Part shown: positions 1 to 64,000 of the stretch, piece after piece
Numbering within the stretch: position 1 is the first letter of the stretch
Layout: the number at the start of each line of letters is the position of its first letter
Source: Pseudomonas sp. Irchel s3h17
GTDB lineage: Bacteria; Pseudomonadota; Gammaproteobacteria; Pseudomonadales; Pseudomonadaceae
Reading direction: 5' to 3'
Assembly: GCF_900187505.1 (NCBI RefSeq)
Contig: NZ_FYDL01000008.1
Span: forward strand, 124,001 to 188,000
Length of the DNA stretch: 64,000 bases
Made by a program: the position numbers and the translations under genes
Notes under the pieces: generated by a model
Seen by the model: the letters and a program-made list of their open reading frames with translations, nothing else
Told to the model about the DNA's origin: nothing
Database searches by the model: none

Positions 1-1
1 C

Positions 2-175
2 GACAGCGAAAGCGATGCCGCGATCCCGGCCTTCAAGTTCCCGTTCAAACCGGGTGAACTGGCCGCTGCCAAGCAAGGCAATCAGCCGTGGTACAAGAAC
101 GGCGCCAAGAACGGGCACACCAAGGTGCCAGGCGCAGCGCCTCCGGGCACCCGTCGCTCGATGGGCAAGCGCTGA
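2..175 (+). CDS. 3' end of an unrecognised protein (partial)
   Basis: An open frame enters from the left edge and ends at a TGA at 173-175, giving 57 residues. The tail is basic and rich in Gly, Pro and Lys, and ends in RRSMGKR. Codon use (G/C in third positions) is that of the surrounding genes, so it is probably the true C-terminus of a gene lying mainly outside the window. I do not recognise the family. The following genes are on the opposite strand, so this gene and the one ending at 228 are convergent. Confidence 0.5.
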   Translation, partial: DSESDAAIPAFKFPFKPGELAAAKQGNQPWYKNGAKNGHTKVPGAAPPGTRRSMGKR

Positions 176-227
176 GTCGCTCGCCTGCCCGATCTGCCAG
201 CCCTGGCAGCGTTGCGTGCCGCCTCGA

Positions 228-530
228 TCAGGTGGCGCGTAACGAGACTAGCGCGTCCCTCAGCGGCGCTGCCGCGGTGACCCGCCCCCCGGTCGCCTGC
301 AGGTGTTCTGCAATATAGTCGCCCGACAGTTGAAACTGCCCTTCACCAACCGAAGCCGATAGCGGCTGTGCCTGATCCAGGGCCTGGGTAAGCGCCGTCA
401 TGTCCGGCAAGCAGGCGGTCAATCTGTCGCCAATGAGCGCCGTGGTGCGAATCCCCGGTTGCGCGCATCGCTTCCTGGCGCTGAATGTCGTCACGATGGG
501 CCTGGGGTTCCCCGCTGGGCACGCCTGCAT
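228..530 (-). CDS. Hypothetical protein, possibly partial or frameshifted
   Basis: This frame gives a 100-residue product. Its last 60 residues look like a real folded protein (a TTALIGDRLTACLPD stretch, then alternating hydrophobic and polar residues). The N-terminal 40 residues do not look convincing. The open frame continues upstream to the stop of the neighbouring gene at 606 without a better ATG. A second frame on the same strand (343-684) overlaps it and has a more plausible start, so a one-base indel between the two is possible. Family unknown. The gene follows the secreted protein at 606-932 and may be cotranscribed with it. Confidence 0.35.
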   Translation of the reverse strand: MQACPAGNPRPIVTTFSARKRCAQPGIRTTALIGDRLTACLPDMTALTQALDQAQPLSASVGEGQFQLSGDYIAEHLQATGGRVTAAAPLRDALVSLRAT

Positions 531-605
531 GACCTCGGCAACCCCCGTCAGCCGCCCGCTTCCGGGCCTCGGCGAGGGGCAGGGCCAAGGCCAGTTGTGC
601 GCCAG

Positions 606-932
606 TCACCGGCCCTCGGTGGTCGGCTGGACCGAGTCCCATTCGCTGACATAGGCGGTTTTGCTTTTTTTGTTGTAGAGACACAACTCGGTGCCTGGTT
701 GGCCTTTCATGTGTTTTTGCGGGTACTGACCCTGGAGCAACAGGGCGGTGTAGCCGACGCGATCATCGAACTGCGCGGCGTTGCCCACCGGTTGGGCGTG
801 ACTCAACTGGCTGGCCTGGATGCAGCTGGCGAGCACGGCCTTGTCGTAGGCGGCCCAGGCATCGGGGCTGGAGGCGAGGGCCTGGGTGGCGAGACTGGTC
901 AGGGTGATGAAGAGCAGGGCTGAGGTGTTCAT
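606..932 (-). CDS. Small secreted hypothetical protein
   Basis: The 108-residue product has a clear Sec signal peptide: a short polar start, a hydrophobic core at about residues 4-18 and an ALA-type cleavage site before SSPDAW. The mature part of about 88 residues holds two cysteines (in ASCIQ and ELCLY), which could form a disulfide in the periplasm. A good AAGGAG ribosome site lies just upstream of the ATG. I do not recognise the family. It lies upstream of, and on the same strand as, the doubtful frame at 228-530. Confidence 0.65.
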   Translation of the reverse strand: MNTSALLFITLTSLATQALASSPDAWAAYDKAVLASCIQASQLSHAQPVGNAAQFDDRVGYTALLLQGQYPQKHMKGQPGTELCLYNKKSKTAYVSEWDSVQPTTEGR

Positions 933-1085
933 GGCAGGGCTCCTTAGGGGGCGTTGGAGTATGCCTGATGATTCGACGTCGTTTGTAAGGGGCCCTTCGC
1001 TGGCAATCTGGCCCCTGCAGCGCAGCCACGATCAATCTGCAGCGATTATCCCGACATTTAACAGGCAATGCGCCCCGCTCAAGGC

Positions 1086-1988
1086 TCAGTGCCCTTGCTG
1101 TGCCACCGCTTTGGCGGCGTCGATCAGGCACTTGGTCAGCTCTGGCGAGGAGAACTTGGTCAGCACGGCGTTGGCCCCGGACAGGCGGGCCTTTTCACTG
1201 TTCATCGCGCTGTCCAGGGAGGTGTGCAGCAGGACGTACAGGTGGGAAAAATCCGGGGTTTCGCGCAGGGTTCGCGTGAAGGCATAGCCGTCCATCTCCG
1301 ACATTTCGATGTCCGAGACAATCAGGTTGATCTGCTGCGCGGTGCCTTGCAGGTCCAGCAGGCAGTCGATGGCTTCCTTGGCACTGCGCGCGGTGTGGCA
1401 TTGCAGGCCGAGGTTGCGCAGCGTGTGCACGGACTGTTGCAGCGCCACCTGGCTGTCATCGACCACCAGGATACGTGCGTTGCCCAGCACTTCGGCGTCT
1501 TCCATGCTCAGCTCTGTGGGCGCCATCTCGATCTGTGCCGGGGCGATGCCGTGGATGACTTTCTCGATGTCGAGTACCTGCACCAGTGTGCCGTCGACCG
1601 AGGTCACCCCGGTGATGTACGAGCGCACGCCGCCGGAACCGTAGGGTGGCGGGCGGATGTCGGTGGTCAGGCAATGGACGATCTTGCTCACCGCCTGAAC
1701 GTGCAGGCCCTGTTTGGAGCGGCTGACGTCGGTGACGATCAGGCAACCGCCGTCCGGGTCCGCCAGCGGCCGTTCACCGATGGCCCGGCTCAGGTCGATG
1801 ACCGACAACGAGGTGCCGCGCAAGGTGGCGATGCCTTTGACGTGAGGATGGGACTCCGGCAGCTTGGTCAGCGGCGGACAGGGGATGATTTCACTGACTT
1901 TCAGCAGGTTGATCGCCATCAGCTTGCCGCTGCGCAAGGTAAAGAGCAGAAGCGAGAGTGAGTCTGCGCGGGCTTTGGTGGTGGACAT
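1086..1988 (-). CDS. cheV: Chemotaxis coupling/response-regulator protein CheV
   Basis: The 300-residue product has a CheW-like domain at about 10-150 followed by a receiver domain at about 171-295. This is the CheV arrangement: CheV couples chemoreceptors to CheA and can be phosphorylated for adaptation. The receiver shows the acidic pair D177-D178, the phospho-acceptor Asp at about 226 in VSDIEM, and a Lys in the LTKFSS loop. I chose the ATG at 1986-1988, which follows an AGAAGG ribosome site; the open frame extends 17 codons further without a better start. No other chemotaxis genes are in view, which is common for CheV paralogues in Pseudomonas. It acts at the inner face of the membrane with receptor arrays. 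Confidence 0.88.
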   Translation of the reverse strand: MSTTKARADSLSLLLFTLRSGKLMAINLLKVSEIIPCPPLTKLPESHPHVKGIATLRGTSLSVIDLSRAIGERPLADPDGGCLIVTDVSRSKQGLHVQAVSKIVHCLTTDIRPPPYGSGGVRSYITGVTSVDGTLVQVLDIEKVIHGIAPAQIEMAPTELSMEDAEVLGNARILVVDDSQVALQQSVHTLRNLGLQCHTARSAKEAIDCLLDLQGTAQQINLIVSDIEMSEMDGYAFTRTLRETPDFSHLYVLLHTSLDSAMNSEKARLSGANAVLTKFSSPELTKCLIDAAKAVAQQGH

Positions 1989-2143
1989 ATGAACCTTCTG
2001 TGGAAAAAGGTGGTGGGCGATCACAGGACCGCCAGCCACTATCGATACCGGGTTATCGACGTGTCGGGGGCAGGCTTTAGCCTGGACCGCGACAACAGGT
2101 CAATCGATGAGCCCCTGTGGTGAGGGAGGCTGTCCAGCTGTTG

Positions 2144-3700
2144 TCACTTCATCCCCAGCCGCTTGGCCATCCGCCCCAGGTTCGCCCGATCCAGGCCAAG
2201 TTCACGGGCAGCACTGGCCCAATTGTTCTGGTGGCGTTCAAGGCTGGCGCTGATCAGCTGGCGTTGATAGTGCTCAGTGGCCTGGCGCAGGTCGCCGACA
2301 TCTTGCGTCAGGGGCTGTGGCGCGTGGGGCTCAGGCATCGGCGGGGCGTCAGGCGTGTCGTGGGGCAAATCCAGGTCCGCCGCACTGAGGCTCAGAATTT
2401 TCGGTCGCTCCCGGGTGCTGCCCAGGGCCTTCAACGCACTGCGGCCGATCAGGTGTTCAAGCTCGCGGACGTTGCCCGGCCAGCTATAGGCCAGCAGTGA
2501 TGCCTGGGCGTCGCTGTTCAGGCGCAAGCTGTTGAGGCCCATGCGCGAGCGGTTCTGCTCAAGGAAATAGCCGCTGAGCAACAGCACATCCCGACCCCGC
2601 TCACGCAGTGCCGGGACCCGCAACGGGTAGACGCTCAGGCGATGGTAGAAGTCGGCACGGTAGCGGCCGTCGCGCACTTCGACCGCCAGGTCACGGTTGG
2701 TCGCGGCGATCAGGCGCACGTCGACCTGATGCTCCTTGTCCGACCCCAGGCGCTGCAACTGGCCGCTTTGCAGCACGCGCAACAGCTTGGCCTGCACGGT
2801 CAGTGACAGCTCGCCCACCTCGTCGAGAAACAGTGTGCCGCCGTTGGCCAGTTCGAACTTGCCGCGCCGGTCGCTGGTGGCCCCGGTGAAGGCCCCGCGC
2901 ACATGACCGAACAACTCGCTTTCCACCAGCGTGTCGGGCAGGGCGGCGCAGTTGAGGCTGATGATCGGTTTGTCGGCGCGAGGTGATGCGGCATGGATGG
3001 CCTGGGCCACCAGTTCCTTGCCAACCCCGGTTTCCCCGGTGATCAGCACCGTCAGGTCGCTGCCTGCGACCAGATTGATTTCTTCGACCAAGCGCTTGTG
3101 GGCCTTGCTCTGGCCGATCATTTCCCGGTCTTGCTGCCCGCTGGCCTGACGATAGACCTCGGCCCGCTGGTGTTCGTCTTCAACCCGATTGGCCAGCCGT
3201 TCGATGCGTTCGGCCGCATTGACGGTCGCCGCCGCAAGGCTGGCGAAAGCTTGCAGGGCATCCAGTTCGATGGGTTCGAAACGCTTCGGGTCCAGGGCGT
3301 CCAGCGTCAACAAGCCCCATGGGCGTTCATCGATAAACAGTGGGCAGCCCATGCAATCGTGGACTTCCAGGTGCTCATGGAGGCCATCGACCAGCCCGTC
3401 GTACGGGTCCGGCAGGTGGCTGTCCGCGTCGAAGCGCGTCGGGCCGGGGCTGCTGAGCAGCGCGGCAAAGCGCGGATGTTCGCTGACCTTGAAGCGTCGC
3501 CCCAGGGTATCGGTGCTCAGGCCATCCACCGCCAACGGCACCAGCCATTCGCCGTCCAGGCGCAACAAGGCCGCGGCATCGCAGGGGAGCAGGGCGCGCA
3601 TGGCTTCGAGCAGGCGTCGGTAGCGCTCGCCTTCGGGCAATTCACGGGAAAGGTCAGAGACCAGTGGCAGTAGCGTGGTGAGCAAGGATTTTGCAGTCAT
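2144..3700 (-). CDS. fhpR: NorR/FhpR-type nitric-oxide-responsive sigma54 activator
   Basis: The 518-residue product has an N-terminal GAF domain (about 25-165), a AAA+ sigma54-interaction domain (about 195-430) and a C-terminal Fis-type helix-turn-helix (last 45 residues, ending near [16 protein letters not shown]). Visible motifs are Walker A GETGVGKE at 222-229, GAFTGA at 269-274 and Walker B FLDE at 291-294. The GAF segment DPYDG followed by HDCMGCP resembles the iron-binding region by which NorR senses NO. It is divergent from hmp, the arrangement known for fhpR-fhp in P. aeruginosa. It probably activates hmp from RNA polymerase-sigma54 when NO binds. NorR proper controls norVW or norCB, which are not in this window, so the name FhpR follows from context. 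Confidence 0.88.
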
Positions 3701-3712
3701 ATTGACTCCATG

Positions 3713-3751
3713 TAGTCGGGATGACTATAAGCCTGCCTGTGTCGATGTGAC
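3713..3751. promoter_or_regulatory. Two GT-N7-AC sites for the NorR/FhpR activator
   Basis: TAGTC-GGGAT-GACTA at 3713-3727 is a dyad with perfect 5-bp arms and contains GT-N7-AC (GT 3715-3716, AC 3724-3725). A second GT-N7-AC lies at 3741-3751. GT-(N7)-AC is the reported NorR operator core. Both lie between the divergent fhpR and hmp genes, where upstream activator sites of hmp are expected. The first overlaps the fhpR leader and could also mediate autoregulation. Confidence 0.55.
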
Positions 3752-3791
3752 TACAAATTACTTAACTTGTTGATTTATATGGTTTTAATTG

Positions 3792-3809
3792 TTGGCATGA
3801 AAACTGATT
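3792..3809 (+). promoter_or_regulatory. Possible degenerate sigma54 promoter of hmp
   Basis: TTGGCATG-AAAA-CTGATT matches the -24 half of the sigma54 consensus (TTGGCACG-N4-TTGCW) well but the -12 half poorly: GA stands where GC is expected. It lies 49 bp upstream of the hmp ATG and 41 bp downstream of the second NorR-type site, a sensible geometry. It is the best candidate in the gap but a weak one. Confidence 0.35.
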
Positions 3810-3857
3810 ACTAATGGGTAATTCATTAGAAAAGCAGTCGTTCAGGAGTACCCCCTT

Positions 3858-5039
3858 ATGCTTAGTGCGCAAGACCGTGCCATCGTCAAATCCACTGTTC
3901 CGTTGCTCGAAAGCGGCGGCGAAGCCCTGATCACCCACTTCTATCGCATGATGCTCTCTGAGTACCCAGAAGTGCGGCCACTGTTCAACCAGGCTCACCA
4001 GGCCAGCGGCGACCAGCCTCGGGCGCTGGCCAACGGCGTGTTGATGTATGCACGGCACATCGACCAGCTGGATCAACTGGGCGATCTGGTGGCCAAGATC
4101 ATCAACAAGCACGTGGCCCTGCAAATTCTTCCGGAACACTACCCGATCGTCGGCAGTTGCCTGCTGCGAGCGATTTCCGAAGTGCTGGGTGAGGAAATCG
4201 CCACGCCGCAAGTGATGAGTGCCTGGGGCGCCGCCTACGGTCAACTGGCCGACATCCTGATCGGTGCCGAAGCCGCGATCTACGACCAGAAAGCCGAAGC
4301 CGTCGGTGGCTGGCGCGGTGAGCGGGAATTCACACTGGCCAAGCGTGTGGAGGAAAGTGCGGAAATCACCTCGTTCTACTTCGAACCTGTGGACAAAGGG
4401 CCGATCCTCGCTGCGGAGCCAGGCCAGTACATCGGCATGAAGCTGATGCTGGAGGGGGAAGAGATTCGTCGCAATTATTCGCTGTCGTCCCTGGGCCATG
4501 ACGGTCAGTACCGCATCAGCGTCAAGCGCGAAGACGGTGGTCGTGCGTCGAACTACCTGCACGACCAGTTCCAGGTCGGTGCCAGCATCCAACTGTTCCC
4601 GCCAGCGGGCGACTTCACCCTGACCGCCAGCGACAAGCCGCTGGTGCTGATCAGCGGCGGTGTCGGCATCACCCCGACCCTGGCCATGCTGGAAGCGGCA
4701 CTGGCCACCGAGCGCCCGGTGCACTTTATCCACTGTGCGCGTAACGGCGCTGTGCATGCCTTCCGCGACTGGATCGACGGCCTGGCCGAACGTCATCCCC
4801 AGCTCAAGCGCTTTTACTGCTATGCCGAGGATGACGGCGTCAGCCCGGCGGCGCATCAGGTCGGGTTGTTGAGCCAGGAAACCCTTGGGCAATGGTTGCC
4901 TGAGCAACGAGACCTGGACGCGTACTTCCTGGGCCCCAAAGGCTTCATGACGGCGATCAAGCGCCACCTGAAGGCGTTGGGTGTGCCAGAGAGTCAGAGC
5001 CGCTACGAGTTCTTCGGGCCGGCTGCGACGCTGGAATAA
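3858..5039 (+). CDS. hmp: Flavohaemoprotein, nitric oxide dioxygenase
   Basis: The 393-residue product has a globin domain (about 1-140), an FAD-binding ferredoxin-reductase-like domain (about 150-255) and a C-terminal NAD-binding domain (about 265-390). This is the full flavohaemoglobin layout. The proximal haem His sits in INKHVAL, the FAD motif is RRNYSLSS, and the NAD domain starts at LISGGVGITP. The enzyme converts NO, O2 and NAD(P)H to nitrate in the cytoplasm and protects against nitrosative stress. AGGAG lies about 10 bases upstream of the ATG. It is divergent from fhpR with activator sites between. In P. aeruginosa the same gene is called fhp. Confidence 0.95.
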   Translation: MLSAQDRAIVKSTVPLLESGGEALITHFYRMMLSEYPEVRPLFNQAHQASGDQPRALANGVLMYARHIDQLDQLGDLVAKIINKHVALQILPEHYPIVGSCLLRAISEVLGEEIATPQVMSAWGAAYGQLADILIGAEAAIYDQKAEAVGGWRGEREFTLAKRVEESAEITSFYFEPVDKGPILAAEPGQYIGMKLMLEGEEIRRNYSLSSLGHDGQYRISVKREDGGRASNYLHDQFQVGASIQLFPPAGDFTLTASDKPLVLISGGVGITPTLAMLEAALATERPVHFIHCARNGAVHAFRDWIDGLAERHPQLKRFYCYAEDDGVSPAAHQVGLLSQETLGQWLPEQRDLDAYFLGPKGFMTAIKRHLKALGVPESQSRYEFFGPAATLE

Positions 5040-5056
5040 CCAATCAGACGCGCTCT

Positions 5057-5114
5057 CTGGCAAGCCGGTTCCTGCAGATGATCGCCATCCTGTAGGCGCC
5101 GGCTTGCCGGCGAA
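5057..5114. repeat. REP palindrome pair
   Basis: Two inverted REP-like units flank a 12-base spacer. The left unit contains GGCAAGCCGG and the right contains GGCGCCGGCTTGCCGGCG. They sit in the gap between the convergently placed end of hmp and the promoter region of dsbB. This is one of several REP doublets in the window, each with a slightly different core. Confidence 0.7.
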
Positions 5115-5338
5115 GGCGACATTCGCCTCGTCTCAGATCCCACCGTTTAATCCCCTGTTAATACGCCTGCCGTTAATTCCCTCCTGCTGAATCCCTCGGA
5201 TTATCCGCCAACACCAGACGTGCTCAACGGGCGCGGCCTGCGTGTAGACTGGCGGTCATTGATACCCGACAGAGGCCTGGCGCCTGGCGACCAGGGATCT
5301 GTCGAACACAACCTGCATGTTTGACGAAGGAACCCGGA

Positions 5339-5848
5339 ATGAATGAGGAAATGATGCGGTTGGCGCGTGAGCGGCGTTATCTGGTGCTGCTGGGGCTGAT
5401 CTGCCTGGCGCTGATCGGCGGTGCCCTGTACATGCAGATCGTGCTGGGTGAGGCGCCATGCCCGCTGTGCATCCTGCAACGCTATGCGCTGCTGCTGATT
5501 GCAATCAGTGCCTTCGCCGGGGCCGCCATGCATACCCGTCGTAGGATCAGCGTGTTTGAAGGGCTGGTGGTGATCTTTGCCCTGGCCGGCGCGGGTACGG
5601 CTGCGCATCACGTCTACACCCAGTTCTACCCGGCCGTCAGCTGCGGCATCGATGTGCTGCAACCGATTGTCGACGGTTTGCCACTGGCCAAGATCTTCCC
5701 GCTGGTGTTCCAGGTAGACGGTTTCTGCGCTACGCCGTACCCGCCGATCCTCGGTCTGTCGCTGGCACAGTGGGCCCTGGTGGCCTTCGTGTTGACGGCG
5801 GTACTGGTGCCGTTGCTGGTCTCGCGCAACCGCAAGCACTTGAACTGA
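5339..5848 (+). CDS. dsbB: Disulfide bond formation protein B
   Basis: The 169-residue product has four hydrophobic segments (about 13-32, 43-62, 70-88 and 142-162) as expected for DsbB. The first periplasmic loop carries CPLC and the second carries a separated Cys pair (in AVSCGI and DGFCATP). DsbB re-oxidises DsbA and passes electrons to quinone at the inner membrane. I chose the ATG at 5339, preceded by GAAGGA; a TTG six codons upstream is in frame but has no ribosome site. Pseudomonas often has two DsbB paralogues, and I cannot say which this is. It stands alone, followed by a strong terminator. Confidence 0.93.
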   Translation: MNEEMMRLARERRYLVLLGLICLALIGGALYMQIVLGEAPCPLCILQRYALLLIAISAFAGAAMHTRRRISVFEGLVVIFALAGAGTAAHHVYTQFYPAVSCGIDVLQPIVDGLPLAKIFPLVFQVDGFCATPYPPILGLSLAQWALVAFVLTAVLVPLLVSRNRKHLN

Positions 5849-5881
5849 AGGCGGTCGCCACCCCCGGCGGAGCAGCCCCTG

Positions 5882-5918
5882 AAAACGCCCCGGTCCTCGA
5901 AAGAGGCCGGGGCGTTTT
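5882..5918 (+). terminator. Rho-independent terminator of dsbB
   Basis: Arms AAAACGCCCCGG (5882-5893) and CCGGGGCGTTTT (5907-5918) are perfectly complementary. The inner bases CCTC and GAGG extend the stem after a single-base bulge, with a GAAA loop. The run of T after a G/C-rich stem is typical. The A-run on the other side could let it act in both directions. Confidence 0.88.
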
Positions 5919-6666
5919 GCATTTCAGCCACCCGGTAAAGGCATCGTGATGTGGGGCAAGGAAGGGTGCGGCGCATGTGCGACATGTTGTCACAGCTTTG
6001 GTGTGGCAAGGCATTTCAAAAAATGCGTTTAGTCATTGAAAGATACAAAGAATTAGCTCGAGCAAGCGCAGTCGCTGAAACCCGGCGAGACAGTGCAATG
6101 GGCAGTTTTAACAGGCTTGGGTGAATGGCCGCAGGCCTTGTGAAAAGGGGGCTTTGGCGAGCCTGGGGATACCCGGGATGGTAACAAGGCGGTCTGGGTT
6201 GCCGGCAGTAGGCTTACTTTTTTTGGGGTTCTTGTTGAGAATTAATCGCGATAAGATCGGCAATCTTTACAGGATTCGTTAATGATTGTTGCTGTATCCG
6301 ATAAAAATTATTTCGAGATGAGACATGGTTTATAAAACGTTACATATCTACAATCGCCCGCACTGAAATTCCGGCACTGCTCACCCCTGAGCAGAGAAGG
6401 GTGGTCGAGGAGCCGTTTCAAGGCTTCATGCGACCCCGGGTGCCGGCGCCTTCCACGTATCCGCACCAAATGGAATTGGTCTGTAACTAGGCCTTTGACC
6501 ACGAATTCGAATAAGAACTCAACGCTAGCCCAGGATGTGTCGATCGCCATGTAAGCGCGACGGGCAGGCCCTTATTCAATCCAAGAAAAATGCCAACCCT
6601 TGGCAGGGTGAAGTGTTGGCGATCAAAACCCAACTGCATTGCGCAAGCTGCTTTAGAGGTCGTGAG
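5919..6666 (+). other. Long untranslated region upstream of cyoA
   Basis: About 750 bases hold no convincing gene on either strand. Base composition becomes AT-rich from about 6210 to 6350, which is the likely promoter area for the cyo operon. I could not assign firm -35/-10 boxes or an Anr site. An AAGAAAAA stretch at 6583-6590 fits the AANAANAA pattern bound by Hfq/Crc, but it lies about 75 bases upstream of the start codon, so its role is uncertain. If transcription starts near 6300, the cyoA mRNA has an unusually long leader. Confidence 0.4.
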
Positions 6667-7611
6667 ATGAGTAAAAACAGGTACCCCAGATTACTAGGCC
6701 TAGTGCCGCTGCTCGGCACGTTGTTGCTGGGAGGCTGCAACATGACCCTGCTCGATCCCAAGGGCCAGGTTGGCCTGGATGAGCGAAACCTGATCATCAC
6801 CGCCACGCTGTTGATGCTGCTGGTCGTTGTGCCGGTCATCATCATGACCTTCGCCTTCGCCTGGAAATACCGTGCGTCGAACACCAAGGCCGACTACGCG
6901 CCGAAGTGGAACCACTCCACCAAGATCGAAATCGCCGTGTGGACCGTACCGGTGCTGATCATCATCGCCCTGGGTTACGTCACCTACAAGTCGACCCACG
7001 CCCTGGACCCGTACCGCCCGCTGGAATCGGACGTCAAGCCGATCACCATCGAAGTGGTCGCCATGGACTGGAAGTGGCTGTTCATCTACCCGGAACAAGG
7101 CATCGCCACGGTCAACAAGATCGTGTTCCCGGCCCACACCCCGATCAATTTCAAGGTGACTTCGGACACCGTGATGAACTCGTTTTTCATCCCGGGCCTG
7201 GGTGGCCAGATCTACGCGATGGCCGGCATGCAGACCAAGCTGCACCTGATTGCCAACCAGAACGCCGAGCTCGACGGTATCTCCGCCAACTACAGCGGCG
7301 CGGGCTTCACCGGCATGAAATTCAAAGCGATCGCAACGACTCAGGAAGATTTCGACGCCTGGGTAAGCGAAGTCAAAAAGGCACCTAAACAGCTTGAACA
7401 AGCTGAATACGCAGCCCTTTCCAAGCAGAGCCAGAACAACCCAGTCGAGCTCTACTCCTCGGTCACGCCAGACCTGTTCCAGATCATCGTCGACAAGTAC
7501 GAAGGCATGAAACCGGGCAAGCCGCTGAAGCACGAGAAGAAAGAGAAAGAAGTGGCCGCGACGCAAGGATCGGACATGAACGCGCATTCAGCTGCCGGGG
7601 CAGAGGAGTAA
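6667..7611 (+). CDS. cyoA: Cytochrome bo3 ubiquinol oxidase subunit II
   Basis: The 314-residue product is a lipoprotein: the signal peptide ends in the lipobox LLGGC with Cys24. Two membrane helices follow (about 42-65 and 88-108), then a periplasmic cupredoxin-like domain that lacks the CuA ligands, as in quinol oxidases, and the CyoA C-terminal extension. The ATG at 6667 gives a normal signal peptide; the frame is open 44 codons further upstream but that stretch does not look coded. It is the first gene of cyoABCDE, with 3 bases to cyoB. The enzyme oxidises ubiquinol and reduces O2 with proton pumping under high aeration. Confidence 0.96.
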   Translation: MSKNRYPRLLGLVPLLGTLLLGGCNMTLLDPKGQVGLDERNLIITATLLMLLVVVPVIIMTFAFAWKYRASNTKADYAPKWNHSTKIEIAVWTVPVLIIIALGYVTYKSTHALDPYRPLESDVKPITIEVVAMDWKWLFIYPEQGIATVNKIVFPAHTPINFKVTSDTVMNSFFIPGLGGQIYAMAGMQTKLHLIANQNAELDGISANYSGAGFTGMKFKAIATTQEDFDAWVSEVKKAPKQLEQAEYAALSKQSQNNPVELYSSVTPDLFQIIVDKYEGMKPGKPLKHEKKEKEVAATQGSDMNAHSAAGAEE

Positions 7612-7614
7612 ACG

Positions 7615-9645
7615 ATGTTTGGTAAATTAAGTTGGGAAGCGGTTCCGTTCCACGAGCCGATCGTGATGGTGACCATCGCCATGATCGCGCTCGGTGGTCT
7701 GGCGCTGTTCGCTGCAATCACCTACTTCAAGAAGTGGACTTACCTGTGGACCGAGTGGCTGACCTCGGTCGACCACAAGAAAATCGGCGTGATGTACATC
7801 ATCGTCGCCATGGTCATGCTGCTGCGCGGTTTTGCCGACGCCATCATGATGCGTACCCAGTTGGCCATGGCCACCGAGGGTTCGCCGGGCTACCTGCCAC
7901 CTGAACACTATGACCAGATCTTCACCGCTCACGGTGTGATCATGATCATCTTCATGGCGATGCCATTCTTCACCGGCCTGATGAACCTGGCAGTGCCGCT
8001 GCAGATCGGCGCGCGTGACGTTGCCTTCCCGTTCCTGAACTCCCTGAGTTTCTGGTTGCTGGTGTCCGGCGTGGTGCTGGTCAACCTGTCCCTGGGCGTT
8101 GGCGAATTCGCCAAGACCGGCTGGGTTGCCTATCCGCCGCTGTCGGGCCTGCAATACAGTCCGGGCGTGGGGATGGACTACTACATCTGGGCGCTACAGC
8201 TATCGGGACTCGGGACGACGCTGACGGGGGTCAACTTCCTGGCCACCGTGCTGAAAATGCGTACCCCGGGCATGAAGCTGATGGACATGCCGATCTTCAC
8301 CTGGACCTGCACCTGGGCCAACGTCCTGATCGTGGCTTCGTTCCCGATCCTGACCGCTACCCTGGCACTGCTGACGCTTGACCGTTACATGGATTTCCAC
8401 ATTTTCACCAATGAACTTGGTGGTAATCCGATGATGTACGTCAACCTGTTCTGGGCCTGGGGTCACCCCGAGGTGTACATCCTGATCCTGCCGGCGTTCG
8501 GCATCTTCTCCGAAGTCATTTCGACCTTCACCGGCAAGAAACTGTTCGGCCATCACTCGATGATCTACGCCAGCGGCGCGATCTCGGTGCTGGGCTTCAT
8601 GGTGTGGCTGCACCACTTCTTCACCATGGGTTCGGGGGCCAGCGTCAACGCCTTCTTCGGCCTGGCGACGATGCTGATTTCGATCCCGACGGGGGTGAAG
8701 CTATTCAACTGGCTGTTCACCATCTACCGTGGCCGCCTGCAGTTCACCAGCCAGGTGCTGTGGACCCTGGGCTTCATGGTGACCTTCGCCATCGGCGGCA
8801 TGACCGGCGTACTGCTGGCCATCCCGGGTGCTGACTTCGTCCTGCACAACAGCCTGTTCGTGATCGCGCACTTCCATAACGTGATCATCGGCGGCGCCGT
8901 GTTCGGCTACATCGCCGGCTTCGGCTTCTACTTCCCGAAAGCGTTCGGCTTCAAGCTGCACGAAGGTTGGGGCAAGGCCGCGTTCTGGTTCTGGATCTCG
9001 GGCTTCTTCGTCGCGTTCATGCCGCTCTATGCACTGGGCTTCATGGGCATGACCCGTCGTCTGAACGCCACCACCAACCCTGAGTGGGTGCCTTACCTGT
9101 ACGTGGCCATGTTCGGTGCGGTGATGATCGCCGTCGGCATCGCCTGCCAGCTGATCCAGCTCTACGTCAGCGTGCGTGACCGCAACAAGCCAGAGAACAT
9201 GTGCGAACACGGCGACCCGTGGAACGCCCATACGCTGGAATGGTCGACCTCGTCGCCACCGCCGTTCTACAACTTTGCCGTACTGCCGAAAGCCGAAAGC
9301 ATCGACCCGTTCACCGAAGCCAAGGAAAACGGTACCGCGTACAAGGCTCCGGCCCGGTACGAACCGATCCACATGCCCAACAACACCGCGACCGGTGTGG
9401 TCATGGGCGCACTGTTGACCGTATTCGGTTTCGCGATGATCTGGCACATCTGGTGGCTGGCTGCCTTCGGCCTGGTCGGCACCGTGGTGTACTTCGTGAT
9501 CCACGCTGCCCGTGATGACCAGGGCTACATGGTGCCGGTAGAGACAATCGAACGCATCGAAGCCGAGCAGCACAAGCGTCTGGTAGCGGCCGGGAAAGTT
9601 CCAGCCACCGCCACCCGTGTTGAAACCTCGTTGGAACAGGCTTAA
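7615..9645 (+). CDS. cyoB: Cytochrome bo3 ubiquinol oxidase subunit I
   Basis: The 676-residue product is a haem-copper oxidase subunit I with about 15 membrane helices. It shows the copper-B/active-site motif [11 protein letters not shown], the HH pair in WLHHFFTMG and the HFHNVI haem-ligand motif. It carries haem b, haem o3 and CuB and is the catalytic, proton-pumping subunit. It follows cyoA after 3 bases and precedes cyoC after 3 bases, so translation is probably coupled. Length matches the family. Confidence 0.97.
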
Positions 9646-9648
9646 ACC

Positions 9649-10269
9649 ATGTCGAACTTAGTGACCAATGTTGGACACGCCCATGACCATGGGCACGATG
9701 ACCATCACCACGATTCGGGCGAGATAACCGTATACGGTTTCTGGCTCTACCTGATGACCGACTGCATTCTGTTTGCATCGATCTTCGCGGTGTACGCCGT
9801 ACTGGTAAACAACGTTGCCGGTGGCCCGTCGGGCCACGACATCTTCGAACTGCCTTACGTGCTGGGCGAAACCGCTCTGCTGTTGTTCAGCTCGATCACC
9901 TACGGCTTCGCCATGCTGGCGTTGTTCAAGGGCAAGAAGAATCAGGTGCTGGGCTGGCTGGCCATGACCTTCATGTTCGGTGCCGGCTTTATCGCCATGG
10001 AGATCAACGAGTTCCACCTGCTGATCTCCGAAGGCTTCGGCCCTAGCCGCTCAGGCTTCCTGTCCGGGTTCTTCACCCTGGTCGGTACCCACGGTCTGCA
10101 CGTGACCAGCGGTCTGATCTGGATGGCGATCATGATGTACCAGGTGCAGAAGAACGGCCTGACGGCGACCAACAAGACTCGCCTGAGCTGCCTGAGCCTG
10201 TTCTGGCACTTCCTGGACGTGGTGTGGATCTGCGTATTCACGGTTGTTTATCTGATGGGGACTCTGTAA
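9649..10269 (+). CDS. cyoC: Cytochrome bo3 ubiquinol oxidase subunit III
   Basis: The 206-residue product has a His-rich N-terminus ([13 protein letters not shown]) followed by five hydrophobic helices, with the conserved ends [10 protein letters not shown] and [13 protein letters not shown]. It belongs to the COX3 family and supports stability of the proton-pumping complex in the inner membrane. The next gene, cyoD, starts directly after its stop codon. Confidence 0.95.
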
Positions 10270-10611
10270 ATGGCTAACGCATCACATTCCCACAATGGCC
10301 ACGACGAAGCCGGCCACGGCAGCGTCAAGTCCTACGCCATCGGCTTTATCCTGTCGGTGATCCTGACGGTCATTCCGTTCGGCCTGGTGATGTACCCATC
10401 GCTGCCGAAGTCGATCACCCTGTGGATCGTCCTGGCGTTCGCGATCATCCAGGTGCTGGTGCACCTGGTGTACTTCCTCCACCTGGACCGTTCGGCCGCG
10501 CAGCGCAACAACGTGATTGCGTTTGTGTTCGCCGCGCTGGTGATCGTCCTGCTGGTGGGTCTGTCGCTGTGGATCATGTTCAGCATCCACACCTTCATGA
10601 TGGCGAAGTGA
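10270..10611 (+). CDS. cyoD: Cytochrome bo3 ubiquinol oxidase subunit IV
   Basis: The 113-residue product has a short His-rich start and three membrane helices (about 22-42, 50-70 and 85-106), with the conserved [10 protein letters not shown] motif. It is the small accessory subunit that assists assembly of the oxidase core. It begins at the base after the cyoC stop codon and is followed by cyoE after 10 bases. Confidence 0.94.
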
Positions 10612-10621
10612 GGTAGACCCG

Positions 10622-11509
10622 ATGTCGCTCAAGCACTTTATCCAAATCACCAAACCGGGGATCATTTTCGGTAACGTGCTTTCTGTGGCAGGCGGGTTTT
10701 TCCTGGCCTCGAAAGGGCATGTCGATCTGGCTGTTTTCCTGGCGGCCATGATCGGCACGTCCCTGGTCGTGGCGTCCGGTTGCGTGTTCAACAATTGCAT
10801 CGACCGCGACATCGACCTGAAGATGGAGCGCACCAAGAACCGGGCGCTGGTCCAGGGCTTGATCTCCCTGAAACTGGCCCTGGCCTATGCCACCGTCCTG
10901 GGTGTCGTCGGCGTTGCGCTGTTGTACACGGTGGCCAATCCGTTGGCTGCGTTGTTCGCCGTCATCGGCTTTGTCATCTACGTCGGCTTCTACAGCCTGT
11001 ACCTCAAGCGCAAGTCGGTTCACGGCACGCTGGTGGGCAGTCTGTCGGGGGCGATGCCGCCGGTGATCGGCTACGTGGCCGTGAGCAACAGCTTCGACAT
11101 GGCCGCGCTGACCCTGCTGGTGATGTTCAGTCTGTGGCAGATGCCGCATTCCTATGCCATTGCGATTTTCCGTTTCAACGATTACCTGGCCGCATCGATT
11201 CCGGTGTTGCCAGTGAAACGCGGGATCCAGGTGGCCAAGAAGCACATCCTGCTCTACATCCTGGCGTTCTTGGTGGCGACCTTGATGCTGACGTTCAGTG
11301 GCTATGCCGGGATGAGTTATCTCGCGGTTGCGGCGGCCATGGGCATGTACTGGTTGTACATGGCCTGGACGGGCTACAAGGCGGTGGACGATACGGTCTG
11401 GGCGCGCAAGCTGTTTGTGTTCTCGATCTTCACCATCACTGCCTTGAGCGTGATGATGTCGCTGGACTTCAAGGTGCCGAGTGAGTTGTTGCTGACTTAC
11501 GCGCCTTGA
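10622..11509 (+). CDS. cyoE: Protohaem IX farnesyltransferase (haem O synthase)
   Basis: The 295-residue product is a UbiA-family prenyltransferase with about nine membrane helices. It has the Asp-rich motif NNCIDRDID and the second polar loop near YTKR-like residues ([10 protein letters not shown]). It attaches a farnesyl group to haem b to make the haem O needed by CyoB. It is the last gene of the cyo operon and is followed by a strong terminator. Confidence 0.95.
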
Positions 11510-11525
11510 GCGTCGGACGCTGTTG

Positions 11526-11560
11526 AAAAGCCCCGCCTTCGAGAGAAGAGCGGGGTTTTT
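11526..11560 (+). terminator. Rho-independent terminator of the cyo operon
   Basis: The arm AAAGCCCCGC followed by CTTC pairs with GAAGA then GCGGGGTTTT around a short loop. A run of six T follows. It starts 16 bases after the cyoE stop codon. Confidence 0.88.
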
Positions 11561-11575
11561 TATGGGGGTGTGTTT

Positions 11576-11600
11576 GTGGGAGCGGGCTTGCCCGCGATGA
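11576..11600. repeat. Single REP unit
   Basis: GTGGGAGCGGGCTTGCCCGC at the start of this stretch is a palindromic REP core of the GCGGGCTTGCCCGC type. It stands alone, 20 bases before a doublet of a different subfamily. Confidence 0.7.
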
Positions 11601-11620
11601 CGATCTGACAGGCATGCCCC

Positions 11621-11749
11621 GTGGCGAGCGAGCTTGCTCGCGCTGGGGTGCGAAGCGCCCCCAACAGGACCATTGCCGGCTTTCAGATCGAACTCGGTGA
11701 GTGTCTTGGGGCTGCTGCGCAGCCCAGCGCGAGCAAGCTCGCTCGCCAC
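11621..11749. repeat. REP doublet of the GAGCTTGCTC subfamily
   Basis: Two inverted units face each other: GTGGCGAGCGAGCTTGCTCG at the left and the reverse complement at 11730-11749. Each has an adjacent smaller hairpin (GGGGTGCGAAGCGCCCC at the left, GGGGCTGCTGCGCAGCCC at the right). The whole stretch can fold on itself and resembles a REPIN. It lies between the cyo operon and the convergent hypothetical gene. Confidence 0.8.
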
Positions 11750-11801
11750 GGGGCAGTGTTTACGCCTGATGCTTGGTATCCCTATCCCTATCCGTTGCCG
11801 C

Positions 11802-12506
11802 TTACTGCTGAACGATGCTGTAGCCCTCAAACGCGGTCTGCTGTTGCAGGGCGGTGATGATGGCTTTGCGGGTGGCCGGTTGTTCGGTGCCGCTGGTGTC
11901 GATGAAGGTTTCGTTTTCCAGCTCTGCCTCATCGCCTTCGCCGACGAAGGTGAAGCCGAGGAATTCGAAGGCTTCGCGATCGACGTTGGGTTTGGAGCGT
12001 GGGGTGCGCAGGGGCAGGGTGACGGTGATGCCGTCCTTGCTGATGCTGAACACTTCGGCTTCTTTCTTGGCCCGCGCGGCCTTGCCTTTGCCGCCGGCAG
12101 GGTTGCTGATGGCCTGGTGGGTCTGGTTCAGCACTTTGAGGGCCAGGCCGTAGACCAGTTCCTGGAAGCTCGGATCGTCCTTGAAGCTGGACAGGATGCG
12201 GCTGATCGGGAACTTGCTGCTCAGGTCTTCCAGGGCAGCGATGTCGGCGGCTTCGGCGTCCTTGAGTTGCTTGAGCTGGCCCATCAGCTCGTAGGCCTTG
12301 TCGTCGTCGAAGCTGTCGTGCGCCTGCCGGATGGCGGCGCGCAGTTCGCGAATCTGGTCGCTTTCCTTCGAGGTGTGGAAGGCGTCGAGGACCATCTCGC
12401 TGATGGTCTTGGCCTGCGGCACGTGTTGTGAAAGATTGATGGAGTTTTCGTATTCCGCTTTGGATGACAAGGTGACTACGGATTCAGCGGTGTTGGAATC
12501 TGACAT
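11802..12506 (-). CDS. Conserved-looking hypothetical protein
   Basis: The 234-residue product is acidic, with no signal peptide or membrane segment. The N-terminal half (about 30-95) is rich in charged helices (KESDQIRELRAAIRQAHD) and may form a coiled coil. A Lys/Ala-rich linker (about 138-150) follows, then a predicted beta-rich C-terminal part of about 80 residues. Codon use matches the genome. The start is the ATG at 12504-12506; the ribosome site is weak. I do not recognise a family. It is transcribed alone and convergent with the cyo operon. Confidence 0.65.
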   Translation of the reverse strand: MSDSNTAESVVTLSSKAEYENSINLSQHVPQAKTISEMVLDAFHTSKESDQIRELRAAIRQAHDSFDDDKAYELMGQLKQLKDAEAADIAALEDLSSKFPISRILSSFKDDPSFQELVYGLALKVLNQTHQAISNPAGGKGKAARAKKEAEVFSISKDGITVTLPLRTPRSKPNVDREAFEFLGFTFVGEGDEAELENETFIDTSGTEQPATRKAIITALQQQTAFEGYSIVQQ

Positions 12507-12695
12507 TGAAATTTCACTACTTCTTTAAACAGGATGTGAGCCGAGAACAGCATCGGTGTTTTCGGGGGCGCCTAATCTATTGGACCGCTGCGCCGTTGTC
12601 ACGGACCAACAGACGATCAGGGCCGTCCGTTGCTCGATGGGACCCCATGAACGGTCAAACATTACGCCACAAGGGCCTCTTTTGTTAAGCCAGGA

Positions 12696-14225
12696 TCAGG
12701 TTTTGCCCGGGCTGTTCAGGTTCATTGAGCGCACCGCCAGGGTGGTGGCGGTGTCTTCGTCCACCGGCAGCGAAAAGCAGAAGGTTGCTCCTTGCCCCGG
12801 CACATCCAGCAAGCGGATTTCGCGACCATGCAACTCCAGGATCCGTTGCACGATGCGCAACCCCAATCCGCCATCGCGCCGTGCGCCACCGATGTTGAAC
12901 GGGCGCAGGAACAACCCGTCGCGCAGTTCGGCCGCGATCCCAGGGCCGCTGTCACTGACCGTGATCTCGACGAACCGACCCTGTGGCACGAGCCTGATCT
13001 CGACCATTCCGCCCGTCGGTGTATGACGCAACGCATTGTCGAACAGGTTGGTCAGCACCCGCTCGATCAACCCCAGGTCAGCCCATACCCCGGACACCCT
13101 CGGTGCGAAGCTGGCCTTGAGATGCACTTGCCGGGCTTCGGCGGCCAGTTCGAATTTCTGGAAGATGTCCTGTACCAGATCGGTCAGCGAGAAGCGCTCC
13201 AGCACCGGTTGCACGAAACCGTGTTCCAGGCGCACAAGCTCCAGCAGCGATTGCGCCAGGCCGCCCACTTTTCGGCTCTGATCCAGGGCGATGCCCAGGT
13301 AGCGACGGCGCTCGTCCGGGGTCAGGCTGGCGTCTTTGAGTGACAGGGTTTCCAGGTAGCCATGCAGCGAGGCCAAGGGGGTGCGCAGGTCGTGGGAGAT
13401 GTTGGCCACCAGTTCGCGGCGCTCCTGGTCCTGGCGGGTCAAGGAGCGCCATTGTTCGCCCAGGCGCTTTTGCATCTGCCGGAAGGCCGCATCCAGGGTG
13501 GCGATTTCGTCCTGGCCGGCGAGGCTGTCCGGCTTGTCCGAGGGGGCGGGCAGTGGCGGTGCGGCGGGGGCGCCGTCGATGTCGAAATGCGCCACCGTAT
13601 CGGTCAGCTGTCGCAGCGGCCGGGTGATCAGGGTGAAGGCGGTGAGGCCGGCAATCAGGCACAGCAAGGCCACCATGCCGATCGACCACAAGGCGGTGTT
13701 CAACGCCGCGCTGGTGGCGCCGCGCTCGGCGAGGCGGTCGTGTTCTTCGCTGAGCAGCACCACGTAGAGATAGCCGGCCTGCTGGCCGTTGACCTTGAGC
13801 GGCGCGGCGCTGAACACCTTGCGCCCCTGGAGGCTGCGCGGGTCGTCGCCGAGAATCGGCAGCGGCTCGTCGTTCAACAAGCGCTGCACGGGGGCCAGGT
13901 CGACCTGCTCGCGGCGCAGATGACCTTCGGGCGCGGCATTGCCGACCACCCGGCCCTGAGTGTCGAGCAGGTACACCTCGACACTCGGGTTGACCAACAT
14001 CAGCTGGCTGAACAGCATGCGCAGGGCCTCGGGTTTCAGGCCGTTGGCGTCCATCAACTGGGTGTCCCGGGCGATGTGCCCGGCCAGGTCGCGGGACAAG
14101 CCCTGCACCACCTCCAGCTCATGCATGGTGTTGGAACGCACCTGCATCCACACCGAGGTGCCACTGCACACCAGCAGCAACAGGGCGAACACCGCCGACA
14201 GGCGCTGGCTGAGGGTCAGTTTCAT
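12696..14225 (-). CDS. Sensor histidine kinase, divergent from the Msr cluster
   Basis: The 509-residue product has a first membrane helix (about 8-27), a periplasmic sensing domain (about 28-177), a second helix (about 178-198), a HAMP linker, a dimerisation domain with the phospho-acceptor in ISHDLRTPL (His278), and an ATPase domain with N-box (NLFDNALRH) and G boxes (DSGPG, GGLGL). Its ATG overlaps the stop of the response regulator by 4 bases, so the two are translationally coupled. The pair is divergent from msrB-dipZ-msrA, and by inference controls it in response to a periplasmic signal such as oxidant damage. The signal is not visible in the sequence. Confidence 0.88.
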   Translation of the reverse strand: MKLTLSQRLSAVFALLLLVCSGTSVWMQVRSNTMHELEVVQGLSRDLAGHIARDTQLMDANGLKPEALRMLFSQLMLVNPSVEVYLLDTQGRVVGNAAPEGHLRREQVDLAPVQRLLNDEPLPILGDDPRSLQGRKVFSAAPLKVNGQQAGYLYVVLLSEEHDRLAERGATSAALNTALWSIGMVALLCLIAGLTAFTLITRPLRQLTDTVAHFDIDGAPAAPPLPAPSDKPDSLAGQDEIATLDAAFRQMQKRLGEQWRSLTRQDQERRELVANISHDLRTPLASLHGYLETLSLKDASLTPDERRRYLGIALDQSRKVGGLAQSLLELVRLEHGFVQPVLERFSLTDLVQDIFQKFELAAEARQVHLKASFAPRVSGVWADLGLIERVLTNLFDNALRHTPTGGMVEIRLVPQGRFVEITVSDSGPGIAAELRDGLFLRPFNIGGARRDGGLGLRIVQRILELHGREIRLLDVPGQGATFCFSLPVDEDTATTLAVRSMNLNSPGKT

Positions 14226-14938
14226 GCCGACTCCTGCGCCGTGGCGAACTTGTAGCCTCGGCCCCACACGGTGAGGATGCGCACCGGTTGCGCCGGATCG
14301 GCTTCGATCTTGGCCCGCAACCGATTGATGTGGGTGTTGACCGTGTGCTCGTAGCCTTCGTGGCTGTAACCCCATACGGCGTTGAGCAGGTCCATGCGCG
14401 AGAACACTTTGCCCGGCTGGCGGGCGAAGAAGTACAGCAGGTCGAACTCGCGGGGCGTCAGGTCCAGGCGCTTGCCCTCCAGGGATACTTCACGGGTGAT
14501 CGGGTCGATGAACAAGCCATCGCAGGTCAAGCTGCCGGCGTCCATCTTCAGGTTGCGGGCCATGGCGTCGACCCGCCGTAGCAAGGCCTTGACCCGTGCC
14601 ACCAGCTCCAGCATCGAGAACGGCTTGGCCAGGTAATCGTCGGCCCCCAGCTCCAGGCCGAGGATGCGATGCACTTCGCTGGAGCGGGCGCTGGTGATGA
14701 TGATCGGCGTGTAGCGGGCCATGGCGCGGGCGCGGCGGCAGATTTCCAGGCCGTCCGTGCCGGGCAGCATCAGGTCGAGGATCAGTGCATCCCAGTTGCC
14801 CTGCTCCAGCAGGCGCAAGCCTTGGTTGCCATCGGCGCTGTGCACCACCTCGAACTGCTCGTCGCGCAGGTGTAGGCAGATCAGGTCGGCGATGTGGGTG
14901 TCGTCCTCGACCACCAGGACGCGTTTGGGCTGGTCCAT
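14222..14938 (-). CDS. OmpR-family response regulator, partner of the adjacent kinase
   Basis: The 238-residue product has a receiver domain (acidic pocket E11-D12-D13, phospho-acceptor D55 in LILDLMLPG, and Lys in YLAKPF) and a winged-helix DNA-binding domain (about 135-232) ending in RILTVWGRGYKF. It is transcribed before its kinase with a 4-base overlap. It is divergent from msrB with a 152-base gap. Control of the Msr cluster is an inference from position; E. coli HprRS/YedWV controlling msrPQ is a loose functional parallel. Confidence 0.9.
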   Translation of the reverse strand: MDQPKRVLVVEDDTHIADLICLHLRDEQFEVVHSADGNQGLRLLEQGNWDALILDLMLPGTDGLEICRRARAMARYTPIIITSARSSEVHRILGLELGADDYLAKPFSMLELVARVKALLRRVDAMARNLKMDAGSLTCDGLFIDPITREVSLEGKRLDLTPREFDLLYFFARQPGKVFSRMDLLNAVWGYSHEGYEHTVNTHINRLRAKIEADPAQPVRILTVWGRGYKFATAQESA

Positions 14939-14991
14939 AGGGGTTGGATCCTGTTACGTGGTGCAGCCATTGTGCGGGTTTTCCCGCGGGG

Positions 14992-15015
14992 GAGTTATCA
15001 CGAATTGTTTAACTC
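14992..15015. promoter_or_regulatory. Inverted repeat between the two-component system and msrB
   Basis: GAGTTA at 14992-14997 and TAACTC at 15010-15015 form an inverted repeat with a 12-base spacer. It lies near the centre of the 152-base divergent promoter region. It is a candidate operator for the response regulator. Six-base arms can arise by chance. Confidence 0.3.
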
Positions 15016-15090
15016 CACGTGAGGATTTGGCGATCACCACAAGCCTAGGCTGTGTTCCATGAAACCTACGGCGAAATAAGGGAGAGGGCC

Positions 15091-15609
15091 ATGTATTCAC
15101 GGCGACAGATTCTGCTGGCAGGCGCTGGCCTGGGTGGTGCGGCGTTGGCGCTCGGTGCCCTGCCAAGGCTACTGGCCCCCACGGCACTGATCAGCGAGGC
15201 GAGCGCGGGCGAAACCTTCGAGGTCAACCACACCGAGGCCCAATGGCGCGCCATGCTCAGCGCCGAACAGTACGAAATCCTGCGCGAGGAGGGCACCGAA
15301 CGTGCCTACAGCAGCGCGCTGAACAACGAGCATCGCGACGGCACCTTTGCCTGCGGAGGTTGTGCGCTGCCACTGTTTTCATCGAGCACCCGGTTTGACA
15401 GCCACACCGGCTGGCCGAGTTTCTGGGCGCCCCTGCCCAACGCCGTGACCACGCGCCAGGACCGCTCCTACGGGATGGTGCGCGATGAGGTTCACTGTCG
15501 ACGCTGCGGCGGGCACCTGGGCCATGTATTCAACGATGGGCCACCGCCGACCGGTCTGCGCTACTGCATGAACGGCCTGGCGCTGACCTTCGAACCACGG
15601 AAGGCCTGA
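15091..15609 (+). CDS. msrB: Tat-exported peptide-methionine (R)-S-oxide reductase
   Basis: The 172-residue product begins with a twin-arginine signal (SRRQILLAGAG) and has a hydrophobic stretch to about residue 30, so the enzyme should work in the periplasm. The MsrB domain follows: zinc cysteines C88/C91 (CGGC) and C136/C139 (CRRC), HTGWPSF, GHVFNDGP, and the catalytic C159 in RYCMNG. It reduces the R-epimer of methionine sulfoxide. The ATG at 15091 follows GGGAGAG and gives the signal peptide directly. It leads the cluster msrB-dipZ-msrA. The usual cytoplasmic MsrB has no such leader. Confidence 0.93.
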   Translation: MYSRRQILLAGAGLGGAALALGALPRLLAPTALISEASAGETFEVNHTEAQWRAMLSAEQYEILREEGTERAYSSALNNEHRDGTFACGGCALPLFSSSTRFDSHTGWPSFWAPLPNAVTTRQDRSYGMVRDEVHCRRCGGHLGHVFNDGPPPTGLRYCMNGLALTFEPRKA

Positions 15610-15653
15610 TCCCATGCTCAGGTTCTTCTCTTACTTGCAGGCAGGTCATCATT

Positions 15654-17462
15654 ATGTGGCTGTTGGTTCTCGCTTATCTCGGTGGTGTGCTGACGATCGT
15701 CAGCCCGTGCATTCTGCCGGTACTGCCCTTTGTCTTCGCTCGCACCGGGCAGCCATTTGTCAAGAGTGGCTTGCCACTGTTGCTGGGGATGGCGCTGACC
15801 TTCGCGCTCGTCGCCTCACTGGCCGCGGTGGGCGGCGCCTGGGTGGTGCAACTCAATCAGTACGGTCGCTGGCTCGCGTTGCTGTTCGTAGCACTGTTCG
15901 GGCTGGCGTTGCTGCTGCCAAGCCTGGCCGAACGCTGGACGCGCCCGCTGGTGGCCGCCGGCAGTCGCCTGTCGCAGGCGGCCGGCGCCGATGCTCGGCC
16001 GCGTCCCGGCGCTTCGTTACTGATCGGCGTCGCCACGGGTCTGCTCTGGGCTCCGTGCGCCGGCCCCATCCTCGGACTGGTGTTGACCGGCGCGGCGCTG
16101 CAAGGGGCCAACATCGGCAGCACCTTGCTCCTGTTGGCGTACGCCTTGGGCGCCGCCACCTCCCTGGCGGTCGCCCTGCTGCTGGGCGGTAAAGTGTACG
16201 CGGCGATGAAGCGCTCGATCGGTGCCGGTGAATGGCTGCGCCGGGGGCTGGGTGCGGCGATGCTCGCCGGAGTGGCTGCCATTGCGCTGGGCCTGGACAC
16301 CGGGGTCCTGGCGCGGCTGTCGACCGCGTCGACGGGAGGTCTTGAACAGGCGTTGGTCACCCGCCTGGCCAGCCAGTCGCCCGGTGGCAACGGGGCGATG
16401 ATGGCGCAGCTGCCGACCGCCAGCGATCAACCGGGCGCCAGCATGATGGCCGCCGGTGGCGCGATGAAGAGGACCGCCAATGGCGCGGCCACCCTGCCGA
16501 TCGAGGGCATGCTGCCGTCGCTCGACGGTGCCGTGCAGTGGCTCAACTCACCGCCACTGTCCACGCAGGCGTTGAAGGGCAAAGTGGTGTTGGTGGATTT
16601 CTGGACTTACTCCTGCATCAACTGCCTGCGCACCTTGCCGTACGTCAAAGCCTGGGCTGAGAAGTACCGCGATCAGGGGCTGGTGGTGATCGGTGTGCAT
16701 GCACCGGAGTTCGCCTTCGAGCGTGACGTCGATAACGTGACCCGGGCCATGAAGAAACTGGGCATCAACTACCCGGTGGCCCTCGATAACGATTACACGA
16801 TCTGGCGGGCCTTCAACAACCAGTACTGGCCGGCTCATTACTTTGCCGACGCCCAGGGCCGCATTCGTTACCACCATTTTGGTGAGGGCAACTACGCCGA
16901 ATCGGAGCGGGTGATTCAACAACTGTTGCGCGAAGCCGGTGCCTCCGCAGTGCCCGACGGCTTGATCAGCGCCAGCGCCCCAGGGATGCAACGGGCGGCG
17001 CGAATGAGTGAAGTGAAGTCACCGGAAACCTATGTGGGCTATCAGCGCCTGGCGCATTTCGTACCCGTAGAGAGCCTGACGCCCGACGCGGTGGCCGACT
17101 ACAAGGTGCCGGCGATGTTGGCGCTCAATGACTGGGCACTGGACGGGCAATGGAACGTTGGCGCCGAGCATGCCACCTCGGCGGCTGCGGGCAGCCGTAT
17201 TGTCTACCGCTTCCATGCCCGCGACCTGCACCTGGTGCTGGGGCCGGGTAGGGAGGGCAAGCCGGTGCGCTTCAAAGTCACGGTCGACGGCCTGGCGCCG
17301 GGTGATGCCCACGGCACCGATGTCGCCCCGGATGGCAGTGGCAGCGTGACCGAACAACGGTTGTACCAGTTGGTGCGTCAACCCGGCGATGTCGCGGAGC
17401 GCACGTTCAGCATCGAATTCCTCGACCCGGGCGTCTCGGCCTATGCCTTTACCTTCGGTTGA
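15654..17462 (+). CDS. dipZ: DipZ-like CcdA/thioredoxin fusion, periplasmic electron carrier
   Basis: The 602-residue product joins a CcdA/DsbD-type membrane domain (about 1-215, six helices, with C19 in VSPCILP and C135 in WAPCAGP) to a periplasmic TlpA/thioredoxin domain (about 285-425, active-site C321-I-N-C324). It ends with the beta-rich domain known from DipZ proteins (about 465-602). By family logic it moves electrons from cytoplasmic thioredoxin through the membrane to periplasmic partners. Its neighbours show the likely clients: the exported MsrB and MsrA. A 44-base gap follows msrB and the ribosome site is weak. Regulation is presumably by the divergent two-component system. Confidence 0.9.
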   Translation: MWLLVLAYLGGVLTIVSPCILPVLPFVFARTGQPFVKSGLPLLLGMALTFALVASLAAVGGAWVVQLNQYGRWLALLFVALFGLALLLPSLAERWTRPLVAAGSRLSQAAGADARPRPGASLLIGVATGLLWAPCAGPILGLVLTGAALQGANIGSTLLLLAYALGAATSLAVALLLGGKVYAAMKRSIGAGEWLRRGLGAAMLAGVAAIALGLDTGVLARLSTASTGGLEQALVTRLASQSPGGNGAMMAQLPTASDQPGASMMAAGGAMKRTANGAATLPIEGMLPSLDGAVQWLNSPPLSTQALKGKVVLVDFWTYSCINCLRTLPYVKAWAEKYRDQGLVVIGVHAPEFAFERDVDNVTRAMKKLGINYPVALDNDYTIWRAFNNQYWPAHYFADAQGRIRYHHFGEGNYAESERVIQQLLREAGASAVPDGLISASAPGMQRAARMSEVKSPETYVGYQRLAHFVPVESLTPDAVADYKVPAMLALNDWALDGQWNVGAEHATSAAAGSRIVYRFHARDLHLVLGPGREGKPVRFKVTVDGLAPGDAHGTDVAPDGSGSVTEQRLYQLVRQPGDVAERTFSIEFLDPGVSAYAFTFG

Positions 17463-17501
17463 ACACGGCTTTTGTATTTTCAGCATTGAGGAGTGGACAC
17501 C

Positions 17502-18209
17502 ATGAGAGCCCGATTTACCTGGCGTCAAACCCTGTTGGGGCTGACGTTTGCCGGCGTCGTCGGTCAATGCCTGGGGTTTTCCTTCGGTGCGGCTGAAGAG
17601 GCGGTCGCCATCGCACCCCCCATCCTCGATGAAGCCCCCAAGGCCGGCAGCGAAACCGTGGTGTTCGCCGGTGGTTGCTTCTGGGGGGTACAAGGGGTGT
17701 TTCAGCATGTCAAAGGCGTGAAGAGTGCCGTCTCCGGTTATGCCGGCGGTACGGCCGACAGCGCGAGCTACGAGCGTGTCAGCGAGGGCGACACCGGTCA
17801 CGCCGAAGCGGTGAAAGTGACCTTCGATCCCACTCAGGTGAGCTACGGCAGCTTGCTGCAGATCTACTTTTCGGTGGCCCACAATCCCACCGAACTGAAC
17901 CGCCAGGGACCGGACACCGGCCCCCAGTACCGTTCGGCCATTTTTGCGCAAAGCACGGAACAACGCGCCGTCGCCCAGGCCTACATTGCACAACTGGACG
18001 CGGCCCATGCGTTCAGCAAGCCGATCGTGACCACACTGGAAACCTACAACGGCTTCTATCCGGCGGAGGATTACCATCAGGACTTCCTGACGGAGCACCC
18101 GACGTATCCCTACATCGTGATCAACGACCTGCCGAAAGTGGCGCAACTCAAACAGTTGTACCCCGAGCGTTATTCGCACAAGCCGGTGTTGGTGAAGGAG
18201 GGCCTATAG
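17502..18209 (+). CDS. msrA: Exported peptide-methionine (S)-S-oxide reductase
   Basis: The 235-residue product has a basic start and a hydrophobic segment (about 8-28), consistent with a signal peptide or membrane anchor. The MsrA domain follows with catalytic C59 in GGCFWG and the conserved GYAGG and HAEAVKV motifs. It reduces the S-epimer of methionine sulfoxide. I chose the ATG at 17502 after GAGGAG; a GTG three codons upstream is possible. The spacing to dipZ is 39 bases, so it is probably the last gene of the cluster. The stop codon lies inside the palindrome GGCCTATAGGCC, where a small transposable element has inserted. Confidence 0.92.
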   Translation: MRARFTWRQTLLGLTFAGVVGQCLGFSFGAAEEAVAIAPPILDEAPKAGSETVVFAGGCFWGVQGVFQHVKGVKSAVSGYAGGTADSASYERVSEGDTGHAEAVKVTFDPTQVSYGSLLQIYFSVAHNPTELNRQGPDTGPQYRSAIFAQSTEQRAVAQAYIAQLDAAHAFSKPIVTTLETYNGFYPAEDYHQDFLTEHPTYPYIVINDLPKVAQLKQLYPERYSHKPVLVKEGL

Positions 18210-18212
18210 GCC
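18202..18212. repeat. Left target-site duplication of the small element
   Basis: The 11-mer GCCTATAGGCC directly precedes the element and recurs exactly at 18388-18398 directly after it. It contains the msrA stop codon and is the core of a perfect 12-base palindrome. Confidence 0.85.
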
Positions 18213-18387
18213 TAATGCCGATCAGTTAAGCCAAAGACCAGCCGAACATAGACCCGTGGCGAGGGAGCTTGCTCCCGCTGGGGCGCAAAGCGGCCCTGTT
18301 TTGGGGCTGCTACGCAGCCCAGCGGGAGCAAGCTCCCTCGCCACAGGTTTCGTGTTCGGCTTTATTTCTCTTAACTGACCGGCATTA
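18213..18387. mobile_element. Short non-autonomous transposable element (MITE-like), copy 1, with REP cargo
   Basis: The 175-base element starts TAATGCCGATCAGTTAAG and ends with the reverse complement of TAATGCCGGTCAGTTAAG, so 17 of 18 terminal bases are inverted repeats. Subterminal AGCCGAACA is also inverted (GTTCGGCT at the right). It is flanked by a perfect 11-base duplication. No coding capacity is present. A REP doublet (18256-18344) fills the interior. A second copy lies at 42836-42950. Terminal repeats and 10-11 base duplications suggest mobilisation by an IS4-type transposase encoded elsewhere; that is inference. Confidence 0.85.
18256..18344. repeat. REP doublet inside the mobile element
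   Basis: GTGGCGAGGGAGCTTGCTCC at the left and its reverse complement at the right face each other, each with a side hairpin (GGGGCTGCTACGCAGCCC at the right). The core GGGAGC(T/A)TGCTCCC belongs to the same subfamily as the doublet at 62978-63110. Confidence 0.8.
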
Positions 18388-18398
18388 GCCTATAGGCC
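18388..18398. repeat. Right target-site duplication of the small element
   Basis: The 11-mer GCCTATAGGCC is an exact copy of 18202-18212. It marks the insertion boundary at the right end. Confidence 0.85.
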
Positions 18399-18492
18399 GC
18401 TCTGTCATTCGTCTGCAACGGGCTGGGCTACGTCATCCTCATCACGAAGTCGCCCAGCGGCGAGAGGCTGGCTAGTGAAGCCTGGCGACTGA

Positions 18493-19404
18493 TCAACCAC
18501 TTTGCTTGCCCCACATCTGCAAGGCGAACTCGACAAAGCTGCGCAGCTTCGGCAAGCGGTAGCGGTCTGGCGCGTAGACCAGGTTCATCGGCCGCCTTGG
18601 CAGTTGGTAATCCTGCAGCAGCGCGACCAGCTTGCCTTCACGCAGGTCCTGATGCACCAGGGCGTCGGGCAGCATGACGATACCCATGCCGGCCCGGGCG
18701 GCCTGGAGCAGCCCCGGTGCGCTGTTGATCACCATCGGGCCGCTGATCGGCACCTGCACCTCGCCTTCAGGGCCGGTCAACAGCCATTGTTTTTCCATCG
18801 AACTCCATTCATCGCCCGCTGGATAAGCGTAGGCCAGGCAAGCGTGGTGGCTCAAGTCGGCGGGAAGGGCGGGGACGCCCCGTCGTTCCAGGTACGAGGG
18901 TGCCGCGCAGATAGTCAGGGTGAAATCCTGCAGCGGCCGGGCGATAAGCCCCGACGGCTCTGGCGTGCCCAGGCGAATGGCGGCGTGGACGCTGTTGTCT
19001 ATCAGGTCCACCACCTGGTTGCTCAGCACCACATCCACGCGGATTTCCGGGTATTGCTGGGTGAACAGGTGCATGGCGGGTGCCAGGCACTCCGAACCGA
19101 AGCTGGGCGGGGCGGTAATGCGCAAGAGGCCCTTGGGTTCGCCCTGGACCTGTTCGGCGAGCCGTTCGCTCTCCTGGACCAGGCCCAGCACCTCCAGGCA
19201 GCGCTCGTAATAGGCCGCGCCGAACTCGGTCAGGCGTTGGCGGCGGGTGGTGCGATTGATCAGGCTGACCCCGAGGCGTTGCTCCAGGGCGCGCAAGTGA
19301 TTGCCCACCATGGTGGTCGACAGGCTGCACTGCCGGGCGGCGGCGGTCATGCTGCCGGACTCGACCACGCTCACGTAAACCGACATCGCCAGGAATAAAT
19401 CCAT
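18493..19404 (-). CDS. LysR-family transcriptional regulator
   Basis: The 303-residue product has an N-terminal winged helix-turn-helix (about 1-60, SGSMTAAARQCSLSTTMVGNHL) and a periplasmic-binding-like effector domain (about 90-295). It resembles the large group of LysR proteins without known ligand. I chose the ATG at 19402-19404; a TTG two codons upstream is possible. It is divergent from the ArgD-like aminotransferase with an about 100-base gap, so control of that gene and of itself is likely. Confidence 0.88.
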   Translation of the reverse strand: MDLFLAMSVYVSVVESGSMTAAARQCSLSTTMVGNHLRALEQRLGVSLINRTTRRQRLTEFGAAYYERCLEVLGLVQESERLAEQVQGEPKGLLRITAPPSFGSECLAPAMHLFTQQYPEIRVDVVLSNQVVDLIDNSVHAAIRLGTPEPSGLIARPLQDFTLTICAAPSYLERRGVPALPADLSHHACLAYAYPAGDEWSSMEKQWLLTGPEGEVQVPISGPMVINSAPGLLQAARAGMGIVMLPDALVHQDLREGKLVALLQDYQLPRRPMNLVYAPDRYRLPKLRSFVEFALQMWGKQSG

Positions 19405-19506
19405 TATCAAACTCAGCTTTAAAATGATTGAAGAGTTATAGCGTTTATCCAGCTCGGGTGGCTAACGATACTGCAAAAAAACCAACACCTGATGGAGCTT
19501 GATGCC

Positions 19507-20682
19507 ATGACCGCCACCCACCTGATGAGCACTTATCAACCGCTGGCCTTGAGTTTTGCCAAGGGACTGGGCACCCGCCTGTGGGACCAGTCCGGCCGTG
19601 AGTATCTGGATGCGGTGGCGGGCGTGGCCGTGACCAATGTCGGCCACTCGCACCCGCGGGTGGTCAGTGCGATCACCGAGCAGGCCGGTTTGTTGCTGCA
19701 CACGTCGAACCTGTACAGCATCGACTGGCAGCAACGGCTGGCGGAAAAGCTCACCGCGCTGTCCGGCCTGGAACGGGTGTTCTTCAACAACTCGGGTGCC
19801 GAAGCCAATGAAACCGCACTGAAGCTGGCGCGCTTGTACGGTTGGCACAAAGGGGTCGAGCAGCCGCTGGTGGTGGTGATGGAAAACGCCTTTCACGGCC
19901 GCACCCTTGGCACGCTGTCCGCCAGTGACGGCCCGGCGGTGCGCCTGGGATTTCACCCGTTGCCAGGGGGTTTTCTCAAAGTGCCGTTTGGCGATCTCGC
20001 GGCGCTGGATAAAGCCCACCAGGCCTACGGGCAACGTATCGTGGCGGTGCTGATGGAGCCGATTCAGGGCGAAGGCGGCGTGCAACTGGCGCCGACCGGG
20101 TATCTCAAAGCCCTGCGTGCTCTGTGTGACCGGCGCAACTGGCTGCTGATGCTCGACGAGATCCAGACGGGTATCGGCCGTACCGGGCAGTGGTTCGCCT
20201 TTCAGCACGAAGGCATCGTGCCGGACATCATGACCCTGGCCAAGGGCCTGGGCAACGGTGTGCCGATCGGCGCCTGCCTGGCCCGTGGCAAAGCCGCCGA
20301 ACTGTTCACCCCCGGCAGCCACGGCAGCACCTTTGGCGGCAACCCGCTGGCATGTCGGGTCGGCTGCACGGTGCTTGAGATCATTGAAGAGCAAGGGCTG
20401 CTGGCAAACGCCAAGCGCCAGGGCGAACTGCTGCTGGCTCGGCTGCACGCCGAACTCGATGATTACCCGAACGTGCTGGCGATCCGTGGTCAGGGCTTGA
20501 TGATCGGCATCGAACTGGCCCAACCCATTCGCGACCTGACCCTCATCGCCGCCCGCGACCACGGGCTGCTGATCAATGTGACGCGGGGTAAAACCATTCG
20601 CCTGCTGCCGCCGCTGACGATTGATGAGCGCGAGGTGGAGATGATTGTGCGCGGGATAGGGCGGCTGGTAAGCGTTCAGTAA
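19507..20682 (+). CDS. argD: ArgD-like acetylornithine/ornithine-type aminotransferase
   Basis: The 391-residue product is a class III PLP aminotransferase of the acetylornithine type. Visible motifs are the phosphate-binding [16 protein letters not shown], the Asp in [15 protein letters not shown] and the PLP lysine in LAKGLGNG. It probably transaminates acetylornithine or a related omega-amine with 2-oxoglutarate. I chose the ATG at 19507, preceded by GGAG, rather than the ATG five codons upstream. Pseudomonas often carries several ArgD/AruC paralogues, so the physiological substrate is open. It is divergent from a LysR regulator and its 3' end overlaps yoeB by 7 bases in convergent orientation. 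Confidence 0.85.
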
Positions 20683-20930
20683 TGGTATCTGCACATCACG
20701 ATCTGTAACCCGTCGCCCTCAACGCAATAGACGAGGTGATGCTCGGCAGTAATTCGCCGTGACCAGAAGCCACTCAGGTTATGTTTGAGTGGCTCAGGCT
20801 TGCCGGGACCGGTAAAGGGATCTCGCTGGGTTGCCTTGATCAACAGGTTGATCCGCTTTAGTCCGGCTTTATCGTTCTGCTGAAACCAGAGGTAATCTTC
20901 CCAGCCTTCGGGAGTGAACAGGATGTTCAT
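20676..20930 (-). CDS. yoeB: Toxin YoeB (Txe/YoeB family mRNA interferase)
   Basis: The 84-residue product aligns along its full length with E. coli YoeB. It keeps the catalytic base E46 (GKPEPLKHN), the SGFWSRRIT segment and the C-terminal RYHY (H83, Y84). The position equivalent to R65 is His (AEHHLVY instead of EEHRLVY). YoeB binds the ribosomal A site and cuts mRNA during translation. It follows yefM with a 4-base overlap. Its 3' end overlaps the convergent aminotransferase gene. Confidence 0.93.
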
Positions 20931-21181
20931 TCTTCGATGAGCTGTCTTGGCTTGCTTTTCCCGGCCCGCAGGTTACTGATCGACTTGATCAGGCGCTCGG
21001 CGTTGGCTGGCGTTCGGAGCAGATAGGCCGTTTCTTCCAGCGCGTTGTACTCGGCGAGGGAAATCATCACCACGGGTTCTCCCTTTTGCCGGGTCACCAG
21101 CAGCGGGGTGCGGTCTTCATTGACGCGATCCATGGTTTCCGAAAGGTGCGCGCGCGCATGGGTGTAATTGATGGTCTGCAT
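20927..21181 (-). CDS. yefM: Antitoxin YefM
   Basis: The 84-residue product is of the Phd/YefM type. It begins MQTINYTHARAHLSETMD and has the LLVTRQKGEPVVMISLAEYNALEET core, with a charged C-terminus that would wrap YoeB. It neutralises YoeB and represses the operon. I chose the ATG at 21179-21181 after GAGGAC; the frame extends 18 codons upstream over the probable operator. Confidence 0.93.
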   Translation of the reverse strand: MQTINYTHARAHLSETMDRVNEDRTPLLVTRQKGEPVVMISLAEYNALEETAYLLRTPANAERLIKSISNLRAGKSKPRQLIEE

Positions 21182-21208
21182 CGTCTTGTCCTCGCTTGAT
21201 ACGAAGAA

Positions 21209-21226
21209 CGTACAGAAATGAGTACA
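21209..21226 (-). promoter_or_regulatory. Probable YefM operator
   Basis: Two TGTAC-type hexamers lie 12 bases apart: read on the minus strand, TGTACT (21226-21221) and TGTACG (21214-21209). E. coli YefM binds TGTACA hexamers at this spacing, reading two operator repeats. The site lies 28 bases upstream of the yefM start codon, where autoregulation is expected. Confidence 0.55.
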
Positions 21227-21259
21227 TGTTTGCAAGGTGCACCTCTGAGTGGTCCGGGA

Positions 21260-21290
21260 AATCGAAACTGCTCCCTGGGCAGTTTCGATT
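21260..21290. other. Perfect 11-bp inverted repeat downstream of the Anr-like gene
   Basis: AATCGAAACTG (21260-21270) and CAGTTTCGATT (21280-21290) are exact inverted repeats around a 9-base loop. There is no clear T-run on either side, so this may be a weak terminator for the Anr-like gene or yefM side, or a protein site. It lies 150 bases past the end of the Anr-like gene. Confidence 0.5.
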
Positions 21291-21439
21291 AAGCCCTCTC
21301 TACACCTTTGCCGTCCTCAAGACGCTTCTTTAAACCCTGTAGGTCTGATCTGAGCGAAGGTGGCCTGGAATCCCTGTAGTCGGATCACACTGCTGTTGCT
21401 CTTCAGGAGTACGGCCGGGCCTGGATGAACCCACGGCAC

Positions 21440-22162
21440 TTACCGGTTGGACAGTTCACACAGCGATGTGGTGTCGATGATCTGGATGCATTTGCCCTGT
21501 GCGGCGATCAGCCCTTGCTGTTGCAAGAGGGTGAAGGTGCGGCAGGCGGTCTCGGTGGCGATGCCCAGGTAGTTGGCGATTTCATTGCGGGTCATGCTCA
21601 GTCGAAACTGATTGGCCGAGTAACCATTGGCGTGAAAGCGCAGGGACAGATTGACCAGAAAAGCCGCCAGGCGTTCGTTGGCATTTTTCTTGGCCAGTAG
21701 CCGCATCATTTTTTGATCGTCACGGATTTCCCGGCTCATGATGTGGATCAACTGGCGTCGCAGTTTCGGAATTCGCTCCGATAACTTCTCCAGTTGATCA
21801 AAGGGGATTTCGCACACCGTGGTGGTTTCCTGTGCCTGGGCACTTGAGGTGTAGGCGTTTATATCCATGCCGGAAAAGCCGATCAGTTCGCCGGGCAAAT
21901 GGAAGCCGATAATGTGCTCTTCTCCGTTACTGTTCAGGCTGGAAGTTTTCAGCGTGCCGGAACGGATGGCGTAAATCGAGGTAAAGGGATCGCCTTGGCG
22001 AAACAGGTAATCGCCTTTTCTTAACGGGCGATCGCGCTTGATGATCTCGTTCAATGCGGTGACATCTTCACTGTTGAGCGAGAGAGGAAGGCATAGGGAG
22101 GCTAACTTGCAATCTTTGCAGTGCTGCGTTTCGGCGTGCTTCAGGGGGGCAGGGGTTTGCAT
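21440..22162 (-). CDS. Anr/FNR-type oxygen-sensing regulator (paralogue)
   Basis: The 240-residue product is a CRP/FNR protein with the [4Fe-4S] ligands of FNR/Anr: C15, C18 and C24 near the N-terminus and C117 in TTVCEIPF. The effector domain follows (about 45-150) and then the helix-turn-helix (about 190-218). Overall it resembles Anr but is clearly divergent. In the recognition helix FNR and Anr read their site with E-x-x-S-R; here it is E204-T-A-C207-R208, so the specificity Ser is Cys. Two further Cys (C225, C235) lie at the C-terminus. P. putida has several Anr paralogues, and this is probably one. AAGG precedes the ATG. Confidence 0.85.
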   Translation of the reverse strand: MQTPAPLKHAETQHCKDCKLASLCLPLSLNSEDVTALNEIIKRDRPLRKGDYLFRQGDPFTSIYAIRSGTLKTSSLNSNGEEHIIGFHLPGELIGFSGMDINAYTSSAQAQETTTVCEIPFDQLEKLSERIPKLRRQLIHIMSREIRDDQKMMRLLAKKNANERLAAFLVNLSLRFHANGYSANQFRLSMTRNEIANYLGIATETACRTFTLLQQQGLIAAQGKCIQIIDTTSLCELSNR

Positions 22163-22348
22163 GTTTTAGCCTTGAGGAAATCGTGGGTGCGTAATGCCTT
22201 GGCCGCTATGTCGGGGCGGCATCATGCAGGCGCTAAAAAATGGTTATTTCTGTCACCTTCACAACGTCGGGTGCTGGCGTGTTCAAAGGGCGCGCTCAAT
22301 CCTTGAGTGCGCCCGTTATCACCGACTGTTGAGCGGGTTGGGTGTGGA

Positions 22349-24022
22349 TTACAGCAAGTGGTAGCGGTTGCGTCTGACGTCGTCCACCCGTAGTTGTACG
22401 CGTTCTTTGGGAGTGCCCAGCATGATCAGCGTGTGGGCGGCCAGTGTCAGGGTCGACTCGAGCACTTCCGGTATCACCTCGGTGGCACCGGCCGCTTTCA
22501 ACTCGGTGGTCTGGCTGTCGTCCTGGGTGCGGACAATGATGTCGATGGTGCTGTTGATGTGCCTGATGGCCTGGATGATGGTCATGGCGGCGTCCGCATC
22601 ATCGATGGCAATCACCACCAGGCGCGCGCGGTTCAGGCCCAGGGCGGCCAGTAACTCGGGGCGTCGCGAGTCACCGTAGTGGACATTCTTCTGGGCGGAG
22701 TCTTTCTGGATTTGCTCAGGGTTATCGTCGACCGCCACAAACCGGTGTTGCTCACCCATCAGGACCCGGCCAATGGCCTGCCCCACGCGACCGTAGCCGC
22801 AGATGATCACATGGCCGTGCAGCTCCTGGCTTTGCAGGGCGATTTCATCGATGTTGACCTCATCGTTCGGCGTCTGGTGCAGGCGCTTGGCGATGGCCGG
22901 GGCCACTCGCAGCATCAGGGGGGTCACCACCATCGAGCAGAAGGTCGCGGTCAGCAAGAGCCCGCTCAGTTCCTTGGAAACCAGGCTGTTGGCTTGCATT
23001 TGCGTCATCAGGGCAAAGCAGAATTCACCGCCCTGAGCCAACGCCAGGCCGCTGCGCCAGGACGTTTCGCTGTTGCTGCCATTGAGCCGGAGAATGACGG
23101 CAACGACCACGCCCTTGGTGACCAGCAACGCCAGGGTCAAGCCGATGATCAAGAGCCAGTGGCTCTGGAAGATGCTCAGGTCGATCAGCATGCCGATGCT
23201 GACAAAAAACACCCCCAGCAAGATATCCCGGAAAGGGCGTATGTCGGCTTCGATCTGGTGCCGGTAGCTGCTTTCTCCCAGCAGCATGCCGGCGAGAAAC
23301 GCACCCAGTGCCGGCGAGAGCCCGAGCAAATGGGTCAGCCAGGCCGTCAACATGACAATCACCAGGGCCAGCAGCACGAACAACTCGGCGGAGCGGGAGG
23401 CGGCGATCTCATGGAACAGTTTCGGCAGCAGCCAGCGGCTGATCATGAACAAGCCCACGAACAGCACGACCGTCTTGCCCAGGGTGATGGGCAGTGCCCA
23501 GTACCAGGCTTGCCCGGAGGTTCCGGAAAACACCGGTACCATTGTCAGCAACAGCACGGCAACCACGTCCTGGAACAGCAATACACCGATCGCGTTCTGG
23601 CCGTGGGGGCTGAAGACTTCGCCCAGGCTGGTCAGCTCCTTGCTGACAATGGCGGTGGAGGACAACGCCAGGCCAGCCCCGAGCAGCACTGCGCCACTCG
23701 CCTGCAAGCCCGCCATGTACAAGGCCCCGCCCAGAATCACACTGGAGACGATGACTTGCAGGCTGCCCAGGCCGAAGACCACCTTGCGCAAGGCGAGCAT
23801 TTTCGACAGCGAAAACTCCAGGCCCAGGGAAAACAGAAGAAACACCACACCCAGTTCCGCCAGGTAGGGCAGGCCCTCTGAGTCACTCACCCAGCCGAGC
23901 GCCTGCGGCCCTACGATCAACCCGACACACAGGTAGCCGAGGATCGGTGGCAGGTTCAGGCGTCGGAACAGTGCAATGACTACCAACGATGCTGTAAGAA
24001 TAATTAAAACATCTCTGAGCAT
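22349..24022 (-). CDS. Kef-type CPA2 monovalent cation:proton antiporter
   Basis: The 557-residue product has 12-13 membrane helices of the CPA2 exchanger type (about 1-385) with LLFQDVVAVLLL in the core, and a C-terminal TrkA-N/RCK domain (about 405-520) starting HVIICGYGRVGQ. Such proteins exchange K+ or Na+ for protons, and the NAD-binding domain gates transport. Glutathione control as in KefB/C is not shown by the sequence. It is upstream of the Anr-like gene on the same strand, with a 186-base gap, so it probably has its own promoter. Confidence 0.88.
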   Translation of the reverse strand: MLRDVLIILTASLVVIALFRRLNLPPILGYLCVGLIVGPQALGWVSDSEGLPYLAELGVVFLLFSLGLEFSLSKMLALRKVVFGLGSLQVIVSSVILGGALYMAGLQASGAVLLGAGLALSSTAIVSKELTSLGEVFSPHGQNAIGVLLFQDVVAVLLLTMVPVFSGTSGQAWYWALPITLGKTVVLFVGLFMISRWLLPKLFHEIAASRSAELFVLLALVIVMLTAWLTHLLGLSPALGAFLAGMLLGESSYRHQIEADIRPFRDILLGVFFVSIGMLIDLSIFQSHWLLIIGLTLALLVTKGVVVAVILRLNGSNSETSWRSGLALAQGGEFCFALMTQMQANSLVSKELSGLLLTATFCSMVVTPLMLRVAPAIAKRLHQTPNDEVNIDEIALQSQELHGHVIICGYGRVGQAIGRVLMGEQHRFVAVDDNPEQIQKDSAQKNVHYGDSRRPELLAALGLNRARLVVIAIDDADAAMTIIQAIRHINSTIDIIVRTQDDSQTTELKAAGATEVIPEVLESTLTLAAHTLIMLGTPKERVQLRVDDVRRNRYHLL

Positions 24023-24567
24023 TGATCGATCCCTGTGTGGTTGCGCAGCGTATCGGGTGGAGGCTGTAGATTAAATGAATGTTCAATGTGCGCAAGCGTA
24101 GCTCAGCTCTTTATCGCCCGCGCTGCTGCTCCGTTTCGCAAGCTCTATTTTTGCATGCCAAGGCGCTTTCCGGGCAGCAGGTTTCAGGCTGCCGGGGTCA
24201 GTTAATTAGGAGGGGGGAGGCGTGGGAGGTCAATGTCTACTGATTATAAATAAACATTTTTGATAAATTGATAAGTGCGTAAGGCCGCGCCGGGGCTGAT
24301 TTTTGTGGCGGCGGGGTGAGTGCCTGACAGCCGGTCAGTCTCATGCTGGCTAGTTATTAAAGTTCTAGATCGAATGTTGTATTTATGTCAGGAGTGCGTC
24401 GACAGTGTGTCATATTTAATGAATTAAGTTTAGCGGTTAGTTATTTATATTAGTCTGGGATGTTCGCGGTCCGGGTTGATGATTGTGAAATAATGATCAT
24501 CTTTTCGATCAAGCGAAAGCGGTGTATCCCACGCACCGCCTCGCAGTCATCATCAGGCCGCCGGTGG
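24023..24567. other. AT-rich intergenic region
   Basis: About 545 bases between the antiporter start and the end of the VOC gene hold no convincing gene on either strand. The stretch 24230-24490 is markedly richer in A/T than the neighbourhood, with TGATTATAAATAAAC-like runs. It may contain the antiporter promoter and remnants of lost sequence. I see no inverted repeats long enough to call a mobile element. Confidence 0.4.
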
Positions 24568-24993
24568 CTACCGGGCGGGTCGCTCTCCCAGTTTCTGGAC
24601 CAGGCGCAACAAGTAGCCGTCCGGGTCTTGTACCAACAGTTCGCACTGACCCACTTCAACCGCGCCGCAGCGATACCAGGCTTCGGCAAACGGGCGAAAC
24701 AGCGGCCATTGGAGCGCGGCCAGGCGCTGCAGAATCGGTTCGACGGCATCGACGGTCATCTGGAAGTTGATACCGCGACCAAAGGGCACTTCCAGTGCCC
24801 CCGTCTGCCATTGGCCTTCCAGTGGGTCGTGCTGTTCGAGCATCACTTGCACCCCGTCGAAATCGAGGTAGGCAAACCCCTCTTCAGGGCGATCGTAGGC
24901 GATGTGAAAGCCAATCAGCGTGGTCCAGAAATCCAGGCTTTGCTGGAGATTACTGACCATCAGTTCGGGGACCATCTTGTTTCGCGTGAGCAT
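24568..24993 (-). CDS. VOC-family protein, bleomycin-resistance/glyoxalase type
   Basis: The 141-residue product shows the VOC fold pattern: two beta-alpha-beta-beta-beta units starting MVPELMVSNLQQSLDFW and ending near LLVQDPDGYLLRLVQKLG. It resembles bleomycin-binding or dioxygenase-like members. Metal ligands are not obvious, which favours a binding role. I chose the ATG at 24991-24993 after GAAGGAT. It lies downstream of the phosphatase gene with a 111-base gap on the same strand. Confidence 0.75.
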   Translation of the reverse strand: MLTRNKMVPELMVSNLQQSLDFWTTLIGFHIAYDRPEEGFAYLDFDGVQVMLEQHDPLEGQWQTGALEVPFGRGINFQMTVDAVEPILQRLAALQWPLFRPFAEAWYRCGAVEVGQCELLVQDPDGYLLRLVQKLGERPAR

Positions 24994-25104
24994 ACGTATC
25001 CTTCGTAAGCAGTGAACTTCAGCGGGTGGTCTGTGCCAGGGCGAGGAGTTCCATGAACTCGCTCCTGTCGCGCAGGCATTGTCTGGCATCCATGATGCTG
25101 ACGG

Positions 25105-27027
25105 TCAGTCCGGGGACGGCGCCACCATCCGGGTTTTCGGTGAGCCATTGGCATTGTGCTGGTAGATGGCCAGCGGTTGGCCCTGTTCATTGAAGAACAC
25201 CTGGCCAATGCCCGCCGAATTCCACAGCCGCTCGCCGGCTTGTGCGTGTTCCGGTACATGGGGCTCCACCTGCATGAGTCGACGCCTGGTAAACCAGTTG
25301 AGCGGCGAGCGCGGTGAGTAGAGCCAGCGGTTGAGGCGGTCGAACCATTCGAGCAGGCTGGGCGGAAACTCGTTCTTGATGCCGCTGCTGGTGATCTGCC
25401 AGATGCGCGGGCCGGCGGTGCGATGACGGATCAGCACTTCGTAGACGAACGAGTAATGCACATCGCCCGACAGAATCACGTAGTTACCCGGCGTGCGCGA
25501 GTGGCGGAAAATATTCAGGATCACCTGCGCCGCGCCACGATGGGCCATCCAGTTTTCCGCATCCACCAGCAGTGGATAACCGCACCAACTGAAGACCTTC
25601 TGCACGGTCTCGATCAGCTTGACCCCGAACACCGGGGCCGGGGAGACGATGATCGCCGAGGGGTGGTCGAGCAGTTCCTGTTGCAGTTCGCTCAGGGCTT
25701 CCCAGTCGAGCAGCCCCGAGGGTTGCTTGAGGTTGAACTCGCTGCGCCAGCGGCGGGTGCGGGTGTCGAGCACCACCAGCGCCGGCGTGGTCGGCAGCAC
25801 GTAATGCCACTGCTGGAACTTCAGCAGGTCGCTGATCAGCGCGTCTTGCGCGGTGCTGTCCAGGTATCCGTCCCGGGCGTTCAGGGCGTGGGTTTTATCC
25901 ATGATCGCAGTGAACGCATCGGGGTTGTTGCCCCAGCCCTGGCACAACATGTAGGCGATCAGGGCATTGCCGATGATGCGTTTGGAGAATGGATGACCGT
26001 AGGCGGTTTCTTCCCACTGGGCGCTGAGGTTCCAGTCGTCGGTGATGTCGTGGTCATCGAAGATCATCAGGCACGGCAAGTGGGCAAACACCCGGGCCAC
26101 GCCGTCGAGCCCCTCCCTGAAGGCATCGATTCGCACCTGCTCAAGCTCGTAGAGCTCTTTTCGTGGCGCGGTGAGAGCCGGCGGTTGGGGGGTGATCAGT
26201 GTCCAGGGGGTTGGCGACCATACCAGCAGGTACATGGCCATGACTTCGGCGAAGGTCACCAGATGATTGTCGGCGCTGCTGCTGGTGAAAATCGGCTTGC
26301 GCGCCCCGCCGAAAAACCGCTCGCGCAGGGTGTCGTTGCTCGACAGCGCCGGCAGCAGATCGGCACGATGGTAGTAGCTGGCCGGGTGCCCGTAGAGCGC
26401 GGCGCTGTCGTTCACCACTGCGCCGTCCAGGTGCTCGCCGAACAGACCCAGGCGCTCGATCAAGGCATGAATCGCCCGCAGCATCGGCCCTGCCACATCG
26501 TCGGCATAGACCTGGTCACCACTCATCATCAACAGCGCCGGTCGTTGCTCGGCGACAGGGTTGGTCGCCAACAGCTGGTCGACACACAGCAGGCCGTCAC
26601 GGGCGTGATGGTGAGGTTTGCGGCAGGATCCGTGGAGTATCTGGTCAATGCGGCTGCGCAGGACAAAGTTCGGCTGCTGTGCATCGCCATAAATCAGGTG
26701 GGGTGCCCACTCGGCGATACCGCTGGAGGTGCCATCGGCCTGAGCGATCAACAGGTCGTACTCAATCGCCACGTCGCAGGGCAGGGCCGTGTCCAGGTTG
26801 ACGTCGATCAGGTGGATAAAAGCCTGGCTGCCGACCGGGATCACCTGGCAGCGACTGGCGTCGAGCGCGATGTCGCCGCCTGTCGACAGGCGCAACGTCA
26901 GCGTCAGCGCCCGCGACCCCACCAGCCACAGCACCAGGCGCGTCGGCTCCAGGCGCCGCAGCAGCGGGCCGACCAACACGGCGGGCAAAGGTGATTGAGT
27001 GTCGAGGGGCAGGGCAGGCATGGACAT
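25105..27027 (-). CDS. PhoD-like metallophosphatase
   Basis: The 640-residue product belongs to the PhoD/alkaline phosphatase D-like metallophosphatases. Visible metal-ligand motifs are SGDQVYADD (about 165-175), IFDDHDITDDWN (about 320) and SGDVHYS (about 530). There is no signal peptide, unlike secreted PhoD, so it is likely cytoplasmic. An N-terminal beta-rich domain of about 130 residues precedes the catalytic part. No strong ribosome site precedes the ATG at 27025-27027; an ATG two codons later is equally possible. Substrate unknown. Confidence 0.8.
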   Translation of the reverse strand: MSMPALPLDTQSPLPAVLVGPLLRRLEPTRLVLWLVGSRALTLTLRLSTGGDIALDASRCQVIPVGSQAFIHLIDVNLDTALPCDVAIEYDLLIAQADGTSSGIAEWAPHLIYGDAQQPNFVLRSRIDQILHGSCRKPHHHARDGLLCVDQLLATNPVAEQRPALLMMSGDQVYADDVAGPMLRAIHALIERLGLFGEHLDGAVVNDSAALYGHPASYYHRADLLPALSSNDTLRERFFGGARKPIFTSSSADNHLVTFAEVMAMYLLVWSPTPWTLITPQPPALTAPRKELYELEQVRIDAFREGLDGVARVFAHLPCLMIFDDHDITDDWNLSAQWEETAYGHPFSKRIIGNALIAYMLCQGWGNNPDAFTAIMDKTHALNARDGYLDSTAQDALISDLLKFQQWHYVLPTTPALVVLDTRTRRWRSEFNLKQPSGLLDWEALSELQQELLDHPSAIIVSPAPVFGVKLIETVQKVFSWCGYPLLVDAENWMAHRGAAQVILNIFRHSRTPGNYVILSGDVHYSFVYEVLIRHRTAGPRIWQITSSGIKNEFPPSLLEWFDRLNRWLYSPRSPLNWFTRRRLMQVEPHVPEHAQAGERLWNSAGIGQVFFNEQGQPLAIYQHNANGSPKTRMVAPSPD

Positions 27028-27152
27028 CCGGGGGCGTGGCTCTTGGCGCAGATTAGCCGACGATGATACCGCAGCCGGTCCGCAGAAATATGTCCCGACT
27101 TATACATGTGCACATTGAATAAGGGGCCGGCAACCAGCCCCGCATCAACTGA

Positions 27153-28190
27153 TTACTTGACCGCAACCGACTCGGGAAATGTCCAGGTGCCGTTCAGGAT
27201 CGGCGCCTGCGGACGGTACAGGCGCACGGTGTAATTCCATCCCGCAACCGTTGGCAGGCAGTTGACGGTCGTCGCCTGGCAATCGCCGAACTGGATGGCA
27301 ATCGAGCCGTCATCGGCTTTCTTCGCGGTGAGGTTGTTGAGGGTGTAGGCATTGGCCGGGTTGGGCTGGTAGTAGCCTTCGGCGTTGTACAGGCTCACGG
27401 ACCAGAAGCCATCCACGGGCACGTCTTTGACGGTGAGGCGGTACACCGTCTTGCCGTCGTTTTGCGCCGGGGTGACGTTCAGGTACGTGGCGTCCTTGTC
27501 CGGGTTGCCGCCCCAGGCAGATGCCGAGCCGAGCAGGTGGCGGATCGGGTCGACGGTGTCCCGAGTGCCGAAGGCTTTCTTGAAGTCGGGGATAGTCGAG
27601 GACAGTACCAGCAGGGCATCGCGCACTTTCTTCTGGCTGGCGGCGTCCCATTGCGGCAACTCAAGCGAACCAGGGGCTTTCTGGCTGACCTTGATCGCGT
27701 CCTGCAGCGTATGCACCTGTTTGACGTCGTCCGGGTTGGCCGGGTCGACCAGGGTGCGGATGGCCGTCACCGCATAGCGGGTGCCGACGTTTTCACGGGT
27801 CAGGGTGTAGCTGCCGGCGCCGTAGTACACGTTCGGCACGTAGTGGTCCTGGTTGATGACTTGCAGTGCCATGTAGCGCTTGCCCGGCTCCGGCAGGGTG
27901 ATGGTCACCGGCCCGGCGTCGAGGTCGAACACCCCGGAGGAGTAGAGCGTGTCGCGGTTCAGGCGGATGACGGTCTGGTGTTCGATCGAAGCGGCTTCGC
28001 GACGATGCAGCAGTTTGCCCAGGCCGCCTTGCTGGGTCAGCGCGCCCACGTACATGTCCGATTCGGCGCGGATGAAGTTGTCGACGGTCACGGGCACCGC
28101 CTTATCGGCGGCAGGCGTGGTGGTGGCCTGAGCCTGGGCGCTGCCGAGCAGGGCCGTGAGGACAGCAGTGGCAATCAGGGTCGTGTTCAT
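27153..28190 (-). CDS. Exported DUF1254/DUF1214 protein
   Basis: The 345-residue product has a signal peptide (cleavage near AQAQA at about 20-22). A DUF1254-type segment (about 35-140, including RLNRDTLYSSGVFDL) is followed by a DUF1214-type segment (about 220-340, including DGFWSVSLYNAEGYY and the end GTWTFP). Members of this pair are common in Pseudomonas and are of unknown function, probably periplasmic. It is upstream of the phosphatase gene on the same strand with a 125-base gap. Confidence 0.85.
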   Translation of the reverse strand: MNTTLIATAVLTALLGSAQAQATTTPAADKAVPVTVDNFIRAESDMYVGALTQQGGLGKLLHRREAASIEHQTVIRLNRDTLYSSGVFDLDAGPVTITLPEPGKRYMALQVINQDHYVPNVYYGAGSYTLTRENVGTRYAVTAIRTLVDPANPDDVKQVHTLQDAIKVSQKAPGSLELPQWDAASQKKVRDALLVLSSTIPDFKKAFGTRDTVDPIRHLLGSASAWGGNPDKDATYLNVTPAQNDGKTVYRLTVKDVPVDGFWSVSLYNAEGYYQPNPANAYTLNNLTAKKADDGSIAIQFGDCQATTVNCLPTVAGWNYTVRLYRPQAPILNGTWTFPESVAVK

Positions 28191-28368
28191 CGTTGAGTCC
28201 TTTCAAGGCGCAGGGCAGGCGTCGGTGCCGCAGGGGCGACGCTTCGAATGAATCAGCGATAGTAAGGGCTTGGGTCGCTAAAGCAAGAGGGTGCTGGCAG
28301 GGGATGATGCCGCCGACGGGGCACTGAAGGGGAGGGGGAGCAAAAGCAGGATTGGCCGGGTAGCGGGT

Positions 28369-28647
28369 TCAAACAGCCGATCGGTGGGCGGGCATTTCAT
28401 TGCCTTGCTCCACCGCTTGCTCCTCGCCATGGGCGATTATCCAGCGCATCAGGGCGGCCACCGGCACCCGATGGCTGCGTTCTACCCACTGCATGCCTTC
28501 GGGGCTGGAGACCTCGATGTAGCGCCGGAGGGTCAGCTCGCGCTCGTCATCCGACAGGTGCAGGCTGGTTTCGCTGCAGTGCAGGTGGGCATGGGTGCGT
28601 TTGACCTGGCGCTGCTCGAGCACCAGTGGCCGGGTGTTACGTGGCAT
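28369..28647 (-). CDS. Small hypothetical protein overlapping the mlaA-like gene
   Basis: The 92-residue product is hydrophilic, has no signal peptide, and contains RELTLRRYIEVSSPEGMQWVERSHRVPV, which suggests a small beta-rich domain with a charged tail. The ATG lies inside the last codons of the mlaA-like gene (11-base overlap), so the two are probably translated together. I do not recognise the family. Confidence 0.6.
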   Translation of the reverse strand: MPRNTRPLVLEQRQVKRTHAHLHCSETSLHLSDDERELTLRRYIEVSSPEGMQWVERSHRVPVAALMRWIIAHGEEQAVEQGNEMPAHRSAV

Positions 28648-29428
28648 CGGTCGGGGTTTCTTCGCAGCGTTGCTGTTGCGGGTCGGACTCGCCCAGTTTG
28701 CCTTCCTGGACAAATTTGGCGCGCTTTTCGGCGGTGATGTCACGCAGGGCCGCGTAGTAATCCGGTTGTTGTGACAGGGTGTCGGTCAACGGCAATGCCG
28801 CGGCGCGCTTGTCGATCACGCCACCGACACTGGCAACGGTGGTCAGGGTTTCGGCAGTGTCGCTGTTGTCGCCGAACGGGTTGAAGGCAGCGGCCAGAAC
28901 CTTGCCGACCGCGTCGCGGCTGTTGGCGGTGCCCAGTACCGGCATTTCAACGATCGGTCCGGCACCGATGCCCCACACACCGAAGGTCTGGCCGAAGTCC
29001 GAGGTGTGGCGCGGGATTGCCAGCGAGTCGGACACGTCGATCATCCCCAGCAGGCCGGCCGTGCTGTTGATCGTGAAGCGGCCCAGGGTGTTGAGTGACC
29101 GCTTGCCGTTGCCTTGCATCAGGTCGTTGACGAACACCGTGGGTTCGTTGAAGTTGGTGGTGAAGTTATGCATGCCCAGCTGGAAGAAATCCGGCGTGTA
29201 GCCATAACCGCGAGCGACCGGCGCGATGGCGTACTCATCGATCACCTGGTTGAACGAGAAAATACCGCGGTTAACCTGCTCGGCCGGGTCGTGCAGCGGG
29301 TAGCTGACTTGGGCGCAGGTAGCTGAAGTGTCGGCCGTGTTACGGCTGGTGCAGCCGTACAGGTAGGTCAAGGTCAGCAGCAGTGCGGTATTGCGAAACA
29401 GTGCTTGGGAGCGCTTGAACACAGGCAT
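28637..29428 (-). CDS. mlaA: MlaA/VacJ-family outer-membrane lipoprotein
   Basis: The 263-residue product has a lipoprotein signal (TYLYGC, Cys near 26) and the MlaA core: DPAEQVNRGIFSFNQVIDEY, FTTNFNEPTVFVNDLMQG, GRFTINSTAGLLGMIDVSD and FGQTFGVWGIGAGP. MlaA removes mislocalised phospholipid from the outer leaflet of the outer membrane and passes it to MlaC. The other mla genes are not here. I chose the ATG at 29426-29428. Pseudomonas commonly has more than one MlaA-like protein, so the gene name is by family. Confidence 0.87.
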   Translation of the reverse strand: MPVFKRSQALFRNTALLLTLTYLYGCTSRNTADTSATCAQVSYPLHDPAEQVNRGIFSFNQVIDEYAIAPVARGYGYTPDFFQLGMHNFTTNFNEPTVFVNDLMQGNGKRSLNTLGRFTINSTAGLLGMIDVSDSLAIPRHTSDFGQTFGVWGIGAGPIVEMPVLGTANSRDAVGKVLAAAFNPFGDNSDTAETLTTVASVGGVIDKRAAALPLTDTLSQQPDYYAALRDITAEKRAKFVQEGKLGESDPQQQRCEETPTDAT

Positions 29429-29596
29429 GGCGGACAGTCTTTGGAAAAAGAGGAAGCTTGATGCTGGCAGCTGCACCTTGCTTAAAGATGTCTGCTTTTT
29501 TTCGGGGTTGATTCTTTGTGACCTTGATGAAATAAATGACGGGGCGCGCCGAATGGTTTTAGATGTCAGATCTATCAGACGCTGAGTGATGCGCCG

Positions 29597-30307
29597 GTGA
29601 GCAATCTTTTGATCGTGGACGACGACCTTGAGGTCCTTGATCTACTGAGTAAATTTTTTGTGCAGCAAGGTTATGCCGTCGAGGTCGCCACCGACGGTGT
29701 CTCACTGTGGGCCGCGATCGAGCGCCAGGTGCCGGACCTGATCATCCTCGACCTGATGATGCCCGGCGAGAACGGCCTGAGCCTGTGCCAGCGCCTGCGC
29801 CAGCAATACACCACGCCCGTGATCATGCTGACCGCCATGGGTGAGTTGAGCGACCGGGTGGTGGGGCTGGAAATGGGCGCCGATGATTACCTGAGCAAAC
29901 CCTTCGACGCCCGCGAACTGCTGGCGCGGGTGCGTGCGGTATTGCGCCGGGTGGGCGAAGTGCGTCCACTGACCGGCCAGGTGCCACACCCACTGATCCG
30001 GTTCGCCGAGTGGCAACTGGACCTCACGCGGCGCGAACTGCGCTCACCGGATCAGGTGATGATCCCGTTGTCGGCCGGGGAGTTCGACTTGCTGCTGGTG
30101 TTCGTCGAGCACCCGCAGCGCATCCTCACCCGCGAACTGTTGCTGGACCTGGCCCGTGGGCGTGCCCATGAGGCATTCGATCGCAGCATCGACGTCCAGG
30201 TCAGCCGCTTGCGGCGCAAACTGGAAATCGACAGCAAGCGCCCGGAGATGATCCGCACCGTGCGCAACGGCGGCTACCTGTTCACCCCTAGCGTGACCCG
30301 TCAGTGA
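29597..30307 (+). CDS. OmpR-family response regulator
   Basis: The 236-residue product has a receiver domain (D8-D9-D10, phospho-acceptor D52 in LIILDLMMPGENG, and Lys in LSKPFD) and a winged-helix output domain (about 135-230) ending MIRTVRNGGYLF. It starts with GTG at 29597. Its stop overlaps the GTG start of the kinase by 4 bases. It resembles the OmpR/RstA branch. It is divergent from the mlaA-like gene; the target is not evident. Confidence 0.9.
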   Translation: MSNLLIVDDDLEVLDLLSKFFVQQGYAVEVATDGVSLWAAIERQVPDLIILDLMMPGENGLSLCQRLRQQYTTPVIMLTAMGELSDRVVGLEMGADDYLSKPFDARELLARVRAVLRRVGEVRPLTGQVPHPLIRFAEWQLDLTRRELRSPDQVMIPLSAGEFDLLLVFVEHPQRILTRELLLDLARGRAHEAFDRSIDVQVSRLRRKLEIDSKRPEMIRTVRNGGYLFTPSVTRQ

Positions 30308-31647
30308 CAGGGCTGAAGTGGGGCCGGTGCCTGCGCTCGCGGGACACCGTTTCGCGCTGGATCGCCCTGACCACCATCCTGGCGATGCTTACCTCGCTGG
30401 GCTTCTACGCCCTGTTTACCCAGGTGGCGGGCGTGTGGGCGTATCCACCGCTGACCGAGACCGGCCTGCTGGAAAAACTGTCGTCCCTGAGCCGGGTGAT
30501 CGAGGCCTCGGAACCCTCGCAGCGGCAAAAACTGGCCACGGCCGCCAGCGATGGCACCCTCGACATCAAGTGGCGCGCCAGCCATGACGCGCTGAACCTG
30601 CCCGATATCCCCGAGGCGAGCACCCGCACGAACAACCCGAAGGCTCATCAGCTATTCGATAGCTCGCGCCTGGAGGTCTACCAACCCCGCGATTGGCCAC
30701 GACAGGACGGCCAGTACGCCCTGGTGATGCAATTGACGGATGGCTCCTGGCTGATGTTCGGCATGCCCTCGCGCAGTTGGGGGCTGGAGCACTGGGCGCG
30801 CAACCTGATCGTCATCCTGCTGGTGCTGTTGTCCACCGGCCTGGTCGCCCTGATCACCACCCGCCGCCTGGCCAGGCCCCTGAAAACCTTCGCCCAGGGC
30901 GCACGGCGCTTTGGTGTCGACTTTCGTGCACCGCCTATCGAACCGGTCGGCCCGAACGAAATCCGCCAGGCCATCCTTGCGTTCAACGCCATGCAGGCCC
31001 AGTTGCAGCACTTCATCAAGGACCGCACCCAGATGCTTGCGGCGATCTCCCATGACCTGCGCGCGCCCCTGACCCGCATGCGCCTGCGTGGTGAGTTCAT
31101 CGGTGATCCGGACCTGCAGAAAAAGCTGTTCCGCGACGTCGATGAAATGCACGCCATGATCAATTCCAGCCTGGACTTCTTTCGCGACGATGCGCGCCTT
31201 GAACAAGCCACGCCGTTTGACCTGGCCGAACTGCTGCATACCCTGATCGACGACTACCGCGACCAGTCCATCGAGATCCCCTTCAGCGGCCCGCCCCGGC
31301 TGGTCTACGTCGGCCGCCCGCTGGGCCTAAAGCGCGTCATCACCAACCTGGTGGAAAACGCCCTCAAGTACGCCAGCGAGCCGGCCATCGAACTGTGCGG
31401 CGACGAGAAGCAGGTGATCGTTCGCGTACTGGACCGTGGGCCGGGCATTCCGGATAACCGCTACGAACAGGTGTTCGTGCCGTTCTACCGGCTGGAAGGC
31501 TCGCGCAATAAAAACACCGGCGGCGTGGGGTTGGGCCTGTCGGCCGCACGGGCGATCGTGCTGGAGCATGGGGGAGAGCTGACGGTCAGGAACCGCAAGA
31601 TCGGCGGGCTGGAAGCGAGGGTGGTGTTGCCGGTGCTGGAGGGGTAG
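30304..31647 (+). CDS. Sensor histidine kinase, partner of the upstream regulator
   Basis: The 447-residue product has helix 1 (about 20-40), a periplasmic domain (about 41-165), helix 2 (about 167-185), HAMP, the phospho-acceptor H250 in AAISHDLRAPLTRM, N-box NLVENALKY, and G boxes DRGPGIP and GVGLGL. It starts with GTG overlapping the stop of the response regulator. The layout resembles EnvZ-type kinases. Signal unknown. Confidence 0.9.
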   Translation: MTGLKWGRCLRSRDTVSRWIALTTILAMLTSLGFYALFTQVAGVWAYPPLTETGLLEKLSSLSRVIEASEPSQRQKLATAASDGTLDIKWRASHDALNLPDIPEASTRTNNPKAHQLFDSSRLEVYQPRDWPRQDGQYALVMQLTDGSWLMFGMPSRSWGLEHWARNLIVILLVLLSTGLVALITTRRLARPLKTFAQGARRFGVDFRAPPIEPVGPNEIRQAILAFNAMQAQLQHFIKDRTQMLAAISHDLRAPLTRMRLRGEFIGDPDLQKKLFRDVDEMHAMINSSLDFFRDDARLEQATPFDLAELLHTLIDDYRDQSIEIPFSGPPRLVYVGRPLGLKRVITNLVENALKYASEPAIELCGDEKQVIVRVLDRGPGIPDNRYEQVFVPFYRLEGSRNKNTGGVGLGLSAARAIVLEHGGELTVRNRKIGGLEARVVLPVLEG

Positions 31648-31694
31648 GGGCAGGCAGACAGGCCGCAGGCGTGCCGTGAGCCTGCCCCGCGGCC

Positions 31695-32150
31695 TCAACT
31701 CTGCGGCACCACCCGAGCCTCGTTACCGCTGCCTTCGATGTAGACATTGCTGCCCTTGGCCAGCGCAGGATTGATCGGTTGGGTCACCGACACCAGCACA
31801 CCGCTCTTCACCCGCACGATAACCTGCTGCGCTTGCTGTGGCTGGTCATAGTGCTTTTTCTCTGCATAATTACCGCCCGCCGCGCCGGCCAGTGCCCCAG
31901 CGACCATGGCCACGTCCCGGCCGGTGCCGTTGCCGATCAGGCTGCCGATACCGACCCCAGCCAACCCGCCCAGAATCGCCCCGACACCGCTGTCGTGATT
32001 GGTCTGCATCTGCGTGAGCGTGATCTGCTCGATCTTGCCGCTGCGAATCTCCATTTCCCCCGCACCGCCACTGCCCGCGCCCACAGCGGCACAACCGCTG
32101 AGCAACAAGGCAAAAACCGGTGCAAGCAACCACGAGGCAGATGTATTCAT
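31695..32150 (-). CDS. Glycine-zipper outer-membrane lipoprotein (SlyB-like)
   Basis: The 151-residue product has a lipoprotein signal (LLLSGC, Cys about 20) and a glycine-zipper segment of two short hydrophobic helices (about 56-96, GAILGGLAGVGIGSLIGN and MVAGALAGAAGGNYAEK). A C-terminal beta-rich part with QQVIVRVKSGVLVSV follows. It resembles SlyB/PcpL-type outer-membrane lipoproteins. The ATG at 32148-32150 is preceded by GAG. It converges with the kinase gene at its 3' end. Confidence 0.85.
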   Translation of the reverse strand: MNTSASWLLAPVFALLLSGCAAVGAGSGGAGEMEIRSGKIEQITLTQMQTNHDSGVGAILGGLAGVGIGSLIGNGTGRDVAMVAGALAGAAGGNYAEKKHYDQPQQAQQVIVRVKSGVLVSVTQPINPALAKGSNVYIEGSGNEARVVPQS

Positions 32151-32179
32151 CGGATAACTCCAGTGTGCTGAGGCGGCCT

Positions 32180-32380
32180 TCATTGGCCATGGGTAATCGG
32201 GAAAAAGCCTAGCACACGGGTGGCGCCGGTCTGGGGTGGTGCAAACAAGGCTCGTCCATCACCCATCACCCATACGATTTCCTTTTCCGATTGCGCTTCA
32301 ATTGCCGCCCACGAAACGCAGGCAGCGAGCACCAGTGCAAACACACCACGTCGTCGACCCAGACATTGCGCCAGGCTCAT
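32180..32380 (-). pseudogene. Truncated third immunity-protein gene
   Basis: The 66-residue frame starts MSLAQCLGRRRGVFALVLAA and matches the first 40 or so residues of the two full-length genes at 32567 and 33175, including WAAIEAQSEKEI. It then departs and stops after about 25 unrelated residues. It looks like the N-terminal remnant of a third copy cut by deletion. It directly follows the broken effector end, in the same order as the intact pair. Confidence 0.7.
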
Positions 32381-32390
32381 CGCCCGCCCC

Positions 32391-32582
32391 ACCTGCGGCG
32401 ATATCCCGAAGCGCCTGTTCGATCTGATAGCGGTTGCCGTCATGCAACAGCTCGTCAAACGGTGCCGTGGCCTTGAGCACAAAAGGCATGCGCTGATGGA
32501 GGTCGGACAGATTGGTCATGAGGTTGTTGTCCAAGCCAATGGCGTGTCCATCATCAGGGCTCAGGGTCAAGGTCTCCCCCAC
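32391..32582 (-). pseudogene. Orphan C-terminal fragment of a second PAAR effector
   Basis: The frame encodes the last 60 or so residues of the effector at 33783-35246. Over a 41-residue stretch (HQRMPFVLKA to ALRDIAAG) 36 positions are identical. There is no PAAR domain, no start region, and the stop equivalent to the effector stop is lost so the frame runs on to 32298. It lies after the second immunity gene and before the truncated third one, as expected for a degraded effector-immunity cassette. Confidence 0.75.
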
Positions 32583-33178
32583 GGTGTGGCAAGCTGTAGA
32601 GTGATAAGGTAACGCTCCTCAGTGGGGCGCTTATAATCCCTGAAACGATTGACCGCCAGCATCACTTGGTACTGGTCGCCTGCTCGCCAGTAAGCCGTAC
32701 CGCCCTTGTTCACCTCTCGCAATCGGGCGCGCCATTGGGGCGTATCGGCGAACGATGGAAAGTCCTTGATCCGGATTGGCGTCCAGCCGCCGTTGCGCCA
32801 TTTCTCCTGCAGTTCCAGCACAACCTTGAGCGTATCGTCGAGTAGCAGCGGCTCGATTTGCGGGGACATGCTGACACTGTTGACTAACTCATCATCAAAA
32901 GTAACCGTGAAAAACCGAGCCAGTGGGGTCTCGAACCCGTAGTGAGGGTCAATGAAGCGCAGGCGGGCATCCGATTTCGGCAATCGCCCCCAAAAGCGCC
33001 CGGCAATAGCCGGGTCAATCTCCGCACTGGAGCGCTGGCGCATGTCCTCCCAAGGCTCGCCTATCACCAATGCGATTTCCTTTTCTGATTGCGCTGCAAT
33101 CGCCGCCCATGCAATGCAGGCAGCGACCGCGAGTGCAATCACACCGCGTCGCCAACCGACACGTTGCGTCAGGCTCAT
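32567..33178 (-). CDS. Putative immunity protein, second tandem copy
   Basis: The 203-residue product is very similar to the preceding gene (a stretch from about 75 to 120 is identical, including the SVSMSPQIEPLLLDD segment). Differences cluster at about 50-65 and at the C-terminus. The N-terminal hydrophobic segment (about 13-29) looks like a membrane anchor or uncleaved signal, placing the rest in the periplasm. Its ATG overlaps the stop of the first copy by 4 bases. Immunity is inferred from position behind a PAAR effector; the family itself I do not recognise. Confidence 0.7.
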   Translation of the reverse strand: MSLTQRVGWRRGVIALAVAACIAWAAIAAQSEKEIALVIGEPWEDMRQRSSAEIDPAIAGRFWGRLPKSDARLRFIDPHYGFETPLARFFTVTFDDELVNSVSMSPQIEPLLLDDTLKVVLELQEKWRNGGWTPIRIKDFPSFADTPQWRARLREVNKGGTAYWRAGDQYQVMLAVNRFRDYKRPTEERYLITLQLATPWGRP

Positions 33179-33786
33179 CGCACGCCCCGTGATTTGGAAA
33201 GCCCCAGTGTAATGAGGTAACGCTCCTCTTCAGGGCGCTTGTAGTCCTCGAAGCGATTGACCACGAGCATTGCCTGGTACTTGTCGCCCGCTAGCCAGTA
33301 AGCGGTACCGCCTTTGTTCACGTCCCGCAATTGGGCACGCCATTGCGGTGTGTCGGCGAACGATGGAAAGTCTTTGACCCGGTTCGGCGTCCAGCCGCCT
33401 TTGCGCCATTGCTCCTGCAAATCCAGCACGACCTTGAGCGTATCGTCGAGTAGCAGCGGCTCGATTTGCGGGGACATGCTGACACTGTTGACTAACTCAT
33501 CATCAAAAGTAACCGTGAAAAACCGAGCCAGTGGGGTCTCGAACCCGTAGTGAGGGTCAATGAAGCGCAGGCGGGCATCCGACTTGGGCATATTGAACCA
33601 GGCTCGTCCAGGAATGGCTGGACCAATGGTCGCACTGGAGCGCTGGCGCATGTCCTCCCAAGGCTCGCCTATCACCAATGCGATTTCCTTTTCTGATTGC
33701 GCTGCAATCGCCGCCCATGCAATGCAGACAGCGACCGCGAGTGCAATCACACCGCGTCGCCAACCCAGACGTTGCATCAGGCTCAT
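33175..33786 (-). CDS. Putative immunity protein, first tandem copy
   Basis: The 203-residue product has an N-terminal hydrophobic helix (about 13-29, VIALAVAVCIAWAAIAA) followed by a soluble domain of about 170 residues with DPHYGFETPLARFFTVTFDDE. The start codon overlaps the stop of the PAAR gene (4 bases), the usual coupling of effector and immunity genes. An inner-membrane anchored, periplasm-facing protein would suit an effector that acts in the periplasm or at the membrane. The function is inference. Confidence 0.75.
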   Translation of the reverse strand: MSLMQRLGWRRGVIALAVAVCIAWAAIAAQSEKEIALVIGEPWEDMRQRSSATIGPAIPGRAWFNMPKSDARLRFIDPHYGFETPLARFFTVTFDDELVNSVSMSPQIEPLLLDDTLKVVLDLQEQWRKGGWTPNRVKDFPSFADTPQWRAQLRDVNKGGTAYWLAGDKYQAMLVVNRFEDYKRPEEERYLITLGLSKSRGVR

Positions 33787-35246
33787 CGCACGCCCGCACC
33801 TGCGGCGATATCCCGAAGCGCCTGTTCGATCTGATAGCGGTTGCTATCATGCAACAGCTCGTCAAACTGGGCCGCGGCCTTGAGCACAAAAGGCATACGC
33901 TGATGGATGTCGGACAGGTCGGCTACGGGGTTATTGCTGAAACCAATGGTGCGTCTGTCATCGACAGGTCGGCATTGGCTGGCCAGCGTCAGCTCAATGG
34001 CCTGAGCGACGCCGGATGGGAAGTTCGTGACATAAGAGAAGTGATTGCCGCGTAGCAGAACCACCAACTTCAGGTCGCTGTACATCGACGGTTGCAAAAT
34101 ATTGACCTGTTCGTGCCTAGCAAGATGGTCAACACTTTTGGCGATATTGCCAGCCTCAATGGCCTCAAAGGCTTGCAGGATTTCATCGTGATCGGTCCCG
34201 AACTTTAGCTTCTGTTGTGCGACCGGCCATAGCACGGGGTACTGGTCATGCCCATAAATGTTCTTACGCGAAGGCAGGCAGGTTTCGAGCGCCCCCAACC
34301 CCCGTTCCTTGTAGAAAACATGCAGCGGATAGACGTCCAGGAACAGCGTGGTATTGCCCATGGCCAGCATCTCATACACATGCTGGTACAGCTGTTGCGC
34401 CATCGACAGCGGTTCGCCCTCGCGCCTGAGGTCGATACTCGGCAGCGGGTTGTTGCCGATGGCGTGCTCGTAGTCCCGTTGTGCCTGCTCGTAGTCCCCC
34501 AGCTTCGCTTGCCGCTCATCTTCACTGCCGCTGAACAAGCCAAAGAGCCCTGTCCTGGCGCTACGCTTGAGCTGCTGCGCGGCTTCATGTTCGGCCTGGA
34601 TCTTGTCGATCGAGTCGGCGGCGTGCAGCAGGCCACAGCCCACCTGTTTCGAGGCGAAGGCGGCGAGCCCGGCCCACTGCAAGCGCGGATCGTGTAGCCA
34701 GAGTTGGGCGTAGGCGGCATTGATCGCGCGGTTACGTGCCTTGGGGTCGGCGATCAGAATGCCGCCTGGCGCCACGATGGCTTCGGCTCTTTGCTGGTAC
34801 TCGCGCCAGAGGTTCTCGCAGACCTGTCCGGGCAGCGGCGCGAAGGTCGAGGTTGGACGGTTCGGTGCAGGGGTGAAGCTGGAGGGGCGCGGTTCGGCTA
34901 CCGGGTGGCGTGCGGTTGGCGCGGCGGGTTGAGCAGTGGCTCGGGGGCGTGGCGCGACGTTGTCGAACAACTGACACCTGAGATTCTGGTTGGCAATCAG
35001 TCGCGGCGGCGGGTCGCACTTGCAACGGCAGAGGTCGCCGTCGAGGGCGGCGGGGAGACCATCCAGCAAGTCCACCAGGTGCGGGCCGTCGCAGACAATG
35101 ACCCCGGTGCTGTCGCATTCCGGGCAGTCGACTTCATCGCCTTCGCGGGCCATGGCCTGGCCATTGATGGTGCTGTATGCGTAGCCGGTGAGCACGGTGC
35201 CGTTGACCGTGGTTTTGGCCCCGACGGTGATGTGATAGCGCCTCAT
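33783..35246 (-). CDS. PAAR-domain protein, probable type VI secretion effector
   Basis: The 487-residue product has an N-terminal PAAR domain (about 1-85) with C41, C44, C52, C73, C75 and C77 as likely zinc ligands. A Pro-rich linker follows (about 99-140), then a helical domain (from about 140) whose LWLHDPRLQWAGLAAFASKQ stretch is reminiscent of DUF2515. PAAR proteins cap the VgrG spike of the type VI system and carry toxins. No T6SS structural genes are in the window, so this is an orphan cargo locus. The ATG at 35244-35246 follows AAGGAC. The toxic activity is unknown. Confidence 0.82.
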   Translation of the reverse strand: MRRYHITVGAKTTVNGTVLTGYAYSTINGQAMAREGDEVDCPECDSTGVIVCDGPHLVDLLDGLPAALDGDLCRCKCDPPPRLIANQNLRCQLFDNVAPRPRATAQPAAPTARHPVAEPRPSSFTPAPNRPTSTFAPLPGQVCENLWREYQQRAEAIVAPGGILIADPKARNRAINAAYAQLWLHDPRLQWAGLAAFASKQVGCGLLHAADSIDKIQAEHEAAQQLKRSARTGLFGLFSGSEDERQAKLGDYEQAQRDYEHAIGNNPLPSIDLRREGEPLSMAQQLYQHVYEMLAMGNTTLFLDVYPLHVFYKERGLGALETCLPSRKNIYGHDQYPVLWPVAQQKLKFGTDHDEILQAFEAIEAGNIAKSVDHLARHEQVNILQPSMYSDLKLVVLLRGNHFSYVTNFPSGVAQAIELTLASQCRPVDDRRTIGFSNNPVADLSDIHQRMPFVLKAAAQFDELLHDSNRYQIEQALRDIAAGAGVR

Positions 35247-35411
35247 GCCAGACAAGTCCTTGTGTGATCGGTAGGGACGAGCACGCTAGGCGAGGCGGTG
35301 CAGGGAGATAAATCAGACGTTTCGTTGAGTGGTGTAGGTTTGCTCTGAATTCACTCGATAGATGATCTGTCGATGTGTCGGGAAAGAGGCGTCATATTGA
35401 TTGTCGCCCTT

Positions 35412-35441
35412 TGAGGACCGTTTATAAAAACCGATCCTCTT
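35412..35441. terminator. Possible terminator hairpin between the PAAR and PH-domain genes
   Basis: GAGGACCG and CGATCCTC pair imperfectly around an A/T-rich loop (TTTATAAAAA). Read on the plus strand TTTT follows; on the minus strand AAAGGG follows. It lies just beyond the stop of the PH-domain gene (minus strand), so it may end that transcript, but the T-run is on the wrong side for a clear call. Confidence 0.35.
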
Positions 35442-35451
35442 TTGGCGTGGC

Positions 35452-35820
35452 TCAGAGCAAATGTTTGGAAATGAGCTTCGATATCTCGACAATCGACGTC
35501 TTCCCTGTGAATTCGAACTTCACCTTGCCCAGCGACGAAAAGTAAATTTCCAGTTCGCAATCCAGGTCGAACGTGCCGGACGTTTCCACGGAGTAGGCGA
35601 CGATGTTTTTGTAGGGGAGGGAGGTGAAGTCTTTTTTGCTGCCAGTGATACCTTGCACGTTCACCGCGATGATCCGCTTGGTCGTGAAGACCACGCCGTC
35701 GCGCATGGCCTTGTAGGCGTCGACGACTTCCTCGCCTTCCAGCAACAGGGACGAGACACGTTCTGCGTACTCATTGTTTTGCTTGAGCTTGAAGAAGCCT
35801 TTGTTGTTGAAGTCGATCAT
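35452..35820 (-). CDS. Bacterial PH-domain protein
   Basis: The 122-residue product resembles bacterial PH (bPH) domains: LLEGEEVVDAYKAMRDGVVFTTKRIIAVN, then SKKDFTSLPYKNIVAYSVETSGTFDLDCELEIY. It ends in an amphipathic helix. There is no signal peptide. The ATG at 35818-35820 follows AAGGAC. Its function is unknown; bPH proteins often bind membranes or partner proteins. It is upstream of the PAAR gene on the same strand, with a 205-base gap that argues for a separate promoter. Confidence 0.7.
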   Translation of the reverse strand: MIDFNNKGFFKLKQNNEYAERVSSLLLEGEEVVDAYKAMRDGVVFTTKRIIAVNVQGITGSKKDFTSLPYKNIVAYSVETSGTFDLDCELEIYFSSLGKVKFEFTGKTSIVEISKLISKHLL

Positions 35821-35872
35821 TCGCCAGTCCTTGTAGTTGAATGGATCTGGGGGCTGCACAGCGCCCCATCCG

Positions 35873-36202
35873 TCACTGAATGTCTTTCAAGTAGTCCTTG
35901 AGCGCGATGAGCGGGGCATTCAGTTGCTCCAGCGTCCGCGCCTGGCTGAAGTCAGCTGACAACCGCTGCAGCTCACGCCCCAGGGGCTTGTCGACACCGC
36001 CTAACGCGCTGAGCGCCAAGCCCAGGCATTCATTGACTTTAAACTGGATGGCCTCGACATCACCTCGGCGCAGCAGCAGCTCGAATACGTCCCTCTGATA
36101 GTCGGCCATGATCAGGTCATCCCGCAGAATCGGGCTTTGGCCTTCTGCCTCGTACGCCAGCTTGAGGGAGAAAAGGGCAACTGTTTCCAGTGGCAATTCC
36201 AT
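35873..36202 (-). CDS. Small helical hypothetical protein
   Basis: The 109-residue product is predicted almost wholly alpha-helical (LETVALFSLKLAYEAEGQS, then VFELLLRRGDVEAIQFKVNE, then LGRELQRLSADFSQARTLEQ). It has no signal peptide or membrane segment. The ATG at 36200-36202 follows AAGGAT. I do not recognise the family. It lies between tRNA-Leu and the PH-domain gene, 52 bases upstream of the latter on the same strand, so the two may form an operon. Confidence 0.6.
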   Translation of the reverse strand: MELPLETVALFSLKLAYEAEGQSPILRDDLIMADYQRDVFELLLRRGDVEAIQFKVNECLGLALSALGGVDKPLGRELQRLSADFSQARTLEQLNAPLIALKDYLKDIQ

Positions 36203-36257
36203 GGGGTGGATCCTTGTGATGTCTGGCAGGACGGTCGTCGGCACTTTCCTGTAGGCG

Positions 36258-36287
36258 AAAAAAAAGGCCTTGCTAAGCAAGACCTTT
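36258..36287 (-). terminator. Terminator of tRNA-Leu
   Basis: Read on the minus strand, AAAGGTCTTGC and GCAAGGCCTTT pair around a TTA loop (one mismatch) and are followed by eight T. It lies immediately after the tRNA 3' end. Confidence 0.85.
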
Positions 36288-36295
36288 CTTAATTT

Positions 36296-36380
36296 TGGTG
36301 CCCCGAGGGAGACTCGAACTCCCACTCCTTTCGAAAACGGATTTTGAATCCGCCGCGTCTACCAATTCCGCCATCAGGGC
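36296..36380 (-). tRNA. tRNA-Leu (anticodon CAA)
   Basis: The 85-base gene, read on the minus strand, begins GCCCTGATGGCGGAATTGG and ends with an encoded CCA. The anticodon stem-loop GCGGA-TTCAAAA-TCCGT gives anticodon CAA. A variable arm of the long class II type (TTTTCGAAAGG) and the T-loop GTTCGAGTC are present. The acceptor arms GCCCTGA/…CGGGGC pair with one mismatch region. It sits at the border between the accessory block and the conserved queA cluster. Confidence 0.93.
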
Positions 36381-36488
36381 TCAATGGCGGCGAAGTATAG
36401 AGATGAGTTTACCGTTGGTCAATCAGCTTTCATGGTCTATTTTCACTATTTCCGCTAGACTTCCCGGCCCTGCTAGACGAACCCCATC

Positions 36489-38683
<2,195 letters not shown>

Positions 38684-38726
38684 GTTTTCTGACCTTAAGA
38701 TTCAATACTTGCAACTGGAGTGCTAA

Positions 38727-39062
38727 ATGAGCTTTTTTATCTCTAATGCTATGGCGGACGCCGCTGCACCTGCTGCTGGCCCAATGGGCGGCGGCTTTGA
38801 GTGGATTTTCCTGGTCGGCTTCCTGGTCATCTTCTACCTGATGATCTGGCGTCCACAGGCCAAGCGCGCCAAAGAGCAGAAGAACCTGCTCGGCAGCCTG
38901 CAAAAAGGTGATGAAGTTGTGACTACTGGCGGTATCGCCGGCAAGATCACCAAAGTAGCTGATGACTTCGTTGTTCTTGAAGTTTCTGACTCGGTAGAGC
39001 TGAAGTTCCAGAAAGGCGCCATCGCTGCCACGCTGCCAAAAGGCACGCTGAAAGCGATCTAA
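38727..39062 (+). CDS. yajC: Sec translocon accessory protein YajC
   Basis: The 111-residue product has one membrane helix (about 24-44, EWIFLVGFLVIFYLMIW) and a cytoplasmic C-terminal domain with RPQAKRAKEQKN and KGDEVVTTGGIAGKI. YajC joins SecD and SecF at the translocon. It is preceded by GGAG and followed after 62 bases by secD. Confidence 0.94.
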   Translation: MSFFISNAMADAAAPAAGPMGGGFEWIFLVGFLVIFYLMIWRPQAKRAKEQKNLLGSLQKGDEVVTTGGIAGKITKVADDFVVLEVSDSVELKFQKGAIAATLPKGTLKAI

Positions 39063-39083
39063 GTTTCATCTTCTACCAATCGA

Positions 39084-39104
39084 CGGGGCGCGCAAGGCGC
39101 CCCG
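39084..39104 (+). other. GC-rich hairpin between yajC and secD
   Basis: CGGGGCGC and GCGCCCCG form a perfect 8-bp stem around a 5-base loop. No T-run follows, so it is not a classical terminator. It may stabilise the upstream mRNA end or tune secD expression. Confidence 0.45.
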
Positions 39105-39124
39105 CGTCATAAGCGGGCGGCGTG

Positions 39125-40993
39125 ATGCTGAACAAATACCCTCTGTGGAAATACGTACTGATCCTGGCGGTGCTAGCGGTCGGTCTGATTTATTCCGCTC
39201 CCAATCTATACCCTGACGATCCGGCCATTCAGGTCAGTGGTGCAAGTACTGCGTTGCAGGTGACTCAGGCTGATCTGGATCGTGTGAGCAAAGCGCTCAA
39301 CGAGGCCGGGATCAACGTCAAGGCCGCCACTCTGGCGGAAAAAGGCAAGGGCGGTCTGGTACGCCTGACCAAGCAGGAAGACCAACTTCCAGCCAAGGAC
39401 GTCGTGCGCAAGGCACTGGGCGATGATTATGTTGTCGCGCTGAACCTGGCACAAACCACCCCGCAATGGCTGCGCAGCCTCGGCGCGCACCCGATGAAGC
39501 TGGGCCTGGACTTGTCCGGTGGTGTGCACTTCCTGCTGGAAGTGGACATGGACAAAGCCCTCGATGCCCGCATGAAAGTCTACGAAGGCGACGTCAAGAG
39601 CCTGTTGCGTAAAGAGCGTCTGCGCTATCGCAGCCTGCCGCAACTGGGTGGCGCCATTCAGCTGGGCTTCACTGATGAAGCGGCCCGCGAACAGGCCCGC
39701 ACGCTGATCCGCAAGAGCTTCAACGATTTCGACATTGTTCCCGCCGACCTCAATGGTCAGCCGGTGCTGCGTCTGGCGATGACCCCGGCCAAGCTGGCGG
39801 AAATCCGCGAATACTCCATCAAGCAGAACTTGACCACGGTACGTAACCGCGTCAACGAGCTGGGTGTAGCCGAGCCTATCGTTCAGCGCCAGGGTGCCAA
39901 CCGCATCGTGGTCGAGCTGCCAGGCGTGCAGGACACTGCCGAAGCCAAGCGTATCCTGGGCAAGACGGCCAACCTTGAGTTCCGTCTGGCCGCAGAGCCG
40001 GGTGCTTCGAAAGCCACTTCCGAAACCTTCGAGTTCCGTGAGGGCAACCGTCCTCCTGCGCTCATCGAGCGTGGGCTGATCATCACCGGTGACCAGGTGA
40101 CTGACGCCAAGGCCGGTTTCGGTGAACAGGGCTCGCCGGAAGTGAACATTCGTCTGGACGGTCACGGCGGCGAGCTGATGAACCGTGCGACCCGTTCGAA
40201 CGTCGGCCGCAGCATGGCGGTGATCTTCATCGAGCAGCGCCCGGTGACCACCTACGTCAAGCAGATGGTCAACGGCGTCGAGAAAGACGTGCCGGTCCAG
40301 ACCTTCAAGGAAGAGAAGAAGATCATCAGCCTGGCGACCATCCAGTCGCCGCTGGGCGCCCAGTTCCGTATCACTGGCCTGACCGGCCAGGGCGAATCCT
40401 CGGAGCTGGCCCTGTTGCTGCGCGCCGGTGGCCTGGCTGCACCGATGTACTTTGCCGAAGAACGGACCATCGGTCCAAGCCTGGGTGCCGACAACATCAC
40501 CAAGGGTATCGATGCGTCGCTGTGGGGCATGCTGTTCGTGTCGCTGTTCATTATCGCCATCTACCGCTTCTTCGGCATCATTGCCACCGTCGCTCTATCG
40601 GTGAACATGGTGTTGCTGCTGGCCCTGATGTCGCTGCTGGGTGCAACCCTGACCCTGCCGGGTATCGCCGGTATCGTGTTGACCATGGGCATGGCGGTCG
40701 ACGCCAACGTGCTGATCTTCTCGCGGATCCGTGAAGAGATCGCTGCGGGCATGACCGTGCAGCGTGCAATCAACGAAGGCTTCGGCCGGGCATTTACCGC
40801 GATTCTCGACGCCAACCTGACCACCTTGCTGGTCGGCGGCATCCTCTTTGCCATGGGCACCGGCCCGGTCAAGGGCTTCGCAGTGACCATGTCCCTCGGG
40901 ATCTTTACCTCGATGTTCACGGCCATCATGGTGACCCGCGCGATGGTCAACCTGATCTTCGGCGGTCGTGACTTCAAGAAGTTGTGGATTTAA
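39125..40993 (+). CDS. secD: Protein translocase subunit SecD
   Basis: The 622-residue product starts MLNKYPLWKYVLILAVLAVG (first helix) and has the SecD periplasmic domains, including KLGLDLSGGVHFLLEVDMD. Five C-terminal helices carry the RND-like segments GPSLGADNITKGIDAS and AVDANVLIFSRIREE. SecDF uses the proton gradient to pull preproteins across the membrane. I chose the ATG at 39125; a GTG directly before it would add one residue. secF follows after 9 bases. Confidence 0.96.
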   Translation: MLNKYPLWKYVLILAVLAVGLIYSAPNLYPDDPAIQVSGASTALQVTQADLDRVSKALNEAGINVKAATLAEKGKGGLVRLTKQEDQLPAKDVVRKALGDDYVVALNLAQTTPQWLRSLGAHPMKLGLDLSGGVHFLLEVDMDKALDARMKVYEGDVKSLLRKERLRYRSLPQLGGAIQLGFTDEAAREQARTLIRKSFNDFDIVPADLNGQPVLRLAMTPAKLAEIREYSIKQNLTTVRNRVNELGVAEPIVQRQGANRIVVELPGVQDTAEAKRILGKTANLEFRLAAEPGASKATSETFEFREGNRPPALIERGLIITGDQVTDAKAGFGEQGSPEVNIRLDGHGGELMNRATRSNVGRSMAVIFIEQRPVTTYVKQMVNGVEKDVPVQTFKEEKKIISLATIQSPLGAQFRITGLTGQGESSELALLLRAGGLAAPMYFAEERTIGPSLGADNITKGIDASLWGMLFVSLFIIAIYRFFGIIATVALSVNMVLLLALMSLLGATLTLPGIAGIVLTMGMAVDANVLIFSRIREEIAAGMTVQRAINEGFGRAFTAILDANLTTLLVGGILFAMGTGPVKGFAVTMSLGIFTSMFTAIMVTRAMVNLIFGGRDFKKLWI

Positions 40994-41002
40994 GGGGCTG
41001 CC

Positions 41003-41917
41003 ATGTTACGTACAATCAACTTCATGGGCGTTCGCAACGTTGCGTTCGGCGTCACATTGTTCCTTACGGTCCTGGCCTTGTTCAGCTGCGTCACCAAGGG
41101 CATGAACTGGGGGCTGGACTTCACCGGCGGTACGCTCATCGAGCTGACCTACGAGCGTCCGGCCGATGTGACCAAGGTGCGCGAGCAACTGGCTTCGTCG
41201 GGCTATAACGACGCCGTGGTCCAGAGCTTCGGTGCTACCACCGACTTGCTGGTGCGGATGCCGGGCGATGACCCGCTGCTGGGTCAAAAGGTGGCTGAAG
41301 CGCTGCAGAAGGTCGGTGGCGACAACTCGGCCGTGGTCAAGCGCGTCGAGTTCGTCGGCCCGCAGGTGGGTGAGGAACTGCGCGACCAGGGCGGCCTCGG
41401 CATGCTGATGGCGCTGGGCGGCATCCTGCTCTACCTGGCGTTCCGCTTTCAGTGGAAGTTTGCGGTCGGTGCGATCGTATCCTTGATCCACGACGTGATC
41501 GTGACCATCGGTATCCTGTCGTACTTCCAGATCACCTTCGACCTGACGGTGCTGGCGGCGGTGCTGGCGATCATCGGCTACTCGCTCAACGACACCATCG
41601 TGGTGTTCGACCGGGTGCGTGAGAACTTCCGGGTGCTGCGCAAGGCCAGCCTGATCGAGAACATCAACATCTCGACCACGCAAACCCTGCTGCGCACCAT
41701 GGCAACGTCGATCTCCACCTTGCTGGCGATCGCGGCCCTGTTGTTCTTCGGTGGCGACAACCTGTTCGGCTTCTCCATTGCGCTGTTCATCGGTGTACTG
41801 GCGGGTACCTACTCGTCGATCTACATCGCCAACGTGGTGCTGATCTGGCTGAGCCTGAGCAGCGAGGACCTGATTCCTCCTGCCAACACCGAAAAGGAAG
41901 TGGACGACCGTCCTTGA
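41003..41917 (+). CDS. secF: Protein translocase subunit SecF
   Basis: The 304-residue product has six membrane helices and the SecF motifs WGLDFTGGTLIEL, GPQVGEELRDQG and YSLNDTIVVFDRVREN. It forms a complex with SecD and YajC. It is the last gene of the cluster and is followed by a terminator. Confidence 0.96.
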   Translation: MLRTINFMGVRNVAFGVTLFLTVLALFSCVTKGMNWGLDFTGGTLIELTYERPADVTKVREQLASSGYNDAVVQSFGATTDLLVRMPGDDPLLGQKVAEALQKVGGDNSAVVKRVEFVGPQVGEELRDQGGLGMLMALGGILLYLAFRFQWKFAVGAIVSLIHDVIVTIGILSYFQITFDLTVLAAVLAIIGYSLNDTIVVFDRVRENFRVLRKASLIENINISTTQTLLRTMATSISTLLAIAALLFFGGDNLFGFSIALFIGVLAGTYSSIYIANVVLIWLSLSSEDLIPPANTEKEVDDRP

Positions 41918-41943
41918 GGCGTCATTCCTTCTGGTAATATCTG

Positions 41944-41977
41944 AAAAGGCGCGAGTATTGAACTCGCGCCTTTTTTT
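41944..41977 (+). terminator. Rho-independent terminator after secF
   Basis: AAAAGGCGCGAGT and ACTCGCGCCTTTT pair perfectly around a short loop, with seven T at the end. It starts 27 bases after the secF stop. Confidence 0.92.
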
Positions 41978-42036
41978 GTGTTCCAAGGCTGGGAGAAGCG
42001 CGGGTTTATCCCGCATGTGATGGTCAGGAGGTTCAT

Positions 42037-42585
42037 GTGAACAAGTCGATGCTGGTGGGTGCGGTGCTAGGTGCTGTCGCTGTCACCGCGGGGGGGGCTG
42101 TTGCCACCTATAAGCTGGTAAAAAGCGGCCCTGAGTACGCTCAGGTATTGGCGGTCGAGCCGGTCAAACAACAGATCAAGACACCACGTGAAGTCTGCAA
42201 GGATGTCGCCGTTACCCGGCAAGCGCCGGTAAAAGATCAACACCAGATCGCCGGTACCGTGCTGGGTGCGGTGGCGGGTGGTCTGCTGGGCAACCAGATC
42301 GGCGGCGGTAGCGGTAAGAAGATCGCCACGGTCGCGGGTGCGGTGGGCGGCGGTTACGCCGGCAACAAGGTGCAGGAAGGCATGCAGGAGCGTGATACCT
42401 ACACCACCACGCAAACCCGTTGCAATACGGTCAATGACATCAGCGAGAAGGTCGTAGGCTACGACGTGCGTTATTCGCTGGCCGGCAAGGAAGGCAAGGT
42501 GCGCATGGATCGTGATCCGGGCAACCAGATTCCGGTCGACAAGGAAGGTCAGCTGATCCTGGGGCAGAACGAACCGGCTCAGTGA
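42037..42585 (+). CDS. Glycine-zipper 2TM-domain protein
   Basis: The 182-residue product starts with an N-terminal hydrophobic segment (about 5-25) and has a glycine-zipper region (about 70-110, AGTVLGAVAGGLLGNQIGGG then IATVAGAVGGGYAGNKVQEG). A C-terminal domain with a Cys pair region (CKDV, TRCNTV) and VVGYDVRYSLAGKEGKVRMD follows. It starts with GTG at 42037 after AGGAGG. It is likely a periplasmic or outer-membrane protein of unknown function, conserved next to secF in Pseudomonas. Confidence 0.87.
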   Translation: MNKSMLVGAVLGAVAVTAGGAVATYKLVKSGPEYAQVLAVEPVKQQIKTPREVCKDVAVTRQAPVKDQHQIAGTVLGAVAGGLLGNQIGGGSGKKIATVAGAVGGGYAGNKVQEGMQERDTYTTTQTRCNTVNDISEKVVGYDVRYSLAGKEGKVRMDRDPGNQIPVDKEGQLILGQNEPAQ

Positions 42586-42608
42586 TCCGCTGAACTCAAG
42601 TTCAACAA

Positions 42609-42634
42609 GAAGCACCCTGCGGGGTGCTTTTTTG
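42609..42634 (+). terminator. Terminator after the glycine-zipper gene
   Basis: AAGCACCC and GGGGTGCTT pair around a TGC loop, followed by six T. It starts 23 bases after the stop codon. Confidence 0.88.
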
Positions 42635-42696
42635 TGCGCGGATTCAGGTGTTGTGCCGCTTTTGGTGTCTTTTGGATTAAATCTGGGTGTGCTGCC

Positions 42697-42794
42697 TGTA
42701 GGAGCGAGCGTGCTCGCGATGAATTCAAGAGTCGCGTTTAATCAGAAAGCACGCGCTATCGTTGACGACCATCGCGAGCGTGCTCGCTCCTACA
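42697..42794. repeat. REP doublet of the GAGCG(T/A)GCTCGC type
   Basis: TGTAGGAGCGAGCGTGCTCG at the left and its reverse complement at 42775-42794 face each other across about 58 bases. This core (GCGAGCGTGCTCGC) differs by one base from the doublet at 59191-59288 (GCGAGCTTGCTCGC). Confidence 0.8.
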
Positions 42795-42825
42795 GTGGAG
42801 GGTAAATCGCAGGCATAAAAAAGCA

Positions 42826-42835
42826 CCCCGAAGGG
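42826..42835. repeat. Left target-site duplication of element copy 2
   Basis: CCCCGAAGGG directly precedes the element and recurs exactly at 42951-42960. Joined without the element, the sequence reads GCACCCCGAAGGGTGC, the hairpin of the suhB terminator. Confidence 0.85.
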
Positions 42836-42950
42836 TAATGCCGATCAGTTAAGCCAAAGACCAGCCGAACATAGTACCCGTGGCGAGGGAGCAAGCTCCC
42901 TCGCCACGGGTTTCGTGTTCGGCTTTATTTCTCTTAACTGACTAGCATTA
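42836..42950. mobile_element. Short non-autonomous transposable element (MITE-like), copy 2
   Basis: The 115-base element begins TAATGCCGATCAGTTAAG, identical to copy 1, and ends with the reverse complement of TAATGCTAGTCAGTTAAG. The left 40 and right 40 bases match copy 1 closely. The interior is a single REP palindrome (42880-42907), whereas copy 1 has a doublet, so the cargo has shrunk or grown between them. It is flanked by a 10-base duplication. Confidence 0.85.
42880..42907. repeat. Single REP palindrome inside element copy 2
   Basis: GTGGCGAGGGAGC and GCTCCCTCGCCAC form an almost uninterrupted palindrome. It is the fused outer arms of the REP doublet seen in copy 1, with everything between them missing. 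Confidence 0.8.
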
Positions 42951-42970
42951 CCCCGAAGGGTGCTTTCTGT
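42951..42970 (-). terminator. suhB terminator, interrupted by the mobile element
   Basis: On the minus strand the left arm AGAAAGCACCC (42970-42960 region) follows the suhB stop. Its partner arm GGGTGCTTTTTT lies beyond the element, at about 42831-42817. Removing the element and one copy of the duplication restores AAAGCACCC-TTCG-GGGTGCTTT with a T-run. The remaining halves may still pair weakly with the duplicated bases. Confidence 0.7.
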
Positions 42971-42979
42971 GCCAATCGC

Positions 42980-43798
42980 TTAGCGTTTCAGCGAGGCTGG
43001 CAGGTGCGGCTGGATGGCCGTCAGGACTGCCTTGAAGCATTTGGTGTTGCCGGCAACGATGTGGCCTTTTTCAAGGAAATCGTGACCGCCGGTGAAATCG
43101 CTCACCAGGCCGCCTGCTTCCTGGATCAGCAGGGCGCCTGCTGCCATGTCCCACTCGGACAGGCCCGACTCCCAGAAGGCGTCGAAGCGGCCAGCGGCCA
43201 CGTAGGCCAGGTCCAGGCTTGCTGCGCCAGCGCGACGGATGCCGGCGGTCTGGCCAACCAGGCTGCGGAACATGCCCAGGTAGTTGTCGAGGTTGTCCAT
43301 CTGGTCGTCGCGGAACGGGAAGCCCGTGCCCAGCAGGGCGCCGTCAAGGCTGGTGCGGCCGCTGACGCGCATGCGACGGCCGTTGAGTTGGGCGCCACGA
43401 CCACGGCTGGCAGTGAATTCTTCCTGGCGAACCGGGTCCAGGACCACGGCGTGTTCCAGGCGACCACGGTATTTGCAGGCAATGCTCACGGCGAAGTGCG
43501 GAATGCCGCGCAGGAAGTTGGTGGTACCGTCCAGGGGGTCGATGATCCACAGGTATTCTTCGCCTTCGATACCGGTGCCGGCGTGCATGCCGGTCTCTTC
43601 GCCCAGGATCGAGTGGTTCGGGTAGGCCTTGCGCAGGGCATCGACGATTTTCTGTTCGGCCGCGCGATCAACTTCGGACACGTAGTCCTTGGCGTCTTTT
43701 TCGTCGACCTTGATGGTATCCAGGCGCTCGATGGAGCGGAAAATCAATTCACTGGCGCTGCGGGCGGCGCGCAGCGCGATATTCAGCATGGGCTGCAT
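42980..43798 (-). CDS. suhB: Inositol-1-monophosphatase family protein SuhB
   Basis: The 272-residue product shows the family motifs: GEETG (metal ligands), WIIDPLDGTTNFLRGIPHF, and WDMAAGALLIQEAGG near the C-terminus. It is a Mg2+-dependent phosphatase; in Enterobacteria SuhB also joins the rRNA antitermination complex, and in P. aeruginosa it affects virulence regulation. It stands alone and is divergent from trmJ. Its terminator has been split by element copy 2. Confidence 0.94.
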   Translation of the reverse strand: MQPMLNIALRAARSASELIFRSIERLDTIKVDEKDAKDYVSEVDRAAEQKIVDALRKAYPNHSILGEETGMHAGTGIEGEEYLWIIDPLDGTTNFLRGIPHFAVSIACKYRGRLEHAVVLDPVRQEEFTASRGRGAQLNGRRMRVSGRTSLDGALLGTGFPFRDDQMDNLDNYLGMFRSLVGQTAGIRRAGAASLDLAYVAAGRFDAFWESGLSEWDMAAGALLIQEAGGLVSDFTGGHDFLEKGHIVAGNTKCFKAVLTAIQPHLPASLKR

Positions 43799-44100
43799 GG
43801 ATGTGTCACCTAAGGTTGTTAAAGAAAGCCGAGCATTCTAGCAGAAAGTTTCTACAGATGAACGACGACGTTCGCTTTCGTGACCTAACTTTGCATCCGG
43901 CCCTTTAAAGGCGCGGGCTTTTTGACGAGCGGTCAATGGGCCCGGGCGGGGCGTCGTGGCGATTCATGGTGGGCGACGGGCGCGCGTCGGTGCCGCATGG
44001 CGACAGTGAGTGGGGTCGGGCCAGGCAGTAATATTTGAGGCAGGATGCCTGGATGAACTGTAAGATTTGCCGCCAAATCCCCTGTCAGAGAGCGCCTCCC
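43799..44100. other. Divergent promoter region between suhB and trmJ
   Basis: About 300 bases hold no convincing gene. An ATG at 44035 is in frame with trmJ but its 22 codons are not convincing as protein. The region should carry both promoters; I could not assign boxes with confidence. Confidence 0.4.
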
Positions 44101-44871
44101 TTGCTGCAGAACATTCGTGTCGTCCTGGTCAATACCAGCCATCCGGGCAATATCGGCGGGGCTGCGCGTGCCATGAAGAACATGGGGCTGTCGCGGCTGG
44201 TGCTGGTCGAACCGCGGATTTTTCCGCACCACGAAGCCGATGCGCGGGCCTCCGGTGCCGGTGACATTCTGGAAAATGCCCAGGTTGTCGCCACCCTGGA
44301 AGATGCCCTGGTGGGCTGCAACCTGGTGCTGGGCACCAGTGCTCGGGATCGTCGCATTCCCTGGCCGTTGCTCGATCCGCGTGAGTGCGGCAGCAAAGTG
44401 GTTGAAGAAGCCGGGCAGGGCGCCGAGATCGCTCTGGTGTTCGGTCGTGAAGATTCCGGCCTGACCAATGAAGAGCTGCAGCGATGTCATTTCCATGTGC
44501 ACATCCCTTCGGATCCTGAGTTCAGCTCGCTGAATCTCGGGGCGGCGGTGCAGGTGCTCAGCTATGAAGTGCGCATGTCCTGGCTGGCGGCACAAGGCCA
44601 GCCGAGCAAGGTCGAGAAAGATGAAGTGGCGTCCATCAAAAGCGGTGAGTTGGCGACCATGGATGAGCTGGAGCGATTCTATGAGCACCTGGAGCAGACC
44701 CTGGTGGCCATTGAGTTTCTCGATCCGGAAAAACCACGGCACTTGATGGCGCGCCTGCGTCGGTTGTACGGTCGAAGCTCGGTAAGCCGGGCGGAAATGA
44801 ATATTTTGCGTGGCATCCTCACGGAAACCCAGAAAGCGGCCCGTGGCGAGCTCCTTAAACGGAAGGATTAA
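44101..44871 (+). CDS. trmJ: tRNA (cytidine/uridine-2'-O-)-methyltransferase TrmJ
   Basis: The 256-residue product is a SPOUT methyltransferase: [25 protein letters not shown] at the start, [16 protein letters not shown], and [15 protein letters not shown] in the knot. It methylates the 2'-O of nucleotide 32 of several tRNAs. I propose the TTG at 44101 as start because this gives the family length and N-terminus; ATG codons further upstream (44035, 44053) add a stretch that does not look conserved. It overlaps the following cysE start by a base or is 2 bases away. Confidence 0.9.
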
Positions 44872-44873
44872 TG

Positions 44874-45650
44874 ATGTTCGAGCGTTTGCGTGAAGATATC
44901 CAGAGCGTTTTCCATCGCGACCCGGCGGCACGTAATGCGTTTGAGGTGCTGACCTGCTACCCGGGCATGCACGCCATCTGGATTCATCGCCTGTCGTCGG
45001 CGTTGTGGGGCATGGGCTGGAAATGGCTGGCGCGACTGGTGTCGAACTTCGGTCGCTGGCTGACCGGGATCGAGATTCATCCGGGCGCCAAGGTCGGCCG
45101 GCGCTTCTTTATCGACCACGGCATGGGCATCGTCATCGGCGAAACCGCTGAGATCGGCAATGACGTCACCCTGTATCAGGGCGTGACCCTGGGCGGCACC
45201 AGCTGGAACAAAGGCAAGCGCCACCCTACGCTGGAAGATGGCGTAGTGGTGGGGGCGGGCGCCAAGGTGTTGGGGCCGTTCACGGTGGGCGCGGGCGCCA
45301 AGGTCGGCTCCAATGCCGTCGTGACCAAGGCGGTGCCAGCGGGGGCGACGGTGGTCGGGATTCCCGGGCGGATCATCGTCAAGTCTGACGACGAGCAGGA
45401 AGCCAAGCGCAAGGCCATGGCCGAGAAGCTCGGGTTCGACGCCTATGGCGTCAGCGAAGACATGCCGGACCCGGTGGCGCGTGCCATCGGTCAGTTGCTG
45501 GATCACCTGCAGGCGGTGGACGGTCGGCTGGAGGATATGTGCGGTGCGTTGAAGGACCTGGGTAGCCCGTACTGTGCCAAGGATTTGCCTGAACTGCGCG
45601 AGGAAGACTTCGCCTGCGTGAAGGGCAAGGATGAAAGCCAGGCGAGCTGA
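44874..45650 (+). CDS. cysE: Serine O-acetyltransferase
   Basis: The 258-residue product has the left-handed beta-helix hexapeptide repeats (about 65-165) with [19 protein letters not shown], the active His region, and [18 protein letters not shown]. It makes O-acetylserine, the precursor of cysteine, which feeds sulfur to the following Fe-S genes. GGAAGG precedes the ATG at 44874 by 7 bases; the ATG at 44871 is too close. The C-terminal extension of about 60 residues is usual in Pseudomonas. Confidence 0.94.
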
Positions 45651-45742
45651 TGGCGTGGTTTGTGTCGCGGCTCAGTGGTGCGCCTCGCGGGTGTGCCATT
45701 AAGCTGCAGACTTTGCTATAGTGCGCGCGCTCTTTTACGGGT

Positions 45743-45792
45743 AAACCTGACTAAAGTACTAGGTCTTATAGTTGACTTAAATACTCGGGAAT
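45743..45792 (+). promoter_or_regulatory. Two adjacent IscR type 1 sites upstream of iscR
   Basis: The 25-base stretch 45768-45792 (ATAGTTGACT-TAAAT-ACTCGGGAAT) fits the IscR type 1 consensus ATASYYGACTRWWWYAGTCRRSTAT. The preceding 25 bases, 45743-45767 (core CCTGACTAAAGTACTAGG), form a second, weaker match exactly adjacent. [2Fe-2S]-IscR bound here would repress the isc operon, as in E. coli. Confidence 0.6.
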
Positions 45793-45800
45793 TGCATACT
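45772..45800 (+). promoter_or_regulatory. Probable sigma70 promoter of the isc operon
   Basis: TTGACT (45772-45777) and CATACT (45795-45800) are separated by 17 bases. The -35 box lies inside the downstream IscR site, so IscR binding would block RNA polymerase. Transcription would start near 45807, about 27 bases before the iscR start codon. Confidence 0.6.
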
Positions 45801-45833
45801 CGTCCCCATCCCGAAACTCCGTGGTAATTGTCC

Positions 45834-46325
45834 ATGCGACTGACTACAAAAGGCCGATACGCTGTCACCGCCATGCTTGACCTGGCGTTGCACGCGCAGC
45901 ATGGGCCGGTGTCCCTGGCTGATATCTCCGAGCGCCAAGGCATTTCCCTGTCCTACCTCGAACAGCTTTTTGCCAAACTGCGCCGCAGCAACCTGGTGTC
46001 CAGTGTTCGCGGTCCAGGCGGCGGCTACCAGCTGTCGCGTGAGATGCAGGGGATCCAGGTGGCTCAGGTCATTGATGCGGTGAACGAATCGGTCGATGCA
46101 ACCAAATGCCAGGGGCTGGGTGATTGCCATGGTGGCGACACCTGTCTGACCCACCACTTGTGGTGTGATCTGAGCCTGCAAATCCACGAATTTCTCAGCG
46201 GTATCAGCTTGGCTGATCTTGTCACTCGCCGTGAGGTACAAGAAGTAGCCCAGCGTCAGGACCAGCGTCGTTGCAACAGCAAGACGCCGCGTCTGGACAA
46301 GATTGAAGCGTCCGCCGTCGAATGA
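45834..46325 (+). CDS. iscR: Fe-S cluster-sensing regulator IscR
   Basis: The 163-residue product is an Rrf2-family regulator: [20 protein letters not shown] at the start, a winged helix with [15 protein letters not shown] and VRGPGGGY, and the cluster ligands in [14 protein letters not shown] (three Cys at about 92, 98 and 104) with a His three residues later. It represses isc genes when loaded with [2Fe-2S]. I chose the ATG at 45834; a TTG two codons upstream is in frame. First gene of the isc operon. Confidence 0.95.
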
Positions 46326-46375
46326 CAGCCCAAGAGCTAGCGGCACGCCAGCCAGCCTGATTTAGGAGATAGTCC

Positions 46376-47590
46376 ATGAAATTGCCGATTTACCTTGATT
46401 ACTCTGCGACCACCCCGGTTGATCCGCGTGTCGCGCAAAAAATGAGTGAATGCCTGCTGGTCGACGGAAACTTCGGTAACCCGGCGTCCCGTTCCCACGT
46501 GTTCGGCTGGAAGGCCGAAGAATCGGTCGAAAACGCTCGCCGCCAGGTCGCTGACCTGGTCAACGCCGACCCGCGTGAAATCGTCTGGACCTCCGGTGCC
46601 ACCGAGTCCGACAACCTGGCAATCAAGGGTGTCGCGCATTTCTACGGCAGCAAGGGCAAGCACCTGGTCACCACCAAGATCGAGCACAAGGCGGTCCTGG
46701 ATACCATGCGCCAGTTGGAGCGTGAAGGTTTCGAGGTGACTTACCTTGACCCGCGTGAAGATGGCCTGGTGACGCCCGAGATGATCGAAGCCGCACTGCG
46801 CGATGACACTATTCTGGTGTCGGTGATGCACGTGAACAACGAAATCGGCACCGTCAACGACATCGCGGCCATCGGCGAACTGACCCGTTCCAAGGGTATT
46901 CTGTTCCACGTCGACGCCGCGCAGTCCACCGGCAAGGTCGACATCGACCTGCAAAAGCTGAAGGTCGACCTGATGTCGTTCTCGGCGCACAAGACCTACG
47001 GTCCAAAAGGCATCGGCGCGTTGTACGTGAGTCGCAAGCCACGTGTTCGCCTGGAAGCGACCATGCACGGCGGCGGTCACGAGCGCGGCATGCGCTCCGG
47101 CACCCTGGCGACCCACCAGATCGTTGGCATGGGTGAAGCATTCCGTGTAGCCAAGGAAGACATGGCTGCCGAAAACGTTCGCATCAAAGCCTTGAGCGAC
47201 CGTTTCTTCAAGCAGGTCGAAGACCTCGAAGAGCTGTACGTCAACGGCAGCATGACCGCCCGTGTACCGCACAACCTGAACCTGAGCTTCAACTACGTCG
47301 AAGGCGAGTCGCTGATCATGGCGCTCAAGGATCTGGCGGTGTCGTCCGGTTCGGCCTGCACCTCGGCGTCCCTCGAGCCTTCGTACGTACTGCGCGCCCT
47401 GGGCCGTAACGACGAACTGGCACACAGCTCGATCCGCTTCACCTTCGGCCGCTTCACCACCGAAGAAGAAATCGATTACGCCGCGCAGAAAGTCTGCGAG
47501 GCCGTCACCAAGCTGCGCGCCCTGTCGCCGCTGTGGGACATGTACAAAGACGGCGTCGACATTTCGAAGATCGAGTGGGCGGCACACTGA
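46376..47590 (+). CDS. iscS: Cysteine desulfurase IscS
   Basis: The 404-residue product is a PLP-dependent desulfurase: [14 protein letters not shown] at the start, the PLP lysine in [12 protein letters not shown], and the catalytic Cys in [20 protein letters not shown]. It takes sulfur from cysteine and hands it to IscU. It follows iscR with a 50-base gap containing GGAG. Confidence 0.97.
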
Positions 47591-47609
47591 TATATAAGTC
47601 GCCGCACAT

Positions 47610-47650
47610 GGGTCCTGTCACGCGCAGTGAAATGCAGGCGTGCAGGGCCC
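47610..47650 (+). other. Hairpin between iscS and iscU
   Basis: GGGTCCTGTCACGC (47610-47623) and GCGTGCAGGGCCC (47638-47650) form an imperfect stem of about 12 pairs with a bulge and a 14-base loop. There is no T-run. It lies where E. coli has the structure that separates iscR from iscSUA stability during small-RNA control. A similar split expression here is inference. Confidence 0.5.
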
Positions 47651-47685
47651 GAAGAGCGACTCTCTGATGAGTGAGGATAAGTACC

Positions 47686-48072
47686 ATGGCTTACAGCGAA
47701 AAGGTCATCGACCACTACGAAAACCCGCGCAACGTCGGCAAGATGGACGCGGAAGATCCTGATGTCGGCACCGGCATGGTCGGCGCTCCGGCGTGCGGCG
47801 ACGTGATGCGCCTGCAGATCAAGGTCAACGAAGCCGGTATCATCGAAGATGCCAAGTTCAAGACCTATGGCTGCGGTTCCGCCATCGCTTCCAGCTCCCT
47901 GGCCACCGAGTGGATGAAGGGCAAGACGCTGGACGAGGCAGAAACCATCAAGAACACTCAGCTGGCTGAAGAACTGGCCCTGCCGCCAGTGAAAATCCAC
48001 TGCTCGGTTCTCGCTGAAGACGCCATCAAGGCTGCTGTTCGCGATTACAAGCAGAAGAAAGGCTTGATCTGA
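47686..48072 (+). CDS. iscU: Fe-S cluster scaffold IscU
   Basis: The 128-residue product has the three scaffold cysteines in [20 protein letters not shown] and [11 protein letters not shown], and the LPPVK motif recognised by HscA. Clusters are assembled on it from IscS sulfur and then passed on. The ATG at 47686 gives the standard N-terminus [18 protein letters not shown]. Confidence 0.97.
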
Positions 48073-48106
48073 CTTTCAAGATTTGGCGACGAGTAAGGAG
48101 TCACCG

Positions 48107-48430
48107 ATGGCTATCAGCATGACAGAAGCGGCTGCTCAACACGTGCGACGCTCCCTCGACGGGCGCGGCAAGGGTGATGGGATTCGCCTGGGTGTTCGCA
48201 CCACGGGCTGTTCCGGCCTTGCCTACGTGCTGGAGTTTGTCGATGAGGTTGGCGAGGACGATCAGGTATTCGAAAGTCACGGCGAGAAAGTGATCATCGA
48301 TCCGAAAAGCCTGGCGTACCTTGACGGCACCGAGCTCGATTTCGTCAAGGAAGGGTTGAACGAAGGCTTCAAGTTCAACAATCCCAACGTGCGCGGTGAA
48401 TGTGGCTGCGGCGAAAGCTTCAACATCTGA
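48107..48430 (+). CDS. iscA: A-type Fe-S carrier IscA
   Basis: The 107-residue product has the A-type cysteines: TTGCSGLAY in the middle and GECGCGESF at the end. It carries clusters or iron between scaffold and apoproteins. It is preceded by AAGGAG and lies 34 bases after iscU. Confidence 0.96.
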
Positions 48431-48438
48431 GGCTGCTC

Positions 48439-48960
48439 GTGGGTACTCCTTGTCATTTCGCTTTGTTTGAGCTGCAACCGAGCTTCAACCTGGACCTCGA
48501 CCAGCTGGCTACGCGCTATCGTGAGTTGGCGCGTGGCGTCCATCCAGACCGCTTTGCCGACGCTTCCGAGCGTGAGCAGCGGCTGGCGCTAGAGAAATCC
48601 GCGAGCCTCAACGAGGCCTACCAGACGCTCAAGAGTCCGCCCAAGCGCGCGCGTTACTTGCTCGCCTTGAATGGTGGCGAGCTACCGCTGGAGGTCACGG
48701 TGCATGATCCAGAGTTTCTTCTGCAACAGATGGAGTTGCGTGAAGAGCTCGAAGACCTGCAGGACAGTGCTGACCTGAATGGCGTTGCCGCGTTCAAGCG
48801 CCGCCTGAAAGTCGCCCAGGATGAACTGAACCAAAGCTTCGCAGCTTGCTGGAACGATGCCGTGCAACGTGAACGGGCCGAACGCCTGATGCGGCGCATG
48901 CAGTTCCTGGACAAGCTCACTTACGAAGTGCGCCAGTTAGAAGAGCGCCTCGACGATTAA
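48439..48960 (+). CDS. hscB: Co-chaperone HscB
   Basis: The 173-residue product is a J-domain protein with HPD in GVHPDRFAD, and a C-terminal IscU-binding helical domain (about 90-173). It starts with GTG at 48439, preceded by GAGG, giving [12 protein letters not shown], the expected N-terminus. It delivers IscU to HscA. It follows iscA after 8 bases. Confidence 0.94.
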
Positions 48961-49011
48961 CCCAGTGCCGCCAAGGTTGCACGCCTGATATACAGATAAG
49001 TCCTGATTACG

Positions 49012-50874
49012 ATGGCCCTACTGCAGATCGCCGAACCCGGCCAAAGTCCTCAACCGCACCAGCGTCGCCTGGCTGTGGGGATTGACTTGGGCACTACCAA
49101 TTCGCTGGTCGCTGCGTTGCGCAGTGGTCTTTCCGAACCTCTGGCCGACGCTGCCGGGCAGGTCATCCTGCCGTCGGCGGTGCGCTATCACGCCGACCGT
49201 GTCGAGGTGGGCGAGTCCGCCAGGCTGGCGGCCGCTGCCGATCCGTTGAACACGGTGTTGTCGGTCAAGCGCTTGATGGGTCGTGGTCTGTCCGACGTCA
49301 AGCAGCTGGGCGAGCAACTGCCGTATCGTTTCGTCGACGGCGAGTCGCACATGCCGTTCATCGACACCGTGCAGGGGCCGAAAAGCCCGGTCGAAGTCTC
49401 CGCCGACATCCTCAAGGTGCTGCGTCAGCGCGCCGAGGCGACCTTGGGTGGCGAGCTGGTCGGTGCGGTGATCACCGTTCCGGCCTACTTCGATGATGCC
49501 CAGCGCCAGGCCACCAAGGACGCGGCCAAGCTGGCCGGTCTGAACGTGCTGCGCTTGCTCAACGAGCCGACCGCGGCAGCGGTGGCCTATGGTCTGGACC
49601 AGCAGGCCGAAGGCCTGGTCGCTATTTATGACTTGGGTGGCGGCACCTTCGATATTTCGATTCTGCGCCTGACCGGTGGTGTGTTCGAGGTGTTGGCTAC
49701 CGGTGGCGACAGCGCCCTGGGTGGCGATGACTTCGATCACGCGATTGCCGGCTGGATCATCGAGCGCGCCGGTCTGTCCGCCGATCTTGATCCGGGCACG
49801 CAACGCCACCTGCTGCAAACCGCTTGCGCGGCCAAGGAAGCCCTGACGGACGCCGCGGTGGTCGAAGTCGCTTACGGTGACTGGAAAGCCGAACTGACCC
49901 GTGAAGCCTTCGATGCGCTGATCGAGCCCATGGTCGCCCGCAGCCTCAAGGCTTGCCGCCGTGCCGTTCGCGACTCCGGTATCGAGTTGGATGATGTGCA
50001 TGCGGTGGTGATGGTGGGCGGTTCGACCCGCGTTCCCCGTGTGCGCCAGGCCGTGGCCGAGGCGTTCGGTCGTCAGCCGTTGACCGAAATCGACCCGGAT
50101 CAAGTGGTGGCCATCGGTGCCGCGATCCAGGCGGATACCCTGGCGGGCAACAAACGCGATGGTGGCGAACTGCTTCTGCTTGACGTGATTCCGTTGTCCC
50201 TTGGGCTGGAAACCATGGGCGGCCTGATGGAGAAGGTGATTCCACGCAACACCACCATTCCGGTCGCGCGGGCCCAGGACTTCACGACCTACAAAGATGG
50301 CCAGTCGGCCATGATGATTCATGTGCTGCAGGGCGAGCGCGAGCTGATCAGCGATTGCCGCTCGCTGGCGCGCTTCGAGTTGCGCGGTATTCCGGCCATG
50401 GTCGCGGGTGGGGCGAAGATTCGCGTGACCTTCCAGGTCGACGCCGATGGCCTGCTCAGCGTTTCGGCTCGTGAGCTGGGTTCGGGTGTCGAGGCGAGCA
50501 TTCAGGTCAAGCCGTCCTACGGCCTGACCGACGGCGAAATCGCCCGCATGCTCAAGGATTCGTTCCAGCACGCCAATGACGACAAGGTTGCCCGTGTGCT
50601 GCGTGAGCAGCAAGTCGATGCCCAGCGCTTGATCGAAGCGGTGCAGGGCGCCCTCGATGCGGACGGTGATCGTCTGCTCGACGCCGAAGAGCGCATGGTC
50701 ATCGAACTGCAGATGCAAGAACTGGCCGAGTTGATGAAAGGTACCGATGGTTACGCCATCGAGCAGCAGACCAAGCGTCTGTCGCAAGTGACCGATGCTT
50801 TTGCTGCCCGCCGCCTGGACTCGACGGTGAAAGCCGCTCTGGCGGGGCGCAACCTGAATGAGATTGAGGAATAA
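49012..50874 (+). CDS. hscA: Hsp70-type chaperone HscA
   Basis: The 620-residue product has the Hsp70 ATPase domain ([12 protein letters not shown] at about 24-35, [25 protein letters not shown]) and a substrate-binding domain that recognises the LPPVK site of IscU. It drives cluster release from IscU with HscB. It follows hscB after 51 bases and precedes fdx by 2 bases. Confidence 0.96.
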
Positions 50875-50876
50875 CG

Positions 50877-51218
50877 ATGCCGCAGGTCATTTTTCTGCCA
50901 CACGAAAAGTTTTGCCCGGACGGCATGGTTGTGGAGGCTGAGACCGGCGTGTCCATCCTCGAACTGGCTCATGAGCACCATATCGAGATGGAAAGTGCCT
51001 GTGGCGGCGTCTGCGCCTGCACCACCTGCCACTGCCTGATTCGCGAAGGCTTCGACTCGCTGGAAGAGGCTGACGAGCTGGAAGAAGACTATCTTGATAA
51101 GGCCTGGGGGCTGGAAGCCGTATCGCGCCTGGCCTGTCAGGCCAAGGTCGGGACGGAAGACCTGACCGTCGAGATTCCGAAGTACTCGCTCAACCACGCC
51201 GCCGAAGCGCCGCATTGA
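50877..51218 (+). CDS. fdx: [2Fe-2S] ferredoxin of the Isc system
   Basis: The 113-residue product is an adrenodoxin-type ferredoxin with the cluster ligands CGGVCACTTC (three Cys) and a later Cys in SRLACQAKV. It supplies electrons for cluster formation on IscU. It starts 2 bases after the hscA stop, and its stop lies 14 bases before the iscX start. Confidence 0.96.
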   Translation: MPQVIFLPHEKFCPDGMVVEAETGVSILELAHEHHIEMESACGGVCACTTCHCLIREGFDSLEEADELEEDYLDKAWGLEAVSRLACQAKVGTEDLTVEIPKYSLNHAAEAPH

Positions 51219-51232
51219 TTCAAGGAATTGTC

Positions 51233-51433
51233 ATGAGTCTTAAATGGGTTGATGTGCTGGAAATCGCGATCCAGTTGGCTGAATCCAAGCCGGATGTGGA
51301 TCCGCATTACGTGAACTTCGTCGATCTGCATCAATGGGTGCTGGCATTGCCGGAGTTCAGTGATGACCCCACCCGCGGTGGCGAGAAGGTGCTTGAAGCG
51401 ATTCAAGCGGCCTGGATCGAAGAAGCCGACTGA
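51233..51433 (+). CDS. iscX: Fe-S assembly protein IscX
   Basis: The 66-residue product matches IscX: KWVDVLEIAIQLAESKPDVDPHYVNFVDLHQWVLAL and an acidic end. It binds iron and IscS and modulates the desulfurase. The ATG at 51233 follows AAGGAAT. It is the last gene of the isc operon and is followed by a terminator. Confidence 0.95.
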   Translation: MSLKWVDVLEIAIQLAESKPDVDPHYVNFVDLHQWVLALPEFSDDPTRGGEKVLEAIQAAWIEEAD

Positions 51434-51464
51434 ACGCACTGTACGCCGTTAGGCAATACCAAAG

Positions 51465-51495
51465 AACCCGCGTATAATTCGCGGGTTTAATTTTT
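51465..51495 (+). terminator. isc operon terminator, with TATAAT in the loop
   Basis: AACCCGCG (51465-51472) and CGCGGGTT (51480-51487) form a perfect 8-bp stem, followed by TAATTTTT. The 7-base loop is TATAATT, a perfect sigma70 -10 box (51473-51478). It lies 46 bases upstream of the ndk start codon, so the same bases may end the isc transcript and start that of ndk. A -35 box is weak (TTAGGC at 51449-51454, 18-base spacing). Confidence 0.7.
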
Positions 51496-51523
51496 CGCAA
51501 ATTACCGTTTCTGGAGTTACACC

Positions 51524-51949
51524 ATGGCTGTTCAACGTACTTTCTCCATCATCAAGCCTGACGCTGTTGCAAAAAACGTTATCGGCGAGATCACCACTCG
51601 TTTCGAAAAAGCTGGCCTGCGCGTTGTAGCTTCGAAACTCAAGCAACTGTCCAAGGCTGAAGCTGAAGGCTTCTACGCTGAACACAGCGCTCGTGGTTTC
51701 TTCGGCGACCTGGTTGCTTTCATGATCTCCGGCCCGGTTGTTGTCCAGGTTCTGGAAGGCGAAAACGCTATCGCTCTGAACCGTGAGCTGATGGGCGCTA
51801 CCAACCCTAAAGAAGCAGCTGCCGGCACCATCCGTGCTGACTTCGCTGATTCCATCGACGCCAACGCTGTACACGGTTCGGACTCCGAAGCCGCTGCTGC
51901 TCGCGAAATCTCGTACTTCTTCGCAGCTACTGAAGTAACCACTCGCTAA
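51524..51949 (+). CDS. ndk: Nucleoside diphosphate kinase
   Basis: The 141-residue product has the Ndk fold with [14 protein letters not shown] at the start and the active-site His in [12 protein letters not shown]. It balances nucleoside triphosphate pools. Codon use is strongly biased (for example many GCT and CGT codons), typical of a highly expressed gene. GGAG precedes the ATG. Confidence 0.97.
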
Positions 51950-51977
51950 GCATTGGCTTAAGAGTGAAGGTGAATCC

Positions 51978-53126
51978 ATGACTACATCGACTGTTAAAAC
52001 TAACCTGCTGGGTCTGACTCAGCTGGAAATGGAAAAATTCTTCGACTCAATCGGGGAGAAGCGTTTCCGTGCCGGTCAGGTAATGAAATGGATTCACCAC
52101 CTTGGCGTCGATGATTTCGACGCCATGACGAACGTCAGCAAGGCCTTGCGCGACAAGCTCAAGGCTATTGCCGAGGTTCGCGGTCCTGAAGTTGTCAGCG
52201 AGGACATCTCCACCGACGGCACCCGCAAGTGGGTGGTTCGTGTGGCGTCCGGCAGCTGCGTCGAGACCGTGTACATTCCCCAGGGCAAACGCGGCACCTT
52301 GTGCGTTTCGTCCCAGGCAGGCTGTGCCCTGGATTGCAGTTTCTGCTCCACCGGCAAGCAAGGCTTCAACAGCAACCTCACCGCCGCCGAAGTCATCGGC
52401 CAGGTGTGGATTGCCAATAAATCGTTCGGCAGCATCCCGGCAACCGCCGACCGTGCCATCACCAACGTGGTGATGATGGGCATGGGTGAGCCGCTGCTGA
52501 ACTTCGACAACGTCGTGGCCGCCATGCATCTGATGATGGATGACCTGGGCTACGGGATCTCCAAGCGCCGCGTGACCCTGTCTACTTCAGGCGTGGTGCC
52601 GATGATCGATGAGCTGTCCAAGCACATCGACGTCTCCCTGGCGTTGTCCCTGCACGCACCCAATGACGCATTGCGTAACCAATTGGTGCCGATCAACAAG
52701 AAGTATCCGCTTAAGATGCTCCTCGAGTCGTGCCAGCGCTACATGTCGTCCCTGGGCGAAAAGCGCGTGCTGACCATCGAGTACACCTTGCTCAAGGACA
52801 TCAACGACAAGGTCGAGCATGCGGTTGAAATGATCGAGTTGCTCAAGAACATCCCGTGCAAGATCAACCTGATCCCGTTCAACCCGTTCCCGCACTCCGG
52901 TTACGAGCGCCCGAGCAACAACGCCATCCGGCGTTTCCAGGATCAACTGCATCACGCGGGCTTCAACGTCACCGTGCGTACCACGCGCGGCGAAGACATC
53001 GATGCGGCCTGTGGTCAATTGGTAGGGCAGGTGCTGGATCGCACCCGTCGTAGCGAACGTTATATTGCCGTGCGTGAGTTGAGCGCCGACAGCGATATCG
53101 CGCAAGACGCTGCGAATCGTACCTAA
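51978..53126 (+). CDS. rlmN: Dual-specificity rRNA/tRNA methyltransferase RlmN
   Basis: The 382-residue product is a radical-SAM enzyme with [15 protein letters not shown] (three cluster Cys), the [10 protein letters not shown] motif and the second catalytic Cys region near the end (DIDAACGQL). It methylates A2503 of 23S rRNA and A37 of tRNAs. It follows ndk after 28 bases and precedes pilW by 12. Confidence 0.96.
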
Positions 53127-53138
53127 GAGAGGATCTCC

Positions 53139-53897
53139 ATGTCCCTGCGCGTTGCGCTGCTCTTGCTGTTTGCCAGCCTGTCGGCTGGCTGTGTTTTGTC
53201 GGGTGACTTCGACCCGATGAAAACCAGCAAGGGCCGTGACGAGGCGCGCGTTGCCTACGTGCAATTGGGCATGGGGTATCTGCAGCAGGGCATGACCGAG
53301 CAGGCCAAGGTACCCCTCAAGAAGGCCCTGGAACTCGATGGCTCGGACGCCGAGGCCAATGCGGCCCTGGGCCTGGTGTTTCAGGCCGAAATGGAACCTG
53401 AACTGGCTGACCAGCATTTTCGCAAGGCCCTGGCAGCCCGTCCTGATGATGCGCGTATCCTGAACAACTACGGCAGCTTTCTCTTTGAAGAGAAACGTTA
53501 CAAGGAAGCTTACGAGCGCTTTGAACAAGCCGCCGCCGATAGCCTTTACCCTGGACGTTCGCGGGTGTTCGAGAACCTGGGCATGACCGCCGCGATGCTG
53601 GGGCAGCGCGACCTGGCCCGGCAACAGCTGGAAAAAGCCCTGCGCCTGAATCGTCAACAACCCCGTGCGTTGCTGGAAATGGCTGAGTTGTCCTTCGAAG
53701 ACAGGCATTATGTGCCGTCGCGTGACTATTACGACCGTTTTAGCCTGCTTGCCGAGCAAAATGCACGTAGTCTATGGCTCGGCGTTCGGCTGGCCGACGT
53801 GTTCGACGATCGTGACAAGGCCGCCAGTCTAGGCCTGCAATTAAAACGACTCTATCCCGGTACACCGGAATATCAGCAATACCTGTCGGAGCAATGA
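53139..53897 (+). CDS. pilW: Type IV pilus biogenesis lipoprotein PilW/PilF
   Basis: The 252-residue product has a lipoprotein signal (LSAGC, Cys18) and about six TPR units (about 40-240, such as AYVQLGMGYLQQGMTEQAK and ARILNNYGSFLFEEKRYKEA). It is the pilotin that places the PilQ secretin in the outer membrane; it is called PilF in P. aeruginosa. Its stop overlaps the rodZ start. Confidence 0.93.
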   Translation: MSLRVALLLLFASLSAGCVLSGDFDPMKTSKGRDEARVAYVQLGMGYLQQGMTEQAKVPLKKALELDGSDAEANAALGLVFQAEMEPELADQHFRKALAARPDDARILNNYGSFLFEEKRYKEAYERFEQAAADSLYPGRSRVFENLGMTAAMLGQRDLARQQLEKALRLNRQQPRALLEMAELSFEDRHYVPSRDYYDRFSLLAEQNARSLWLGVRLADVFDDRDKAASLGLQLKRLYPGTPEYQQYLSEQ

Positions 53898-54919
53898 TGA
53901 AAGCGGCGCATCCCGAAGTTGTAGCAGCGACTCGCGTAAACCCTGGCCAGACCCTGCGTCAGGGGCGTGAAGGCAATGGTTGGTCGCTGAGCGAAGTGGC
54001 TCTGAAGCTCAATCTCACCGTGATTTCCCTGAGCAATCTGGAAGCCGGCGCGTTCGACAAGCTGCCAGGGCACACCTTTGCCCGCGGCTATATCCGCGCT
54101 TACGCCAAACTGCTCGACCTGGACCAGGCGATCCTGGTTCAACAATTCGACCAGCACACCGGCACCGATGCCAAAGGCAGTAACGTACACAGCCTGGGTC
54201 GCATCGAAGAGCCAAGCCGCGTTTCCCACACCATTTTGCGCATTGTCAGCCTGTTGTTGCTGATCGCCGTCGTGGGTGGCGGTTTTGTCTGGTGGCAGGA
54301 TCAAACCTCGCTGCGCACCAAGGACTTGATCGGCTTGAACCCGGAACATGTCGAAGTCGAAGGCGCCGATGGCACCACGCAGATCCATCCGCTCGACGAG
54401 CCGGAAGATCAGGCGGTGGCACAAGCCCAGACCGAAAGCACCACGCCGCTGGAGTTGCCTGAGGCCGCAGCGACTGACGAAGTCCAGGCAAACACCCAGG
54501 TACCGGCCCAGGTAGCCCCGGTCGTGACGCCGGCTGCTCCGGTTGTCGTGGCGCCTGCGACACCAGTCGCCCGGGTCGCCACCGTTGCGCCGGCGCCTGT
54601 CGCGGCAGCCCCGGCAGCCCCGGCAGCTCCGGTAGTTCCTGCTGCCCCGACGGTAGCACCGACTGCCCCGGTGGCCGGTGCCGGCCAGGTGCGGATCCAG
54701 TTCGTGGCCGACTGCTGGGCACAAGTCACCGATGGCAACGGCAGAGTGCTGTTGAGCGGTCTCAAGCGTAAAGGCGAGGCCGTCGACCTCAGCGGCAAGC
54801 CACCCTTTGCAGTACGCCTGGGCTTCGCCCGTGGCGCGCAGATCAGCTACAACGGGCAAGCGGTCGATGTAGCTCCGTTCACCAGTGGCGAGACTGCTCG
54901 CCTGAAGTTGGGTCAATAA
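53894..54919 (+). CDS. rodZ: Cytoskeletal protein RodZ
   Basis: The 341-residue product has an N-terminal Cro/C1-type helix-turn-helix (about 18-90, LRQGREGNGWSLSEVALKLN), a membrane helix (about 115-135), a long Ala/Pro/Val-rich periplasmic segment (about 195-262), and a C-terminal DUF4115 domain (about 262-338, ADCWAQVTDGNGRVL). RodZ links MreB to the cell-wall machinery and keeps rod shape. The start overlaps the pilW stop; an ATG one codon later is equally possible. Confidence 0.93.
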   Translation: MMKAAHPEVVAATRVNPGQTLRQGREGNGWSLSEVALKLNLTVISLSNLEAGAFDKLPGHTFARGYIRAYAKLLDLDQAILVQQFDQHTGTDAKGSNVHSLGRIEEPSRVSHTILRIVSLLLLIAVVGGGFVWWQDQTSLRTKDLIGLNPEHVEVEGADGTTQIHPLDEPEDQAVAQAQTESTTPLELPEAAATDEVQANTQVPAQVAPVVTPAAPVVVAPATPVARVATVAPAPVAAAPAAPAAPVVPAAPTVAPTAPVAGAGQVRIQFVADCWAQVTDGNGRVLLSGLKRKGEAVDLSGKPPFAVRLGFARGAQISYNGQAVDVAPFTSGETARLKLGQ

Positions 54920-54922
54920 GTC

Positions 54923-56032
54923 ATGCACGGCGAATCTCCAATCAAACGTCGCGAATCCCGCAAGATCTGGGTCGGTTCGGTACCGGTGGGCGGTGATGCG
55001 CCTATCGCTGTGCAGAGCATGACCAACAGCGATACCAACGATGTGGCCGCCACCGTGGCCCAGATCAATCGCCTGGAAGCGGCTGGCGTCGATATCGTGC
55101 GGATTTCCGTTCCGGACATGGATGCCGCCGAAGCCTTCGGTCGCATCAAGCAGCTGGTCAAGGTGCCATTGGTTGCCGATATCCACTTCGACTACCGGAT
55201 CGCCTTGCGCGTCGCTGAGCTGGGCGTCGATTGCCTGCGGATCAACCCGGGCAACATCGGTCGCGAAGACCGTGTGCGTGCGGTGGTCGATGCGGCCCGC
55301 GACCGCGGGATCCCGATCCGTATCGGGGTGAACGCCGGCTCCCTGGAAAAAGACCTGCAAAAGAAATATGGCGAGCCAACCCCTGCCGCGCTGGTGGAGT
55401 CGGCCTTGCGTCACGTCGAGCACCTTGAACGCCTGAATTTCCAGGACTTCAAGGTCAGCGTGAAGGCCTCCGACGTGTTCATGGCCGTTGAAGCCTACCG
55501 TCTGCTGGCCAAGGAAATCGTGCAGCCACTGCACCTGGGTATCACCGAAGCCGGCGGTTTGCGTTCAGGCACAGTGAAATCCGCCGTGGGCCTCGGTATG
55601 CTGCTCGCCGAAGGGATTGGCGATACTATTCGCATCTCGTTGGCAGCCGACCCGGTCGAGGAAGTGAAAGTCGGCTACGACATTCTCAAATCCCTGCACC
55701 TGCGTTCCCGTGGTATCAACTTCATCGCCTGCCCGAGCTGCTCGCGGCAGAACTTCGATGTGGTCAAGACCATGAACGAGCTGGAAGGGCGCCTCGAGGA
55801 TCTGCTGGTGCCGCTGGATGTGGCGGTCATCGGTTGCGTGGTCAACGGTCCTGGCGAAGCCAAAGAGGCCCATATTGGCCTGACCGGCGGCACCCCGAAC
55901 CTGATTTACATCGACGGCAAGCCGTCGCGGAAACTGACGAATGACAATCTGGTGGATGAGCTGGAACGGCTGATCCGCGAGAAAGCGGCCGAAAAGGTCG
56001 AAGCCGACGCAGCGGTCATCGCTCGCGGCTGA
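54923..56032 (+). CDS. ispG: 4-hydroxy-3-methylbut-2-en-1-yl diphosphate synthase
   Basis: The 369-residue product shows the IspG (GcpE) pattern: [14 protein letters not shown], a TIM-barrel core, and the [4Fe-4S] ligands CPSCSRQ and [10 protein letters not shown]. It makes HMBPP in the methylerythritol phosphate route to isoprenoids, so it depends on the Isc system encoded nearby. It starts 3 bases after rodZ. Confidence 0.96.
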
Positions 56033-56054
56033 TCGAACGAATTAAGGAATTTTT

Positions 56055-57344
56055 GTGAGCAAGTCTCTGCAAGCCATTCGTGGCATGAACGACATCCTGC
56101 CCGAACAGACCCCGCTGTGGCGTCATTTCGAAGGCACCGTCTCGCGTCTGCTGGATAACTACGGTTACAAGCAGATCCGCATGCCGATCGTCGAGTTCAC
56201 CGAACTGTTCAAGCGCTCCATCGGTGAAGTGACCGACATCGTCGAAAAAGAGATGTACACCTTCGAGGACCGCAACGGCGACTCGCTGACCCTGCGCCCC
56301 GAAGGCACGGCGGCCTGCGTGCGCGCGGTGCTGGAGCATGGCATCACGGGTGGTGGCCAGGTGCAGAAGCTCTGGTACATCGGCCCGATGTTCCGCCATG
56401 AGCGTCCACAGAAAGGCCGTTATCGCCAGTTCCACCAGATCGGCGTTGAAGTCTTCAACCTCGATGGCCCGGACATCGATGCCGAGCTGATCGTGCTGAC
56501 CTGGCGCCTGTGGGGCGAGCTGGGCATCCGTGACGCGGTCAAGCTCGAGCTCAACAGCCTGGGTACCAGCGAATCCCGTGGTCGTTATCGCGAGGCCCTG
56601 GTCGAGTACCTGTCGGCCCGCCTGGACCAACTGGATGAAGACAGCCAGCGCCGCCTGAAAACCAACCCGCTGCGGGTGCTCGACACCAAGAACGCCGATA
56701 CCCAGGCGGTACTGGTCGATGCGCCGAAGATGGCCGACTACCTCGACGAGGAGTCGCGCGCGCACTTCGAGGGCCTCAAGGCTCGCCTGGACGCCGCCGG
56801 CATTCCTTACGTGATCAACCCGAAGCTGGTGCGCGGGCTGGATTACTACAGCAAGACCGTTTTCGAATGGGTCACCGACAAGCTGGGTGCCCAGGGCACC
56901 GTGTGCGCGGGCGGCCGTTACGACGGCCTGGTCGAGCAGATGGGCGGCAAGCCGACCACCGGCGTCGGTTTCGCCATGGGTATCGAGCGCCTGGTGCTGC
57001 TGCTGGAAACCCTGGAGCAGATCCCGCAGGAAATCTCCCGTCAGGTCGATGTCTACCTGTGCGCTTTCGGCGAAGCGGCCGAGCTGGCCGGCCTGACCTT
57101 GAGCGAGCGGGTGCGTGACCAGTTGCCCAACCTGCGCCTGCAAGTGAATGCCGGCGCCGGTAGCTTCAAGAGCCAGTTCAAGAAAGCCGACAAGAGCGGT
57201 GCACTGTACGCACTGATCCTGGGTGACGACGAAATGGCCCAGCAAGTGGTAGGTTTCAAACCCCTGCGTGGCCAGGGTGAACAACAAAGCATTGCCTGGG
57301 ATGCGCTCGCCGCTCACCTGGCCACCTGCGTCGTGCAGGGTTGA
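56055..57344 (+). CDS. hisS: Histidyl-tRNA synthetase
   Basis: The 429-residue product is a class II synthetase: [17 protein letters not shown] at the start, motif 2 with [16 protein letters not shown], the histidine-A motifs [15 protein letters not shown] and [14 protein letters not shown], and a C-terminal anticodon domain. It starts with GTG at 56055 after AAGGAAT. It follows ispG after 22 bases. Confidence 0.96.
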
Positions 57345-57384
57345 AGCTGTCAATCAGCCGATTTAGCGAATAAGGAGTATTGGG

Positions 57385-58026
57385 GTGTCGAGTACCGAAG
57401 ATGAACAGCTGGCGGATTTGAAGGACTGGTGGACGCGCAACGGTAAGCCCCTGGTCACTGGCGGCCTGTTGGCGCTGGTCATCGTGTTCGGCTGGCAGGC
57501 GTTCCAGAAGTATCAGGGCAACCAGTCGCAAGGCGCCTCGATGCTCTATCAGCAATTGCTGGAAACCACGCTGACCCCGGACGGCAAGCCTGACATGGCC
57601 CGTGTGGCGGACCTGTCGAACAAGCTCAACAGCGAGTTCGGCGGCACTGCCTACGCGCAATACGGCAGCCTGTTCGTGGCGAAAGTCGCGGTCGACAGCG
57701 GCAAGCTCGATGACGCCGCCCGCGAACTCAAGGCCGTTGCCGACAAACCGGCCAACGCCGCCCTGGGTGAAGTGGCGCGTCAGCGTCTGGCTCAGGTGCT
57801 GGCGGGGCAGAACAAGGTCGATGAGGCCCTGAAACTGCTTGAAGGCGATGCGGACAAGGCATTCCTGGCCACTCGTGAAGAACTCAAGGGTGACCTGCTG
57901 GTCCAGTTGGGCCGTACCGACGAAGCCCACGCGGCGTATCAGAAAGCCAAGGCGGCGCTGTCGGATGAAGCGGCGGTAGGCGGCCTGCAAATCAAACTGG
58001 ACGACCTGGCCAAAGGGGATGCGTGA
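57385..58026 (+). CDS. YfgM-like TPR membrane protein
   Basis: The 213-residue product has one membrane helix (about 25-43) and a periplasmic TPR-like helical domain. It resembles the YfgM family (UPF0070), which in E. coli binds the SecYEG translocon and PpiD and helps periplasmic chaperones. It starts with GTG at 57385 after AAGGAG. The stop lies just before the bamB start. Confidence 0.9.
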   Translation: MSSTEDEQLADLKDWWTRNGKPLVTGGLLALVIVFGWQAFQKYQGNQSQGASMLYQQLLETTLTPDGKPDMARVADLSNKLNSEFGGTAYAQYGSLFVAKVAVDSGKLDDAARELKAVADKPANAALGEVARQRLAQVLAGQNKVDEALKLLEGDADKAFLATREELKGDLLVQLGRTDEAHAAYQKAKAALSDEAAVGGLQIKLDDLAKGDA

Positions 58027-58027
58027 C

Positions 58028-59170
58028 GTGATTCGTTGGAAACATGCAGCATTGCTGGCTCTGGCCGTTCTGGCCGCGGGTTGCAGCAGCAACAGCAAAA
58101 AAGAACTGCCACCGGCGGAGCTGGTCGACTTCAAGGAAGAAGTGGTCCTGCAAAAGCAGTGGAGCCGTTCGATCGGTGACGGTCAGGGCGAAACCTACAA
58201 CATGCTGGTGCCGGCGATCGACGGCGACACCATCTATGCCGGCGATGTCAGCGGCGTGGTCGTGGCGATGGATCGCGGCAACGGTGACGTCAAGTGGAAA
58301 AAGGATCTTGAACTGCCTGTTTCCGGCGCCGTTGGCGTGGGTTACGGCCTGGTGATGATCGGCACCCTCAAGGGCGAAGTGGTTGCTTTGGACGCCATCA
58401 ACGGCGAAGAAAAGTGGCGCGCTCGCGTGACCAGCGAAGTGCTGGCGCCGCCTGCGAACAACGGTGACGTGGTGGTGGTGCAAACCCAGGACGATCGCCT
58501 GATCGGCCTGGACGCGGCCACTGGCAACCAGCGCTGGTTGTATGACAGCACCCCGGCCGTACTGACCCTGCGTGGCACCAGTGCGCCGATCGTGACCAAT
58601 CGCCTGGCGCTGGCCGGTCTGTCGACCGGCAAAGTCGTGGCGCTGAATATCTCCAACGGCGTGCCGGTGTGGGAAACTCGCGTTGCGATCCCGCAAGGCC
58701 GTTCGGAACTCGATCGCGTGGTCGATATCGACGGTGGCCTGCTGTTGTCTGGCGGTACCCTGTACGTCGCCAGCTATCAGGGTCGCGTTGCGGCACTGGA
58801 CCTGGAGAGCGGTCGTCAACTCTGGCAGCGTGATGCTTCCAGCTATGCCGGTGTCGCCCAGGGTTTCGGCAACGTCTATGTGAGCCTGTCTTCGGGCACG
58901 GTTGAAGGCGTCGACGAACGTTCCACCACGGCATTGTGGAGCAACGATTCGCTGGCCCGTCGTCAATTGTCGGCTCCGGAAGTGTTCTCCAGCTACGTTG
59001 CAGTCGGTGACCTGGAAGGTTACCTGCACCTGCTGAGTCAGGTGGACGGTCGTTTCGTCGGCCGTGAACGCATCGACAGCGATGGCCTTCGTGCCCGTCC
59101 GCTGGTGGTGGGTGACACGATTTATGTGTATGGCAACAGCGGCAAACTGGAAGCCCTGACCATCAAGTAA
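58028..59170 (+). CDS. bamB: Outer-membrane assembly lipoprotein BamB
   Basis: The 380-residue product has a lipoprotein signal (LAAGC, Cys about 19) and an eight-bladed PQQ-type beta-propeller with recurring GDVKWKKDLE and GEEKWRARV elements. It supports BamA in inserting outer-membrane proteins. I chose the GTG at 58028, which lies 9 bases from AAGGGG; the ATG at 58019 has no room for a ribosome site. Confidence 0.94.
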   Translation: MIRWKHAALLALAVLAAGCSSNSKKELPPAELVDFKEEVVLQKQWSRSIGDGQGETYNMLVPAIDGDTIYAGDVSGVVVAMDRGNGDVKWKKDLELPVSGAVGVGYGLVMIGTLKGEVVALDAINGEEKWRARVTSEVLAPPANNGDVVVVQTQDDRLIGLDAATGNQRWLYDSTPAVLTLRGTSAPIVTNRLALAGLSTGKVVALNISNGVPVWETRVAIPQGRSELDRVVDIDGGLLLSGGTLYVASYQGRVAALDLESGRQLWQRDASSYAGVAQGFGNVYVSLSSGTVEGVDERSTTALWSNDSLARRQLSAPEVFSSYVAVGDLEGYLHLLSQVDGRFVGRERIDSDGLRARPLVVGDTIYVYGNSGKLEALTIK

Positions 59171-59190
59171 GGACTATGCTGGACCTATAG

Positions 59191-59288
59191 GTAGGAGCGA
59201 GCTTGCTCGCGATGGACGTCAACGATAACGCGTATAGTCCGGATAAACGCGGTGTGGTGACGTTCTTCGCGAGCAAGCTCGCTCCTAC
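59191..59288. repeat. REP doublet of the GCGAGCTTGCTCGC type
   Basis: GTAGGAGCGAGCTTGCTCGC and its reverse complement (59269-59288) face each other across about 58 bases. It lies between the bamB stop and its terminator. Confidence 0.8.
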
Positions 59289-59297
59289 ACGAGCACC

Positions 59298-59322
59298 AGC
59301 CGCTGCCTCGCAGCGGCTTTTG
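59298..59322 (+). terminator. bamB terminator
   Basis: AGCCGCTG and CAGCGGCT pair perfectly around a 5-base loop, followed by TTTGTATTTT. It lies beyond the REP doublet, about 32 bases before the der start codon. Confidence 0.8.
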
Positions 59323-59353
59323 TATTTTCTGAAATAACGAAGTGGAGAGCCGC

Positions 59354-60817
59354 ATGGTTCCCGTAATCGCCCTGGTGGGCCGACCGAACGTCGGTAAATC
59401 CACCATGTTCAACCGCCTGACCAAAAGCCGCGACGCTATTGTTGGCGACCTTTCCGGTCTGACCCGTGATCGCCAATACGGTGAGGCAAAGTGGCAAGGG
59501 CGCTCCTACATCCTGGTCGACACCGGTGGTATTTCCGGTGATGAACACGGCATGGACGAAAAGATGGCCGAGCAGTCGCTGCTGGCTATCGAAGAAGCCG
59601 ATGTCGTTCTGTTCCTGGTAGACGCCAAGGCTGGCTTCACCGCCGCCGACCAGATGATTGCCGAGCACTTGCGCAAGCGCAACAAACGCTCCCTGTTGGT
59701 GGCCAACAAGATCGACAACATCGATCCTGAAATGGCCCGCGCTGAATTCGCTCCGTTGGGCATGGGCCACGCCATTGGTGTTGCCGGTGCGCAAGGTCGC
59801 GGTGTGAACACACTGCTGGAAGCCGCCCTGAGCGAATTCCCGCGTGACACCGAAGAAGAGGACCTGAACGCCGACGTCGCCGAAGGCGAAGAAGCGGTGC
59901 GGATTCCTGGCCCGAGCGAAAAAGATGGCATTAAGATCGCCATCATCGGTCGTCCGAACGTCGGCAAGTCGACCCTGGTCAACCGTATGCTCGGTGAAGA
60001 CCGGGTGATCGTCTATGACGAGCCCGGCACCACCCGCGACAGCATCTACATCCCGTTCGAGCGTAACGATGAGAAGTACACGCTGATCGACACCGCGGGT
60101 GTGCGCAAGCGCGGCAAGATCAACGAGGAAGTTGAAAAGTTCTCGGTGGTCAAGACCCTGCAAGCGATCAAAGACGCCAACGTGGTGATCTTTGTGATGG
60201 ACGCCCGTGAGGGCGTGGTGGACCACGACCTGAACTTGCTGGGCTTTGCCCTGGAAGCCGGTCGTGCCATCGTCATCGCCCTGAACAAGTGGGATGGCAT
60301 GACGCCGTCGGAACGTGACTTCGTGAAGATCGAGCTGGAGCGTCGGCTGTTCTTCGTCGACTTCGCCGACATCCACTTCATCTCGGCACTGCACGGCACT
60401 GGCGTGGGCAACCTGTACCAGTCGGTACAGAACTCGTTCAAGTCGGCGATCACTCGCTGGCCGACCAACCGCCTGACCCAGATCCTCGAAGACGCCGTTG
60501 GCGAGCACGCGCCACCGATGGTCAACAACCGCCGGATCAAGCTGCGTTACGCTCACTTGGGCGGTGCCAACCCGCCGTTGATCGTGATCCACGGTAACCA
60601 GGTCGAGAAGGTTCCGAACTCTTACGTCCGTTACCTGGAAAACACCTACCGTCGTGTCTTGAAGCTGGTCGGTACGCCGATCCGCATCGAGTTCAAAGGT
60701 GGTGAGAACCCGTACGAAGCGAAAAAGAACACGCTCACCGACCGTCAGGTCAACAAGAAGCGTCGGATGATGACTCACCACAAGAAAGCTGAAAAGAAGC
60801 GCCGCGATAAGCGTTGA
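59354..60817 (+). CDS. der: Ribosome-assembly GTPase Der (EngA)
   Basis: The 487-residue product has two G domains in tandem (GRPNVGKS at about 8-15 and again near 201-208, with DTGG/DTAG and NKID/NKWD motifs) and a C-terminal KH-like domain. It acts in 50S subunit maturation and is essential in most bacteria. The ATG at 59354 follows GGAGAG. Confidence 0.97.
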
Positions 60818-60838
60818 TTGACGGCTTGCCTGGCTTCT

Positions 60839-60925
60839 GTGGGAGCGGGCTTGCCCGCGATGAACGATAACGCGGTGTACCTGTTACACCGCAGCGTGGC
60901 CATCGCGGGCAAGCCTCGCTCCCAC
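60839..60925. repeat. REP doublet of the GCGGGCTTGCCCGC type
   Basis: GTGGGAGCGGGCTTGCCCGC and a slightly altered inverse (GCGGGCAAGCCTCGCTCCCAC) face each other. The right unit has a base change in the stem. Confidence 0.75.
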
Positions 60926-60940
60926 TGGATCGGGTTCAAG

Positions 60941-60967
60941 AAAGGGCGCTTTATGCGCCCTTTTTTT
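60941..60967 (+). terminator. Terminator after der
   Basis: AAAGGGCGC and GCGCCCTTT pair around TTTAT, followed by seven T. It lies about 120 bases after the der stop, beyond the REP doublet. Confidence 0.88.
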
Positions 60968-61041
60968 ATGGGCGTCGGATGGGCTATCCTCGGGCTCTCC
61001 CGCGCCGACGTCAGAGCCGGGTGTTCAGCAGGGAACCACCG

Positions 61042-62190
61042 ATGATCACCAGCAAGCTGCCGAATGTCGGCATCACCATCTTCACCCAAATGTCTCAGCT
61101 CGCGGCGCAGACCGGTGCGCTGAACCTGTCCCAGGGATTCCCCGATTTCGATGGTCCGCAGGCCCTGCGCGATGCAGTGGGGCGGCATATTGCCAATGGC
61201 CACAACCAGTATTCACCCATGACCGGCCTGCCGGTGCTGCGCGAGCAAGTGGCCGCGAAGATTGCCCGCAGCTACGGTGCCAGGGTCGATGCCGACACCG
61301 AGGTGACCATCACGCCCGGTGCCACCCAGGCGATCTTCTGCGCCATTCAGGCGGTTATCCACAGCGGCGACGAAGTGATCGTCTTCGACCCGGCCTACGA
61401 CAGCTATGAGCCTTCGGTGGAGCTGGCGGGCGGGCGTTGTGTGCATGTGCAGCTGGGGGTGAAGGACTTTGCCATCGACTTCCAGAAGCTGCGTGAAGCG
61501 CTGAGCCCGCGTACACGCATGATCATCCTCAATTCGCCGCATAACCCCAGCGGTGCACTGATCTCCCGTGCCGAGCTGGATCAACTGGCCGAGCTGATCC
61601 GCGACCGCGACATCTATGTGATCAGCGACGAGGTGTACGAACACCTGGTATTCGATGGCGTGCCCCATGTCAGTGTCCTGGCCCACGAAGAGCTGTATCA
61701 ACGCGCCTTTGTGGTCAGCTCGTTCGGCAAGACCTATCACGTCACCGGCTGGAAGACCGGTTATGTGGTCGCGCCACCGGCATTGACCGCGGAACTGCGC
61801 AAGGTGCACCAGTACGTCAGTTTCTGCGGTGTCACCCCGTTGCAGTACGCCTTGGCCGACTACATGGCCGAGCACCCGGAGCATGTCGAGGAGTTGCCGG
61901 CGTTCTATCAGGCCAAGCGCGATCTGTTCTGCGATTTGCTCCTGCCTTCGCGTTTCAGTTTTACCAAGGTCGCCGGTACCTATTTCCAGCTGGTCGACTA
62001 TTCCGCGATTCGCCCGGACCTGAACGACGTCGACATGGCGATGTGGATGACCCGCGAGCACGGTGTGGCGGCAATCCCGGTGTCGGTGTTCTACCAGAGC
62101 CCGCCGCAGGAACAGCGTCTGGTGCGCCTGTGTTTTGCCAAGCGAGAGGAGACCCTGCGTGAGGCAGCGGAAAAACTATGCGTGATCTGA
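61042..62190 (+). CDS. Methionine/glutamine-type aminotransferase
   Basis: The 382-residue product is a class I PLP aminotransferase of the YbdL/glutamine transaminase group: NLSQGFPDFDGP, NQYSPMTGLPVLR, NSPHNPSG, and the PLP lysine in SSFGKTYHVTGWK. Such enzymes convert methionine or glutamine with 2-oxoacids to their keto forms. The next gene encodes an omega-amidase and overlaps by 13 bases, which points to the coupled glutamine transaminase-omega-amidase route. The ATG at 61042 follows AGGGA; the frame extends 21 codons further upstream. Confidence 0.88.
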   Translation: MITSKLPNVGITIFTQMSQLAAQTGALNLSQGFPDFDGPQALRDAVGRHIANGHNQYSPMTGLPVLREQVAAKIARSYGARVDADTEVTITPGATQAIFCAIQAVIHSGDEVIVFDPAYDSYEPSVELAGGRCVHVQLGVKDFAIDFQKLREALSPRTRMIILNSPHNPSGALISRAELDQLAELIRDRDIYVISDEVYEHLVFDGVPHVSVLAHEELYQRAFVVSSFGKTYHVTGWKTGYVVAPPALTAELRKVHQYVSFCGVTPLQYALADYMAEHPEHVEELPAFYQAKRDLFCDLLLPSRFSFTKVAGTYFQLVDYSAIRPDLNDVDMAMWMTREHGVAAIPVSVFYQSPPQEQRLVRLCFAKREETLREAAEKLCVI

Positions 62191-62969
62191 GTACCTTGCC
62201 CAATCTCAATGTTGCGTTGATCCAGACCACCCTGGCCTGGCATGACCGCCAGGCCAACCTCGAGCATTTCGAACCGTTGCTGGAGCAGGCACGCGGTGCG
62301 GACCTGATCATCCTGCCGGAGATGTTCACCACCGGTTTCTCCATGGCGTCAGAGACCCTCGCCGAAGCGGAAAACGGCCCGACCAGTAAATGGTTGCGGG
62401 CTCAGGCGGCGAAGCTGGGCGCGGTGATCACCGGCAGTGTGATTGTCCAGGCCGCCGATGGCAGTCATCGCAACCGGCTATTGTGGGCGCGACCCGATGG
62501 CGAGGTCTGGCACTACGACAAGCGCCATCTGTTCCGCATGGCGGGCGAACACCACCATTTCACTCCGGGCGAGCGTCAGGTGCAGTTCGAACTCAAGGGC
62601 TGGCGGGTGCGTCCACTGATTTGCTACGACCTGCGCTTCCCGGTCTGGAGCCGTGACCCACACGACACCGACCTGTTGCTGTACACCGCCAACTGGCCAG
62701 GAGCCCGGCGTCAGCACTGGAACCGATTGTTGCCGGCGCGGGCGATCGAGAACCTGTGCTACGTGGCAGCGGTGAACCGTGTTGGCACCGATGGCAAGGG
62801 TTTTGCCTATACCGGCGACAGCCAGGTACTGGATTACCAGGGCGAGACGCTGCTCAGCGCCGGCGAGGCCGACGGGGTGTTCAAGGTGGTGCTGGATGCC
62901 GCCGAGCTAGCCGCTTACCGCACACGGTTCCCGGCTGATCTGGACGCCGATACCTTCGAGTTCCTGTAG
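62178..62969 (+). CDS. yafV: Omega-amidase (nitrilase superfamily)
   Basis: The 263-residue product has the nitrilase-superfamily triad: Glu in LPEMFTTGF, Lys in YDKRHLF and Cys in ICYDLRFPVWSR. It resembles YafV/Nit2, which hydrolyses 2-oxoglutaramate and 2-oxosuccinamate. The overlap with the preceding transaminase suggests one operon that pulls transamination forward by removing the keto-amide product. Confidence 0.9.
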   Translation: MRDLSTLPNLNVALIQTTLAWHDRQANLEHFEPLLEQARGADLIILPEMFTTGFSMASETLAEAENGPTSKWLRAQAAKLGAVITGSVIVQAADGSHRNRLLWARPDGEVWHYDKRHLFRMAGEHHHFTPGERQVQFELKGWRVRPLICYDLRFPVWSRDPHDTDLLLYTANWPGARRQHWNRLLPARAIENLCYVAAVNRVGTDGKGFAYTGDSQVLDYQGETLLSAGEADGVFKVVLDAAELAAYRTRFPADLDADTFEFL

Positions 62970-62977
62970 TACCCCAT

Positions 62978-63110
62978 GTGGCGAGGGAGCTTGCTCCCGC
63001 TGACCTGCGAAGCAGGTCCAAGGCAGCCGATGAGTTCGTTCTGACGGAATGTGCTGATGGTTCTGGGGGGGGGGGCTTCGCGCCCCAGCGGGAGCAAGCT
63101 CCCTCGCCAC
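62978..63110. repeat. REP doublet of the GGGAGC(T/A)TGCTCCC type, with a G11 run
   Basis: GTGGCGAGGGAGCTTGCTCC and its reverse complement face each other across about 90 bases. A run of 11 G (63065-63075) forms part of the right side hairpin. This subfamily is the one carried by the small mobile element at 18213-18387. Confidence 0.8.
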
Positions 63111-63165
63111 GGCAAGCGCCTTGCCACAACAGCTTCCTTGTCTCAATTGGACACTCCAGCAACGA

Positions 63166-63198
63166 AAAAGGCCCCGAGGTTCTCACCCCGGGGCCTTT
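63166..63198. terminator. Bidirectional terminator between the amidase gene and leuA
   Basis: AAAAGGCCCCG and CGGGGCCTTTT pair perfectly around an 11-base loop. The T-run on each side suits the convergent genes on both strands. Confidence 0.88.
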
Positions 63199-63215
63199 TG
63201 CCTATCCGCTACAGG

Positions 63216-64000
63216 TTACGCCGCCTTGGCCTGTGGCTGGCTCAGGGAGCGGTTCAGGGCACTGAACAGGGCCTTGAAGCTGGCGGTGGTGATGTTTTCA
63301 TCAATACCCACGCCATGCACCGCGCGTTCGCCATTCACACGCAGTTCGATGTAGGCCGCTGCCTTGGCATTGGTGCCCGCGCCGATGGCGTGTTCGTTGT
63401 AGTCCATGATCTCCACCGGGATCGGCAAGCCGGCCACGAGGGCTTCCAGGGCACCGTTGCCCTTGCCACGCCAGTGCAGGTTGGTTTCGCCCTGGCCTTT
63501 GCTGGAGACTTCCACTTCGACTGAGCTATGGCCGTTCTCTTCCTGCAGGCGATGGCTGACCAGTGCGTACGGGGTGTTGGCCTGCAAGTACTCGCTGTGC
63601 AGCAAGGCGTGGATCTGCTGGGCCGTCATTTCGAGGCCCAGGCGATCGGTTTCGCGCTGGACCACCTGGCTGAACTCGATCTGCATGCGGCGTGGCAAGT
63701 TGATGCCGTATTCCTGTTCCAGCAGGTAGGCGATACCGCCTTTGCCGGACTGGCTGTTGACGCGAATCACGGCCTCGTAGCTGCGGCCGATGTCGGCCGG
63801 GTCGATCGGCAAGTAAGGCACTTCCCACAGGGCGTCCGGTTGCTGCTGGGCGAAGCCCTTGCGGATAGCGTCCTGGTGCGAGCCAGAGAATGCGGTGTGG
63901 ACCAGGTCGCCGACGTACGGGTGACGTGGGTGAACCGCAATCTGGTTGCACTCCTCGACGACCTTGCGCACGCCGTCGATGTCGGAGAAGTCCAGCTCAG
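63216..64000 (-). CDS. leuA: 2-isopropylmalate synthase (3' part, partial)
   Basis: The frame continues past the right edge; 260 or so residues are in view. The visible part covers the end of the catalytic barrel ([18 protein letters not shown], with the metal-binding His pair region upstream), the helical subdomain, and the C-terminal regulatory LeuA dimer domain (about the last 110 residues). Feedback by leucine acts through that domain. LeuA makes the first committed intermediate of leucine synthesis. The longer form with [19 protein letters not shown] is typical of proteobacteria. Confidence 0.94.

Follow-up and report, generated by a model that had tools for sequence, protein, structure and literature searches.

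Short IS4-ended elements carrying REPINs between their ends in Pseudomonas

Several described systems come close to the element analysed here. The IS4 subgroup of insertion sequences has ends with the signature -AATR--------WTW and target duplications of 10–13 bp, and some of its members show a "spectacular apparent insertion specificity", according to the available text of De Palmenaer et al. (PMC2266710). Bacterial MITEs of the MITEPsy1/2 type, found in Pseudomonas syringae, are short and non-coding, have terminal inverted repeats and a target duplication like the element described below, and are moved in trans by a parent transposase. They differ from it in transposase families and target lengths, and no REPIN is reported for them in the available part of that source (PMC3189936). 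QMITE2 of Coxiella burnetii is a MITE containing a GTAG repetitive extragenic palindrome. In contrast to the present case, as far as the available text goes, the REP is treated there as a target of IS1111, the element belongs to a single species and its ends are not those of IS4 (review PMC10969869). The R6 repeats of P. fluorescens Pf0-1 are 177 bp long, occur in 50 copies and have long inverted repeats; the available text of PMC2718517 makes no link to IS4 or REPs, and they may be the same kind of element, judged from a comparison by description only. MITEs, IS4, REPINs and, with QMITE2 as precedent, a REP inside a MITE are thus already known. The recurrent composite of IS4 ends and REPIN is new: no description of REPINs inside IS4 ends was found in the literature searched, most subscription papers lying outside it.

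The element shares with E. coli K-12 IS4 and the IS4 subgroup the identical 18-bp ends, the end signature, a duplication within 10–13 bp and the insertion specificity of some members (PMC2266710, available text). Unlike IS4, it has no transposase, and the homology stops at the terminal repeats. As in the REPIN and RAYT systems (PMC3116915 and PMC2817692, available text), the REPIN it carries is complete and belongs to classes that also exist free, and two Y1_Tnp genes adjoin such REPs. Unlike those REPINs, this one lies inside IS4 ends, the duplications border these ends, and the composite is the moving unit. The element is very probably a MITE that is moved in trans by IS4-type transposases with the REPIN as cargo, and composites of varied REPINs and arms very probably arose repeatedly.

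The element next to msrA and its copies in the genome

The window is the whole stretch of 64,000 nucleotides analysed here, from the 5.5 Mb genome of Pseudomonas sp. Irchel s3h17 (45-contig assembly). A non-autonomous IS4-type element of 175 bp occupies positions 18213–18387 on the forward strand, as read from the sequence and from a genome search. Its left terminal inverted repeat TAATGCCGATCAGTTAAG (18213–18230, forward strand) matches one end of E. coli IS4 at 18/18 positions, and the right one (18370–18387, reverse strand; reverse complement TAATGCCGGTCAGTTAAG) differs from the left by one mismatch. Directly inside them, the left arm (18231–18255, forward strand) includes AGCCGAACA and the right arm (18345–18369, forward strand) includes its inverse TGTTCGGCT. 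Between the arms lies a complete REPIN of 89 bp (18256–18344, forward strand) made of two inverted REPs, GTGGCGAG...CTCGCCAC, with GTGGCGAG heads. The element has no gene of its own. Sequence and script both place the 11-bp target duplication GCCTATAGGCC at 18202–18212 and 18388–18398, and the msrA stop codon TAG (18207–18209) is within the left copy. The terminal and subterminal repeats, the duplication and the stop codon inside it are all as the initial annotation had described them. Its span of 18202–18398 takes in both duplications, but only 18213–18387 is the element proper. From the translations, msrA is preceded on the same strand, within 15052–18209, by an adjacent putative msrB-type gene with a Tat-like leader and a gene for a DsbD/thioredoxin-like protein of 602 aa.

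The 18-mer of the terminal repeat, allowing ≤3 mismatches, matches the window 4 times, where shuffles predict 0.01, and the whole genome 125 times, against 3 for a reversed control pattern. The other two matches in the window are the bounds of a second element of the same family (42836–42950, forward strand, 115 bp), whose REP doublet has been reduced to a single long palindrome. The target duplication of this element, CCCCGAAGGG (10 bp), lies at 42826–42835 on the left, in a hairpin with A's to its left, and at 42951–42960 on the right. Free REPs or REPINs of four classes are found in the window at 11576, 11621–11749, 42697–42794 and 62978–63110; none has IS4 ends nearby except the one at 42697–42794, which stops 42 bp ahead of the second element.

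A DNA search of the genome recovered 31 full-length copies of the window element's family (family A, 174–176 bp) at 31 places, besides shortened forms, two copies truncated at the start of a contig and four matches limited to the REPIN core. A target duplication of 10–12 bp with ≤1 mismatch borders 29/31 full-length copies, within the 10–13 bp of the IS4 subgroup; for the other two (L014 and L036) no duplication of this length was found at ≤1 mismatch. The family is short, non-coding, bounded by terminal inverted repeats, flanked by target duplications and present in many copies, as a MITE should be, and the earlier reading of the locus as a non-autonomous transposable element is borne out. 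The duplications adjoin the terminal repeats and not the REPIN, which indicates that the composite moved as one unit with the REPIN as passenger. Thus the whole element is not a REPIN-type moving unit. The view that REPs are here the cargo of a different element likewise stands, with free REPINs and two RAYT-type genes elsewhere in the genome.

The REPIN interior has one orientation relative to the arms in 9 full copies and the other in 22. The inverted part is the interior of about 40 bp between the REP arms, which points to inversion by recombination or to hairpin flipping within the mobile element. Other families of the same genome have similar ends and other REPINs: elements of 216–219 bp with GTGGCGAGCGAGC heads, elements of 166–179 bp with TGTAGGAGCGAGC heads and a 155-bp element with a TGTGGGAGCGGGC head. 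From 100 of the 125 end matches, at least 50 distinct elements were collected. At one locus, three second-family elements stand in tandem about 327 bp apart with their flanks included, a local duplication of element plus host DNA. No full-length family-A copy was present among the matches listed from 56 other genomes, most of which match the REPIN core only, and a family-A-specific 36-mer had 0 matches in the named genome collection. The plasmid search gave no match, and the phage search gave one record, matching the REPIN core only.

IS4 ends across Pseudomonas and the question of present mobility

Each of the two end types of E. coli IS4, TAATGCCGATCAGTTAAG and TAATGCCAGTCAGTTAAG, has exact 18/18 matches in these elements, and TAATGCCGATCAGTTAAG fits the subgroup signature as given in the available text of PMC2266710. 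Relatives of the IS4 transposase InsG were detected at E≤1e-30 in 24/298 Pseudomonas genomes. Those at 48–56% identity have the same ends as the elements (one left end has two mismatches), and a second group at 35–39% identity has ends of the TAATGCTGTTCACTTAAG type, which come close to the second-family ends in the window's genome. The YREK signature, on which the assignment of the autonomous partners to DDE/YREK transposases was judged, is present at 25/25 partner loci, all in other genomes; at four of these loci the reading frame is broken. The initial annotation had proposed an IS4-family transposase from duplication length and end style; the two exact end types, together with autonomous Pseudomonas IS4s that share these ends and the type of target, now support this proposal. 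In IS4s of Pseudomonas, among them those at L085–L090, the end on the transposase side has an inverted copy and a run of T's after it (TAATGCCAGTCAGTTAAGCTGACTGGCATTTTT), so this terminal repeat apparently also serves the transposase gene as a terminator.

The initial annotation had also called for a search of related Pseudomonas genomes for paired ends. When 298 Pseudomonas genomes were searched with patterns that joined the terminal repeat across a gap to nine bases from the opposite end and did not require a REP, short IS4-ended elements were found in 66/298: gaps of 5–65 occurred in 23 genomes, of 66–126 in 35 and of 127–187 in 45. The reversed-pattern controls were all zero, and the 8 genomes found by an earlier pattern with gaps of 95–125 are all among the 66. 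A separate scan of named genomes, for one end together with one head variant, returned at least 119 stretches; the 80 matches listed come from Pseudomonas records and from one metagenome-assembled genome whose label goes no further than Gammaproteobacteria.

At E≤1e-30, no IS4 transposase was found in the 45 contigs of the window's genome, and its four PF01609 matches are without such ends. An IS4 transposase was detected in 7/66 carriers and in none of the other 59/66, and carrier status showed no association with IS4 presence (Fisher p=0.44). Because the genome has no partner of its own and only 7/66 carriers have IS4, the elements may be relics here, and many of the families may be so too. 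The elements are also not plain internal deletions of the present-day IS4s compared, since only 1/235 arms matches the interiors of 25 autonomous IS4s; the parents may have been other or extinct ones.

These observations bear on whether the family still moves. It could be a relic that was amplified once and has since been retained, or favoured by selection, as an RNA hairpin or transcription terminator, and the missing transposase, the lack of association with IS4, the strong fold-back structure and the insertion in terminators all agree with this. However, nine copies are close to one another (97–99% and 93% identity) and their duplications are intact, which suggests fairly recent movement and is silent on present mobility. 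We hold loss of mobility to be a serious possibility, with the balance slightly on the doubtful side.

REPIN cargo and free REPs

The 89-bp doublet of the window element has the features of a REPIN, i.e. two inverted REPs with G-T-R-G heads that form a hairpin, in a genome with RAYTs. The 21-bp family-A REP has 394 exact copies in this genome, and two RAYT-type (Y1_Tnp) genes are present, each adjoining REPs. Free REPINs of the window share 85% identity with the REPINs of second-family elements (B) and 87% with those of third-family elements (C), and the family-A REPIN (89 bp) is 59% identical to the one free REPIN with which it was compared (133 bp). Tandem arrays of REP units were also seen in G000, with five same-orientation heads every 231 bp at C23 27141–28085 and four every 175 bp at C24 83538–84083.

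REP content was then counted in the 145 distinct elements from the fetched loci (50 own, 95 others), with a list of REP heads compiled after the data had been seen. A REP head was present in 134/145 elements versus 229/5376 flanking stretches of the same length (4.3%), and of the 54 genomes in which an element was mapped, 47 hold one or more with a REP head. Among the 11 elements without a REP head, 1 has a one-mismatch head, 4 have a GGGGCTGC-type palindrome, 3 are likely deletion remnants and 3, from one lineage, have another palindrome. There are at least 10 REP-head variants among the elements. The arms fall into 19 clusters (70% identity over 20 nt), and REP heads occur in 14 of them, a rough figure at the 70% level. 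Where an arm has fewer than 20 nt, the compared stretch extends into the REP, which if anything merges clusters. REPIN capture between IS4 ends therefore looks recurrent.

The idea that an element's REP class simply mirrors that of its host gave a mixed outcome. In 80 kb from each of ten carrier genomes, the class was also free in six (G018, G209, G073, G189, G017 and, for one of two classes, G010), was not found free in G067, G303 and G129, and in G170 no REP heads at all were seen. That it was not found free in the 80 kb of G067, G303 and G129 is expected if elements import REP classes. REPs as mere targets of insertion sequences do not account for the arrangement, since the REP lies within the ends and not around them.

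The composites could also have formed by nesting, with REPINs hopping through RAYT into pre-existing MITEs, so that the IS4 ends served as a landing pad and REP-free MITEs were ancestral. Consistently, the REPIN borders within elements are those of free REPINs, two RAYT-type genes adjoin REPs of the same classes, and the differing REP heads within one arm cluster are what replacement or repeated insertion would give. In contrast, the size-unbiased search left only 11/145 elements without a REP head, and the empty ancestral MITE was not found among them. We consider such nesting possible, and rather doubt it.

Target sites, terminators and the movement of the composite

An 11-bp duplication at ≤2 mismatches was found for 30/50 own elements and 30/95 elements of other genomes, and was absent for 20/50 and 65/95, respectively. 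When right flanks were dealt to other elements, chance duplications amounted to 1.7% for own elements and 0.6% for the others. The target consensus is C-N5-G, with C at position 3 and G at position 9, and the left flank is A-rich and the right flank T-rich. Empty sites were reconstructed by removing one copy of the duplication and were then scored as rho-independent terminators. Terminator-like empty sites made up 18/30 of the own sites versus 9/1047 control positions, and 16/30 of the sites in other species versus 7/1380. The insertions of autonomous IS4s were terminator-like in 14/17 cases, which indicates that the target preference is shared with autonomous IS4 members. The score was failed by 12/30 own sites, including the site of the window element, which is a short palindrome. 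At four loci in related species, the window element is absent from the msrA–lysR junction; these relatives are about 79% identical, and the absence is seen at the level of the junction, not as an exact empty target.

The flanks of the own copies can pair with each other more strongly than expected. The median flank-to-flank duplex was −22.9 kcal/mol (n=22) versus −11.0 kcal/mol for simulated insertions (n=440), and duplexes of ≤−20 kcal/mol occurred in 14/22 real versus 29/440 simulated cases. With the element in place, ≥10 flank pairs were present in the fold for 26/30 real versus 84/120 simulated insertions, a weak separation. For retained termination, duplex energy thus discriminates better than the weak count of flank pairs. 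The stable hairpin and the intergenic position could suggest that these ends belong to a regulatory RNA or to a fixed repeat of the genome instead of a transposon. This reading is highly improbable and is contradicted by the target duplications, which 29/31 full copies have of their own, and by the ends, which are those of IS4.

How IS4-type transposases would move such a MITE can be proposed as follows. A transposase supplied in trans would bind both 18-bp ends and, probably by cut and paste, excise the element and insert it in a GC-rich hairpin loop, mostly that of a rho-independent terminator. The insertion would duplicate about 11 bp of the target, and the REPIN would be copied along with the element. 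Since the element is nearly self-complementary, its insertion would lengthen the terminator hairpin instead of simply breaking it; termination would presumably be retained, and such insertions may be tolerated for this reason.

A further-reaching and rather unlikely idea, offered tentatively, is a standing partnership, in which the REPIN would be a near-obligate and repeatedly acquired module of the short IS4-ended elements of Pseudomonas. Its self-complementary core would spare termination in a terminator loop, two transposases would be involved (RAYT for the core, IS4 for the ends), and REP classes could be carried into genomes without matching free REPs.

The spread of REPs is usually credited to RAYTs alone. 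Alongside their own transposase, REPs seem to possess a second means of spreading, as had been supposed for this locus. If whole REPINs are also moved by IS4-type transposases, in several separate backgrounds, the copy number and class of REPs in a genome would not be a record of RAYT activity only, and the targeting of terminators would offer a concrete, testable idea for why these insertions are tolerated.
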